A stretch of 64,000 nt of DNA from Thuidium tamariscinum (Eukaryota; Streptophyta; Bryopsida; Hypnales; Thuidiaceae): assembly GCA_947034885.2 (NCBI GenBank), contig OX344750.2, positions 35,884,821 through 35,948,820 on the forward strand. Direction: 5' to 3'. The position numbers and the translations under genes are program-made. This document shows positions 1-64,000 of the stretch, one piece after another. The notes below the pieces were generated by a model. The model searched no databases. It was not told the DNA's origin and saw only the letters and a list, made by a program, of their open reading frames with translations. Position 1 is the first letter of the stretch; every line of letters starts with the position of its first letter.

Positions 1-245
1 TTTTTGAGCCTCTTACTATATTTCTAAGATAAGTGATTGAGTAGAACCGAGGAATTCTGATGTTGGGAAGATTGTAAGAATGTCAGTGTGAAGAAAAAAT
101 GCAGATTTCCGCAAATTAAGGTATTCTGCAAAAGCAATTTATTTATTTTCTTGGGTCTGTGCTTGTCATGGAGTGATGGTTGGCTTCTTAATATGGACGA
201 GGTTTTAGAAAATTAGAAGAAGTTGGCCTTTTCTCCTATAGGATT
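1..245. other. AT-rich sequence, no gene seen
   Basis: No recognisable gene or repeat terminus in either strand. It abuts the SINE-like sequence that starts near 250. Confidence 0.5.
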
Positions 246-249
246 TTTA

Positions 250-525
250 AAAATATATATATACGACCTTCAAAGGTCGCAGTCAAATTGACACAACACA
301 ACAACCAAGGCAACCCAGTTGATTAGCCAAGGAATTACACGCCTTGGGTATCCCCGTCAAGAACCAATGGAAGAACACCAACCTTCTCCTTGTGCGCTAG
401 CACGAAGAGCCCCCATGCGAGCAATGTCAGCATGGGGAGTTGAACCAAGGACCTCAAGGATCCCAACGGAAGTCCCTACCACTTGTTCTATCACCCGGAG
501 TAGTTTAAGGTCATTGCAGACCCTC
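250..525 (-). mobile_element. tRNA-derived SINE-like retroposon
   Basis: Read on the minus strand, this contains an RNA polymerase III promoter pair: an A-box-like stretch (AAGTGGTAGGGACT, around 470-490) followed about 30 bases on by a B box close to consensus (GGTTCAACTCC, around 436-446). The 3' side ends in a TA/T-rich tail near 245-265. This is the architecture of plant tRNA-derived SINEs. A 74-codon open frame on the plus strand (319-543) runs through it and looks non-coding. The outer ends are approximate. Confidence 0.6.
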
Positions 526-545
526 TCCTATAGGAATTCATAAAT

Positions 546-1640
546 TGTAAAAATGGTTCCCAATCCCAATTCTATTTGAATTAACTTGAGTCAATATATG
601 TTGGAGGAGTTCAAATTTTCTCCATGGGAATGAATAAGCGTACCCACACAATTTCAGGCAATCGTTGTTACACCTAAACTAAGAATTTTTCGATTCAGTA
701 TACTTCATCCCTCCATAAGTGAGGAATAGCTTTGGAGCAACATTTGTCTAGTTGGGAGGATAAAATGTTGAGTGTTTTATGGGGTTCAATGTAAATTAAT
801 GTAAAGAAAAAATTGTTGCATTCAACAAATGGAAATTGTTGGGAATTTGTGGGCCATGACTAAGGGCTTCTACCATGTGAAACCCATGGGCAAAGTTTTC
901 TAGGGGAGCTACAAGGTAAGTGAGAAATTGTAGTGACATGTGGACCTGGTAGGTGGAGATAAATTGAGTTCAAATTCTACACATAGTTGTTTCCTTCAAG
1001 TTGACTAATCTCCACCAATAGGCTTGTCCACCAATTTCAATGAACTTTGAAATCCTCCTCTTGCTCATCAAGATTAATTGGCAAGACAATTAGTAGCATC
1101 TTTTTTTCCTAGTATTTTTTTTTGCCCACTACTCTTATATGGTAGAAGGCCCTAATGAGTGCTTGGGATATATACATGTGCTTATAAAGCTACCATCTAG
1201 TTCATTATAAGAGCATTCCTAGAAAGCTCAACAAATGGTACAAACTAAGCTAATCATTGAGCTAAGCCAATATTATTGCCCCATACCAAATACAACAAGG
1301 CTGAAAAAATGGTTAATTGAGGTACATTTGATGAAGAAACAATCAATTGGAGTGTTTTATCTTAAGTGCAATATTAGGTTTGTTTGTCCTTATTTCCATT
1401 TTTGAGGTACTTTTCGAAAGTTGAATGCCTTTGGTATGTCTACATTTATAATTCATGTAGATCCAATCTCGTATATTTCCAACCCAGGTTGCCATAGAGT
1501 ACATGTAAGAGATAGAAGCCAAGCTCATTCCACCTACACACTAAATGGGGGGTTTGCACCCCTTTTTCTGACCTCAACTGTGGGTGTGCTTTTAATACAT
1601 TAAATTATTTAACATAGTTAAGTCTAAATTGAGGACAACC
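546..1640. other. AT-rich intergenic DNA, no feature recognised
   Basis: Low-GC sequence with only short, unconvincing open frames (for example 60-61 codons around 1,343-1,603). No transposon termini, RNA gene or coding exon could be supported. Confidence 0.5.
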
Positions 1641-1647
1641 ATACTTT

Positions 1648-2345
1648 TATAATTTTTGACCTACAAATTAGTGTAGGCTATACAAATATAGAAAGAGAAA
1701 AAAACCTTTGATTGACATCAAAGAATCAAAACCAAAAATGGACATGAATCCAAATAGTACATGACTTTCATCTAATTACTTCTCAAATCACTATCTATGG
1801 TGATGTAATAGGAAACAATCCCAGAAACAATACATATTACAATGAGCTCAAAAAAAAATTGAATTTATTTCATTACACCAAACCCCCAAAACCTTGATCA
1901 GTCCAAAAAAATGATTTAAATAAAATCCCTCCATCCAACCATATTTGTAATTTTCAGGTGGAATTGAGTTTGACATTTGATATTCAAACCCATATTCAAA
2001 TCCATATCTGTATTGTATTTATATTCCAAGTTGTTTTTGAAATTAACAACATTAGAAGGGGGGGCCATGTTTTTCTAACAAAAATTAAGGGTTTTGAGTT
2101 TTTGAAGAAGGGGAGGAAATGGTAAGATAGGATGTGTCATTGTAATATGCATTGTTTCCTATTACATCACTACAATGATTTGAGAAGTTGGAGTAGCAAT
2201 TGACAACCAAGTGATTAGATGAAACTTATTTACTATTTGGATTGAGGCACATTTTTGGTTTTGATTCTCTAATGTAAATTGAAGGTATTTTTTTCTTTCT
2301 ATATTTGTATAGCCTAAATTAATTTGTAGGTCAAAAATACAAATA
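1648..2345. repeat. Degenerate AT-rich inverted repeat
   Basis: The segment about 1,648-1,825 is found again, reverse-complemented with mismatches and small indels, at about 2,150-2,345. Shared words include TATTTGTATAGCCTA, TTTTTGGTTTTGATTCT and TACTATTTGGATT. A second shared block (GAATTTATTTCATTAC, 1,860-1,876) recurs inverted at about 2,508-2,525. This is an old foldback-type repeat or a pair of head-to-head element remnants. No coding content. Confidence 0.65.
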
Positions 2346-2717
2346 CAATATGGATACACATTTGGATGCAAACCTGGACTTTGGGATATATCTCATATTC
2401 ATCAAATGCTACACTTAGTCCTACATGAAAATTACAAATAGGGTTTTATAGAGGAATTAATTTAATTCAAATCATTTTTTTGAACTCACCAATAGTTGGG
2501 GAGTTGGAGTAATGAAATAAATTCAATTTTTTTTAGCTCATTGTCACAATTTATTACATTGGACAATGAGCTCAAAAGAGGCAATAATTATTTACCATCA
2601 ATACATATTATAGTGAACCAAAATTCTAAAATTTATTGTTGATCTATAAATATTCATCAACAATTAATCTCAATTTCAATTCTTAGCAAATCAAACATCA
2701 TTCCAAGTTTGCATATA

Positions 2718-2995
2718 AGGTAGGTACACCAAAAATGGCACCTGAACTTAAAGCGCCATCTACAATGTGCATACATTTCCAAAATCAATCATGTACCCAA
2801 ATTGTAGATGGCCATTTCAGAAATAGACTTTGACTATTGATAACTTTTGCATATGGTATCCAAATCCTATATTCTTTGGTGCGTTGGAACATGTTTTCAC
2901 TCACCAACAAAAATATATAAAAATCTAAATAACATGATGATAGGAACTAGGCATAGTAAAAATAAGTGGTCATTTTAGGGGTACCTACATTAGTG
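2718..2995. mobile_element. Stowaway-like MITE (TA target)
   Basis: It begins AGGTAGGTACACC after a TA and ends near GGTACCTAC. The interior resembles, in opposite orientation, the well-bounded 273 bp element at 44,529-44,801: both carry the block 'gcgccatctacaatgtg' or its equivalent and the 'ttctttggtgc' block. The right terminus is degenerate, so the end is approximate. A further copy of the terminal motif (GTAGGTACACCCAAA) lies at about 3,178-3,192 and may be a second, solo end. Confidence 0.6.
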
Positions 2996-3199
2996 GAAGT
3001 ACTGAGAACCATCCAAATAAGGAATTCAACATAGTTGAAGGCAAATTTTTTTTTAATAATAATTTTCTAGTATTATCAAGTAAAAATCATGAATATTAAA
3101 AAAAAAAATTTAGATGTCATATGTAATTTCTATGATTTTCCAAAATGTTGGCTCCTTAGACCACTAAAACTATCATGTAGGTACACCCAAATAGAAACC

Positions 3200-5940
3200 T
3201 TGCTAAAATCAACAATGTGCCAATCTGATTTTGGTATGTATCCGTATATTACATTAGAAAATTATAGTCAAACATTTGGCAAACACATTCACTTTAGTCT
3301 ATGGACGCAATTAGGTGAGTCTAGGGTCCAATGCAAGGTAAAAGTGCAATATTGTGTGATTCTCCCTTAATTCAAAATTCTCTCTGCCTATGTAAGCTTA
3401 GCTAATTGCATTGTGCAAATATTTGATTTCACAAGTTTTTGGATACCTCAAGTTACCTTAGTGTTTACCTCCCACCTATTCTATGTTTGGGCTTTTAATC
3501 CGTAAAGGAGAAAGGGGCCCCAAAATAAGGGAGAGTAGGCCAAAAATATTTGAAACATTTGAGTTTTTATTATTAAGCTTTCTTTTCTCATAGATTACAT
3601 TTTTGTCTATATGAAATTATTTTATTCATGTCATTTGAATAAGTAATGTGAAAATTAAACAACAATCTTGTTTTAGAGGTAATTTAAACATCTATTTGAA
3701 AATTAAACTTGGAGGTTTCATTTTTTAATGTGATTTTTACAATTTTTCAAAAATAATAGTTTGACATCATTTATTTTTCTTGCTAGAACAATCTCACCAT
3801 TGACATTAGTGTATTTTAATTATGATTAAGAGATATTAATAATTTAGGATTTCCTTTTGTATTGTATCTACTCCTACTTTACAATTTTCTTAAGATTTGA
3901 ATTGTTTTTTATTCTTTTTTTGTCTTCAATCATAAATTCAATTTCCTACAATAAAGATTTAAAGCTCAAAACTTTGTAGTGTATAAAATTTAAATTAAGA
4001 AGGTCCAAAGTCAAGTAATCCAGTCCTACAATGTACTACAAAACTTGTTTTTTTCACTTTAGGCAAAGATATCTTGCAATTTGTGAGGTCAAAATTTTTG
4101 AAATCTAACTTCTAAAGAATCAAGATACATTTTACTTTAAAAATGTGAGAAACTACCACTTTTTAAGGCAATGAGAAAAAAAATTCAAAAACTTTGACCA
4201 AACAAATTGAAAAATTAGGACATATGAAGTTAAAAGATTAAGTTTTTTTTTACCTTGCCCAATATAGCCAAGTAGCCTTTAACTCATCCTAGAGCAAGAT
4301 TTTTGCACTACACATGGTTATTTTTCTTTACATTTGTTTCTTGTATCATGTAAGTTACATACTTGTCAAATTTCAAAAGTAAAGGAAGATTTTTGCAAAA
4401 GCTACCCAAAGCTAGTCAAACAAACCCCAAAGTTCAAATCAACATAACTTTTGTTTTGGACAATTAATTCAAAGAAAGTTAGATTTTCATCAAGAGGATA
4501 AATGTTTATACATTTGAGTTATTTGTAAAGTCCCCCCACTTTGGGCATGACTTTTTTTGAAGTTGAGAAGGCAACTATAGTTGAAGCATCAAACTTTTTT
4601 AGGCACCATTTTGATGGAAAAATAAGTTTCATACCCACTTTTATTTTGACTTTTTAACTCAATCGGTTTTTTCACAAAACTCATGGGTTTAAACCCCGGT
4701 TTAGGTTACTTTACAAATAACTCAATTGTGTCCAAATTTCATGAACATCCATACCAAAATGACTTCATAAAAGCCTACCCAAGATTTCTTACATACATTG
4801 AATGGACACTTGGTTCTTCAATGGTTAATTGTCACATTTTCTTATTTGTTATGATTTTCAAAATTTTCAACTCTTTGCAATAGAAATGACAGTTTGAAGT
4901 GTTTTTTGGCAAAACAAATCACCTTGTTCTATTAAAGGTTAATAAGTTATTGGTGGAGTGCTCCATTTCCACCCAACTTCTCAAGTAGATGGCCCCTATT
5001 TTGCCAACCAGAGCACCACTACATTTTGCAAGATGGGCTCCAAAGCTATGATTGATGGTCTAGTTATAGATCCATTCCTATCCTATAATCATTTTCTATC
5101 CCCCAAATAAGATTTTCTTCCATCTATTATATTTATAGGGCAGGGTTGACCAAAAATAATTCAAAAAATAAATGCCGAAATATTTGGGAAATAATTTTTT
5201 TTAAATAAAGAAAACTACATGGTATACAAGAATATTGGAATTTTTTTATTTTTAGCATTTGCCAAACCTTATTCTTAGAAATAATTATTTGGCAAAGAAG
5301 TGTTGATCTTGCCCTTCACTTACGATTTATCCATTATCTTTTAATCTTTTCATGAATGGACTCAAATTTGACTTCAAATAAATTATTTCCTTTTCAATAA
5401 TTCATCCTACAAAGTTCCATATAGATCATGAAAAATAATATGTAAACATTCTTAACGCTATGCAGATTTTTGCAATGTTGGGGAGTTTGACACTATTTCA
5501 TTCAATAATGTGTAAAAATTCAAGAAAATTTAACCATGAATTTCCAAAAAGAATTCTCATTCTTTAGAAGTGTCATTTATAGAATATCTTGTCAAGGTAC
5601 TTTCTTCTTAAGTTGTAAATATTATTCATATTTCTATAAATTTTAAAATTTACATTTTTTATAATACTCTTGAACAAACAGTCAAAACTCTACCAAAAAC
5701 CTAGAAAAAACAAGTTGGTCTTTTTTGCAACTATATGTTGATATCAATTGTCTAAGCTATCAAAATGGCACATTTGTCAAATTTATTTGGGCAATCAGCA
5801 TAGATTGCTTGAACAATATAGATTTCTAGGAAATTTTGAGTTCTAATTATATATTGTATGAAAATGTTGGGTTTTGCAAAATTTATAAAATTTTAACGAA
5901 GATTTTTAAATTAGTCCCAAAGTAACCTTTATTTTTTAAT
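3200..5940. other. AT-rich gene-free region
   Basis: About 2.7 kb of low-complexity AT-rich DNA with homopolymer A/T runs. The longest open frames are under 100 codons and have no recognisable composition or motif. No terminal repeats were resolved. Confidence 0.5.
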
Positions 5941-5959
5941 CCCTTGTACATGCGCAAGA

Positions 5960-6140
5960 TGTACAAGAGATGGTTAGGGGATGATGATTCAACTTTAATG
6001 TTGAATTTATAAGGTCTTGGGTTCAAATCCCATCAGCTTCACTAATTGTGACATTGCAATTTGTCTTCATACTAATGTAGTAGTTGGTCTCTATTGACAT
6101 GGCAATTGGTTTTCAATGTCTCGATTTTTTTTCTCTTAAT
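5960..6140 (+). mobile_element. tRNA-derived SINE-like sequence
   Basis: A tRNA-like head lies on the plus strand: an A-box-like segment (GATGGTTAGGGGATG) and, about 45 bases downstream, a B box (GGTTCAAATCCC, around 6,017-6,028). A non-tRNA body and T-rich tail (around 6,120-6,140) follow. No acceptor stem could be closed, so it is not called as a functional tRNA. Confidence 0.5.
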
Positions 6141-6408
6141 TGATGTGAGACATTTGTAAAACCATTCATCTTATATGGCAAGATCAATAGAACTACACTA
6201 TCATATTATTGCTCTACATTTATTCCAAGAAGGCTTATTATTGAATACCTTCTACAAAATTGGGTGGTTTGAAAATCATTTGATACATTTGGTATATATT
6301 CTTGGGGAGCCAACTACACCATTGAAATTTTGGCACGTTTTTAGTTGTGACACACCTCCCTTTGACCTTAAATGCTCTTCTTCTTTGTATTGCTAGAAAT
6401 CTCCACCA

Positions 6409-7132
6409 GGGTCGTTGCAAGAAACACTTACCGGTTTTGACTCAAAATGGCTCAAAATCAATGAGTCCTATGAGTCCTATGATTCTTTGAAATAATTTTT
6501 TTTTAAATTGGAAAAAATATGGATAATTTGAAGAGCAATGTGAATATTATGTCTCTTGACATTCAGACCTAAGAATTTTTTTCTCTAATTGTTATAGACA
6601 ATGGAAAATACAATGAAAATAGCTCTTTTTTCACTAATTTGGTAAAAATAGTGAAAAATTTCAAAAAATGAAAATAAAATATCCTTTTTTTCTTAAAATA
6701 AAGGTCTTTCTTTTCCAACAAATTTCATCTTTGGAAAAAATTAATTCTATTCTCTACACTTGCGCAAAGTCAGCCACTTTGACGACATGTGGAGGTTGAA
6801 AAATATAGTATTTTCAGAAAATATCTTTGTGGTCTTGTGTAACATTAGGTGAGGTACTTGCATGCCAATTTTCAGCTCAAAATTTTCATTTTTGGGTCAA
6901 AAATAGGACTAAAAACCCCCAAAATGACCAAGGTAGACAGCCAATCGGGGGCAGCTTAAAAATAGTAAAATAATTTTTTTTAAATTGAAAAAATTACACA
7001 ACATATAAAACTTTTGTGTTCACCTTCATTCCAAATTTCAAGTTGATAGGGCAAACGATGCAAAAGTTATGAGCAAAAAACTACATGTTGGAGGTCAAGG
7101 GGACAAAAAATAAGACAAGTGTTTCTTGCAAT
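6409..7132. mobile_element. Terminal-inverted-repeat element, GGGTGATTGCAAGAAACACTT family
   Basis: The left end reads GGGTCGTTGCAAGAAACACTT and the right end is its near-perfect reverse complement, finishing ...TTCTTGCAATCACCC. The interior is AT-rich with no transposase. The right 250 bp (6,880-7,131) recurs at 8,540-8,778 and continues at 15,398-15,434, where the copy was split by the hAT-type insertion. Another left end of the family appears at about 39,912. Superfamily is not clear; flanking ACCA repeats are weak evidence for a short target duplication. Confidence 0.6.
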
Positions 7133-7398
7133 CACCCACCAATAAGATTAATAAATTGATTTCTATCTTGTTTTTGTGAATGAATGGTAATTATGGTTTT
7201 GATCCTAACAAGTATACCTAAACCTTAAAATAATTTTAATCTATTGATCATTGTTTTAGCCATTATATACTACATGCACTTGTAGATTTGGGTGTTGAAA
7301 AGGTGTATACAATGGTTTCTATAGGGTCAACTTGAACATACTTTTGCCAACTTCAAAGCATCTAATCTATCTATAAGCAAGAAATTAGAATATTTTAA

Positions 7399-8187
7399 CC
7401 TCTACCTGCCCAGTCGACCATATATGGTCGATCTGAAATTTCAGGCCCAATTCTGAGCGGGTAGTTAAATTGCTTTGACCGTTTTAAGAAATTTTTTGGG
7501 CAGTTTTAAGGGTTAACTATTGAAAACTTTCATTTTTCACTTAAAGAAATACATATTTGATTATTGAGAGGTCTTCAAAGGCATACATGTACCAAAAGTG
7601 AAGAGTAAAGCTTACCAATTTTTCTTCATTTCCTAGCGTTTAGCAATTTCACTTGATTTGAGATCTAAGAAATTGTACATATCCATTTGCTTCAAGAATG
7701 GTTCCAATGGAAAGTATAAAGTGTTTTCATGATATTCACCATTGAAAATTTTAACATACAACTATTGATTTGGAGCTATTTGCAATTTCTACTTATAAAA
7801 AATAATTGCAAGGTGGATTGTGTAATGAGTTTAATAGCTTTTCATGTGAAATCAAGTTTTTTAGAAGTTCATTTTAGTGTCCTAACACTCTATGTAGTTG
7901 TTTATGTTACTCCCAATCCTCAAAAAAATTTATATGTAAATTTGAGAAACATTGTGGATAAAGGCAATATACTAAATATAGAAAATGTACTCTTCTCTCT
8001 TTATAATCTCACAACTCCTATACAATTTTGCACTCTAAATTTGAGTACTTACTAAAAAACAAATTCTTTATGCATTTGTACGGTTAGATTTTGAAAAAAA
8101 ATCAACTTGCTTCATTAGAGATGACTACAAGCCAATGCACTTTTTCCATGGTTAAAACACACTTGAAAAGGCTTGGGCATTTAGGGG
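7399..8187. mobile_element. piggyBac-like TTAA element, copy 1
   Basis: It is bounded by TTAA at 7,395-7,398 and 8,188-8,191. The ends are inverted relatives: left CCTCTACCTGCCCA, right complement CCCCTAAATGCCCA. An 18 bp perfect palindrome lies near the left end (7,414-7,431). No transposase frame is present. The family recurs at 9,967, 11,566, 18,183, 38,113, 42,728 and 45,177. Confidence 0.6.
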
Positions 8188-8539
8188 TTAAACACTTTAG
8201 GCCTTTATAAACAAAACATTATGTTTATTAACACTTTACAAATTATAATTTAAAACTCTTTTTAGGGATTCTGATAGATAAAACTTAACAATAAGATGTA
8301 ATAGTGAAAAAAAAGAGTTTTGAATTTCAAATTATAACTTGGGGGTTTCTATAGAGTATGCTTATATAGTAAAATTTTATAGGACAAGTAGGCACGATTA
8401 TAATATGGATTCCAAAAAAGATTATTTGACTAAAATACTATCATTTTTTGACTCATGTGGACAATAGATATTTCACTATTTTTATAAAAACTCGTTGTCA
8501 ATCCTTGAAATGTTAGTAGACCTCCAACTTGTCCAATTT

Positions 8540-8778
8540 GTGGCTTCAAATTCAGATTTTTGAGTCAAAAATAGGACTGAAAACCTCCAAAATGGCCAAG
8601 GTAGACAACCAATCAGGGGCAATTTAAAAATAGTAAAATAATTTTAAGAAAATTGAAAAAATTACACAACATATAAAACTTTTGTGTGCACCATCATTCC
8701 AAACTTCAAATTGATAGGGAAGAATATGCAAAAGTTAAGAGCAAAAAACTACCCGTTGGAGGTCAAGGGGACAAGAAA
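8540..8778. repeat. Interrupted copy of the TTGCAAGAAACACTT element, right part
   Basis: It closely matches 6,880-7,110. It stops at ACAAGAAA (8,771-8,778), which recurs at 15,398-15,405, where the missing right end of this repeat resumes and finishes with the family terminus at about 15,434. Confidence 0.75.
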
Positions 8779-8799
8779 CAGGGTTGTGCGGACTCTACG

Positions 8800-9150
8800 A
8801 ATTTTGTAAAATTACGTCCAAAATCTGGACGTCCGGACATAGCGGGCGCAACGGACGTTGGGTAAAAACAGCGGACTGCCTAATTACCATGGCGGACAAC
8901 GAGTTTACTGGCAAGCGGGGAAGCGAGACGGCCGGGGGGCGGATGGATTTGCGCGGACGGCGGGCAGACGGTGGGTATTTTGGCAGATGGCGGGAGGACG
9001 GCAGATTTTTGGCAGACGCAGTGCGGACGGGGCATGTGTAGACGGACGACACGGCAAACGGGAGGACCGACAGGCGGACGGGACGGTGGACAGGTGGTCT
9101 GTTGGCGGACGGAACGGCAGAGTGGGCGGACGGCGGACGGCAAACAACGG
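8800..9150. repeat. CGGAC-rich island, left subterminal
   Basis: This is a GC-rich tract in AT-rich surroundings, built from irregularly spaced CGGAC/GGACGG words with the G-rich strand on plus. hAT elements usually carry short subterminal motifs bound by transposase, so transposase binding is a reasonable inference. Long open frames here in several frames reflect scarcity of AT-rich stop codons, not genes. Confidence 0.7.
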
Positions 9151-9229
9151 ACACTTTTTTATTTTTCAGGCCTCAACCTCGGGTCTTAGGGGGGCTCATA
9201 GTGTCCTTGAACATTCACATATTTTTTGT

Positions 9230-9630
9230 AATTCAGGTTCGTATACCTACAATGTCCTAAGCGAATTTCGGAGATATGTTCAATTGTGACTAATGCCCTT
9301 TGAGGCATTAGTCACATTAGTTACAATTTAGTATATTCGCCACAACTTTTGCATGGGCAACTAAAATTTTCTAAATTTTTTTATACATGCTTGGCATGAT
9401 GTGGGACACCTACTCGCAAATTCTCAAAAGCAAAGGACACTTTTAGAATTTTATTCAATTTTTTGATGGATTTGGCTTACAACCCCAAAAGAAATAAAAT
9501 TCGAGGTCAGTTGTCCAACTTCAAATGTCAATATACTCCATTCGGATGCATTGGAAGTATTTGGGGATTTTCAGAAAAAATTGAAATTGAGAAGGATAGG
9601 AATTTGGGAGATATGTTCAATTGTCAGACC
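9230..9630. repeat. Inverted-repeat cassette with hairpin, copy 1
   Basis: This includes the hairpin built on GACTAATGCC...GGCATTAGTC near 9,283-9,325 and the words GCATGGGCAACT, ATACATGCTTGGCATGATG and AGCAAAGGACACTTTTA. The same sequence appears reverse-complemented at about 13,810-14,140 and in part again at 14,155-14,350. Confidence 0.75.
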
Positions 9631-9865
9631 TCTAGCGTCCGCCTCGGGTCGTCTGACGACAGGCCCGTCCGCCTCGGAAATCGTCAACCGGACCTGTCGT
9701 CCGACAGCCCCGCCGTCCATCCGCCCTTCCAATGTCCCCCTTGTCGAGCGCTCAACGTCCGCCCTTCAGCCCTTCTTGTCCGCCCTGACGACCAAGTGGA
9801 CGTCCGACAAAGGCGTCCGCCCTGCCGACCGACTAACCTCTGCCGAAGACCGCTCAGATTTCAAG
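9630..9865. repeat. GTCCG-rich island
   Basis: A second GC-rich tract, here with the pyrimidine-rich form (GTCCGCC, CGTCCG) on the plus strand, opposite in strand bias to the left island. Confidence 0.65.
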
Positions 9866-9867
9866 TC

Positions 9868-9952
9868 CAAACTCAATATTGGATTCTACAAGTGAAAACT
9901 CGACATTGGATTCCACAAGTCCAAATTCAACATTGGGTTCCCCAGAAGTCAT
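9868..9952. repeat. 27 bp tandem repeat, three copies
   Basis: Three imperfect units built on CAACATTGGATTCCACAAGT. They differ by a few substitutions and stop next to the nested TTAA element. Confidence 0.75.
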
Positions 9953-9966
9953 ATTTAAAGCTTTAA

Positions 9967-10918
9967 CCCTTAAAGGACCATCAATATACTTTCACCAAAA
10001 GTGCTCCAAAAGACCAAAACTACCATTTCTAGTGCAAGTACCAAAATTTTCGGAAAAAAACTTTTTTTGACATATTTGACTGTAGGTTATTGTATTATAT
10101 AGTATCAAAAGCATGTGGTAAAAATTTCAAACATTTCCACCGAGTGGATTGCAAGGTATAAGCATTTAAATTAACTAAAATCATTTTTTTGACCCTGTGA
10201 AAAGCAAGGTAGGTGCACTTCACAAGCTCACATTTTAATGAAAAAATGACCTAAATGGTGGTGCTTCTTTGGATTTGTTTTCCTAAACAAGTTGGGCACA
10301 TGCTTGAAAATTTTCAATTCATTTGGAATAGTGCAACTTATAGGAAAAAAATAGTAAGTACATAGTAGTAGAGAATGATTAAACATACTAAATTATTTAC
10401 AGTTGAAATATGGAATTGAAAATTTCCAATCCCAAATTCCCAATGGTCAAAAATTTGAAATGTTGTAATAATGTATCAGCATCCTACAATTTTATTTTTG
10501 TCCAAAAATATTGGAAATTGGGTAAGATAAAGGATTTCAAAGTTTATTTTAGAGTAGGAAATCCAAAATTGCCCGAAAACAAAAAATCCACATCACTTTT
10601 GACTCATTCATCAAAATGGAATGATTCAAAACTTCACGCGTATATAAAACTCTAGAAAATCATTTTGTGGAATTATTGTTTTTGAAAAAAGGGATTTTCT
10701 CTGATTTGCATGAAATGCCCAGTTACGAAAAAAAGTAACATATTAGGCTATAACTTCTGACTTGTATTTTCAAATGTCATGAAAATTTGGTGCATATGAA
10801 AGATCTTCCTAGCCCCACATTCTATTCAAATTTCAGCCTCAAATCTGAAAATCCCCGCTTGTAGGTACCTGTCCAAAATTTCTATACATCCCCAAAAAAC
10901 AGTGCGGGCTTTTAGGGA
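9967..10918. mobile_element. piggyBac-like TTAA element, copy 2
   Basis: Flanked by TTAA at 9,963-9,966 and 10,919-10,922. The left end reads CCCTTAAAGGACC and the right ends GGGCTTTTAGGGA, inverted relatives of the other family members. AT-rich interior without transposase. Nested in the hAT-type element. Confidence 0.55.
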
Positions 10919-11067
10919 TTAAAATGGGAAGCGTTGGAAAAAGCATCCAATGTTCAATGTATGTGTGAAATTGAGTTTCATTCCGCACATTTAAAGAAAG
11001 TAAGTCCTAAACCCTACACCCTATCTGAATAGCATCGACGTCCAGTTCTGTAGAGTGTAGACAAGCC

Positions 11068-11092
11068 CAAACCCTAAACCCTAAACCCAAGC
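11068..11092. repeat. Short telomere-like repeat
   Basis: About two and a half units of CCCTAAA. A related CCTAAACCCTACACCC lies near 11,007. This is the Arabidopsis-type plant telomere motif, here interstitial and very short. Confidence 0.5.
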
Positions 11093-11565
11093 TTCTTCAT
11101 CATTTTTGCATTATGGGTGTCATATAAAATAATAAATAGTGAAAGTAAATTGATGAATGATCCAAGGATTCAACACATTATTAATTAAAAAAATGTATGC
11201 ACCCTACTTTAATAGAGAAAACATATACTCTTTACATATTTCTAAATGCAAACCAATAAGGGATAAAATTATTTGAAGTACACTCCTTCATATTCACATT
11301 CACTTACATTCAAATGAAAGATTCTATAATTTTTCACATTTTCAAATCTTTTTTCAAGTATGATTGCATCATTTTCAAATTTGACTCATCCTCTTATGCA
11401 ATCATGAATGTCATCATCTTCCAACTATAGAATTGTAGAAGATATGGTGATACATTTTTCTAATTTGTTTAGAAATTGAAATATTAGGCCCATACAAGTT
11501 ACAACTTGAGAGTTGAGAATGTCTTGAAATAAAACATGGTTATAAATCTCTCCATTTATTGTTAA

Positions 11566-12211
11566 CCCCTAAAGGACCAAGGCCATTTTTTTGTTACAAA
11601 CCACTTAGAACTGCCATTTTTGCTGCGTTCACTATAAGAAAACAAAAAAAATACTTTTCTTGGGATCTAACCGTAGGATCTTGTACTTTACTTATCGAGG
11701 ATAATGTGGTAAAAATATCAGATGACTTTGACCGCCATTCATGGAATTTTTGGAACTATGGAGTATGGACCTTGAATTAAATTTTTTGAAGGAATTTGAA
11801 GAACTTAGAACTGAGTTGAAAGACTAAGACAAAAATTTCAAGAAAAATAGGCTTGATTTTCATTATTCAAAAAATATTTAAGTACAAGTAAGTTCAAGAT
11901 TGAAAGAAAAACTAAATCATTAATAGCTCTAATATGGGATTGAAACACAATAATCTCAATGGTGAGATTATTCTAGCTATTTTCAACCCCCCATCCCTTA
12001 TTTTCAATATTTTGAGTTCATTGGATCATAACTGTTGTTCTTGCGCATCAATTGTGAAAAAAATTACATTCCATGGAAGTTAATTAACTTTTTTATCTTC
12101 TGAAGAAGTTTGTAAAAATGAGGATCAAATTTGAAATTTCAGCCCGCAGGTACTAGCACAAATCACATGTTTCCCCTGAAGGGCCAAAAGTGAATGATCC
12201 TTTAGGATTTC
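11566..12211. mobile_element. piggyBac-like TTAA element, copy 3 (right end decayed)
   Basis: The left end after TTAA (11,562-11,565) reads CCCCTAAAGGACCAAGGCC, a clear family terminus. The proposed right end, GATCCTTTAGGATTTCAA, is degenerate, so the boundary is uncertain. Sequence shortly before it (AGCCCGCAGGTACTAG) resembles the matching part of the element at 9,967-10,918. Confidence 0.4.
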
Positions 12212-12689
12212 AACTTTCAATTGGAATTCCATTAAATTTGAATATTCCTTTATTATGGAAGGTGTGTTACTGTGTTTGGAACAATTTGAATCAGCTGAAT
12301 TTCAACAATTGATATTGATTATTTCCAATATTTAAAACTAGTATCATTATAATTTCCTAGAATTACAAATTCTTTCAAAAGAAATTAATTTATGTCAAAA
12401 TTGAAAAGGTACTACGGTAATATAAATCATTTCTCTCTATCAAGTCCTAAGGTGAATTTTGGATACATATAATTTGAACATTGAAACCTAAAGTCATAGT
12501 TATTCCATAAAGTGTTCAAATTCCCTGAAATTCCTGCAAATTGCAAAGAGAATCTAGAATTTATTTTTGATTTTCGAGAAGATTCAACATAAACTTAGAT
12601 GGTTTCATGACCTAAACCAGTGTAAATTGCTTATTCAATGAATTTCAAGAATTCAAGTGTCGATGTAGGTCTTTCAGGGTTTCAGGCCC

Positions 12690-13170
12690 CCCGCACGTCC
12701 GTCCGCTCTTCTGTTGGTGCCGCCGTCTGCTTGTCCGCCCGTCAGGCCATCCGTCGTTGCGTCCGCCCCTGACGGGCGCCGTCCGCGTCGTCCGTCCCTC
12801 GCTGCGTCCACCCGCCATCGCTGTCCGTGCGATCTAGTGGACGCCGATTTCTGTCCGCTGGATTCGGCCGTCCACCTCGCTGCTGTTGGATAGGCATCTG
12901 GCCGTCCGCCGCGGTCCGGCCGTCGGAGAGCATAAAAAGCGGGGCGGACGGTTCATTTGGCCACAACCGTTTCCCTTCCAGAGTGGACGATCCAATGCCT
13001 GATTTTAATCTGTGGCTCTGCGTGCCCCTTCCAATGTTGTGTGCAAACGGTTGTGCTTCATTAATAATTACTAAAATGCTTAACAAACTCTAGTTGAAGC
13101 GTTGGCAATTTCATTTCGTGCATACTTGGAGCGCCCTTGCAAAGACGGCCCGGAGAACACGGACGGTTTG
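12690..13170. repeat. CGTCC-rich island, internal
   Basis: A third GC-rich tract. The first half is pyrimidine-rich on plus (CGTCCGTCCGC); after about 12,930 a few GGCGGACGG words appear, ending with isolated CGGACGG near 13,160. Open frames of 88 and 114 codons on opposite strands overlap here and are composition artefacts. Confidence 0.65.
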
Positions 13171-13809
13171 GCATGCATCATCAATCGTTGGACCAGTACT
13201 TTCAACTGGCCTATTCCCAATGAACACTTTCGGCGTTCATATGAATAGATTGGCATAGTATAGTAGCATACATAAGTATAGAATGATATATAATCTATGT
13301 TATAGAGAGAATGTACACGTGCAGCATATATAGTACGTAGTATATATATGGAGCACTAATGTATGGCAACCCAAATGAAATCTAATATATTTTTGAATTG
13401 CTCAAAGCATTTTAAAATTTCAGCTACTAATGTTTATGATCTTTGATACTTGATAGGCAAACATATTCATGGGGGGGAATGAGATCAATAGTATTTATTG
13501 TTGGTAGATGTTGTTGTGCATATAGATACTTGATAAGGTTGTGTGACAATTTGCATGATGTACAAGGTCTAACTAAGATAGAAGTACCTATTAGCACCCT
13601 GACTTGCAATCTAAGTATGTTAGGGTGAATTTCAAGAGAGGTATATATTTTGCAGAGGTATACAAATGTTTCACAAATGAAATCCATCTCATCATCTCAA
13701 AAAATGCATAAGACATTCTAGAAAATTGTAAAAAAATCCTAAATAAGCATACTAACGAATGAAATCAAACAAATCAACTCTATATTTATTTAATTATTAG
13801 TAAGAAGTT

Positions 13810-14140
13810 AAAACCATCAAAAAATTGCACAAAATTTTAAAAGTGTCCTTTGCTTTTGAAAATTTGCAAGTAGTTGTCTGACATCATGCCAAGCATGTAT
13901 AAAACAAATTTAGAAAATTTCAGTTGCCCATGCAAAAGTTGTGGCTAATATACTAAATTGTGACTAATGTGACTAATGCCCCGAAGAGCATTAGTCACAT
14001 TAGTCACAATTGAACATATCTCCCAAATTCCTAGCCTTCTCAATTTCAATTTTTTCTGAAAATCCCCAAATACTTCCAATGCATCCTAATGAAGCATCTT
14101 GACATTCAAAGTTGGACACGTGACCTCGAATTTTTTATTT
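13810..14140. repeat. Inverted-repeat cassette, copy 2, with 23 bp perfect hairpin
   Basis: Reverse complement of the 9,230-9,630 cassette. It contains a perfect stem pairing 13,957-13,979 with 13,988-14,010 around an 8-base loop. Confidence 0.8.
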
Positions 14141-14149
14141 ATTTTTGGG

Positions 14150-14350
14150 TTTAAGTCAAAGCCATCAAAAAATTGCACAAAATTCTAAAAGTGTCCTTTG
14201 CTTTTGAAAATTTGCAAGTAGCTGTCCAACATCATGCCAAGCATGTATAAAAAAATTTATAAAATTTCAATTGCCCATGCAAAAGTTGTGGCGAATATAC
14301 TAAATTGTGACTAATGTGACTAATGCCCCAAAGGGCATTAGTCACAAATG
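14150..14350. repeat. Cassette copy 3, direct repeat of copy 2
   Basis: Repeats the first 200 bp of the preceding cassette in the same orientation (AAGCCATCAAAAAATTGCAC onward), including the GACTAATGCC hairpin half-sites near 14,306-14,345. It is truncated relative to copy 2. Confidence 0.75.
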
Positions 14351-14984
14351 ACAAAATTCCTTTTGCGGGGCCCTGAAAAATTCATGGAAATTTTAATTAA
14401 GATCATGACATGGACAAATCATGATTCAAAAATGTCATTAATACCAAAAGGACCCCCCAAATGCACTTCAAAATACTAAATACTTGTCCCCAAAGGAATG
14501 TCAAAAATCAAAATCTTCATCATTAATTTTTTTTAAGAAAACCAACTTGTCGATCTTTTTGTTAACTTGTCCAAGTAATCAAGTACATTGTTCCAAAATT
14601 TTATTGTGAATTTCCCTACCAATTGCAAGTTCAATGTGCCTAGAATTGCCCACTTTCTCAATTGTACACTACTTGTACATGTTGCTTTTTGTAGCCTTCA
14701 GCAATGTACAAAGGGTGTACATTGTAGGGGGTGGGCGTTTTCAAAGCCCTATGCCCTTTCAACTTCAAAAATTCATAACTAATTCCACAAAACTTCAAAA
14801 AATATGAAACAACTTGGGTTAGATGTGAATTCTACTTGTCTTTCAAAGGCAATTTACTGGAAAATATTTTAAGACGTTTCACCTCCCTAAAATTCTGAAA
14901 TGATCAATTTATTGACTTGTTACCTTATACGGTGAAAAGTTTTAAACTTTTTTCACACATTCTCATCAAGGTCGATGCAGACGA

Positions 14985-15270
14985 TGAATTCCAGTCGCGG
15001 TGGACGCCATCACGGACGCGTGGCGGACGCGGTCGGTCGGAACGGACGGCGAGATGCGGTCGCTGCGGACGCGCACCGCGACCACAGTCCGGCCGTCGAT
15101 ACCAACGGACGCAGTGACGCACTCCAATCCCGATAACATGGGCTACTAGATGTGGCGGAGTGGCGGACGACAAGTCGGATGCTAGTGGTCGAGGCGGACG
15201 GGCGGTCGGACGAGAGCTCCGATGTCGACGGTCGGGGCGGACGGCCAACGAAAAGCAAGGCTGTCCGCCT
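14985..15270. repeat. CGGAC-rich island, right subterminal
   Basis: GC-rich tract with CGGACGC and GGCGGACG words on plus. With the left island it flanks the element interior, as subterminal transposase-binding arrays do. The overlapping open frames are not considered genes. Confidence 0.65.
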
Positions 15271-15436
15271 CAATTTTTACTTGGCGGAATAATTTTTTTA
15301 TTATCAAAGACAAGTAAATCACGAAAAATGAAATGTCACAAGACGTCCACAGGGTGCCGGATGCAGATACGGACGTCAAGACGTCCATACAACCCTAACA
15401 AGAAATAGGACAAGTGTTTCTTGCAATCACCCAATA

Positions 15437-16925
15437 TCCATATCTTGAATCCATATTTTATACATAGATGTTGTATCCATATTTGTATTCAATATTCAAA
15501 TATTTATATGCAATATTCAAATATCTGTATCTATATTTAGTATTATATTCTGAATTTATATTTGGGCACCTTGGATAAAATGTCACAAAGATCAATAGCT
15601 AGTGATTTTTTGAGAAATGGACAACATTTGGAAAGGAAGCATTATTTTTTATTCTTAAATCAACAGCTTGTGATTTTTTCAAGAGATGGAGGTGGAACTA
15701 ATCCAAACCAAGAGGTGACAGCTTCTTTTGAGTGTATAGTTTGTAAATATTGATGATAATTAGCTAAAACAATGTTTGAATCACATTCATGTTTAATTTT
15801 AATACTTTTTGATATGGTGCTATATTTTCGTACATATAAGAATTTTAAAAAATCATAAATTTTTACACAATTTAAATTATGACTTCATAACATCTTCCTC
15901 TCTAAACCATATGATATACTAAATGCAAACTTGATAAGGCGAATGTCTAGTTGTTTTAATGGAAAATCTTAAATATAGAGTCTTTTTACTACTATAATGC
16001 AATCAAGTGCTAAATATGTTAAATTAGGAAAAAATTCATTTGTCAAATTTGACCTATGTAGCATATGATTATGGTGTACCAACATGCCTTCTATGGCACT
16101 ATGTAATTTTTGAAATTTACCAATGTTGATTTTATTTTTGAAAGGATATTTTTCCAAAGTTTGTAGAGTCTTGGAAATGATATCCATAGCATAATTATAC
16201 TAAACTATAATTTCTAATGTTAGGGTATGTGCATGCATACAACTAGTTAACCATCATGTGTTTTAGTCTGTTGTCATCAAAGATACTTGTGTTTGCAAAA
16301 GTTAAACATCTTGATTTGATAAATTAGTTTGTAAACTTTATAACCTATCTTTTGGGTAGATAGTGAGGTAGGAATATACACCTAAAAGACAAATTGTTCA
16401 AATTTTTTAACAAAAATAATAAATCCCCCCCGGGACCTTCCTTAAGGTTTAAAAAATTTTAATTGATTAAATTTAATTCCCTCCCCTCCCTCCTCCCTTA
16501 CTTGTAATTCTGATAATCTAGTTTTACTTGACAATCAATATGGGACAATTCAAAATCTCGTATCCTATATTCATATTTGCTCCCATATCCATATTTGTAC
16601 CTGTATCTTTATTTGTATTGACTATTTACTATTCATACCATATCAAGTATCAATATCTACATTTCATAGTGTATTCATATTTTGTATTTACATAATATTC
16701 ATATCTATATTCAAAATTTGTGGTTAGATGGCCTAGATTAAATCTCACAAAGATCAATGGTTTTTGATTTTTTGAGAAATTGACAGCCTTTTGGACGGGA
16801 AGCACTTAAAAAAAAATCAATGGCTTGTAATTTTTGAAAGGAGGAGGGAACTAATGGCAAACTAGGAGGTGATGCCATCTTTTCAATGCATATATTATAT
16901 TTATACCTTGTTTGTGATTATGAAA
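15437..16925. repeat. Direct repeat of about 350 bp, two copies
   Basis: 15,437-15,770 and 16,545-16,925 share the same order: a low-complexity array of TATCCATATTTG-like words, then CACAAAGATCAATGG, a TGATTTTTTGAGAAAT block, and a GGAGG(A/T)GG-AACTAAT block. The copies are diverged and about 1.1 kb apart, separated by AT-rich DNA. No terminal structure or coding content was found. Confidence 0.65.
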
Positions 16926-18178
16926 ACAATTCTTTATGAAATTGGTCTATACTCGATAATTTCATAAATAATTAAAAAAAATATAATCCCTAAAGTTCAT
17001 TGGAGAAGAAATTAGAAAATATCTCCCAAATTGCCAAAAGACAACACTTTCTATAAATAGGTCTATAAATAAAAAATTTATCTACTTTTTGGATTTGTTA
17101 TTTTAATGAATTATTCTTAGTTAGTAAGAGAATCTTGCCTAAAACATTGGGGCTTAGTAGTGATGTGTGTGTGGAATATAATTGAACAAAGAGTAATTCT
17201 ATTTTTTTTAAATTTTGCTTAAGATTTTGACAATTAATGGCTTTCTCCAACTTTTAAGGCTAAGAACTCAAATTCTATTTTGCAAAAAGATTTAAATACT
17301 TTAGACTTGTGTTGTGACTCAAGTTTACAAGAAATATGCAAATATTCAAAGCAAAATAATACTTTGCTACACCTTTCAAAATTGGTGGTTAAAAAGAGCT
17401 TAGTTTTTTTAACCCACTCTAAATCTTTATAGGAGTCTCTAGAAGATCATTTTGATTTTAAAGGAAAATGAGAAAAAAATCTAATGCTTTAAATTATGTA
17501 CCCCAAACATCCAAATATCATTTTTAGATTCAAAAGAGCTATTAGGGCTTTACTAAAGAGACTCCTACATTTACAAGTTGAAGAGAATGGTCTAGGTCAA
17601 ACTTTGTAGTCTAGATCTAAATCATAAGTAAGTCCTTAATTAGTTAAATAACAACCTTAGTGAATGTTATTATTCTTGCCTTCCTTTGTGACATATTTTG
17701 CAAAATAACTATTTAAAAAATAATAATTTGGTTTATTATCAATAAGTTATTTGGCAATCATTAAATAGTTTTTTGAACATTTAATAAACATCCAACTACT
17801 CTTGGAAGTTGAACAAGTTTTTTTACTACATAGGAAAGTGGTAGTCATGGCTTACATTGAACTCATTACTTTGTATAGTTTCCATGCTTTGTTATAAAGT
17901 CAAAGAAATGAATTTGGATTTTGGGCTATTTAGTAGACATGTCTAGGATCAAGCTATATATGTATCTTTTCCAAATTTTAGACTTTCTTTATGTTTAATT
18001 TTCCTTAGTTTTAGCAAATGGCTTATTAATTTTCAAAACCATTTGACTTCAAAAAATATAATTATTTTCCATTGAAGGTGACCTTAGGCTAAGGTATGTG
18101 CACTTCCATGGTAATATATTGATAGACTTGAATAGGGAGGGTGGACAAGGAGGGTGGGAGGGCTTCTATGGTGTCACA
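16926..18178. other. AT-rich gene-free region
   Basis: No gene, RNA or transposon terminus recognised; only A/T-rich low-complexity sequence up to the TTAA element at 18,183. Confidence 0.5.
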
Positions 18179-18182
18179 TTAA

Positions 18183-18841
18183 TCCCTAAATATCCTAGTA
18201 AATATCCAATGCCTATTTTAAGCTTCTTGAAATATGCTCTAAGTTGAACAAAATGTCAACATTTTGATAAGTTGTATCAATTTTTTTGAATTGTAACTGT
18301 ACAAATTCAAACTGAAAATGCTAGAGATTGCATAGAAAAAGAAAACACAACAATAGCACTTATGGAGTGAAAGATTATAATGTTTGACCTCGAGGGTGTT
18401 AAAATTGCAAAAGGGATGTAAAATGTTTCTATCCTCTTTTTGCAAGTCAAATCTGAAAAGTTGGTGACCAAAAAAATATGAGGTTAAAGGGCCTAATATG
18501 CATAACTCCAATCAATTTATGGCTTCTCAAAGTCTACTTTACAATTTCTCTAAATGAATTTTGAATGTGATTTTTTTTCCAAGATCTAGTGTATTTGAGG
18601 CTCATTTTCAAGAGCCTTCAACACTATGGAAAGTCAAGATTATAATAGGTACCCTTGCACAAAATCTTAAATAGAAAAATCACTATCAATCATTTTCTAG
18701 ATTGTTTTTTTTGACATTGAAATTAGACTTCTAAAAGAACTTTCCAAAAATACAAATTATTGAAATTAGCAACTCGATTAGGTTTTATTTAGCTTCAAAG
18801 TTTTGGAAACACTAGATTTTGGTGCCTTGGGCATTTAGGGG
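18183..18841. mobile_element. piggyBac-like TTAA element, copy 4
   Basis: Flanked by TTAA at 18,179-18,182 and 18,842-18,845. Left end TCCCTAAAT, right end GCCTTGGGCATTTAGGGG. The interior aligns by eye with the elements at 38,113, 42,728 and 45,177; shared blocks include AAAATATGAGGT(T/G)AAAGGGCC and AAGATCTAGTGTATTTGAG. An apparent 90-codon frame inside is shared repeat sequence, not a gene. Confidence 0.7.
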
Positions 18842-18950
18842 TTAACAAACATAATTTATGTTGCACAATGGCCCTCAATTTCATATGCAAGCTTGCATTT
18901 AAGATTTTTCAAATGAAAAAGAGACTTCATGTAAAAAAAGCAAAAAGAAC

Positions 18951-19358
18951 TTTTTTTTTTGAACAAAACCCATTGCATTAAAAAGAATAAGAACACAAAG
19001 ACTAGACAAACAAGCCTGGTTAGGAAAAGAGACAAGACAACACTTGGCATCAAAGCCGGAGACCATCCCTACAAAAACCAACATTCAAGATGACAAACAA
19101 TATTCCAATGAATTTCATTCCTTTCTAATCTACTAGCAAGGATAGGTGATTGAAGCCAAATGTTTTCAAACTTCGTGCAAGTGTTGGCCGCCAAATGAGG
19201 ATGGAGTCTAGCTACGCTCTAGGCTTTCATTAGGGTAATCCTCCCGGTGTCTAATACGGTGCTATGCGTAGTGTTCTCTGAATAAGGTCTTGCGACCGAG
19301 AAGAATTAACAAAGACTAGATAATTACGAGCTATCCAAATAATCCAAAGTGCTTGGCC
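18951..19358 (-). mobile_element. 5'-truncated L1-type LINE, 3' end only
   Basis: On the minus strand the 3' end reads CAATGGGTTTTGTTC followed by a poly-A run (T run at 18,951-18,960), typical of plant L1 elements. Upstream, a translated stretch near 19,330-19,350 (LWIIWIARN) resembles the W..W..RN segment after the reverse transcriptase of plant LINEs, followed by stop codons. AAAAGAAC flanks both sides (18,943-18,950 and 19,359-19,366), a likely target duplication. Its right edge lies about 200 bp upstream of the mS34 start. Confidence 0.65.
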
Positions 19359-19571
19359 AAAAGAACTTTTTTTGAAGTTCAAGAACTTCAAGAATTCCTT
19401 GAGCATTGTTCAAGATTTTTAGAAATAAATGAAACCCTAAAACTAAGATCTTCAAAAGCGATTCCTGAACTTCCGGCTCTCTTACTTCGACTTGTTTCGA
19501 GACCAAGTGGATTCTGAGTTTTTTTGGTCTGCAAAACCTGGGAATCGGTTTGGGGAGCGGTGGGAGAGGCG

Positions 19572-21211
19572 ATGGCGATGGCGAACTCGGCCACGATGCT
19601 CCTGCTGCGGCGGGCAATGGCGACAGCTGCAAAACCTGTTGCAGAAGTTGTGCAGAAGAAGCCAGGGACAGGGCATCCGAAGAAGAAGAACGTTTTTGAT
19701 GTCGCAAGGTTACTTCCTGACTGGGGCGTTGGCTATAAAGTCGCCAAGACGCATTGGAGGCCTCAGACGTATTATAAGCTCTACGACATTAAGTTGCGAA
19801 AGGTACATTGATGCATCCTCTTGGATTCTGAGGTCGTTGGTTGCTTAACTGTGGACTCGCAAGAAGTTAGTAAGGATCGAATTTAGCCTCATCCGCTTCT
19901 GGTTTTGGTTTGTGCTCGATCAGCGAACGTTGGGTTCTATAGGTTCTCTTTAATCGCATTATTGTAGACATTTTGGGTATCATTTGTAAACTGTGTCACC
20001 GGAGTTGACTGCTGGATTTTTATGCGTTTCTTGTTATTTATGTCTGAGGTTATTCTAATACGGCATTTTTAAGTTTATGAATTTGGAGCACTTTGAATTA
20101 CCCAGTTCATGTATCAGCGGTCAACCAGTGAGGAAATAGATTTGTTGCTTTGAGTTTTTGGTGTGCATTGCAATGCAGCAATGTCGAGTATCGTATACAC
20201 GAATTTGCACTCTTCTACTGAGGATGTTGTCTCAGAATTGAATGATCTTTTGTTTTTAGTCTGTTTTTCAATCTTGGTAGTTGGCAGTGGCATCTCACTA
20301 GGCGTGTCACCTTCCAAGTGTTTGGCCGATTCAAGGTATTGTAATCGAGATGCATTTGAGGAACATCAATACTTTTGTTATACAGATTAAGAATGGATTG
20401 GTTATGCTGTGAACAACGTGCCATCATTGGATTATCGATAGTTTCTGTAAATTCTACAATGTTCGGAAGGTGCGCTTCATCCAGCAGCAGATTCCGGTTT
20501 TCTAAGAACATTTCATTTCTTGTTGTTGTGGCAAAGCTGACTTAGTTTTGTCTTGTTTTCTTGCAGGATACCGGCCATGGAGCTGCATGGGGCATATATC
20601 ACGAAGGAGGCAAGTATTATCTCATTTGACTGGCTATTTAGTCGGTAGTGTAAAGAAAGATAATGATAGGAAGGGGCGACGATTTCATGTAATGCTCACT
20701 GGACGTCGGCAAACAACACTGGGATTGTTATCGTCTTCTGTGAAAATATTGTACTGGGGATTCTATAAGGTATTGCTCTCAGTGGTCCAATAACATGTGA
20801 GGTTGAGAGAACTGCCAATCTCTTGTGAGAGGCTTTGGTATGGTCATGAAATGAAAGATTTATGAGGACAGTTTGTTATAGAATCAAAATCAACCTTCAC
20901 TTGTGTGAAGCAGCTGTTACATGGTTTCGCTTTTTACGATCTCGCCTAGCATGTTGCAGTACGTGGAGGCATCAAACATTTTATATGATCAATTTGACTG
21001 GTCAACCTATATCTTGCCGGGCGTGACGTTGGCATTCTACCTTGATCATTGAATATGCGCAGGTGTAGAGGCAGGAAAGTTACAGAAGATTAGTGGAGCA
21101 AATAAACGGTGTTGGAAGTACGTAGAAGATGGACCTGAGCGAACTTGGGAATCTATAGCTTCAAAGAAGAATCTGGTAGTCGAGGAAGCAAAGACGGAGG
21201 TCTCAACTTAG
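19572..21211 (+). CDS. Mitochondrial small-subunit ribosomal protein mS34
   Basis: Plant mS34 is a small protein of the mitochondrial ribosome small subunit. Exons: 19,572-19,802, 20,567-20,609 and 21,063-21,211, giving 140 residues. The N-terminus (MAMANSATMLLLRRAMATAA) looks like a mitochondrial presequence: Arg, Ala and Ser with no acidic residues. The family core follows: LPDWGVGYKVAKTHW (exon 1), GHGAAWGIYHEG (exon 2) and KISGANKRCWKYV (exon 3). Intron 1 is GT-AG. The only junction that keeps exons 2 and 3 in frame is a GC-AG intron with donor GGAG|GCAAGT. An in-frame ATG at 19,524 would add 16 residues; 19,572 is preferred because targeting sequence begins there. Family assignment is from remembered motif similarity. 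The gene looks intact. Confidence 0.85.
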
Positions 21212-22566
21212 TGGCAGTTATTTTGGTTATTGTTCTCCCATTTTTCGACAAATCTCTTTGCCATCTCCATGTGGCATCTTCATGAGTTCCACAATGGCAG
21301 CTAAATGGGTAACTATTCGGGCAGCCGATAATGACGATAGCTTTTCCAGTAGTTTCCGTTGCTTCCTCCAGAAACTGGTCAAGGTAAACCTTTGAGCCTT
21401 GATCGTTATACAAAGAGGTCTGCTTGTCATTTACGAGTCTTAACGCAAGGTGTACATTGGAGGCTGTCGCTTAGTCTAGATGTAAGCTTAAAGGTAGCCC
21501 CTGCTTTGTAAAACTGATCATGCAGGCAAGCACCATCTCTAATCATAGAAAAAATCAATGGATTTCACGTGTTGAAAATCGGAGAATGCGAAGTTTCTTA
21601 TTGCATTATTTCGTGTGATTACTCTTTGGTTTGAAATCATTCTCAAGACTCCCCCCTTCTGTTCGTCTGCCCAGTTCAAATGTGGGAATGTTGAGGAGGG
21701 TGATCAAAATGGTTCTGAAAGTTCACTATCTGTCGTCCAATAGCGGCCAGATTGTTTTTTGCGAAGAGTGAGATTTTCTTGAATTTCGAAACTTCTGACG
21801 TGATGTGATGTGAACAAGCTACTCTCTCTTAGTTGTTATAGCGCAAGTGATGTACAGGCATTGGCATTTGTCCATTTCAGAGTGTGTAGCCAACAGTGGT
21901 AGTGGCATTGGCAGAGGAGATCGAAGCGAGAGAGGAGTTGGGCTGAGCACGATGCCCACGACAGGCGCCAATTGGTATGCAGGCCAAGATTGTGAGTAAT
22001 CTTTAGTGTTTTTGAGAGCTTTCCGTTTTTTGCACATTTCATATTGCTCGTGTGATCATAATGGTAGCAACAATGGTACGTTCACTAACCTTGTTAGATA
22101 CTTGGAACAGTCGTTATATTTTCGAGCTCTCCGAAACAAATGAAATGCACTAGAAGAAATTGTGCAGCATAGTTCCTCTCTCCAGAGAATGAAGACAAGG
22201 ACCTCCCGAACTCGAAATCGGTCTCGTTCTGAGGCCGGCGGAAATTAAGAACTATTTCATGAACTTGAACATAGACTGACCATACGATTACAGTCATAAT
22301 AAAAGCTATATATTCTATCACTCATGCTATACTTGTAGAAGAGCTTTCTTCAGTATAGTACGACTCACACACGACAAAAGAATTGTAAGCCACAAGTTTC
22401 TGCTACTCATAACTTTCATTCTCTACTCTGAAGGCTTCAACCATGTTTTGTCGCAGTTAGAATTTCACCACTCACTAGGGGAAGCATGTAAATCTCAACG
22501 AATAAAGTCAAAAGTTTAACTCCATCACACAATTGGGTAATCGTACAGTACATATCCCCAATCGCA
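21212..22566. other. mS34 3' flank and intergenic DNA
   Basis: Higher GC than the left third of the window and no transposon termini seen. Short open frames on both strands (for example 21,819-22,042 and 22,094-22,321, minus) have no recognisable motif or convincing splice sites. Confidence 0.45.
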
Positions 22567-22901
22567 TTAATCTACACCATGATCATATGCCATCATAATT
22601 GGTCTATTAATTTCATGTGGGTTGCGTGCTTCAAATTCTGACATGGGATGGTCTGACCGATGGGGTGGAGGCAGCTTTAGTGTACCCCTCTCCAAATTCG
22701 TGAAGCAAGATTGACACATGTTGAAGTCGATGCATGTGTTACAAAGCCAACCACGTTGAGAACTGGTGAGGGATGTGCATAGATCACAAGTTCGTTGGAA
22801 ACGGGAACTCAACTGCACACGTAATCCACTGAGGTCAGTAGAATGCTGCTCAAATGATTCAGTATAATAAGAAGGAAGTCGGACAGTGCGGAACAGTTTT
22901 G
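22567..22901 (-). pseudogene. Isolated exon with ZZ-type zinc finger
   Basis: The minus-strand frame opens after a possible splice acceptor (TAATCAG, 22,902-22,908) and runs about 110 codons to TAA at 22,567-22,569. It encodes a cysteine/histidine pattern: CDLC, then CNTC, then CQSC, then HRSDH. This is the ZZ arrangement (C-x2-C ... C-x2-C ... C-x2-C ... H-x(n)-H). ZZ fingers occur in plant CBP-type histone acetyltransferases, among others, but flanking sequence is too short to place it. A stop lies just upstream of the acceptor and no partner exon was found nearby, so this is a gene fragment, pseudogene, or the last exon of a gene I could not assemble. Confidence 0.5.
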
Positions 22902-24165
22902 CTGATTAGTAAGTAAATTTGACCATGATTCTACTGTCTGTTTAATTATACAGGCTTTATTTGGGGGTCATTTAATTTAGTGCAGATTGTTTGAGAAAAT
23001 TGTGTGAACCAGCGTTAATTAACCAAGACAGAGACTTAGCGGCATACTTTGTACTTACTAGTTCGATGGGGAAGACTTGATTAGATATTGGTCGGGCAAC
23101 GGATCGTACGACCATTTGAGCAAGCGGAGAAGGGCGACCATCACTGCTTACTTGTAAGATCTGGGCAGGCAAAGGTAAGGTCAATGCTTGTACGACGCGT
23201 GGAAACGGTTCAGCTCCGAAACTTGTTGCGAGTGATGCTCACATCGGTTCATTTTTTTTGGCACAAACGAAACGGAATTTCGTCACACACCCCGTCTTTC
23301 AAAAATAAATCCTCGACAGCATCTGATTTTAATCCCAGTTCGGGCTTGTCATAAGCAGCGTTTACGCTCCCTTTCGTAACTGTGATTCTCTATTCTTGGT
23401 ACGTGGATCGAGCAAATACATAAATTACGTCTCCATCTGACGACTAGAAAACACCGGCACGTCCCCGATGGAACCTACAATTCGTGCTTCCAATGTTGCA
23501 GTTTCCGTTGTAATGACCGTGTAAATGAGAGAAGTCTGACCACCAGCAATCTCAAAACTGACTAAATTTCGCTTGGGTGCTACTTAATTTCTTCATGCCT
23601 TCTGTGTAAATTCAAAATAAAATCTTTCCCAAATGAACATTTGACTAAAAACCTTAAACCTATTTTGAGATCATTTCTGACCACCCTTGGTCATGGGCAA
23701 CCACAGACTGATGACAACGGCTTCAATACTCCAAATTCTCGTCTCCACGCAAAGCTTATTCGCATGTTGCGCTGAACAATTCTTTCTCGTCATCGTATTG
23801 TCAACAAACCCGATGGTGAGCGAGGTCATAAGAACTAACTTCATGTGAACTTGTTGCTCCAGCCAGACATAACCATGTCATGTGAGCACAGGGTTCAAGG
23901 AACCATAAATTTAAAGCACTTGATGAATTCTTCATGCTTTGATGCAGTCTTTGGGTTTATTCAAAGACATCAATTCTTCTTGCTATATCGTCAAATTTTC
24001 AAGAAATGGGTGAGTTACATTGCAGTGTCATGGACAGAGTACTTACTAGCTTAAATTCAATTCTGCAAGAATCCTGAAAATATTAATTTCCATACTTGTA
24101 ACGAATCGTTGTTGTAATTCAGACACACAATTTCCACTCAAGTAGCAATCTTCTTTCAATGGCCG
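22902..24165. other. Intergenic DNA, no confident feature
   Basis: Moderate-GC sequence with a few 60-90 codon frames on both strands and no recognisable domain. The minus frame 22,972-23,184 could hold an upstream exon of the ZZ fragment, but no matching splice pair was found. Confidence 0.4.
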
Positions 24166-24169
24166 TTTT

Positions 24170-24815
24170 GCAGAGAAGATAGTCGTAGATACTCGACAAA
24201 CAACCCTGAGCCCTGCACCCACGGACGTTGATTTGATTAAGAATTTCCGTGAATTTCAGACCTTGCACGTTAATTAGTCAAACCTGTGCAGTTCCAAAGG
24301 ATGAATTTTCTTAGCTTCATTAGCTTCCCCTCGAGGTTTATGTACAGCAATAAACTCGGGGCGATAGTCCAACTCCAGTTCTTCAACGAACGCAGGCTAT
24401 GCTTCGACATGGCAACCTGGACTACCTCGCATATTCGAGCGAGCCAAGGCTGTCGAATCCCTGAAACTCCCTGGCAACGTGGTCATCTTGCTCTACTGCA
24501 CGGGAAGAGTGCTTAATCTTTTGAAGCCTCCAAACTCAAGAGGCAAATCGCCGTCCTCAGTGGGGGATGCTTCAAGGTTTAAGTCGGTAAGAATTTACCG
24601 AATTGTCCGCAGTTGCTAGACTAGATACTCAGCTTCCTGAAATTCCTGCATTTCTCCAAGCTGAGAATCTTAAGTAGCGCGAGCTCTCCTAAACTCTCGA
24701 AAAGGCTTTGTTAGGAGCTGCATTGAGTGGTATATATGAAGCTCGGCTAGGTTTCGTAGGTCTCCAAAATCATCGGGCAATTGCGTCAATCCCATGTGTC
24801 ACTTTTTTTTAAAAC
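24170..24815 (-). pseudogene. Decayed leucine-rich-repeat sequence, unit 1
   Basis: On the minus strand several LRR-like strings appear in changing frames: LPDDFGDLRNLAELHIY (about 24,735-24,785), ESLGELALLKILSLEKC (about 24,650-24,705), LTDLNLEASP then LPLEFGGFKRLSTL (about 24,510-24,580), and weaker LPGSF and INVRGC strings further on. The L..L..L.L pattern with LP.(S/D)(F/L)G.L resembles the LRR part of plant NB-LRR resistance proteins. Stops and frameshifts break it throughout and no NB-ARC part is present. A shortened copy sits in the same relative place in unit 2. Confidence 0.6.
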
Positions 24816-25153
24816 AAAACTGGCTCAATTCATGACCTTCACATAGGGTAGTATGTGTCAACAGGTTCAAATCATAACAAAACATCCTTAAGTCAAACTA
24901 GACTACCATTAAGTATAACTAGACTGAGTAGAATGCAATTCTCAACAAAACAGAATGGTGGACATCACAGATAGAGTCGACAGTTTTACTTCCATGGAAC
25001 TTAGTGTACAAGTCAGTGTGTCTTGCAATGAAATGAATTTTATTCTTATGCCATCTAATGTAGACTTAAAGCAAATGCAGAAGAAGTCACACTACATGTG
25101 ACTTCAGAAAAAAAACTCATAGTGCAACTGTTAGTCTCATGTAATTAATATCA

Positions 25154-28100
25154 TCAGGTATGACAAGTGTTTTTGTATGTATTATAGTCACATCTAGAGT
25201 GAAGTGGAGAACTTAGCCAAGTGTTGGGTGGAACAAGTTTAGGATTATTCCCATTGTTAGTCAAATAAAGTTGAGAATTTCGCCAATCGGGTGTCCAAAG
25301 TCTATATAGCTGATCGTTTTTGAAATCCTCTACAAGGACATAAGCTCCTCCAATGCTTGCACCAATCATAAGGAGGACACCAAGTACAATACAGCCCTGC
25401 AGGACCATCAATTAACAAAATTAATTCCAATTAGTAATCTAGAATTGTCCATAACATTCTTCAGCAATTTGGAGGAGTCACCTCATGGTAGCAACATCCT
25501 TAACTAAGACTTACAGGCAATTGAGCATGGTTATTGTTAATAAACCATAAAATTTTAATTCAATCACATTATTTGAACATCACATGAAAAGTTATGAATA
25601 TTCAAAGTATGGAATCATGGGGTCTCAGGCTCTTGTTCTAAGGTGACTATTAGGCTTGCTAAAAAGTGTTATGTTAAAATGAAAGTATTCAAGAATATAA
25701 GTCCAAAATCAATGAAATCCACACTTTCTTGTTGAACTTGATTCAACAAAATCAATTGAATAAAATTCAATCATAATTGCAAGACCTACAATTAGCATAC
25801 CAATCCTGACCAGCTAAATTTTCTCTAATAAGAAATCATTTATGGTTATAAATTTGTCTCGTCATTACATTGGAAATGCCCTTCAATCCTTATCCAAAAC
25901 TTTGCTTTATCTATATGTACCATACTGATTCAAAATTAAAATAACAAAAAAAAACTAGAAAATGAAACAGATCAACATATGTATGTTTGTATTTGTATGT
26001 AACAAATTAAAAAATTTTAGCATTTTTGATTTAACTTATTTCAGAACAAATTAAATATTGTTCTAGCACTTCTTATGAGTCTTCCTACAATATTCCAGTT
26101 TCATCCCACTTGTTAATGAAGGTATTTAATATGATAAAGTTCATCTGCTTACAAACCTATATAGGGCTGTAGTGGTGGAACTTGCTTCTTAGTCACTCCT
26201 ACTGTTTTCAAAAGAAATATTGCAAAAAATATATTTAAGAAAAAAAATATGTGTGCAAGCTGATGAACATACCCAATTGAAACACCAATCTCTTGACCAT
26301 GGCTTTGGTTTTTTTATCCTCAACCATATGATACAAGGCAGCTGCATTGGCAAACAAAATTTGAAATTATATCAGTGTTTAATAAACATGATCAGACAGG
26401 TAAATGAATGCACAAAAGTTATGAATGCCACATGAATGCAATCATGTATCATTTCTAAAGACAAGGAAGCCAAAATGTTGATTGATACTAATAAATCAAA
26501 GAAAGTGTCACAAGACATTGTTCCAGATAGGTAATTGAACTCACAAAGTAAGTTGTTGGAGCAATAGCAAATCCTCCAAATAAACCAAGCAGGGGAGAAA
26601 AGTAGGGGAAAATCATGGCAAGAATCATTGTAAGAACTGCAACCCACAGACAGAACTGGAGCTCAGGAATGACTAATTGTCAATGCTAATTAATAATTAA
26701 ACCCTCAGTCTGATACTAACTTTGGCCATGCCACAGAGCTCTCAATTGCTAGCATGCTTTTCATGAATTTTTTACAAAGAAAATTTTAGCACATACTAGT
26801 TCTGCAGCCCCCACCCCACCCCACCAAAAAATAAAGACCAGAGCTCAAGAATGTTGGGCTGAAAGGAACAACTATGTAAGTTATTTTACCTATGTAGATA
26901 GGTCGGATGAGGTATGGAATACTTCTCTTGATAAGTGGAAAATTTCCCTTGAACATCGGTTCAATCAAGGTTCTGAACCAAACTTCTAAAAGATTGAATA
27001 CTGGCATTCCAAAGATCTGCAAACAACAATATCGGTGTAATGGCATACTTGTTTCAATAAAAAAACCATATCAAAAGTTACAATGAGAATATTTATTTGC
27101 ATCAAACTCATTATGAACACTAATTCTCTCTTGTAAGTTGGATTTATTTTCCCTACTAATTGTTTTTTCAAATCACAAGCTCTAAAAGTACTTAACTGGA
27201 AACTGTGGATGCAACATCAACCATTTAGAGTTTGTCCAGGGTAAGTTGAAAGGTCAAATACAGGCTTGTACAACTGAGTCCTTTGAAAGATGAGTTACAT
27301 GAATTGAAACTATCTAACAGCCTTTGATTTGTTTTGTCTTAAAACATTTTGTATATGTCACATTCTGAGGATATTTGAGGAACAATCTTCAACAGTAGAG
27401 AATATAACCCAATGTGCATATTATTTCCATCCTCTGAAATATTATCTTTTTATTGCATGTGTTGACCCAAAAAAATACAAATTGAGTGCTCCCTGACTCT
27501 AAGCTTGTTGGTAATGAGAAAGACCATGTCCAGGCATTCGATCAGATGTGGTTAATTAATTATCAAGACTCGTGTTCCAAAATGATCAGAAAATGTGTTT
27601 TTGTAAACCAAGTAATTATGAAAACTTCCAAAGTTGAAGTGTCCTGCAACTAGTACCTGATAGGCGCCAATGAGGTGAATGATGAGCATGATGTTGGCTG
27701 CTGTAACCAACTCTTTCGGGGCTTTTGTCTGGTATTGAAGGAAACTCAATGCATTTTGGCTTATTTGATTACCATAAACTGTATAAAAGGCAATCCCCAT
27801 GGGCAGGTAGCAGAGTGCAACAAAGGCATAAGTAATCCTTATGGCAGGCTTCATCTCGTCCCTGGAGCTTCTGGTAGGAGTAGACCGTATCCCATTTTGA
27901 ATCTCCAGAACCACGTTATGAGCCGCATATGCAAAGGCGACAACACCAATGGCATTAAAAGCTCTGAATACTTGATCTGTATGACTCAATATTAGATGAT
28001 CCGACGAATTTGATATTGAATTTGACATTAGCACACAGTGATCCACTAGTAGATGCCCTGGAAAAGTGTAATTAACAGGAGTGAGTAAACCACTCATGGA

Positions 28101-29731
28101 ATGCCATTGTTCTTTGGGGCCACCAACAGAAACAACTGTAATCCAGGCAATTGTACAATAGCTGCGAACATGCACACCCAAACAGAAAGAAGGATCCATG
28201 AGCATAGTTAACAACGTTGGTCACAAATCACAACTACGTTAACAGCCTGTGTCTCAGGCACGATCAATCTACAAGTAATGGCCATGCCCTTGCAATGAAC
28301 TGACAGCCCTCACAGCCCTTCAGGATCTACTGAGTATCCAACACAGACTGATGGTGAATTTCAATAAAATGGTGATATTCCATATGCCATTTTTCAGACT
28401 GCGTGTTTTAAACTGAAAGTTAACATCTGAGAGAGAAATAGATTTTTAGACATCTAGGAAATGTGTAGATTTCCAAAATCTATGATGTATTTAAATTTCA
28501 GATCAGGCACTCTGAAACATCTTGGACAAGTAAAAATTTCAGATATTTATGACTCATATAGATTTCAAAAATCCATGACTGGTTTGGATTTTAAACCACT
28601 CGATCTGAGTTATAAAAGTGTCAAATTAATGGAGTTTCACCATTTTAACGAAATTCACCATCTGGACTTTAATGGTCAGATTATACGTTGTCAAAAAATT
28701 AAAAAATTACTTTAAATACAGAAATTGACAATTTAATTATTTTGTGGGTCAAAATTGATCTGTGAGTGTGCTGCAATTATGTGTTCTAGCGTATCAAAAA
28801 TACTTCTACAGTTATACTGCTACTTCAGCAAAAAGGTGGAATAAGTGAAAGCTTACCAGATTGACATAATTGCCGCAATCCCAACAATCCAATTTATAGA
28901 TTCGAAAGTCGGCCCCCGAAGAGAGAGGAGTATTTGAATGGCAGCAAAGACTGCAAACCAAACAAATATGTGATCTGGACGGTGAGGGTTGCATGATCCT
29001 GCGAAGCTGTCGTATATACGACTAAAAGCCTCTCCAGCGGCAACTGTGTACAGTATGTCCAGTGATATTTCGACAACCATTTGCAGTGGCACAATGATCC
29101 AGAAGCCAGCTCTCTCTCCAAATGCTCTTTGCCCAAGTTTGTAGTAGGTAACATATCGCATCTTCTTGTTCCCCACAAACTCAAATTCATGGAGCATGGA
29201 TAACTGCTGCAGTGTGAAGTAGGTGATGAAAAACGCCAGGAGGAGAATCACCACTCCCAGACGCCTGCACAATTTGACAAGCAGAAACAGACAAGCTGGT
29301 GATCTCGAAGAACCTGCAATGTTCAACTCAAGTGGAATACACCAACTACCACTTCTGCATCACTGGATGAGGTCATCTCTACATATGACTAAACATTGAA
29401 TAAGTCCGATCTACTTGAATTTCAAGGGTCCGAACCATGTGAGGAACATCATAGCTTGTGGAAGCCCAAGCACTCCCACCCCGACAATGGCTGTGATGCT
29501 GTAAGCAGAGGCTATCCACATGTTGGAAGTTCTCTCAACGTCGTCGTCGTCAACGTGGCCACGAAGGGGATTCGTCGATTCCGGGTCAACCTCGCCATTA
29601 CTATACCCCTGCAACGAGTACAGTACAGGCAGCATCTCTCGGGTAAGAGGAACATTTCTCATTTTCATAAAAAAACTTGCATAATTTAACTCGGTCCAGA
29701 AATTATCACTGGTGTACATGCTAGGCTGCAT
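25154..29731 (-). CDS. AAAP-family (LHT-like) amino-acid transporter, copy 1
   Basis: Predicted multi-pass proton-coupled amino-acid permease, probably of the plasma membrane. Seven exons on the minus strand: 29,731-29,415; 29,264-28,857; 28,161-27,657; 27,016-26,890; 26,636-26,545; 26,341-26,273; 25,396-25,154. All junctions are GT-AG and keep frame, giving 586 residues from the first ATG, or 563 from the ATG at 29,662 that matches the only usable start of copy 2. Family hallmarks: VGVGVLGLPQAM in TM1, YYKLGQRAFGERAG, FAYAAHNVVLEIQ, RSTPTRSSRDEM, GGFAIAPTTYF and LPCIIWL. It is longer than usual LHTs (about 440): an acidic N-terminus, a long loop in exon 3 and a roughly 50-residue hydrophilic C-terminus. 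Substrate cannot be inferred. Confidence 0.85.
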
Positions 29732-29764
29732 TAATTCCAGCTGTGAGAAGACAAAACAACACGT

Positions 29765-30275
29765 ATATTTAACAACAAGCGGCCCAACACTGGCGCTGAA
29801 TTGAACTCCTCATTTCCCAATTTGCAAATTGCACAAACTTTCATCATCTACGAGAATCATATCGGTTCAAATGCCGACAGAAGAATACATTGGTGTCTCC
29901 AGGTGTGGAAGACCTCGATGCCTTCGCCACTTCCATATCCCCCCGCTATTGCTTTTACTTCTGCGACACAAGCAGCATAGATCTTTCAGGTAAGAGGAAG
30001 TTGATCAAGTGCTTCTCATTTTAAGGTAAGCTTGCATAAAAACACTACGTTACTCCACAAGTCACTTGCATGCCAGTTTGCGTTACATGACGAGATTCAA
30101 TAACACAAGGTCCGCGATACTACAGCCAGCGGCCCAACATTTGAACATTTGGTGCTAAAATTCTCACATCACAATTTGCAAACTGTTCAAACTTCTCTCA
30201 TCTACTGAAATCGGTTTGCCGACACTCCCGACAGAAGCATACATTGACGTCTGCAGGGCTGTGTGGAAGACGAAA
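29765..30275. repeat. Imperfect tandem duplication upstream of transporter copy 1
   Basis: Two related segments about 350 bp apart (29,770-29,905 and 30,120-30,260) share AGCGGCCCAACA, CAATTTGCAAA and the CGACAGAAG-ATACATTG block. The same pair lies upstream of copy 2 (about 49,150-49,290 and 49,500-49,650), so it predates the gene duplication and could be promoter sequence. Confidence 0.65.
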
Positions 30276-30523
30276 TATCAAAAGATTGGTAGTACTGATT
30301 TAGCGATAGTACTGATCTTGCAGCCGCTCAATAATTCACCACTAAGACACTGACGGAAATATGGCAAATCAGCTGGCTAGCCTCACAGTACTTAACACCT
30401 AGTTCCTCTGACTCAAGATGTTACCTGCTGTGCGGAACTCCCGTGAAAATATCTGTACGCTTCTAGATCGATAGGCCCCTAGGGTTACTTGGTTGAGGCG
30501 CCTAACTTGGTTGAGTCAGATTG

Positions 30524-32422
30524 TCTTCCTTCACCCCTGGGGTCTGGGGTCGCTCGACTGTATTATTTAGTACTATATGTGATGAATTTTAACATATTTA
30601 CTTTATGCCCGTAACAAGTTTAGACGGAATTGAAGTCCTGGGCGCTGGACGTTTGTGATTCAGTCGGGGTGGCACTGGATATTTATGTGTGCAATACCCT
30701 TCTCCAGCCTCCCGGCTTTGGACTATCATTTAAGTTAGTTGGCATCGGCTGTTTTGTCTCTGGTTCCTTTCAATGCCGTGGGCTCGCCTGATTTGTTTCC
30801 AGGAAAAAAAGGGAAAAATAAAAGTCAGTCGGCATCGCAATTGCAACTACAATGTTGTAAGTTATTCAATAAAGTAAGAGAACATCATGTGCCACCCCCC
30901 CAAAATCCTTCTTTTAGTCTGTGTCGCCATTTCTCCACTACAATAATGCAAGCAGTTACTGAAGTAGGAGATCATCAAATGCCACCCCGAAATCCTTCTT
31001 TTAGATCGAATTTATTCGCCAGGGTAAGTGCTGGAGAATCAAACTGTACCTCTCCCCCACTTTATTATAACCAGTGGTCCCTTCGGTATTCAACGCTGAC
31101 CAGCATTTTCGGGAATCTCATGCACCAAAGACTCCCAAGTGGTTCCTTCTTTTAATGTTATGGTTCGTTCCCTTCGTTAAAGAAAAGAAGACTCACTTGT
31201 CTGTGTGCAGACAATTTCGAAAGTTAACCCATACTGTACTGTGAAGTCAATGTGCAGACAATTGTATGATTAATTGAATAGTCGACACGTCGAATACCAT
31301 ATTAGAGCAAGGCAGAGTACAGACATTTTCGTCCCGTAGCACACTGTAGTCCAGGAGCACTGAGCACAGTACCCACTGCAACCGGGATTCGGCGACTCCG
31401 AGGGCCGAGGCTCCTCAATAACTTACCAGTTCACCGATTATCCTGTTTACCCTCAGTCGGCCTGAAAACGCGGCGCTCTCAGACTAATTCTGGAATTGGA
31501 TGGCAGTCTGTCGGACTGATTGAGATTATTCTAATTCAAAATAATTAGACCGCTTAGGTAAACTGGTAATCGGTGAACTGGTATTGAGGAGCTATGCAGT
31601 GGGAGCTATGCTCGTGGTTGCTAGCCTACTACAGCATCCGCACTACGGGACGGAAATGTCTGTAGCTATCATATGGTAAATTATTGCTATAATATGGTAA
31701 TCGACGTGTCGACTATTCGTATGATTGTCTGCACATTGACTATTTGACTTCCTATTTTAGTACCTTAAAATGGGTTAACTTTCAGAATTGTCTGTACAGT
31801 GCACACCACAAGTTGGGAGTTGTTGGTGCATGAGATTCCCGAAAATGCTGGTCAGCGTTGAAGACGGAAGGGACCACTGGTTATAATAAAGTGGGGGAGA
31901 GGTACAGTTTGATTCTCCACCGGCGAATGAATTCGATCTAAAAGAAAGATTTCGGGGTGGCATTTGATGATCTCCTACTTCCTGCTTGCATTATTGAAGT
32001 GGAGAAATGGCGACCCAGACTAAAAGAAGTAATTTGGGGGGTGCGGCACATGATGTTCTCTTACTTTATTGAATAACTTACATCATTGTAGTTGCAATTG
32101 CGATGCCGACTGACTTTGTTTTTTTGTTTTTTTTCCCTGGAAACAAATCAGGTGAGCCCACGGCATCAAAAGGAACCAGAGACAGAACAGCCGATGCCGA
32201 CTAACTTAGACGACAGTCCAACGCCGAGAGGCTGGAGAAGGGTACTGCACACACAAATATCCAGTGCCACTCCGATTGAATCACAAACGTCCAGCGCCCA
32301 GGACTTCCGTCTAACTTGTTAGCACGGGCATAAAGTAAATGTGTTAAATATTCATCACATGAAGTACTAATAATTTAATATACTCGACCGATCCCAGACC
32401 GAGGGGCGAAGGATTCTGAAAA
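30524..32422. mobile_element. Foldback-type long palindrome, unit 1
   Basis: Two arms of roughly 900 bp are reverse complements of each other with mismatches and gaps, centred near 31,505. Outer pair: ACCCCTGGGGTCTGGG at 30,534-30,549 with CCCAGACCGAGGGGCG at about 32,394-32,408. Middle pair: the GCATCGGCTGTTTTGTCTCT block at 30,743-30,762 with its complement near 32,185-32,200. Inner pair: 31,410-31,455 with 31,555-31,600. Open frames in the arms mirror each other and are not genes. Unit 2 has the same element with its loop greatly expanded. Confidence 0.75.
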
Positions 32423-32515
32423 GTTAGACGACTTCGGAGTAGCCGTGACTTATCTCCGTAAGGGCGATCCGTAGAAGCGGACAGACATTTTCAAGTTAGC
32501 AAGTAGCTTGCAGGC

Positions 32516-32617
32516 ATGAGTGAACCAAAACCAAAACCGAAGGATTGCTGTCCGGGCTCGAAAACTCAACTTGGAATTAACGTTGTGTTTCTTGCCATCG
32601 AGGAGAATGGGTTCTAG
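32516..32617 (+). other. Short upstream open frame of the kinase gene, 33 codons
   Basis: An ATG-initiated frame (MSEPKPKPKDCCPG...) ends at TAG 533 bp before the kinase start. It is identical in unit 2 (59,551-59,652), but so is all surrounding DNA, so identity is not proof of coding. A strong donor-like GTAAGT follows at 32,671, so this may be a 5' leader with an intron and this frame an upstream ORF. Confidence 0.35.
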
Positions 32618-33149
32618 CAGTGAAGCGGTCCTTAGTTTAATTAGCAGTGGACTGTCTTTCTCTGTACGATGTAAGTAACATTCTTCAGGAAACGATAGAA
32701 GGGGACCAGCCTTGCGATTGCACTCCCCACCGGCCCAACTCTAGGGTTTTCTCGCCATCCCGGTGAAAATACCTCAGACACACTGAGGCCGATGCTTGTG
32801 CAGGTGTACTTTAGACAGGTGCTTAGAGTCGTTGTGAAGCGGAAGTATGCACAGCGCTGGATGGTTTTGAAGCCTGTTGGAGGTTGACGGTGTTTGCAAT
32901 GTCCCCGTTCAACACCCTCCGTGTAAGGTTCGATTTATTCTTCAAAATTTCTCTCGAGCCAATTTTGACAAATTTTAGACATCCTCGCATCGCCTTCGTC
33001 GGGTGTCCGCATCTCATTTTCAATTATGTGTAGGCGTCAAGGTGGTAGATTTAGATCTTTGTAAGTGCATGATGCAAGCTATTATAAGGCGAGTTCGTCC
33101 TCGTATGATATTCCATGGATAGAATCATACGTTGTGGGCCGCATTAAAC

Positions 33150-36100
33150 ATGGTGAACCCTCGTGACTACCTCGTCAAGGCACAAGCTCTCGCTGCAAAG
33201 CTGCCATCTGAACCAGGTTCGATCAAACTTCACCGAAGGCAATGTTCCTGCTTGCAACAGAAATTAAGAAAGACACTGGATCTTTTTGTGAGAAGGGGAG
33301 CATCTGATGACAGAGTACTGGAACGATATGAGAAGGTGTTTGAAGAATTCCTTCACTTGGTACAAAAAGTGAAAACCTTTGTAGACGACTGTTGTTACGA
33401 GGATGAAAACGATTTTGTCTTGGCAGCCATCAGAGTGATCGCTCACAGGGGAAGATTTTTCCAGTACCATGTAGAGCTGGACTGGTGTAGCTTCTTGGTG
33501 AAGTGCCTTCGGGAGGCCGATAATTTACCCCGCAGGCCAGTGTACTGCCAAACGCTTCAAAAATTTGACTGGGAGCAGAAGTTCAAAAGCCTTTTTCTTA
33601 ATAGTAGAGAGACTTCAAATATGATAGCGGCTGATGAAGAGGAGTTGAAGGCTCTCTTAGTGTCTTGGATTGCGAAACCAGGTGAACATCAAACAATTTG
33701 CTGGGTTCTCCTGCGCCGTTTTGGATCAAAGACAGATTCTGACCTTCATACCCTGCCAGGTCCAGGTAACCTTGGATTTCCACCTATTCCCACCACACTT
33801 GGAAAGTTTATAGGTTCAGGTTCATATGGACATGTTCACGAAATCAAGTGGAAGGAGAAGCTATTTGCTGTCAAATATTTCCGGATTGAAAGTGCGGATC
33901 CAACTATTAACAACGAAGTTAAAATACTGGAACGTTGTTGCCATCCACATATTGTGAATTTGATTCTAGCACACAAAGAAGATACAACGCAGTATCTTAT
34001 GATGGAGCGACTGTCTTGCGACTTGGAATCCTACATAAACGAAAGGAAGAAGCGACGAGCTTTTCCTTTCCCTACTTCGGAAGTTGTGGATATGATCTCG
34101 CAGATTTGTGAGGGCATGCTCTACTTGAATGATACTGAAAGGAAGGTGTCGCACAGAGATCTGAAACCGAGGAATATACTCGTCAAGGAGCTGAAGCCAG
34201 TAACAGACGCGGAGATTCCAGCCATAGAATTGCAAGTGGCTGACTTTGGAATGGCGAAGGAGCGTAAGGAAAAGGGACCGGGAAGGTCCTCTCACTCCTC
34301 TGTTTCCGACAACACTCCAAATTGTGGAACCTTACTGTATAGAGCACCAGAGATGACGGCGAAGAGGGGAGGCGGTAAAGTCCGGCGGTCATCAATGAAG
34401 GCAGATATGTACTCCTTCGCTGTAACTTGCAGTTTCATCTTGACTGGCACGGCGCCTTTCAAACGCTACACAAACACAGAGCATTTGAAACAAGCAATCA
34501 AAGATGGCGAAAGGCCTCATTTGCCTGACAATTATCCGCCGGCGTTGGTTACCCTTCTCGAACGGTGCTGGAATTCAGATCCCACTAAACGACCTGAAAG
34601 TTTTTACGAAATTCTTACAGAGCTGAGAAAACTGAAGGCCAATCTTCTCACAAGTGAGTGCGTTGAGAACTCTAAGTTCTTGGTCTTGAGTAGTCTTTGG
34701 CAAATCCAACGGCTTTGCACTGGATCACCAACTTTGAAGTTACTAAGTTTGAAAAATCCTGACAGACATATGCATCTGGAATCAACTGTGACATGCTGGT
34801 GATCAATTAGGGCTACATTAAGTACACCATTCCTGGAGTCAAATCCTCTGTTGATATGCAGTCAATGCTTCAATTCAATAACTGCTGCCTAGTACTGACA
34901 AAAAATTGTGCTTGTTTAGGTGCTATTGAGGGAATAGAGCCACCAGAAGCAGAGACTCCAGTGGTCGGTGCTAGTGAACGAGTACAAGCTGTTGTGGTTC
35001 CAGATACAGAACCCCGCGAGGTCGGTGCAAATTCTTTGTTGTTGTCTTTTCAGGTCTACAAGTTGCTGTTTTGTCCAAGCGCATTGTTCAATTTCCAAAC
35101 ATTTGGATGAAACTGCAACATTAGTTAGGCTGTTGGGGATCTTAAGTTTCTTCAATCTATTCCAGCGGTCAGTCCTTACAGGTCTACAATTGGTCCACCT
35201 CTGAGGAACACTTGCGAGAGAGATGCTGGGAGTAATTAATTTGTTTCATGATGTTATCATGTGAATGGATCTTTTCATCACTTAGATGACATGTTTCGAC
35301 ATTGATCGATTACATTGTTGTTACATGTTGGTTATGGAGTGATAGGTGATTGCCAGTGATGTCCTTCAGTATGGACCTACGGTATATGACAGACTCTGCA
35401 CTCACGTTTGTACTTTGTACTAGACTGAGGAAATTATAGGATGTCCTGACAATTTTACGCTACATTTCATACTGCTCTTCTTTCCGTTCATTGCATGCTT
35501 GACATAGTAAAATTATAGTATATACATACCGTTGTTGGCGAAGAGGTTAACCTGAGTTATCGTATTCCTTTTAGTAGCTCATTAGTATTTGCTAGAACTT
35601 AACCCGGGCTTAACCTTTAAATATTGTCTGTTGTCTTGCCAGCCTGAACCAATTGTAACGTTCTATCCCGGGGATCGAAGATTGAATATCCTTGTTCTGG
35701 GGGACCCGGAATCGGTGGAAGCTGTCATCGGTCATATATGTGGTGCTCGTAGGCGGCAGACTCTGGTCGAAGATCATGTGAACTTGACAGAAAGCAGGAA
35801 TTCTTCGCCGCCCATGTGCTTGTACGGCGTTAAAAAACCAAAAGAAGGGATCAACAGAAACGATTACTCAGATATCAGAACCTTTGTGAAAGTCAGGAAC
35901 GAAAAGTGGCATCGAACAAAGGTGGAGGCCTTGTGGGAGAGTGAAGTACCCGAGTGCTCTGGGCCCAGAAATTGGTCTGAAATGTTCCCAGACAGTACTT
36001 CGAGGTTGCACATGGTGTGGTTTGTGTGCAGGAAACTCTCAGACTTCCCAAATCTTCTCAAATGGCCTGAGATCACCGAGAAGTTGTGTGATCTTCCAGT

Positions 36101-36932
36101 GCGAATTTTGGTGATCGAAAAGCAGAGCCTGGCTCAAGATTCGGACTTGCACGTTCAACAGGAGTTTGACAATATACTTAAGCACAGAAGCGTTTTTTTC
36201 CCGAAAGTTCAGGAGTTCAGGGAGGAGTTGATTGTTAAAGTTGATCTTCGAGATGATGACCTAAAGGAAGAGCTCTGGCGCAATTGTTGGGCTGTTAAAA
36301 CACGAGTTGAAATTGGAAATGTTGCGAAAATCATCAGGGAGATACGTAAACGACTTGGACCAGCAGGAATATCCGTCCAGTCGGGTGTTGGTGGAGCGAG
36401 GATGCGAAAGGAAGTTTCATTGTCGCGGAGCGGGGAATTTGTCCTTCATTTGTTGTGCGCGTATTGGGATATTCCACAAGATTCTCTCCGTCGGGTTCTC
36501 CGAAGACTTAGCTGTCGAACAACCTTCATATCACAGGCACGTGGCATGATTGAAATCAGCATCAAACCTCGTGAATTTGTTGGGTTTTGTTTGATTGTTG
36601 CTGCGATCATTCTGTACAACGCCCGAGACAACGCCAGGACTCCAAAATATGTTTGCAGGTGGAACGTTGGTTCTGCATTAAGCTTAGACCAATTGCAGAC
36701 GGAAGCTCAAGAATGCTACAATTCTTATCTTGCTGGTTCAACCAGTGAGTCCAGTCCCTATTATGATACAATGGTATTCGAAGACATTCGACTGTTCCTT
36801 GAGAGTATATTTGAGAGAAAGGATTGGAATCCACGTTCTGTAGGAAGTGCTGTTAGAGACTCGTTCATTTCAAAGATTATGAAACGAATTTGTCCTCGCG
36901 GAAAATCTGTCAGTCCTGGCATGTCACCTTAA
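33150..36932 (+). CDS. Kinase/pseudo-GTPase fusion protein, copy 1
   Basis: Three exons joined in frame: 33,150-34,653 (donor A|GTGAGT), 34,920-35,020 (acceptor TTTAG, donor GAG|GTCGGT) and 35,643-36,932, giving 964 residues. Residues 1-200: helical region with an LDWC motif, resembling the plant DUF1221 kinase N-terminus. Kinase about 215-497: GSGSYGHV 222, Lys242 (AVK), HRDLK 335 with Asp337, DFG Asp365, APE 399; all catalytic residues are present. Exon 2 is an acidic/proline linker. Residues 536-964 look like a degenerate G domain: LNILVLG (549-555) then DPES instead of a GKS/T P-loop, a W-F-C strand (RLHMVWFVC), PVRILVIEKQSL where TKxD is expected, and a hydrophobic helix near 847-861. 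An alternative donor at 35,053 is also in frame (+11 residues). Without splicing, exon 1 reads to TGA at 34,800. Function unproven; signalling is likely. Confidence 0.75.
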
Positions 36933-38110
36933 AATTTTTGACCAAATGGAGGGCGGCACAGATAACGGTGCTTCTGCTTCGTGCCCACTTTGCTCAATTG
37001 GTGCACTGTCGAAACCAGGCCATAGATTCTCAACCCTCGTAGCATGCTGCGCGCAGAGCATGGGGTTTTCTGAAATAGTATGAGAATTTCGGGCAATGGC
37101 TGGGGGCAGCAGGATTCAGTGTATACTCCACTTAGTTTGTGTGATAGGTCAGTGACGTAGGTGATGTAAATTTCACTTGCAAATTTGCAGGTTGTACTCT
37201 ATCTGTCCAGGGCATGGAAACTTTTCATCGCTGTCAAAAGTACGTTCAAGATAATCGTGCAACAGAGTAGTGACGACAACGTGCAGTTGTATTCATGAAC
37301 AAAGGCTTAGTCCTGCGAAGCCAAATTCAAAGCCTTTTCAGAGGATTTTCTGTATTCTTAATTAAGCCAGCTTGGCAAACCGTGGAATCATTCCGTACTG
37401 TTCCAGCCTCGGGTTGTGTGAGTTCGAGGAGCGGACTACAAGAGACACCTTTGACACCTTTGACTGCCGGGTTTGATTGTGAGGCCTTGAGCTGTTTTGA
37501 AATGTCTGAGCAAAGTCGTTGATTATGCATGCATGGTTCCTTATGCTCTGTGATGTGGAAATCTTCCACATTCTGAATAATTACCTACTCCATGTGACTT
37601 TCTGTACGATTCTTCTGATGCAGCACAACAGCTGTGCTAAATAAAATCTGAAAGGATCTATTAGAAAACTCCTAAGGACTTTATGTTTAAGAGTTAAACT
37701 TGTGGAACTTGAGCAAGAGTAGTAGCTATGATTTGTCTATGGTGGCTAGAACCTCAGCAAGGAATTTACTATACAAGGTTCTGATCTTGCAACCACCCAA
37801 CTAATTTGCTTGTTCTGTTCTGTCCCGGAGTCAAGTTTTGATTTGTATTTGCATCTGTGAGAGTTTTGGCAAGACGGGGTCACAGCAGTCAAAACATTCT
37901 TGACCTGCAAGCTTGTTGATCACTACAGGCTGAGCCCCAAGATTCATTACATAGCCATATATATAGTGTCCAAATATTAAGCTTTTAAGTGTGTTAGAAT
38001 TCCTTTTATCTTATGGATAATTGGATATGATTTAATAAAATAAAACATAATCTAAATTAATAGTAACCATGCTCAATTCTCTTAGAGTCAATGTTATCAA
38101 TGGTGTCATT
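36933..38110. other. 3' flank of kinase copy 1
   Basis: Contains the likely 3' UTR and spacer before the TTAA element at 38,113. The first 80 or so bases match the sequence after copy 2 up to the window end. Open frames at 37,295-37,571 on both strands are unconvincing. Confidence 0.5.
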
Positions 38111-38112
38111 GA

Positions 38113-38744
38113 AACCCTTAAATGTTCAAGGCCTTTTTTGAGCTTCTAGGAATTTGCTCTAAAGTGAACAAAAAGTCAACTTTATGATGAGCTTTTCAAG
38201 TTTTTGAAATGTAACTGTACTAACTCAAACTAGATATGTTGGAGATTATGCAAGAAAAGAAAAAACAACAATATCACTTATGGATTGAAAGATTATAATA
38301 TTTGATCATGCGGGAGTTAAAATTGCGAAAGTGATGTGAAGTCTTTCAATCCTCTTTTCTCAAGTCAAATCTAAAAAGTTTGTGACCAAAAAAATATGAG
38401 GTGAAAGGGCCTAACATGCATAATCCCAATCTATTTATGGATTCTCAAAATCTACTCTACAATTTTTTTAAATGAATTTCTATTGTGATTTTTTTCCCAA
38501 GATCTAGTGTATTTGAGTCAGCTCATTTCTAAGAGCCCTCAACACTAGAGAAAGTCAAGATTGCAATGGGTATCCTTTTACAAAATCTTGAATAGAAAAA
38601 TTGTTTTTCAAGATTAGGTTTTTAATACTTAAAGTAAACTTCGAAAAGAATTCTCCAAAAATACTAACTACAAAAAATAGCAACTTCATTAGGTTTTATT
38701 TAATTTCACAGACATCAGATTTTGATGCCTTGGACATTTAGGGG
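38113..38744. mobile_element. piggyBac-like TTAA element, copy 5
   Basis: The interior aligns with the 18,183 element (AAAATATGAGGTGAAAGGGCC, AAGATCTAGTGTATTTGAG). The right end is CATTTAGGGG + TTAA (38,745-38,748). The left end is mutated (TTGAAACCCTTAAATG), so its start is approximate. Confidence 0.6.
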
Positions 38745-38748
38745 TTAA

Positions 38749-39145
38749 GAGCATCCCTTTGCCTGGCTCGGGCAAATGGCCCGGCCAGGGACCACTTGCT
38801 GAGTGATTAAGGAAGCCTGAGTCCGGCTAAAAAAATTTGCCCCACCCCAACACGGACAACGAGGTAGGGAAGCAAGCTATTTCGGACTTCGAGGTGCCAC
38901 CTCATGGTTGCCGCTCATAATCAATTCTTCTAAACTCGAAAAGTACCTCAAACAAGGGAATAAAATATAAAATAATTGTACATCGAGCCCGGCCACACAC
39001 TCGCCACTTGGCCGTGTCATTCTCAAATTTGGTCGGGCCCAACCTTATTTTTGGCTTTGTCGAGTGTGCAATGGGGCAATTCCTTCGGCCGGGCCCAGCT
39101 ACTTACCCAATTTGCGCCGAATTGTGAGTGACTATGGGGATGCTC
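38749..39145. mobile_element. PIF/Harbinger-like MITE (TAA target)
   Basis: TIRs start GAGCATCCC on both sides and TAA is duplicated at 38,746-38,748 and 39,146-39,148. It is GC-richer than its surroundings (GGCTCGGGC, CCCGGCC). The target TAA is part of the TTAA bordering the preceding element. Confidence 0.75.
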
Positions 39146-39149
39146 TAAG

Positions 39150-40540
39150 TACTTTGAGGGTGACCCACTCCACGTAGTATGGAGTACTAAAGAATGTTAT
39201 GGGGCACCCAAGTTCAGTCCTCATAAAAACTAATCGAGTAACATGCAAGATTGAAAATGGTTTGCTTGAATTAAATTAAAACCATGTGGGCCTCCTACTT
39301 ATGAGGGAATGGAATGTTTTTCACTCACTGAAAAAATTGGCTTACCAACCACTGAAGTTTTGCACATCAAACCACCTCTCCATGAAGCATTCTTGTGCCC
39401 AAAGTTGGTTGGATGAAAACAAAGAGAAGTTTAAATAATTGAAGTAACTATAATTTTAAAAATTTAATGAGAAAAAAGTCATATTTAGTGCATTGAAAAA
39501 CTTTTGAAAATCTTAATTTTTGGTAGAAGGTAGTCTATGAAGTTAATCCATAAGCATCTAGACTCATCTCCAAAAATGACAATTTTAGAAAAAATCATCA
39601 CAAAATACTATTTTAAAGAAGAATATTTTGGAATTGAGATGCAAATCAAAGTTGTAGAGTTCAAATTTTAGATTCTATTCATGCAGTTTATTCACAAATG
39701 CTATCACCAATATTTCTCTATAAATTTTGAAAGAGAAATTTCAAAATTCCATCTAAATTCAAATTCAAGCAAAATACTTTCATTTTTTGACTATATTTTG
39801 TTGAAATAATTTTGAAATGAGGTTCTATTGACATGGTGATTTCTTGGAATTTTTTTATTCTTTGATTCTATAACCTCATTTTTGCAATTCTAGATTTGAA
39901 CTAAAGTCAATGGGTTGTTGCAAGAAACACCATGCAAAAAGCGTAGCATTTTCAATAGTACTTTTTTTTTCTTGGGAGTACTTTAAAATTAGAAAAACAA
40001 GTGAAAAATTTTGAGCTTGAAATTTTTGTCATAAAATCAACTCTATGTTGATAGCATATGCGCCAAATTGCAAGCTCAAAAGATTTACATACAAAAAAAT
40101 ATTCAAAATCTACCAACATGTGTAGTTTTGCAAAACAAAATTTGGCACTACACATGTTGATAAAACTTGGTGACACGCTTGGTGGGAAAATCTTTTGAAA
40201 CTGAAATTTGGCACATATGTTAATAACATAGAGGAGATCTCATGCTAAAATTTTCATGACCAAAACTTTTTTTTTCAATTTTTGCGAGGGCGTCAAAGTT
40301 GGGAGTAGTGGAATTTTTTTTCTGCACTACACATGTTGTTTCAAAACTTCATATCTTTTTTTCTATAAATCTTTTGGACTTAAATTTGGAAAATATGTTA
40401 AAAACATATAGAGGATCTTTCAAAAAAAAATATTTTAAGAAATAAAAAAATTTCAGCCCTTAGTAGGGCGTCAAAGTTGGGTAGGAATGCAGTTTTTTCA
40501 CTGTGCCGGCATTTTGTACGTAAGTTTATGGTACCCGACT
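39150..40540. repeat. AT-rich region with imperfect ~180 bp tandem repeats
   Basis: Two units (about 40,136-40,320 and 40,321-40,490) share GCACTACACATGTTG, ATCTTTTG(A/G)A, an AACATA-AGAGGA block and GGGCGTCAAAGTTGGG. A left terminus of the TTGCAAGAAACAC family lies at about 39,912. No coding content. Confidence 0.55.
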
Positions 40541-40552
40541 GTATTGTGGTAG

Positions 40553-42086
40553 AGAGGAGACATTAAACACCCCCCCTCAAGCTTTTCGTGCGGCTTGGGT
40601 CCCGCCCCATTCCAACTTTGTCGTTGCCCAGAGAAACTTCATCTCTTGCCTGTCCCTATGGGTCATACTTGGCTTCGGTCTTTCCCGCTGCCTTGCCATC
40701 TTCCCGCCTTCTCCAAGCAGAGTTTGTTTCTTCAACGTGCCACTTAGATCGACTGTTGATCGCGTTGGTCCCTGCAGTAGGATATCATTCAGAAATCCAA
40801 AAAATCTTGACAATACAAGTGTCTGAAGTAATCCCTGTAAAGTTTAGGTTTTTTTGACAACCTTAGAACATTGTCCGCTTACAAATACATGCAATCTTCA
40901 ACGTAAGTCTTGTATAGATGGATTGACAACAGATTTATGGCAAGTCAGAGAAATAAAATCTGGATGGAGGAAGATGAAGTGATGGCATTGCGCCTTGAAA
41001 TCCCTAACATAAATTTCTGTTCTTTGTTTTTGCTTGCTAGCCTCTGATCGAGGCCGTGCTTTGCTTGGGATTTCATTGTTGTAACTCATTTCATCCTTGC
41101 ATCTTTTGTTTGTGTCAAGAATCAATAATAACTAGATTTGCATGCAAGATGGGTAGCATCACTCTCTACAATAAGGATCATCGTGACCAAATGACAATGT
41201 CACTCTGTCACAATACATACATAGTGCACCTCCTGATCGAATCCTATCTTTCCCTAGCACCTTCAAATCAGGTGTTCCCTGTTGGCCTTCTTTTCTTAAA
41301 TTTCATTAGAAAAACTCTTTAAAGGACTTTTCTTCAACCTCAGCACACATCTAGCCTCACAATTTTACAACATTCATTAATAATACTATGATCAATCGGT
41401 ACTATACTGCACAAGAGATCAATTGGTTCTTGCCATAGCTGATGGCTAATTCTCTGTAGGATTATTAATGGACAAGATCAACACTCCCTTCAAGTTTTCA
41501 TTTCAAAAGATGAAACAAATTGTGGCAAGTTGAAGAAACAAACTCTGCTTGGGGACATAAGAGGATTTCTGGGCCCCCAAGAGACCGTTTCAGGGGTGTT
41601 CCCCGAAATTGTTCCCACTGTTGCAGACCAGCACCCTGCTGGTCTGAATTTTTGAATTTTGCAAAAAAAAAATTAAAATTTTTTTTTTTCAAAAAACTTC
41701 AGAATGTATTAAAGAGAGAAAAAATGATTTAAAAAAATATTTTTTTTTTCAAAAAAATATTTTAAAAATATTTAATATTTAATTAAAATTAATAAAAAAA
41801 TATTTTTTTCTGACGTGGCAGTCGCTCGACCACATCAGCATCGCGTTCTCAGAGTTCCCAATGCGTTCCCAGCGTCTGGGAACTCGCAGTCTCTTACTGC
41901 AGCTGAAAATCCTCTTATGAGGTAGGAAGATGGCAAGGCAGGGAAAGACTAGAGTCAGGTATGACCTACAAGGACGAGCAAGAGACGAAGTTTCTGTGGG
42001 CAGTGACGAAGCTGGAATGGGATGGGACCCAGGCCGCGCAAAAAGCTCGGGGGGGGGTGTTTAACGTCTCATGTGGTAGAGGGACC
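40553..42086. mobile_element. Inverted-repeat element interrupted by a MITE
   Basis: The arm at 40,553-40,760 (GAGACATTAAACACCCCCCC, then GGTCCCGCCCCATTCCA, then AAGCAGAGTTTGTTTCTTCAA) is repeated inverted on the right as 41,520-41,555 plus 41,920-42,086, split by the MITE at 41,556. The left arm carries an open frame that is also open in the right arm; it is repeat sequence, not a gene. Superfamily unknown. Confidence 0.6.
41556..41919. mobile_element. MITE with CATAAGAGGATTT termini
   Basis: Left end CATAAGAGGATTTCTG and right complement CATAAGAGGATTTTCAG. It lies inside the right arm of the preceding inverted repeat; removing it restores continuity with the left arm. The interior has a long A/T-only tract (41,660-41,810). 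Target duplication not clear. Confidence 0.65.
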
Positions 42087-42414
42087 CAGAACCGATTAAA
42101 TAAGCACATTTGGACATGATCTAGGGTACCGAAAGACAAGGCAAATATTTTTAGAGGTGCATTGACAGAAATAATGGGGATTGCAAAAAAATTGGCAATT
42201 TTATTTCTTGAATTGAAATTATTATGAATTTTGAAAGATAAAAGTTGGGCTTGCTTCATGACCACCATCTAGAGTTATCTAATTCCAATCATTTGAGAAC
42301 TACTTTCTTACTCATTGCTTCCTACTTTCTCGCTTACTTAATAACTTAACCCCTTAAGTTCTTTGACTATGTTTACACCAAAATTGGTTCAAAACTGGTC
42401 CAAAACTACCATTT

Positions 42415-42650
42415 TCTTAGCTTCATTAGCTTCCCCTCAAGGTTTATGTACAGTACAGCAATCAACTAGTTCTCAGCTTCCTGGAATTCCTGCATTTCTC
42501 CAGGCTGAGAATCTTCAGTGGCGTGAGCGCTCCAAAACTCTCAGGGAGGCTTTCATTGTAAGGAGTTGCACTGGGTGATATGAAGCTCAACTAGGCTTTG
42601 TAGGTCTCTAAAATCATTGGGCAATCCCATGTGTCACTTTTTTTAAAACA
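42415..42650 (-). pseudogene. Decayed leucine-rich-repeat sequence, unit 2
   Basis: Shortened copy of the unit 1 remnant. On the minus strand: LPNDFRDLQSLVELHI, an in-frame stop, then PESFGALTPLKILSLEKC. Non-functional. Confidence 0.55.
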
Positions 42651-42727
42651 AAAATGGCTCAGTTTATGACCTTCACATAAGTACAGTAATACACACCAGG
42701 CTCAAATCATAAATGAACATCCATTAA

Positions 42728-43363
42728 CCCCTAAATGCCCAAGGCACCCAAAAGTGGTGTCAAAAAAACTTTGAAGTTAAATAAAACCTTAGCTAATTTC
42801 TATTTTTAGTAATTTCTATTTTTGGAAGATTCTTTTTGAAGTCTAGTTTTAGCATCAATAATCTGATTTTGAAAATGAATGATTATGATTTTTCTATTCA
42901 ATATTTAGTGCAAGGGTACCCGTTGCAATCTTGACATTCCGTAGTGTTAAGGATTTTTGGAAATGAGCCTCAAATACACTAGATCCTAGAGAAAAAATCA
43001 CACTAAAAATTTATTTAAAAAAATTGTAGAATAGATTTTGAGAAGCCATAAATTGATTGGGGTTATCCTTGTTAGGCCCTTCAACCTCATATTTTTTTGG
43101 TGATCAACTTTTTAGATTTGACATGCAAAAAGAGAGCTCAAAGATTTTCATAGTTTTTACACTTGCATGATCAAACATTATAATCTTTCAATCCGTAAGT
43201 AGTATTGTTGTATTTTTTATTCCTATGTCATCTCTAACATGTCTACTTTAAATTTGTACGGTTACAATTCAAGAAAATTGATTCAACTTATCAAAATGTT
43301 GAATTTTAGTTCAATTTAGAACAAATTCTAAGAAGCTCAAAATAAGCTTGGGGCATTTAGGGG
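42728..43363. mobile_element. piggyBac-like TTAA element, copy 6 (empty site known)
   Basis: Termini CCCCTAAATGCCCAAGGC and the inverted GGGGCATTTAGGGG, flanked by TTAA at 42,724-42,727 and 43,364-43,367. Unit 1 at about 24,886-24,897 has one TTAA in the matching flanks (CATCCTTAAGTCAAAC). That is the exact TTAA signature of piggyBac-type insertion. No transposase. Confidence 0.75.
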
Positions 43364-43622
43364 TTAAGTCAAACTAGACTACTGTATAACCCGACTGAGT
43401 AGAATGCAATTCCCAACAAAACAGAATGATGGACATCATGGATAGAGCCATAGTTTTACTTTCTTGAAACTCAGTGTACAAGACCGTGTGTCTTGCAATG
43501 AAACAAATTTTGATCTTATGCCGTCTAATGTAGACTAAAGCAAATGCAGAAGAAGTCACACTACATGTGACTTCAGAAAAAAAACTCATAATACAACTTT
43601 AAGTCTCATATAATTAATATCT

Positions 43623-46600
43623 TCAGGTATGACAAGTGTCTTTGTATGTATTATAGTCACATCTAGAGTGAAGTGGAGAACTTCGCCAAGTGTTGGGTGG
43701 AACAAGTTTAGAATTATTCCCATTGTTAGTCAAATAAAGTTCAGAATTTGGCCAATCCGGTGTCAAAAGTTTATACAATTTATTGTTCATGAACTCCTCC
43801 ACAAGGACATAAGCTCCTCCAATGCTTGCAACAATCATAAGGAGGACACCGAGTACAATACAGCCCTGCAAGACCATCAATTAACAAAATTAATTCCAAT
43901 TAGTAATCTAGCATTTTCTGTAACATTCTTCAGCAATTTGGAGGACTCACCTCAAGGTAGCAACATCTTTAACTATCACATGAAAAGTTATGAATATTCA
44001 AAGTATGGAATCATGGGGCTCGGCCTCATTATTCTGAACTGACTATTAGGTTTGCTAAAAAGAATTGTGTTAAAATCGATGAAATCCACACTTTCTTGTT
44101 GAACTTGATTCAACAAAATTAATTGTGTAAAATTAAATCACAATTGCAAAACCTACAATTAGCATACAAATCCTGACCAGCTAAATTTTCTCTGATAAGA
44201 TATCATTTACGGTTATAAATTTGTCTTGTCATTACATCGGAAATGCCCTTCAATCCTTATCCAATTGCTTTACCCATACCTACCATACTGATTCAAAATT
44301 AAAATAACAAAAGAAACAGAAAATGAAATAAACAGATCAACATATGTATGTGTGTATTTGTATGTAACAATTTAAAAAATTATGCATTTTTTTATTCAAC
44401 TTATTTCAGAACAAATTAAATATTGTTCCAGCACTTCTTATGAGTCTTCCTACAATATTCCTGTTTCATCCCATTTCCCTGTTAATGAAGGTATTTACTA
44501 CGGTAAAGTTCATCTGCTTACAAACCTAAGGTGGGTACACCCAAAAGCGTCACTTATTCATACTGAGCCTAGTTCCTGCTATTAATGAGTTCAAATTTTT
44601 ATGTAGTCTTGTTGGAAAGTGAAAGCATGTTTCAATGCACCAAAGAACGTAGGATTTGGATACTGTATGCAAAAATTATTAACAGTCAAAGTCTGTTTCT
44701 GAAAGCGCCATCTACAGTCTGTGAACATGACTGATTTCGAAAATGTATGTGCACTATAGATGGTGCTTTTAGGAACAGGGTGCTTTTGGGTGTACCTACC
44801 TTATATAGATCTTTAGTGGTGGCACTTGCTTCTTAGTCACATCCACAGTCTTTAAAGAAATATTAAAAGAAATATTAAAAAAATAAAATGTGTGTGCAAG
44901 CTGATGAACATACCCAATTGAAACACCAATCTCTTGACCATCTGTCTGGTTTTTTAATCTTCAACCATATGATACAAGGCAGCTGCATTGGCAAACAGAA
45001 TTTGAAATTATATCAGTGTTAAAAAAACATGATCAAACAGGCAAATAAATGCAAAAAAGTTATGAATGCCACATGAATGCAATTATCATGTATCATTCTG
45101 AAAACAAGAAAGCCAAAATATTGATTGATACAAAATTACAAACTGAAAGGAAGTATCAGTGGGAAGGTGTTTTTAACCCCTAAATGCCCAAGGCACTAAA
45201 ATCTGGTGTTTGCAAAACTTTGAAGTCTAACAAAACTTAAGCAAGTTGCTATTTTTGTAATTTAATATTTTTGAAAAGTTCTTTGAGAAGTCTAGTTTTA
45301 GCATCAAAAATCTAATCTTGAAAATAATCAATAGTGATTTTTCTATTGAAGATTTTATGCAAGGCTACCCATTGCAATCTTGACTTCCTATAGTGTTGAG
45401 AGCTCTTGGAAATGAGCCTCAAATACATTAGATCTTGGATCAAAAATCACATTCAAAATTCATTTTTAAAAACTATAGTGTAGATTTTAAGAAGCCATAA
45501 GTTGATTGGGGTTAAACATGTTAAGCTCTTTAACCTTATATTTTTTTGGTCACCATTTTTTTAGATTCGACTTGTGAAAAGAGGGTTGAAAGTTTTTTGC
45601 AATTTTAACACTATCATGGTCAAACATTATAATCTTTAACTCTATAAGTGATATTGTTGTGTTTTCTTTTCCTATGAGATCTCTAACATGTCTAGTTTGA
45701 ATTGATATGGTTACAATTCTTTTTTTAAATTGATACAACTTATCAAAATGTTGGCATTTTGTTCAATCTAGAGCAAATTCAAAGTCACTCAAAATAGGCC
45801 TTGTGCATTTAGGGGTTAACAAGTAGGTCATTGGACTCACAAAGTAGGTGGTGGGGGCGATAGCGAAGCCCCCCAAGAAGCCCAGCAGGGGAGAAAAATA
45901 CGGGAAAATCATGGCGAGAACCGTTGTAAGAACTGCAACCCACAGACGACTGGAGCTCAGGGACGACTAATTGACAATGCTAATTAATAATTAAAACCTC
46001 AGGTTGGAACTAACTTTGGCCATGCCACAAACAGAGCTCTCAATTGCTAGCATGCTTTTCATGAATTTTTTACAAAGAAAATTTTAGCACATACTAGTTC
46101 TGTAGCCCCCCCAAAAGACCAGAGCTCAAGAATGTTAGGTTGAAAGGAACAAATATGTAAGTTATTTTACCTATGTAGAGAGGTCGGATGAAGTATGGAA
46201 TACTTCTCTTGATAAGTGGAAAACTTCCCTTGAACATCGGTTCAATCAAGGTTTTGTACCATTTCTCTAATAGATTGAATACTGGCATTCCAAAGATCTG
46301 CAAACAATATAGGTGTAAGGGCATGTTACTTGTTTCAATAAAAAAAACTATATCAAAAGTTACACTGAGAATATTTATTAGCATCAAACTCATTATGAAC
46401 ACTGATTCTCTCTTGTAAGTTGGATTTATTTTCCCTATCAATTGTTTTTGCAAATCAAAAGCTTTAAAAGTAACTGGAAACTGTGGATGCAACATCAACT
46501 ATTTAGAGTTTGTCCAGGGTAAGTTGAAAGGTCAAATACAGGCTTGTACAACTGAGCCCTTTGAAAGATGAGTTACAAGAATTGAAACTATCTAACAACC

Positions 46601-49035
46601 TTTGATTTGTTTGTTTTAAAACATTTTGTATATGTCACATTCTGAGGATATTTGAGGAACAATCTTCAACAGTAGAGAATATAACACAATGTGCATATTA
46701 TTCACATTCCCTGAAATATGGTCTTTTTATTGCATGTGTTGACCCAAAAAATACAAATTAAGTGCTCTTTGACTCCAAGCTTGTTGGTAATGAGAAAGAC
46801 CATGTCCAGGCATTCGATCAAATGTGGCTAATTAATTATCAAAACTTGTGTTCCAAAATGATAAGAAAATGTGTTCTTGTAAACCAAGTAATTATGAAAA
46901 CTTCCAAAGTTGAAGTGCCATGCAACTGGTACCTGATAGGCTCCAATGAGGTGAATGATGAGCATGATGTTGGCTGCTCTAACCAATTCTTTTGAGGCTT
47001 TTGTCTGGTATTGAAGGAAACTCAATGCATTTTGGCTTATTTGATTACCATAAACTGTATAAAAAGCAATCCCCATGGGCAGGTAGCAGAGTGCAACAAA
47101 CACATAAGTAATCCTTAGGGCAGGCTTCATCTCGTCCCTGGAGGTTCTGGTAGGAGTTGACGGTAACCCGTTTTGAACCTCCAGAAGCACGTTATGAGCC
47201 GCATATGCAAAGGCGACAATGCCAATTGCATTAAAAGCTCTGAATACCTGATCTGCATGATTCAACTTTAGATGATTCGACGAATTTGATGTGGAATTTG
47301 ACACACAGTGATCCACTAGTAGATGCCCTGGAAAAGTGTAATTAACATGAGTGTGTAAACCACTCCCGGGTTGTTCTTCAGGGCCACCAACATCTTCAGG
47401 GCCACCAACAGAAACAACCGTAATCCAGGCAATTGTACAATAGCTGCGAGCATGCACACCCAAACAGAAAGAAGGATCCATGAGCATAATTAACAACGTG
47501 GGTCACAAATCACAAGTTCTACGTTAACAGCTTATGTTACAAGCACGATCAATCTACAGGTAATGCCCATGCCCTTGCAATGAACTGACAGCCCTCACAG
47601 CCCTTCAGGATCTACTGAGTATCCAACAGACTGTGGACACTGGATGGTGAATTTCAATAAAATGGTGATATTCCATATGCCATTTTTCAGACCACGTGTT
47701 TTAAACTGAAAGTTAACATCTGAGAGAGAAATAAACTTTTAGACATCTAGGAAATGTGTAGATTTCCAAAATTTATGATGTATTTAAATTTCAGATCACG
47801 CAGTCTGAAACATCTTGGACAAGTATAGATTTCAGACATTTATGACTCATATAGATTTCAAAAATCCATGACTGGTTTAGATTTCAGACCACTCAATCCG
47901 AATTATAAAAAGTGTCAAATTAATGGAGTTTCACCATTTTAACGAAATTCACCATCTGGACTTTAATGGTCAGATTATATGTTGTCGAAAAATTACTTTA
48001 AATACAGAAATTGACAATTTAATAATTTTATGGGTCAAAATTGATCTATGAGTGTGCTGCAATTATGTGTTCTAGCGTATCGAAAAATACTTCTACAGTT
48101 ATACTGCTACTTCAGTAAAAGGTGGAATTAGTTTTCTGATCTGGTTCTCCTTCTTATGCAATGGGGCCTCGCTCATTTGTTCAAAAAAAGAAAAAGAAAA
48201 GAAAGGTGAAATTAGTGAAAGCTTACCAGATTGACATAATTGCCGCAATCACGACAATCCAATTTATAGATTCGAAAGTTGGCCCCCGAAGAGAGAGGAG
48301 TATTTGAATGGCAGCAAAGACTGCAAACCAAGCAAATATGTGAACTGGACGGTGAGGGTTGCATGATCCCGCGAAGCTGTCAAATACACGGTTCATAGCC
48401 TCTCCAGCGGCAACCGTGTATAAGATGGCCATAGAGACCTCGACAACCATTTGGAGAGGCAAAATGATCCAGAAGCCAGCTCTCTCTCCAAATGCTCTTT
48501 GCCCGAGTTTATAGTAGGTAACATATCGCATCTTCTTGTTCTCTACAAACTCAAATTCATGGAGCATGGATAACTGCTGCAGTGTGAAGTAGGTGATCAC
48601 CAATGCTAGGAGGAGAATAACCACTCCTAGATGCCTGCACAATTTGACAAGCAGAAACAGACAAGCTGATGATCTCGAAGAACCTGCAATGTTCAACTCA
48701 AGTGGAATACACCAACTACCACTTCTGCATCACTGGATATTAAGGTCATCTCTAGATATGATTAAACATTGAATAAGTCCGATCTACTTGAATTTCAAGG
48801 GTTCGAACCATGTGAGGAACACCATAGCTTGTGGAAGCCCAAGCACTCCCACCCCGACAATGGCTGTGATGTTGTATGCAGAGGCTATCCACATGTTGGA
48901 AGTTCTCTCAACGTCGTCGTCGTCAACGTGGCCACGGAGGGGATTCGTCGATTCCGGATCAACCTCGCCATTACTGTACCCCTGCAACGAGTACAGCACA
49001 GGCAGCATCTCTCGGGTAAGAGGAACACTTCTCAT
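43623..49035 (-). CDS. AAAP-family (LHT-like) amino-acid transporter, copy 2
   Basis: Same gene as the 25,154-29,731 copy. Exons: 49,035-48,788; 48,634-48,227; 47,443-46,933; 46,297-46,171; 45,932-45,841; 44,982-44,914; 43,865-43,623, giving 565 residues with every junction in frame. The upstream ATG used by copy 1 is followed here by an in-frame TAG, so translation must begin at or after the ATG at 49,035 (MRSVPLTREMLPV). Exon 3 is two codons longer than in copy 1, with an internal GPEDVGGPEE repeat. Exon 5 is unusually GC-rich and differs from copy 1 at many synonymous sites. Introns carry extra elements: a TA MITE in intron 6, a TTAA element in intron 5 and a small retroposon in intron 2. 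Likely functional as read. Confidence 0.85.
44529..44801. mobile_element. 273 bp stowaway-like MITE (empty site known)
   Basis: TIRs AGGTGGGTACACCCAAAAGC and its near complement, flanked by TA at 44,527-44,528 and 44,802-44,803. The matching site in unit 1 (ACCTATATAG, about 26,156-26,165) has a single TA. Related to the element at 2,718-2,995. It lies in intron 6 of transporter copy 2. Confidence 0.8.
45177..45815. mobile_element. piggyBac-like TTAA element, copy 7
   Basis: Termini CCCCTAAATGCCCAAGGC and TGCATTTAGGGG, flanked by TTAA at 45,173-45,176 and 45,816-45,819. It lies in intron 5 of transporter copy 2, 25 bp from exon 5. Unit 1 lacks it, but the flanks there do not give a clean empty site. 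Confidence 0.7.
48132..48201 (+). mobile_element. 70 bp retroposon end with 14 bp target duplication
   Basis: An insertion ending in an A-rich tail (AAAAAAAGAAAAAGAAAAG) flanked by AAAGGTGGAATTAG (48,118-48,131) and AAAGGTGAAATTAG (48,202-48,215). Unit 1 lacks the insert. The text before the tail (ATGCAATGGGGCC...TTTGTTC) resembles the LINE 3' end at 18,951-19,358, so this is probably a severely 5'-truncated LINE. In intron 2 of transporter copy 2. Confidence 0.75.
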
Positions 49036-49099
49036 TTTAATAAAAAACTTGCATAATCTAACTCCAGATATTATCACTTGTGTTCATGCTAGTCTGCAT

Positions 49100-49900
49100 T
49101 AATTCCAGCTGTGAGAAGACAAAACAACACGGACTGGGTATATATTTAACAGCCAGCGGCCCAACACTGGCGCTGAATTGAACTCCTCATTTCCCAATTT
49201 GCAAATTGTACAAACTTCCATCATCTACGAGAATCATATCGGTTCAAAAGATCTAGAATTAAATACATTGGTGTCTCCAGGTGTGGAAGACCTCGATGCC
49301 ATCGCCACTTCCATATCACCACGCTGTTGCTTTTACTTCTGCGACACAAGCAGCATAGATCTTTCAGGTAAGAGGAAGTTGATTAAGTGCTTCTCATTTT
49401 AAGGTAATCTTGCATAATGAATTTAAACACTACGTTACTCCACAAGTCACTTGCATGCCAGTTTGCAATACATGACGAGATTCAATAACACAAGGTCCGC
49501 GATACTACAGCCAGCGGCCCAACATTTGGACATTTAGTGCTAAAATTCTCATTTCACAATTTGCAAACTGTTCAAACTTCTCTCATCCACTGAAGTCGGT
49601 TTGCCGACACTCCCGACAGAAGCATACACTGACATCTGCAGGCTGTGTGGAAGACGAAACATCAAAAGATTGGTAGTACTGATTTAGCGATAGTACTGAT
49701 CTTGCAGCCGCTCCACACTTCACCACCACGACACTGATGGAAATATGGCAAATCAGCTGGCTAGCCTCACAGTACTTAACACCTAGTTCCTCTGACTCAA
49801 GATGTTACCTGCTGTGGGAAACTCCCGTGAAAATGTCTGTACGCTTCTAGATCGATAGGCCCTTAAAGGTTACTTGGTTGAAGCGCTTGACTTGGTTGAT
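49100..49900. other. Upstream region of transporter copy 2
   Basis: Aligns with 29,740-30,520 of unit 1, including the internal imperfect tandem duplication. Transcription signals for the minus-strand transporter should lie here; no specific motif can be supported. Confidence 0.5.
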
Positions 49901-49904
49901 TCAG

Positions 49905-50705
49905 ATTGTCTTCCTTTGCCCCTGGGGTCTGGGGTCGCTCGACTGTATTATTTAGTACTTTGTGTGATGAATTCAACACATTTACTTTAATATTTCCGTA
50001 ACAAGTTAGACGGAAGTCCAGTCGTTGGAAGTTTGTGATTCAATCTGAGTGGCACTGGATATTTGTGTGTGCAATACCCTTCTCCAGCCTCCCGGCGTTG
50101 GACTGTCGTCTAAGTTAGTCCGCATGCTTCTTTTTAATGCAATGACATTTGACAGTTCAAAAAGAGGAAGTCAGTCGGCAATTGCAACTACAATGATGTA
50201 AGTTATTTAATAAAGTAAGAGAACATCATATGCCACCACCCCAAAATTCTTCTTTTAGTTCTGCGTTGCGACTACAATAATGCAAGCGGTTATTAAAGTA
50301 GGAGATCATCAAATGCCACCCCCCGCCCCCCGAAATCTTTCTTTTAGAATTTATTCGCTGGGGCAAGTGCTGGAGAATTGACCAAACTGTACCTCTCCCC
50401 CACTTTATTATAACCAGTGGTCCCATACGTTTTCAACACTGACCAGCATTTTTGGGAATCTCATGCACCAGAGACTCCTAAGTAGTTCCTTCTTTTAATG
50501 CTATGGTTCATTCTCTTTGTTAAAGAAAAAAAGACTCAATTGTCTACAGGTGTGTAGACAGTTTCGAAAGTTAACCCATACTGTACCGTGAAGTCAATGT
50601 GCAGACAATTGTATGATTGAATAGTCGACATGTCGAATACTATATGATAGCAAGGCAGAGTACAGACATTTTCGTCCCGTAGCACACGGTAGTCCAAGAG
50701 CACTG
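49905..50705. mobile_element. Foldback palindrome, unit 2, left arm
   Basis: Matches 30,524-31,366 with scattered indels. Similarity to unit 1 stops at about 50,708 (GAGCATAGGG against GAGCACAGTA). The partner arm lies 7 kb away at 57,640-58,740. Confidence 0.7.
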
Positions 50706-50709
50706 AGCA

Positions 50710-51590
50710 TAGGGCCTCCTTCCATCCCGGTGGGCAGCAACAGTGCGCTGGTGATGAATGAGACAAAAGAGCAACGACCCATTGTCTTGCCGGGATCAGC
50801 AAACGAGAAAGGAGGAGAGGAAGTTTCACCGATTCGGGTGGACAATCGGTGGACCCTCTCATAGGCGGAGATTTGGCAAGCTTGAGAGAATCTCATTCGT
50901 CAATACGTGTAGGTTTCTTATTTAATCCCTCCCCACCCACCGGGGCCACATGAAAGTACACTGACTATTTTCTCCTAGAGCACTCCCTGTGAAGTTTCCT
51001 TGCCCACCAATACATGTAAGGAGGCCCTTATTGTAGTCACAATGTAGAACTAAAAGAAGGATTTGGGGGGTGGGGGGTGGGGGGTGGGGGTGGCATCACA
51101 GTCCTGGGAGTTTTGTAGAAATTTCGGAGAATTTTTTAGCTTCTAGAAGGTCTTGGGAGTTTTGTAGAAATTTCGGAGAATTTTTTAGCTTCTAGAAGGT
51201 GCTTCAAATTTTTCGAAGTTTACTTGGAAGAAAGCCTACAAAGTGCAAATTTATTCTTGACATCCCCCATTTTCTAATGTAATTTGGCTATTAGTCAACT
51301 TTTTCTTTTTCCATTTGGAATCTATCCTAAATTTCAAAAATGGGGTCAGTTTTTTTTGTTTTGTTGGTGAATTTGAATATATACTCCCTATTTTTTTTCC
51401 TATTGTTTCTTTATAAGGTAACTTCAGTATTTATTAATTATACTCACCAATTTTTTTCTTATTGTTTCCTTTTAAGGTATCTTTGACATTTATTAATTAT
51501 ACTTCCCATTTTTTTCTATTGTTTTTTTAAAAATATCTTCAAATGGCATTTACTAATTTCACTTTCTATTTTTATTTCTTAGAATATCCT
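50710..51590. repeat. Unique segment, G-rich tract and short tandem repeats
   Basis: 51,065-51,093 is a run of G5-6 blocks separated by single T. 51,102-51,200 is a 49 bp unit (GGGAGTTTTGTAGAAATTTC...) repeated twice almost exactly. 51,370-51,560 holds three to four imperfect ~60 bp units ending in TTTATTAATTAT. Minus-strand frames at 50,536-50,896 have no recognisable motif. Confidence 0.6.
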
Positions 51591-51665
51591 TGGCAGGAGT
51601 TGAACCTGGCAAAGTCCCTACCATCTAAGGGCCAAGGATGTAGCCTTTGAAAAATATAAGAATCC
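51590..51665 (-). mobile_element. tRNA-derived SINE-like head
   Basis: On the minus strand, TTAGATGGTAGGGACT (A-box-like) is followed by GGTTCAACTCC (B box). It shares GGTAGGGACT and GGTTCAACTCC with the SINE at 250-525. Only the tRNA-like part is recognisable. Confidence 0.5.
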
Positions 51666-51959
51666 AAAAAGTATCCAAGTATTTTTTGGAGGCTGGTTAA
51701 TATTACTAGCCAAAAAATTTGTGGTTAGTATTACGAGTGAAAAAATCTATAGTTAGTATTACAAGTCACAAAATCTGTGTACCATTGCCATCACTATGCA
51801 TAGCTCCAAATGAATAAGATGCATTACTTACACTAGGTCTATTTGGAAAACTCAAATAAGCACAAGGGTTCACATACAAAAAATGATACTTCGTGTCATA
51901 CTTTCAAATAAGGATAGCATCACAAATGATATCATTTACCCCCTCATTAGGGCCCTCTT

Positions 51960-54750
51960 ATGCAACCTGCAGCATGGCCTCTAAATTCTTATTACCCAAC
52001 TTGTTCCTAAGACGAGTTTTAATCAAATTCTGTATACTAAAAGCACATTCACAAGTAACTATAGAAACACATTGTACATGAGCTAATCCTGCAAGAATGA
52101 GGAGATTAGGGTAGAGGGATTGCAAAGAATGATTCCAAGTTACCATACTCTACAAGTCTTTGAAGTTCTTGTCCCCCCACTCCATGGTACATTGCAGTTT
52201 AAAGGCAAAGAATTCACGCTTATATGCATTTGTGTCTACAAGAGGAGGGAGTGAAAACTTACATATGAGTAGTCTACCTCATAATGCTACAACAAAGTCT
52301 CCAACTTAGAAACGCACCAATTCACTAGAAGAAAACAAGGAGTTTTGCAACTACAATTTGCAACTAGTTTTGTAGTTGCATTAGGCATTTGCAACTAGGT
52401 GACAATTTAGAGACTATAGTTGTAGTAGACAAGTTGCAATAGTTGCAAGCTAGTTGCAATATATGGCAAAATTATTTCTCATCCGATAGCCTCTGTAGAA
52501 CTTCGTTGATGAACTCTTCCGACGTGGTTGCTGATGTAGAACTTGATTGCCATGACTTGTTTGCAACTAGTTTACAACTGATTTGCAATTTGGCTTGCAA
52601 CTAGATTATTTGTAGATTTCAAAATTTTTAATCTATCTTCTTTTTTAGATTAGCAATCCAAATATTTATATTGATAGATTTTACTACTTTAGAAAATTTT
52701 ACAATTTTGTAGATTTCTACAATTAATAGATTTTTATAAACTATAGAAATCTACAACTTATAGAAATCTATAAAATATAGAAATATTACAAATTTTCATC
52801 ATTAGAATTCATTATACAAGAATGATATAACTTATGATTCTTATATATTTAATCTAATGGTACTCCTAACAATTGATATGGGATTATCCCATATATCAAT
52901 TATCAGATAATTGATATGAGACTTAATCCTAGTTGTTTCCTAGTTGTATACAAATTGTTTCTTAGTTGTAACGTAGTTGTTTACTAGTTGAATTTTAGTT
53001 GCATGATAGTTGAAAACTAGTTGAATGCTAGTTGCATAGTAGTTGACAATTAGTGGCATAGTTGCACTATAGTTACATGGTAGTTGCAGAGTTGTATAGT
53101 AGTTGCACAATCGCAAAAAAGTCATACAAATGCATAGTAGTTGCACAGTAGTTGCATAGTTGTACACATATTAGTCAACAATTGTAATAAACATTGAATG
53201 TAGAATACTTTACAATTTTTTTTTCATTCTTTTAAATTCTAAACTTCATTTTGCAACTACTTTGCGACTACTTTGCAACTACAACAATGTAAATGTCGAT
53301 TTGGTGCAAATATAGAGGGTTATAGTTGCACAACAGTTGCATAGGACATGTAGTTGCATTGTTGTTGGTTGCAATAGATACGTTTTTCTTCTAGTGAATT
53401 CTGCAAGCCCACTTGCTTAGAAGGCATGTTAGTAGGGTTTACAAATTTTAAAATAAGAAATGACATCATTATTTTTAAAACGTGTGTTTAAGCCAGCACA
53501 AACTGTTTTAGCAAAGTTTTTTTGGAATGAAAGTGCTTCTTCGAGGTCAGTACCAAGTTTAGACTGCTCCATCCTAAACTCATGAAAACATGTTGCCTTT
53601 CACCTAAAATTGGAGCCTCCTCAAGTATCCACTGTGAAGCCCATAGTCAGGCAAAATGTGATAACTTGTGGATTCATTAAACACATTCGCATTCAAGTTA
53701 CATGAATCTACAATAAACATCATGCAAATTTGAGCAATCTTTGTGCGAACACTACCACCTATCATTGTAACATCAATGAATTTAAGTTGAAAAACCTTAA
53801 ATAACATGGTCAAAGAATGCAGAATATTAGCTAGGAAGAACAAAATGTAAATAAATTTAAACTGCCCTAATTTATCCAACACAATCCTAGCCTAAGCAAC
53901 GTCACTCTCTTCTACATCTTTGAAAAAAACACCAACACAAATTCAAGAGAATTACAAAGAGTAGTCACTGATTGCCACCTACTAAACCAACAAATCTTAT
54001 GATAGCATTTCATTGTTTTCTTAAAGTCAAACAGTTGCTCTCGTAAGGCTGCTAAAGCATATTTTTGTTTATTGGATTTTAATGAAAAATGATGAAATTG
54101 AGTTCAACAAATAATCCACTTGGGTTGAAATAACCTTATAGGCTGGTGCTTTTGAAGTGTCTAAGGTTGCAAGGTTAGTTCGGTGTGCTACGCAATGATA
54201 GGAAAGAAGGAACGGATTCACCTCATTATGAAGTTTGGTTGTGACACCACTATGGCTATCCACCATCATAGAGGCTCCATTACTACTGAAGGCAACAAAT
54301 TTATACAGATCGAGTTTCCAATTCCGCAACTTAGAAATAACACAATCAAAGATGGTAGTAGCATCTTTCTTAGCACCTTTCAACTATAATAGGTCGAGAA
54401 ACAAAGTTATTGGCAAATCGTCTTCTACAATTGTTGCAAACATCACAAGATGACCAGTAGCACTAACATATGTGGACTCATCAATCATAATTCCAAAGAA
54501 GGGAGAATTCTAAATTCTACAAATTATTTTCTTTTGGATTACCACAAAAATATACAAAATAAGATCACTATATGCTTTCTCATCTTGATATATACTAGCT
54601 GTAATAGGGGCTTTAACAAACAACAATAATTTACTTAAAGCAGGAAATTTAATATAAAGGAGTGATTGCTTTCCTGTAAAGTATGTTGCTTAGAAATTAG
54701 AAGAGAGTGTGTAGGGCTTCATCACAAGGACGTTGGCCGTTCTAGATCAC
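51960..54750 (-). pseudogene. Decayed hAT-type transposase (DUF4371/ZNF862-like)
   Basis: Minus strand, N- to C-terminal: FGIMIDESTYVS (about 54,455-54,500, with the first acidic residue of the catalytic region), an in-frame TAG, then a frame ending at 54,069 with SSNGASMMV and the conserved CVAHR; next a stretch around 53,604-53,882 (FKFIYILFFLANILH); last the C-terminal dimerisation region at 51,958-52,146 (CECAFSIQNLIKTRLRN). These blocks are typical of the plant and animal hAT-derived group with DUF4371 and a C-terminal hAT dimerisation domain. Stops, frameshifts and a CACTA insertion at 52,323-53,396 make it non-functional. It lies in the expanded loop of the unit 2 foldback. Confidence 0.75.
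52323..53396. mobile_element. Non-autonomous CACTA (En/Spm-type) element
   Basis: Ends CACTAGAAGAAAAC and the inverted TTTTCTTCTAGTG; En/Spm ends are CACTACAAGAAAA. AATT flanks both sides (52,319-52,322 and 53,397-53,400), so the usual 3 bp target duplication is ambiguous. Both subterminal regions are filled with TTGCAACTA / TAGTTGCA words in both orientations, as in CACTA subterminal arrays. The interior is AT-rich with no transposase. It splits the hAT pseudogene. Confidence 0.8.
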
Positions 54751-54754
54751 CTTC

Positions 54755-57635
54755 TCCATCGTTTTTTTACCACTATTGGACACCCAGGCAAGTCTTTGGT
54801 GCTCACTTGATTGCCTGTGGTCAACAAAAGTACTTACTTTAAAAAACATTGACCTTTTTTTAGCATATACCAAGTAGCCCCCCTTGCAGACTTTATAGAA
54901 GAGCTTTTCCACCTCCGAAGAAAACTCTAACCATAGAAATTGTGCTACCCACTACTCTTTCTATAGATCTTTCACAATTTCTACTTAGGAAGGTGTGTGT
55001 GTGATCCAACCTTGCACCATGTCTTGATGCGAGGCTTTCACTTGTAGAAGACTGCAACTCCCTCGAATCCATTTGCCGTAATGTGGTAAAATAAGCCATT
55101 AGAGAAATTTTGAACTCTCCAAAGGGCCTCTAGAATGGCCTCAATTGGGGTCCTCAATTGGATTTAAATGCGTACTTGTCAAATAAAGGACAACTTTTTT
55201 CTCCTATTTCCACCCATTTTGACATCATGATGTTTATAAAGGTACATGTTTTTTTATTGGATAATGAGACATTAGGTACTTCTTGTCATTCAAATTTTAA
55301 GTACATTGAGGGATTATTTTATTTGGAGAAGGACAAATTTGGTGCAATTAAGTACTAATGGCTCATGTGTTTTTAGTACAATGAGTGAGACTTTTTTTTT
55401 AATAAGATCATTGGTACTTCATGCTCATGATGTTTGCACCATGAAATACCTCTTATTGGACAATGGAACAATAGGTACTTTTTGTCATTCAAGTCCTTGG
55501 TACAGTAAGTGAATTCTTTATTTAACAAATTCATAAGTACTTGATAAATATTCACACAAGGTAGTCACACATATTGTGTACTAAGGCTATCATCTTTAAC
55601 CTTCAATAAATAGCTTTGCATGTCAATTCCTAACGGCCCTCTTGAGAGCTCAAAATTTCTCTAATGCATCCCGGATCGACTTTTGCCGCTTAGCCATGAT
55701 TGGTAATACTTGTGACAAAAAATGCAAGATGATCATTTGAAGTATAAGATAGTGCCAAACTACAAGAGTGGAATACTAAACAAAGAAAATGAATTGATAA
55801 CCTAAGGTATAATACAATGCTTGAATGCCACAAAAGAACGCTAAACCCCAAAAAATAATTGATCAATACAAATTCATGAACACTAAACAAAAAAATAAGA
55901 AGAGAAGTCTTTGAAATTGAAGGTTTCAAAATAGATGCAACCAACAAGGACTGCAAGCAACCAAGGTAAACCAGAAAGAGACAAAGTGACAATTGACAAA
56001 CATAATTGGAAAAAAAAATTGGCATACCTAATTGTTCGGAAGGACCTAAACTATTCAGTACAAATGTTGGATGCTTCAATCTGAAGTTGCACACTTGCCT
56101 AAAGTCACACTAGTTCTGCAAGTCGAAAAAAATCGAAGCACAAAACAATGACTATATGACAAAATAAACTGATCATTTAAATGAATAAAAAAATGGGGAG
56201 GGATTGAGAGAAATCGGAGGTTTGAAAACACATGCAATCCTACACACTCCAAGAAGCCAAGCAAAAGCAAAAAGAGACAAACATAATTGAAAAAAAGAAA
56301 TTGGCATACTTGAGCAGTTGAGCCGGATGCCTTGATTGAAGTTTGAAATTGCTAATCCTCCACATTGTGCCACCATTACACAGACATATACCACGGATTG
56401 AAGTCAATAGGAGATTCCCCCCATCCCCGATGCCACAAATCACCCATGCAGTAGGTGAAAGTGCAAGTTGCAGTAATGTACAGTGAAGAAACTCAATTGC
56501 GAGAGTGCAAATTACAATGCTTACAGGATGGCAGTAGGCAACCTCGAACAATAGAAAATGATTGAATATGCCCAAGGCAAGATGCTTTCAAAGACTCAAA
56601 CTGGTTCTATTCACCCAATCAAATGCTGTCCAAGTGCCCAATTCGATCAACTGATCCAAAATCAGAGGTTTCAAAAAACAAAAATTGGACTATCGGAAAA
56701 TCCTTAGTTTCTAACTCTTAAGGTTAGATTGTAAGCATGACTACATGAATATGTGAGCAACGTGAGAGATTGAGAGTATGAGAGAGTGATAAACAAACAA
56801 ATTTAATTGCAATGCTAAAATTCTGAATGGCGATTACAATGTTGAATGGCGCAATAATCCTTAATTGTCTAGAGTGAAGAGGGAAACTAGTGCTACAACA
56901 ATGAAATTGTAAAAACTAGGACTCTCAGAGGCTCGGAGCTCAAATGGAAACTTTGAATTTGGAAAGGGAATCCTAAAACTCTAAACCTAGAGTTCTAATT
57001 GTTCAAAAATTCAAACTTGAGAGTTTGATGATATCGATTTGATCAGACTATTGGTAGGAATGGAGGCTTGATGCCCTAGTGGCTGGTGACAACCTGAGCA
57101 CCTGATGCCTTGATGTGAATGGTGAGCTAGAGTTGATAACCAGACTCATTTTGTCACAGAGAGCAAAAAAAATTTGGCTGTCAAATTTTAAAATGACACT
57201 ATATGAGTCTATGACATTGTGCTAGTACTCTGTAGATTAATAATAATTTTGGGTTTCCTCCCCAATAACTTCAGATGCCTATAGACAAAGGTATTACATA
57301 ATCATAAGGTAATGAAGGTATAATGGTATACCAGTTAGTAAAGTTCCAAACTGAATATACTAAAAAATATTTTGATATATATGTCTAAAAAATTTCCTAG
57401 AAGCTATATGCTCGGTCGACTGTCCGCCGTAAAAAAGGCATGTAAAACGGTAATTTTCCTACATACTCCAAGGATGGACGGCCTAATTGCCGAAGAATTT
57501 TTTTCCTATCCGATTCATTTCTGAAAATCTATTTTTTCCATTTAGAACCACTTCCTACACTTTTCTATCTTTTTCGGAAATTTTCAAAATCAATCGGCCA
57601 ACTTGCTATTAACTGCCGGCACTCCTCGAGTCCCC
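54755..57635. other. AT-rich remainder of the loop insertion, no gene recognised
   Basis: Contains imperfect tandem repeats: 55,246-55,310 against 55,446-55,510 (TTATTGGA(T/C)AATG...AGGTACTT) and 55,880-56,100 against 56,180-56,380 (GGTTT(C/G)AAAA, GACAAACATAATTG, AAATTGGCATAC). Minus-strand frames of 111-134 codons (55,690-56,094; 56,240-56,575) are leucine/serine-rich and match no family I know. They may be part of the hAT relic's 5' region or chance. Confidence 0.4.
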
Positions 57636-57905
57636 ATACATTGGGTGGCATATGATGTTCTTTTACTTTATTGAATAACTTATATAATTGTAGTTGCAAT
57701 TGCGATGCTGACTAAATTTTTTTTAATTTTTTTTAGAAACAAATTAGGCGAGTCCATAGCATTGAAAGGAACCAGAGACAAAAAGCCGATGCGGACTAAT
57801 TTAGACGACAATCCAAAGCCGGGAGGCTGGAGAAGGGTAGTGCACACGAACATAAATATCCAGTGCCACTCATATTGAATCACAAACGTCCAATGCCCAG
57901 GACTT

Positions 57906-58183
57906 TGTAGAATGTTAAATCATACCATTGAACGTGGGCCCAACGGATAAATCTCATTTTACTAGGGGTTGACAAGGATTTAGGGTTTATATTTGTGTTG
58001 GGTTTTTGGGTATGTTTAAGATCCCTCTACCGAATTTGGGGTCTTTGAATCTTTGATTCTAAATCTGAATTTAGAATTTGAAAAAAATAAAAAATGTGAA
58101 AAATAAAAAATCTCAACGTTTTCCCTTAGGTACATCCAGCCTACAAGGCCCACCTTCGATGGTATGATTTAACGTTGCGCCAA
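57906..58183. mobile_element. 278 bp inverted-repeat element (empty site known)
   Basis: Subterminal inverted repeats built on GTTAAATCATACCAT and GTGGGCC. GACTT flanks both sides (57,901-57,905 and 58,184-58,188); unit 1 has one GACTT at about 32,303-32,307. It starts TG and ends CAA. The roughly 30 bp inverted ends argue for a DNA element, the 5 bp target is unusual for one; superfamily open. Confidence 0.7.
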
Positions 58184-58203
58184 GACTTCCATCTAACTTG
58201 TTA

Positions 58204-58649
58204 GAGCATCTGCAATCCTGCCGGGAAGAGGGCCTGTATCGGCACTGTGCAGTGTTCAGACAATTTTCTATTTAAATTTGGGCTCCAATGCAACCGTTAT
58301 TAGGGCCTTCAATTCCAAGGCCTCCGGTATGGGACCCTCGGGATCGGTAAATTTGCAATATATGGAGGGCCTCGGGAGTTGGCCTTTAGAGAATAATCAT
58401 TATTGTCAAGCATTGGAATGTGTGCTCTTCAATGCAATTTTCCCATGTCTTCATGGAAAGTCCTTTTATAATGGATATTCTTTTTTATTTTATTTTATAA
58501 TACAAAAAAATTCATTTGATGTTTGGGCTTACCGCTTTTGCATTGAGTCATTTTCTTCCAAATTTGAACCAACACTATGCCGCTCACGTGGAATGGCCCT
58601 CCATTTGCCTTTCTAGGGCTTGTTTGCAGGTGCTGCATTGCAAATGCCC
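58204..58649. mobile_element. 446 bp PIF/Harbinger-like MITE (empty site known)
   Basis: TIRs GAGCATCTGCAATCCTGC and GGGCATTTGCAATGCAGC; TTA at 58,201-58,203 and 58,650-58,652; unit 1 has a single TTA (about 32,319-32,321). The 112-codon open frame inside is not supported as a gene. Confidence 0.75.
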
Positions 58650-58754
58650 TTAGTACGGACATAAAGTAAATGTCTTAAATATTCATCACATAAAGTACTA
58701 ATAATCTAATATACTTGACCAACCCCAGACCCAGGGGCGAAGGAAGACAAGTTA

Positions 58755-59451
58755 AGGTCCCTGCAGACCTGGCATTAGGGCCCAATAAGGTTTGACCGTT
58801 AAATGCGCAGTTACATTGTTGTTTTATTTTTTTTAAATCGCCACATCCACAAGGTACAGCATTGTGTACAACTATTCTGTCTGTATTCAGTGTAGTCACA
58901 AACGTGTTCGCACTTGTAGGGTAAGTTCTGTAAATACAGAACATAAGTTGACATACGACAGAGGTTAAGCAAGATTACGAGTACTCTCAATGTTATTCAC
59001 AAGTTAAAGATGGAGTACAAAGATGCTGAAGCATGCCTGTAATTGGCAGACGGAGGGTGACGAGGTCAGCGGTATTTACTACGCCGAAACCTTTGGCCGA
59101 ATACTATGTCGAATACGCAATGAGTAGTGGGACCATAGTTTATTCTTTTGCATAAAAGTTGCAGCAACAGCCGGCAATGCGAGTTAATGTGCCCTCGCCC
59201 CCTCCGATAAGCCCACGTCCTTGAAATCTTCATTTCGAGCACATCGAGGTCTTTCTTTATGACCGCAACTACCCATTCTATAAAATATAGCAGTTTCCTT
59301 CCATAATCCTAATCACTGCTCTTATGAGAAGCCACGTCCGATTCCACGTAGGTTCGGCATTTCTGAAAGTCTGCAGGTCTGAACTCGCTTCAACTTCTGA
59401 CTCCGAAGTCACTGCCTGGTTTGACCCGTAGCACCAGGTCTGCAGGGACCT
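58755..59451. mobile_element. 697 bp TIR element with TTA target (empty site known)
   Basis: TIR AGGTCCCTGCAGACCTGG, with its exact complement at the right end; TTA at 58,752-58,754 and 59,452-59,454. Unit 1 reads AAAGTTAGACGAC (about 32,421-32,433) with one TTA. Internal sequence unrelated to the other MITEs. PIF-like by target, family not recognised. Confidence 0.75.
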
Positions 59452-59550
59452 TTAGACGACTTCGGAGTAACCGTAACTTATCTCCGTAAGGGCGATCTAG
59501 AAGCGGACAGACATTTTCAAGCTAGGAACCACAGCAAGAAGCTTGCAGGC

Positions 59551-59652
59551 ATGAGTGAACCAAAACCAAAACCGAAGGATTGCTGTCCGGGCTCGAAAAC
59601 TCAACTTGGAATTAACGTTGTGTTTCTTGCCATCGAGGAGAATGGGTTCTAG
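59551..59652 (+). other. Short upstream open frame, copy 2
   Basis: Identical to 32,516-32,617. It lies in the 1.29 kb block with no visible difference between units. Confidence 0.35.
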
Positions 59653-60184
59653 CAGTGAAGCGGTCCTTAGTTTAATTAGCAGTGGACTGTCTTTCTCTGT
59701 ACGATGTAAGTAACATTCTTCAGGAAACGATAGAAGGGGACCAGCCTTGCGATTGCACTCCCCACCGGCCCAACTCTAGGGTTTTCTCGCCATCCCGGTG
59801 AAAATACCTCAGACACACTGAGGCCGATGCTTGTGCAGGTGTACTTTAGACAGGTGCTTAGAGTCGTTGTGAAGCGGAAGTATGCACAGCGCTGGATGGT
59901 TTTGAAGCCTGTTGGAGGTTGACGGTGTTTGCAATGTCCCCGTTCAACACCCTCCGTGTAAGGTTCGATTTATTCTTCAAAATTTCTCTCGAGCCAATTT
60001 TGACAAATTTTAGACATCCTCGCATCGCCTTCGTCGGGTGTCCGCATCTCATTTTCAATTATGTGTAGGCGTCAAGGTGGTAGATTTAGATCTTTGTAAG
60101 TGCATGATGCAAGCTATTATAAGGCGAGTTCGTCCTCGTATGATATTCCATGGATAGAATCATACGTTGTGGGCCGCATTAAAC

Positions 60185-63100
60185 ATGGTGAACCCTCGTG
60201 ACTACCTCGTCAAGGCACAAGCTCTCGCTGCAAAGCTGCCATCTGAACCAGGTTCGATCAAACTTCACCGAAGGCAATGTTCCTGCTTGCAACAGAAATT
60301 AAGAAAGACACTGGATCTTTTTGTGAGAAGGGGAGCATCTGATGACAGAGTACTGGAACGATATGAGAAGGTGTTTGAAGAATTCCTTCACTTGGTACAA
60401 AAAGTGAAAACCTTTGTAGACGACTGTTGTTACGAGGATGAAAACGATTTTGTCTTGGCAGCCATCAGAGTGATCGCTCACAGGGGAAGATTTTTCCAGT
60501 ACCATGTAGAGCTGGACTGGTGTAGCTTCTTGGTGAAGTGCCTTCGGGAGGCCGATAATTTACCCCGCAGGCCAGTGTACTGCCAAACGCTTCAAAAATT
60601 TGACTGGGAGCAGAAGTTCAAAAGCCTTTTTCTTAATAGTAGAGAGACTTCAAATATGATAGCGGCTGATGAAGAGGAGTTGAAGGCTCTCTTAGTGTCT
60701 TGGATTGCGAAACCAGGTGAACATCAAACAATTTGCTGGGTTCTCCTGCGCCGTTTTGGATCAAAGACAGATTCTGACCTTCATACCCTGCCAGGTCCAG
60801 GTAACCTTGGATTTCCACCTATTCCCACTACACTTGGAAAGTTTATAGGTTCAGGTTCATATGGACATGTTCACGAAATCAAGTGGAAGGAGAAGCTATT
60901 TGCTGTCAAATATTTCCGGATTGAAAGTGCGGATCAAACTATTAACAACGAAGTTAAAATACTGGAACGTTGTTGCCATCCACATATTGTGAATTTGATT
61001 CTAGCACACAAAGAAGATACAACGCAGTATCTTATGATGGAGCGACTGTCTTGCGACTTGGAATCCTACATAAACGAAAGGAAAAAGCGACGAGCATTTC
61101 CTTTCCCTACTTCGGAAGCTGTGGATATGATCTCGCAGATTTGTGAGGGCATGCTCTACTTGAATGATACTGAAAGGAAGGTGTCGCACAGAGATCTGAA
61201 ACCGAGAAATATACTCGTCAAGGAGCTGAAGCCAGTAACAGACGCGGAGATTCCAGCCATAGAATTGCAAGTGGCTGACTTTGGAATGGCGAAGGAGCGT
61301 AAGGAAAAGGGACCGGGAAGGTCCTCTGTTTCCGACAACACTCCAAATTGTGGAACCTTATTGTATAGAGCACCAGAGATGACGGCGAAGGGTGGAGGCG
61401 GTAAAGTCCGGGGGTCATCAATGAAGGCAGATATGTACTCCTTCGCTGTAACTTGCAGTTTCATCTTGACTGGCACGGCGCCTTTCAAACGCTACACAAA
61501 CACAGAGCATTTGAAACAAGCAATCAAAGATGGCGAAAGGCCTCATTTGCCTGACAATTATCCGCCGGCGTTGGTTACCCTTCTCGAACGGTGCTGGAAT
61601 TCAGATCCCACTAAACGACCTGAAAGTTTTTACGAAATTCTTACAGAGCTGAGAAAACTGAAGGCCAATCTTCTCACAAGTGAGTGCGTTGAGAACTCTA
61701 AGTTCTTGGTCTTGAGTAGTCTTTGGCAAACCCAACGGCTTTGCACTGGATCACCAACTTTGAAGTTACTAAGTTTGAAGAATTCTTTTAGATATATGCA
61801 TCTGAAATCAACTATGACATTCTGGTGATCAATTAGGGTTACGTTAAGTACACCATTCCTGGAGTCAAATCCTCTGTTGATATGTAGTCAATGCTTCAAT
61901 TCAATAACTGCTGCCTAGTACTGACAAAAAATTGTGCTTGTGTAGGTGCTATTGAAGGAATAGAGCCACCGGAAGCAGAAACTCCTGGACCAGAGGTCGG
62001 TGCAAATTCTTTGTTGTTGTCTTTTCAGGTCTACAAGTTACTGTTTCATCCAAGCGCATTGTTCAATTTCCGAACATTTGGATGAAACTGCAACATTAGT
62101 TAGGCTGTTGGGGATCTTAAGTTTCTTCAATCTATCCCAGCGGTCAGTCCTTACAGGTCTACAATTGGTCCACGTCCAAGGAACACTTGCAAGAGAGATG
62201 CTCGGAGTAATTAATTTGTTTCATGATGTAATCATGTGAATGGATCATTTCATCACTTAGATGACATGTTTCGACATTGATCGATTACATTGTTGTTACA
62301 TGTTGGTTATGGAGTGATAGGTGATTGCCAGTGATGTCCTTCAGTATGGACCTACGGTATATCACAGACTCTGCACTCACGTTTGTACTTTGTTCTAGAC
62401 TGAGAAAGTTATAGGATGTCTTGACGATATTACGCTACATTTCATATTGCTCTTCTTTCCGTTCATTGAATGCTTGACATAGTAAAATTATAGTATATAC
62501 ATACCGTTGTTGGCCAAGAGGTTAACCTGAGTTATCGTATTCCTTTCAGTAGCTCATTAGTATTTGCTAGAAATTAACCCGGTCTAAACCTTTAAATATT
62601 GTCTGTTGTCTTGCCAGCCTGAACCATTTGTAACGTTCAATCCCGGGGATCGAAGATTGAATATCCTTGTTCTGGGGGACCCGGAATCGGTGGAAGCTGT
62701 CATGGGTCATATTTGTGGTGCTCGTAGGCGGCAGACTCTGGTCGAAGATCATGTGAACTTGACAGAAAGCAGGAATTCTTCGCCGCCCATGTGCTTGTAC
62801 GGCGTTAAAAAACCAAAAGAAGGGATCAACAGAAACGATTACTCAGATATCAGAACCTTTGTGAAAGTCAGGAACGAAAAGTGGCATCGAACAAAGGTGG
62901 AGGCCTTGTGGGAGAGTGAAGTACCCGAGTGCTCTGGGCCCAGAAATTGGTCTGCATTGTTCCCAGACAGTACTTCGAGGTTGCACATGGTGTGGTTTGC
63001 ATGCAGGAAACTCTCAGACCTCCCAAATCTTCTCAAATGGCCTGAGATCACCGAGAAGTTGTGTGATCTTCCAGTACGAATATTGGTGATCGAAAAGCAG

Positions 63101-63910
63101 AGCCTGGCTCAAGATTCGGACTTGCACGTTCAACAGGAGTTTGACAATATACTTGAGCACAGAAGCGTTTTTTTCCCGAAAGTTCAGGAGTTCATGGAGG
63201 AGTTGGTTGTTAAAGTTGATCTTCGAGATGATGACCTAAAGGAAGAGCTCTGGCGTAATTGTTGGGCTGTTAAAACAAGAGTTGAAATTGGAAATGTTGC
63301 GAAAATCATCAGGGAGATACGTAAACGACTTGGGCCAGCAGGAATATCCGTCCAGTCGGGTGTTGGTGGAGCGAGGATGCGCAAGGAAGTTTCATTATCG
63401 CGGAGCGGGGAATTTGTCCTTCATTTTTTATGCGCGTATTGGGATATTCCACAAGATTCTCTCCGTCGGGTTCTCCGAAGACTTAGCGGTCGTCGAACAA
63501 CCTTCATATCACAGGCACGTGGCATAATTAAAATCAGCATCAAACCTCGTGAATTTGTTGGGTTTTGTTTGATTGTTGCTGCGATCATTCTGTACAACGC
63601 CCGAGACAACGCCAGGACTCCAAAATATGTTTGCAGGTGGAACGTTGGTTCTGCATTAAGCTTAGACCAATTGCAGACGGAAGCTCAAGAATGCTACAAT
63701 TCTTATCTTGCTGGTTCAACCAGTGAGTCCAGTCCCTATTATGATACAATGGTATTCGAAGACATTCGACTGTTCCTTGAGAGTATATTTGAGAGAAAGG
63801 ATTGGAATCCACGTTCTGTAGGAAGTGCTGTTAGAGACTCGTTCATTTCGAAGATTATGAAACGAATTTGTCCTCGCGGAAAATCTGTCAGTCCTGGCAT
63901 GTCACCTTAA
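60185..63910 (+). CDS. Kinase/pseudo-GTPase fusion protein, copy 2
   Basis: Exons 60,185-61,679, 61,946-61,995 and 62,618-63,910, in frame, giving 945 residues. The domains are as in copy 1: helical N-terminus with LDWC, kinase with GSGSYGHV, AVK, HRDLK, DFG and APE all intact, short linker, then the G-domain-like C-terminus with DPES in place of a P-loop. Differences: a three-residue deletion (Ser-His-Ser) between DFG and APE, a linker exon shorter by 17 codons, one extra Arg in the C-terminal domain and a scatter of substitutions. An alternative in-frame donor for exon 2 exists at 62,028, as in copy 1. Exon 1 read through its donor would end at TGA 61,826. Intact; same uncertainty on function. 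Confidence 0.75.
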
Positions 63911-64000
63911 AATTTTTGACCAAATGGAGGGCGGCACAGATAACGGTGCTTCTGCTTCGTGCCCACTTTGCTCAATTGGTGCACTGTCGAAACCAGGCCA

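Follow-up and report, generated by a model that had tools for sequence, protein, structure and literature searches.

The 64,000-nucleotide window of Thuidium tamariscinum DNA analyzed here contains two copies of one gene (33150–36932 and 60185–63910), both on the plus strand and each with three exons (Table 1). The spliced frame encodes 964 amino acids in copy 1 and 945 in copy 2 and is open throughout in both; the four splice junctions of copy 1 recur in copy 2. The original prediction had given copy 1 this extent, a 964-residue frame and the splice sites GTGAGT after 34653, TTTAG before 34920, GTCGGT after 35020 and TTGCCAG before 35643, all of which were confirmed in the sequence.

Table 1. 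Exons and introns of the two gene copies, numbered by position in the window
Feature	Coordinates	Strand	Description
Exon 1, copy 1	33150..34653	+	Complete Ser/Thr-type kinase (~215–497) preceded by a putative helical N-terminal region (residues 1 to ~210); phase 1 end
Intron 1, copy 1	34654..34919	+	GTGAGT...TTTAG; donor score 4.53, acceptor 4.48
Exon 2, copy 1	34920..35020	+	Pro/Glu-rich linker, 101 nt; placed on frame and splice score, conservation giving no support
Intron 2, copy 1	35021..35642	+	GTCGGT...TTGCCAG, phase 0; donor score 1.53, acceptor 2.19
Exon 3, copy 1	35643..36932	+	C-terminal domain (residues 536–964), no P-loop; stop 36930–36932
Exon 1, copy 2	60185..61679	+	Protein 98.6% identical to copy 1; donor likewise GTGAGT
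Exon 2, copy 2	61946..61995	+	Shortened linker, 50 nt
Exon 3, copy 2	62618..63910	+	Protein 96.5% identical to copy 1; acceptor likewise as in copy 1

Gene structures were enumerated as GT-AG chains connecting the reading frames of exons 1 and 3, with donors between 34560 and 34802 and a second exon of 15–400 nt; scores are sums over the sites of a chain, calculated with approximate plant frequencies and no trained model. In copy 1, 15 one-intron and 3,816 two-intron chains are open, and 6 and 797 of these, respectively, stay open in copy 2. The chain 34653/34920/35020/35643 ranks first among the 3,816 two-intron chains (score 12.7 over four sites) and is open in both copies; its nearest two-intron competitor that both copies keep open has a score of 9.8. 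Among one-intron chains the highest score, 7.0, belongs to 34653 to 35596; this sum over two sites is incomparable with a four-site sum, and the chain is broken in copy 2. Of the one-intron chains that remain open in the two copies, the top score is −2.9. The phases had been described as the only ones that fit; they have the best splice score among the two-intron chains, but with so many other chains open they are the best supported phases and not the sole possible ones. Fusion of the kinase with the C-terminal domain into one protein looks real on this analysis.

Retention of intron 1 would lead to a stop at 34800–34802 and a kinase-only protein. It is quite unlikely that the locus holds two genes instead, a kinase ending at this stop, followed by another gene read in the frame of exon 3. 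Such an arrangement would be in keeping with the run of the exon 1 frame into intron 1, which reaches its stop at an identical position in the two copies, and with the lack of conservation in exon 2; against it, intron 1 is flanked by a good donor and a good acceptor, the last 47 nt of the extension (34754–34800) carry nine substitutions between the copies, and exon 3 has no in-frame Met ahead of its LNILVLG strand. In both copies the earliest in-frame Met of exon 3 comes only after this first strand (residue 58 and residue 29), so a separate downstream gene is disfavored unless it has a further upstream exon.

The two copies are 96.6% identical. Codons 1–210 are identical between them, as is about 1 kb of sequence that includes the 5′ flank, and this identical stretch points to gene conversion as its simplest reading; because gene conversion is likely, the agreement of the copies in their 5′ part is not independent evidence. 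Elsewhere the introns carry 40 substitutions in 888 nt (14 in 266 nt of intron 1 and 26 in 622 nt of intron 2), compared with 10 in 851 aligned nt of exon 1 (from 33794 on) and 25 in 1,290 nt of exon 3, and the lower divergence of the exons is significant (Fisher p = 2 × 10^−5 for exon 1 and 8 × 10^−4 for exon 3). Exon 2, with five substitutions in 50 aligned positions and a 51-nt length difference, diverges as much as an intron; its poor conservation suits a linker and does not prove an exon. The length differences between the copies in the exons (9, 51 [aligned as 15 + 36] and 3 nt) are all multiples of three.

Values of dN/dS between the copies are 0.23 for exon 1 and 0.36 for exon 3. With the linker excluded, 18.5 of 35 changes are nonsynonymous, compared with about 25–26 expected (P = 0.004–0.017 by neutral simulation), and exon 3 alone gives P = 0.04; a simulation that includes the linker (44 changes) gives P = 0–0.001, a figure that is overstated, the linker alignment being uncertain. 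Purifying selection is visible despite the probable gene conversion. It is very unlikely that the pair is non-functional, whether decaying or recently duplicated, with gene conversion keeping the copies alike: that reading would account for the identity of the 5′ kilobase, and the comparison rests on two recent copies only, but under the splice model neither copy has a frameshift or stop, the length differences stay in frame, and both the dN/dS values and the contrast between exons and introns argue for constraint. The original prediction had reasoned that the fusion is maintained, since both copies preserve its features and all junction phases; the shared junctions, the open frames and the purifying selection bear this out in part, and the near identity of the copies weakens the argument.

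The kinase is certain, with a Pfam Pkinase match at residues 218–483 (E = 1.2 × 10^−42), in agreement with the complete Ser/Thr-type kinase originally predicted. A motif scan found the glycine loop (GSGSYG), the AVK lysine, HRDLKPRN, DFG and APE, and because all of these are present the kinase is likely to be catalytically active. Comparison with PDB sequences gave 1,521 matches at E = 10^−5 or better; 6lba (109 bits) and 6ka4 (84 bits) rank first and second of these, and the others reach at most 82 bits. In the best 60 of the 1,521, third place goes to 9p9u (an EGFR entry) at 82, although none of its individual stretches passes; roco4 follows at 79, RIPK1 and TAK1 lie near 70 and the 60th match is at 62. 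We take 6lba to be AtMLKL3 and 6ka4 to be AtMLKL2, both of them Arabidopsis MLKL proteins. The available text of one paper identifies 6lba as an MLKL protein (PMC10881975). The domain would accordingly be a TKL-type kinase pointing to the plant MLKL group, an assignment made from best-hit scores and not from a tree. Nine bacterial kinase models of NCBIfam matched exon 1, all below their own cut-offs, and five pattern matches to exon 1 in viral contigs were not confirmed.

The N-terminal region looks helical. In a low-confidence structure model of exon 1, made with no relatives in the input (mean pLDDT 35.8, with even the certain kinase modeled poorly), residues 1–200 contain helices only (4–17, 29–50, 54–80, 87–100, 110–123 and shorter ones). 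Helical-moment windows amount to 0.77 in the N-terminus versus 0.66 in the kinase, a weak separation. The stretch CCYED...FFQYHVELDWC may resemble DUF1221, to which the N-terminus had originally been likened, but Pfam recognized DUF1221 (PF06760) in neither copy: residues 1–214 of both have no match up to E = 10 in a library in which the PF06760 model itself was not sighted, and exon 1 outside the kinase has none up to E = 1 (one noise match lies inside the kinase). With phmmer the N-terminus matched neither 6lba nor 6ka4 up to E = 10, and no useful match came from PDB sequences. The likeness to DUF1221 is unsupported by Pfam, although plant MLKL proteins, the group indicated by the kinase, do have this domain. 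The N-terminal helices may form a HeLo-like bundle.

The C-terminal domain encoded by exon 3 has no significant match in Pfam, NCBIfam or PDB sequences; only DUF4864 is reported by Pfam, at E = 0.059–0.099, below the cut-off. The Dynamin_N, AIG1, IIGP and MMR_HSR1 models of Pfam do not match exon 3, and the same library reports all four in E. coli K-12 YfjP, a true GTPase. In a motif scan neither copy's exon 3 protein contained G-x4-GK-[S/T], [N/T]KxD or DxxG, and the whole protein of copy 1 likewise lacked these three G motifs, so the P-loop and TKxD are absent from the domain as originally predicted. DPES had been placed where GKS/T should be. There is no P-loop there, but the placement is off by three residues: VEA stands at the GKS position in an ungapped count from the NILVLG/NVLIAG strand, and hhalign inserts one gap at this point. 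A hydrophobic stretch occupies residues 840–860 (best 19-residue hydropathy mean 1.67).

A structure model of exon 3, again with no relatives in the input, has a mean pLDDT of 37.1. A Foldseek search with this poor model is anecdotal, the best E value being 0.89; Ras-superfamily or Gs titles make up 16 of the best 50 of 161 matches, all at E = 0.89 or worse. Because even the certain kinase failed, no fold is favored or disfavored by the structure models. Pattern searches with exon 3 gave no match in viral contigs and seven in prokaryotic genome contigs, none of them confirmed, and a search of plasmids found no relatives at E up to 10; this search for relatives covered viruses, prokaryotes and plasmids and says little about novelty.

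The domain was compared in addition with a profile of bacterial GTPase-DUF697 proteins. The profile comprises 23 proteins (L003–L007 and L009–L026), with 18 of 21 genome-contig loci among them; L027–L029, which are short or weak matches, and L001, L002 and L008 were left out. The other sources of the profile were six plasmid stretches with GTPases, chosen among 50 of 69 records. E. coli K-12 YfjP and a Gloeocapsa GTPase were rejected as templates for their wrong layout.

In an hmmsearch of 204 sequences (200 of them shuffles) copy 2 ranked 5th and copy 1 16th, the two copies scoring −1.3 and −2.4 bits, and reversed exon 3 ranked 4th. With hhalign the probability was 1%. Shuffles scoring as high or higher numbered 4 of 100 under default settings, 1 of 60 when -mact 0 was set, and at least 8 of 60 when the alignment was global. 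One of 40 E. coli chunks also outscored exon 3 in hhalign; these were open frames of at least 230 residues from 50 kb of K-12, cut at 429 residues and taken without an annotation check. In the hhalign alignment LNILVLGD nevertheless falls on the strand of the P-loop, and the H-x-x-W and TKxD strands are paired with RLHMVWF...VRILVIEK, the register expected for the first half of the domain. The hydrophobic tail, expected by eye to correspond to the DUF697 tail, is not paired with it in this alignment. The resemblance is not significant and is suggestive only, and the near-miss is to be discounted further because the family was picked by eye from the sequence.

The original prediction had the region keep the strand order of a dynamin/IRG-like G domain. 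The first strand and the H-x-x-W...VRILVIEK block are in register with GTPase-DUF697 proteins, in line with that claim, whereas the statistics fail and family models are absent; a pseudo-GTPase reading of residues 536–964 is plausible and possible. It is a real possibility, if a doubtful one, that the fusion is the same but that the C-terminal domain is not derived from a G protein, being instead a lineage-specific fold that serves as a binding platform for the kinase. The domain has no family model and no significant PDB sequence match, and profile and fold comparisons are non-significant, all of which would be expected of such a fold; the strands in register (in one alignment) and the Ras-superfamily and Gs titles among the Foldseek matches (from a poor model) argue against it.

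The explanation that we favor, tentatively and at a little below even confidence, is that the locus encodes an MLKL-like signaling or immune kinase, with an intact kinase, a helical front, a Pro/Glu linker and a P-loop-less C-terminal domain that is probably derived from a G protein and would have lost nucleotide binding by way of such a loop. A signaling or immune function had been guessed from the domain order, and the immune part of this guess gains some weight because of the apparent relation of the kinase to MLKL. If the gene is expressed as one protein, the C-terminal domain might act at rest as a scaffold or sensor that restrains the kinase and the N-terminal helices; alternatively, it might place the protein on a membrane or a partner. 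Gain or loss of a partner by the C-terminal domain, such as a membrane or a target modified by a pathogen, would then cause the protein to cluster, and the clustered kinase would phosphorylate itself or a partner. The N-terminal helices could then act on a membrane or pass the signal on, in the manner in which MLKL-type proteins execute cell death.

A more speculative proposal, which we consider fairly unlikely, is that the gene stands for a class of plant immune or cell-death protein in which a pseudo-GTPase replaces the NB-ARC switch of NLR receptors and controls an MLKL-like executor with an active kinase, so that sensing would take place without nucleotide exchange. An intact-kinase relative of MLKL with a large added domain would show that such an executor can be controlled in another manner, and the locus would provide a testable case of a signaling protein in which a dead switch replaces a nucleotide switch.

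Several known systems share parts of this layout. Bacterial GTPase-DUF697 proteins are in register with the C-terminal domain at three strands in one alignment (the first, the H-x-x-W strand and the one after it), but the moss domain lacks the P-loop and TKxD, its hydrophobic tail is unaligned and the similarity is not significant. Moss PK-NBS-LRR proteins (PNL or Pkn-NLR), as far as they are described in the available part of the source, likewise combine an N-terminal kinase with a C-terminal module, and a phase 0 intron lies where the two meet (PMC3352924); in the Thuidium gene the module has no P-loop and the linker is set apart by an additional phase 1 intron. Membership of this family is ruled out, as Pfam matched neither NB-ARC nor LRR in exon 3 of the two copies, and the phase 0 intron shared with PNL genes may be chance. 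A plant kinase fused to a pseudo-GTPase was not found among the literature matches listed, a scope outside which most subscription papers fall.

Wheat Pm13, compared by description only, combines a helical bundle with a kinase that has all key catalytic residues, and differs in that no comparable C-terminal domain is described in the accessible text (PMC10951266). Plant MLKL proteins are similar in having a region of about 200 N-terminal residues followed by a TKL-type kinase, and 6lba and 6ka4 are the best solved matches to the kinase. The differences are that the kinase motifs here are intact, that DUF1221 is not recognized and that about 430 residues follow the linker, whereas the AtMLKLs are described as pseudokinases with a helical bundle (PMC10951266). 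Because DUF1221 was looked for and not found, the protein is not classed as an MLKL and is MLKL-like in its working at most. In the excerpts available, the N-terminus of plant MLKLs is given as DUF1221/HeLo (PF06760; PMC8559963; DUF1221/HeLo also in PMC10951266), and the family is described as conserved across seed plants (PMC9950082) and as acting in immunity (PMC9950082; PMC10951266). MLKL is also counted, according to the portion of a survey that was available, among NLR-associated proteins across algae and land plants (PMC11218826), so relatives of the moss gene from outside the seed plants may already be inventoried there.

The two near-identical copies of the three-exon kinase gene show no differences over ~1 kb (32701-33793 versus 59736-60828), a tract that takes in codons 1-210 together with 5' flanking sequence, whereas their introns have diverged by 4-5%; this contrast suggests recent gene conversion between the copies over the 5' tract. 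Within intron 1, 11 of the 14 substitutions fall in 64 bases (34754-34817), with only one in the 100 bases directly before them.

Linked to each kinase copy is a duplicated segment with a gene for an amino acid transporter (Pfam Aa_trans). Identity between the kinase copies (96.6%) is far above that between the segment copies (88-90%), and this much closer relationship indicates that the two parts have separate histories. A dispersed repeat (~80% identity) is possibly a transposable element.

Repeated features of the window
Feature	Positions	Orientation
Transporter-bearing segment	26528-31369; 45824-50712	transporter gene on minus strand
Dispersed repeat, ~650 bp	18199-18851; 38119-38748; 42724-43359; 45168-45811	both orientations
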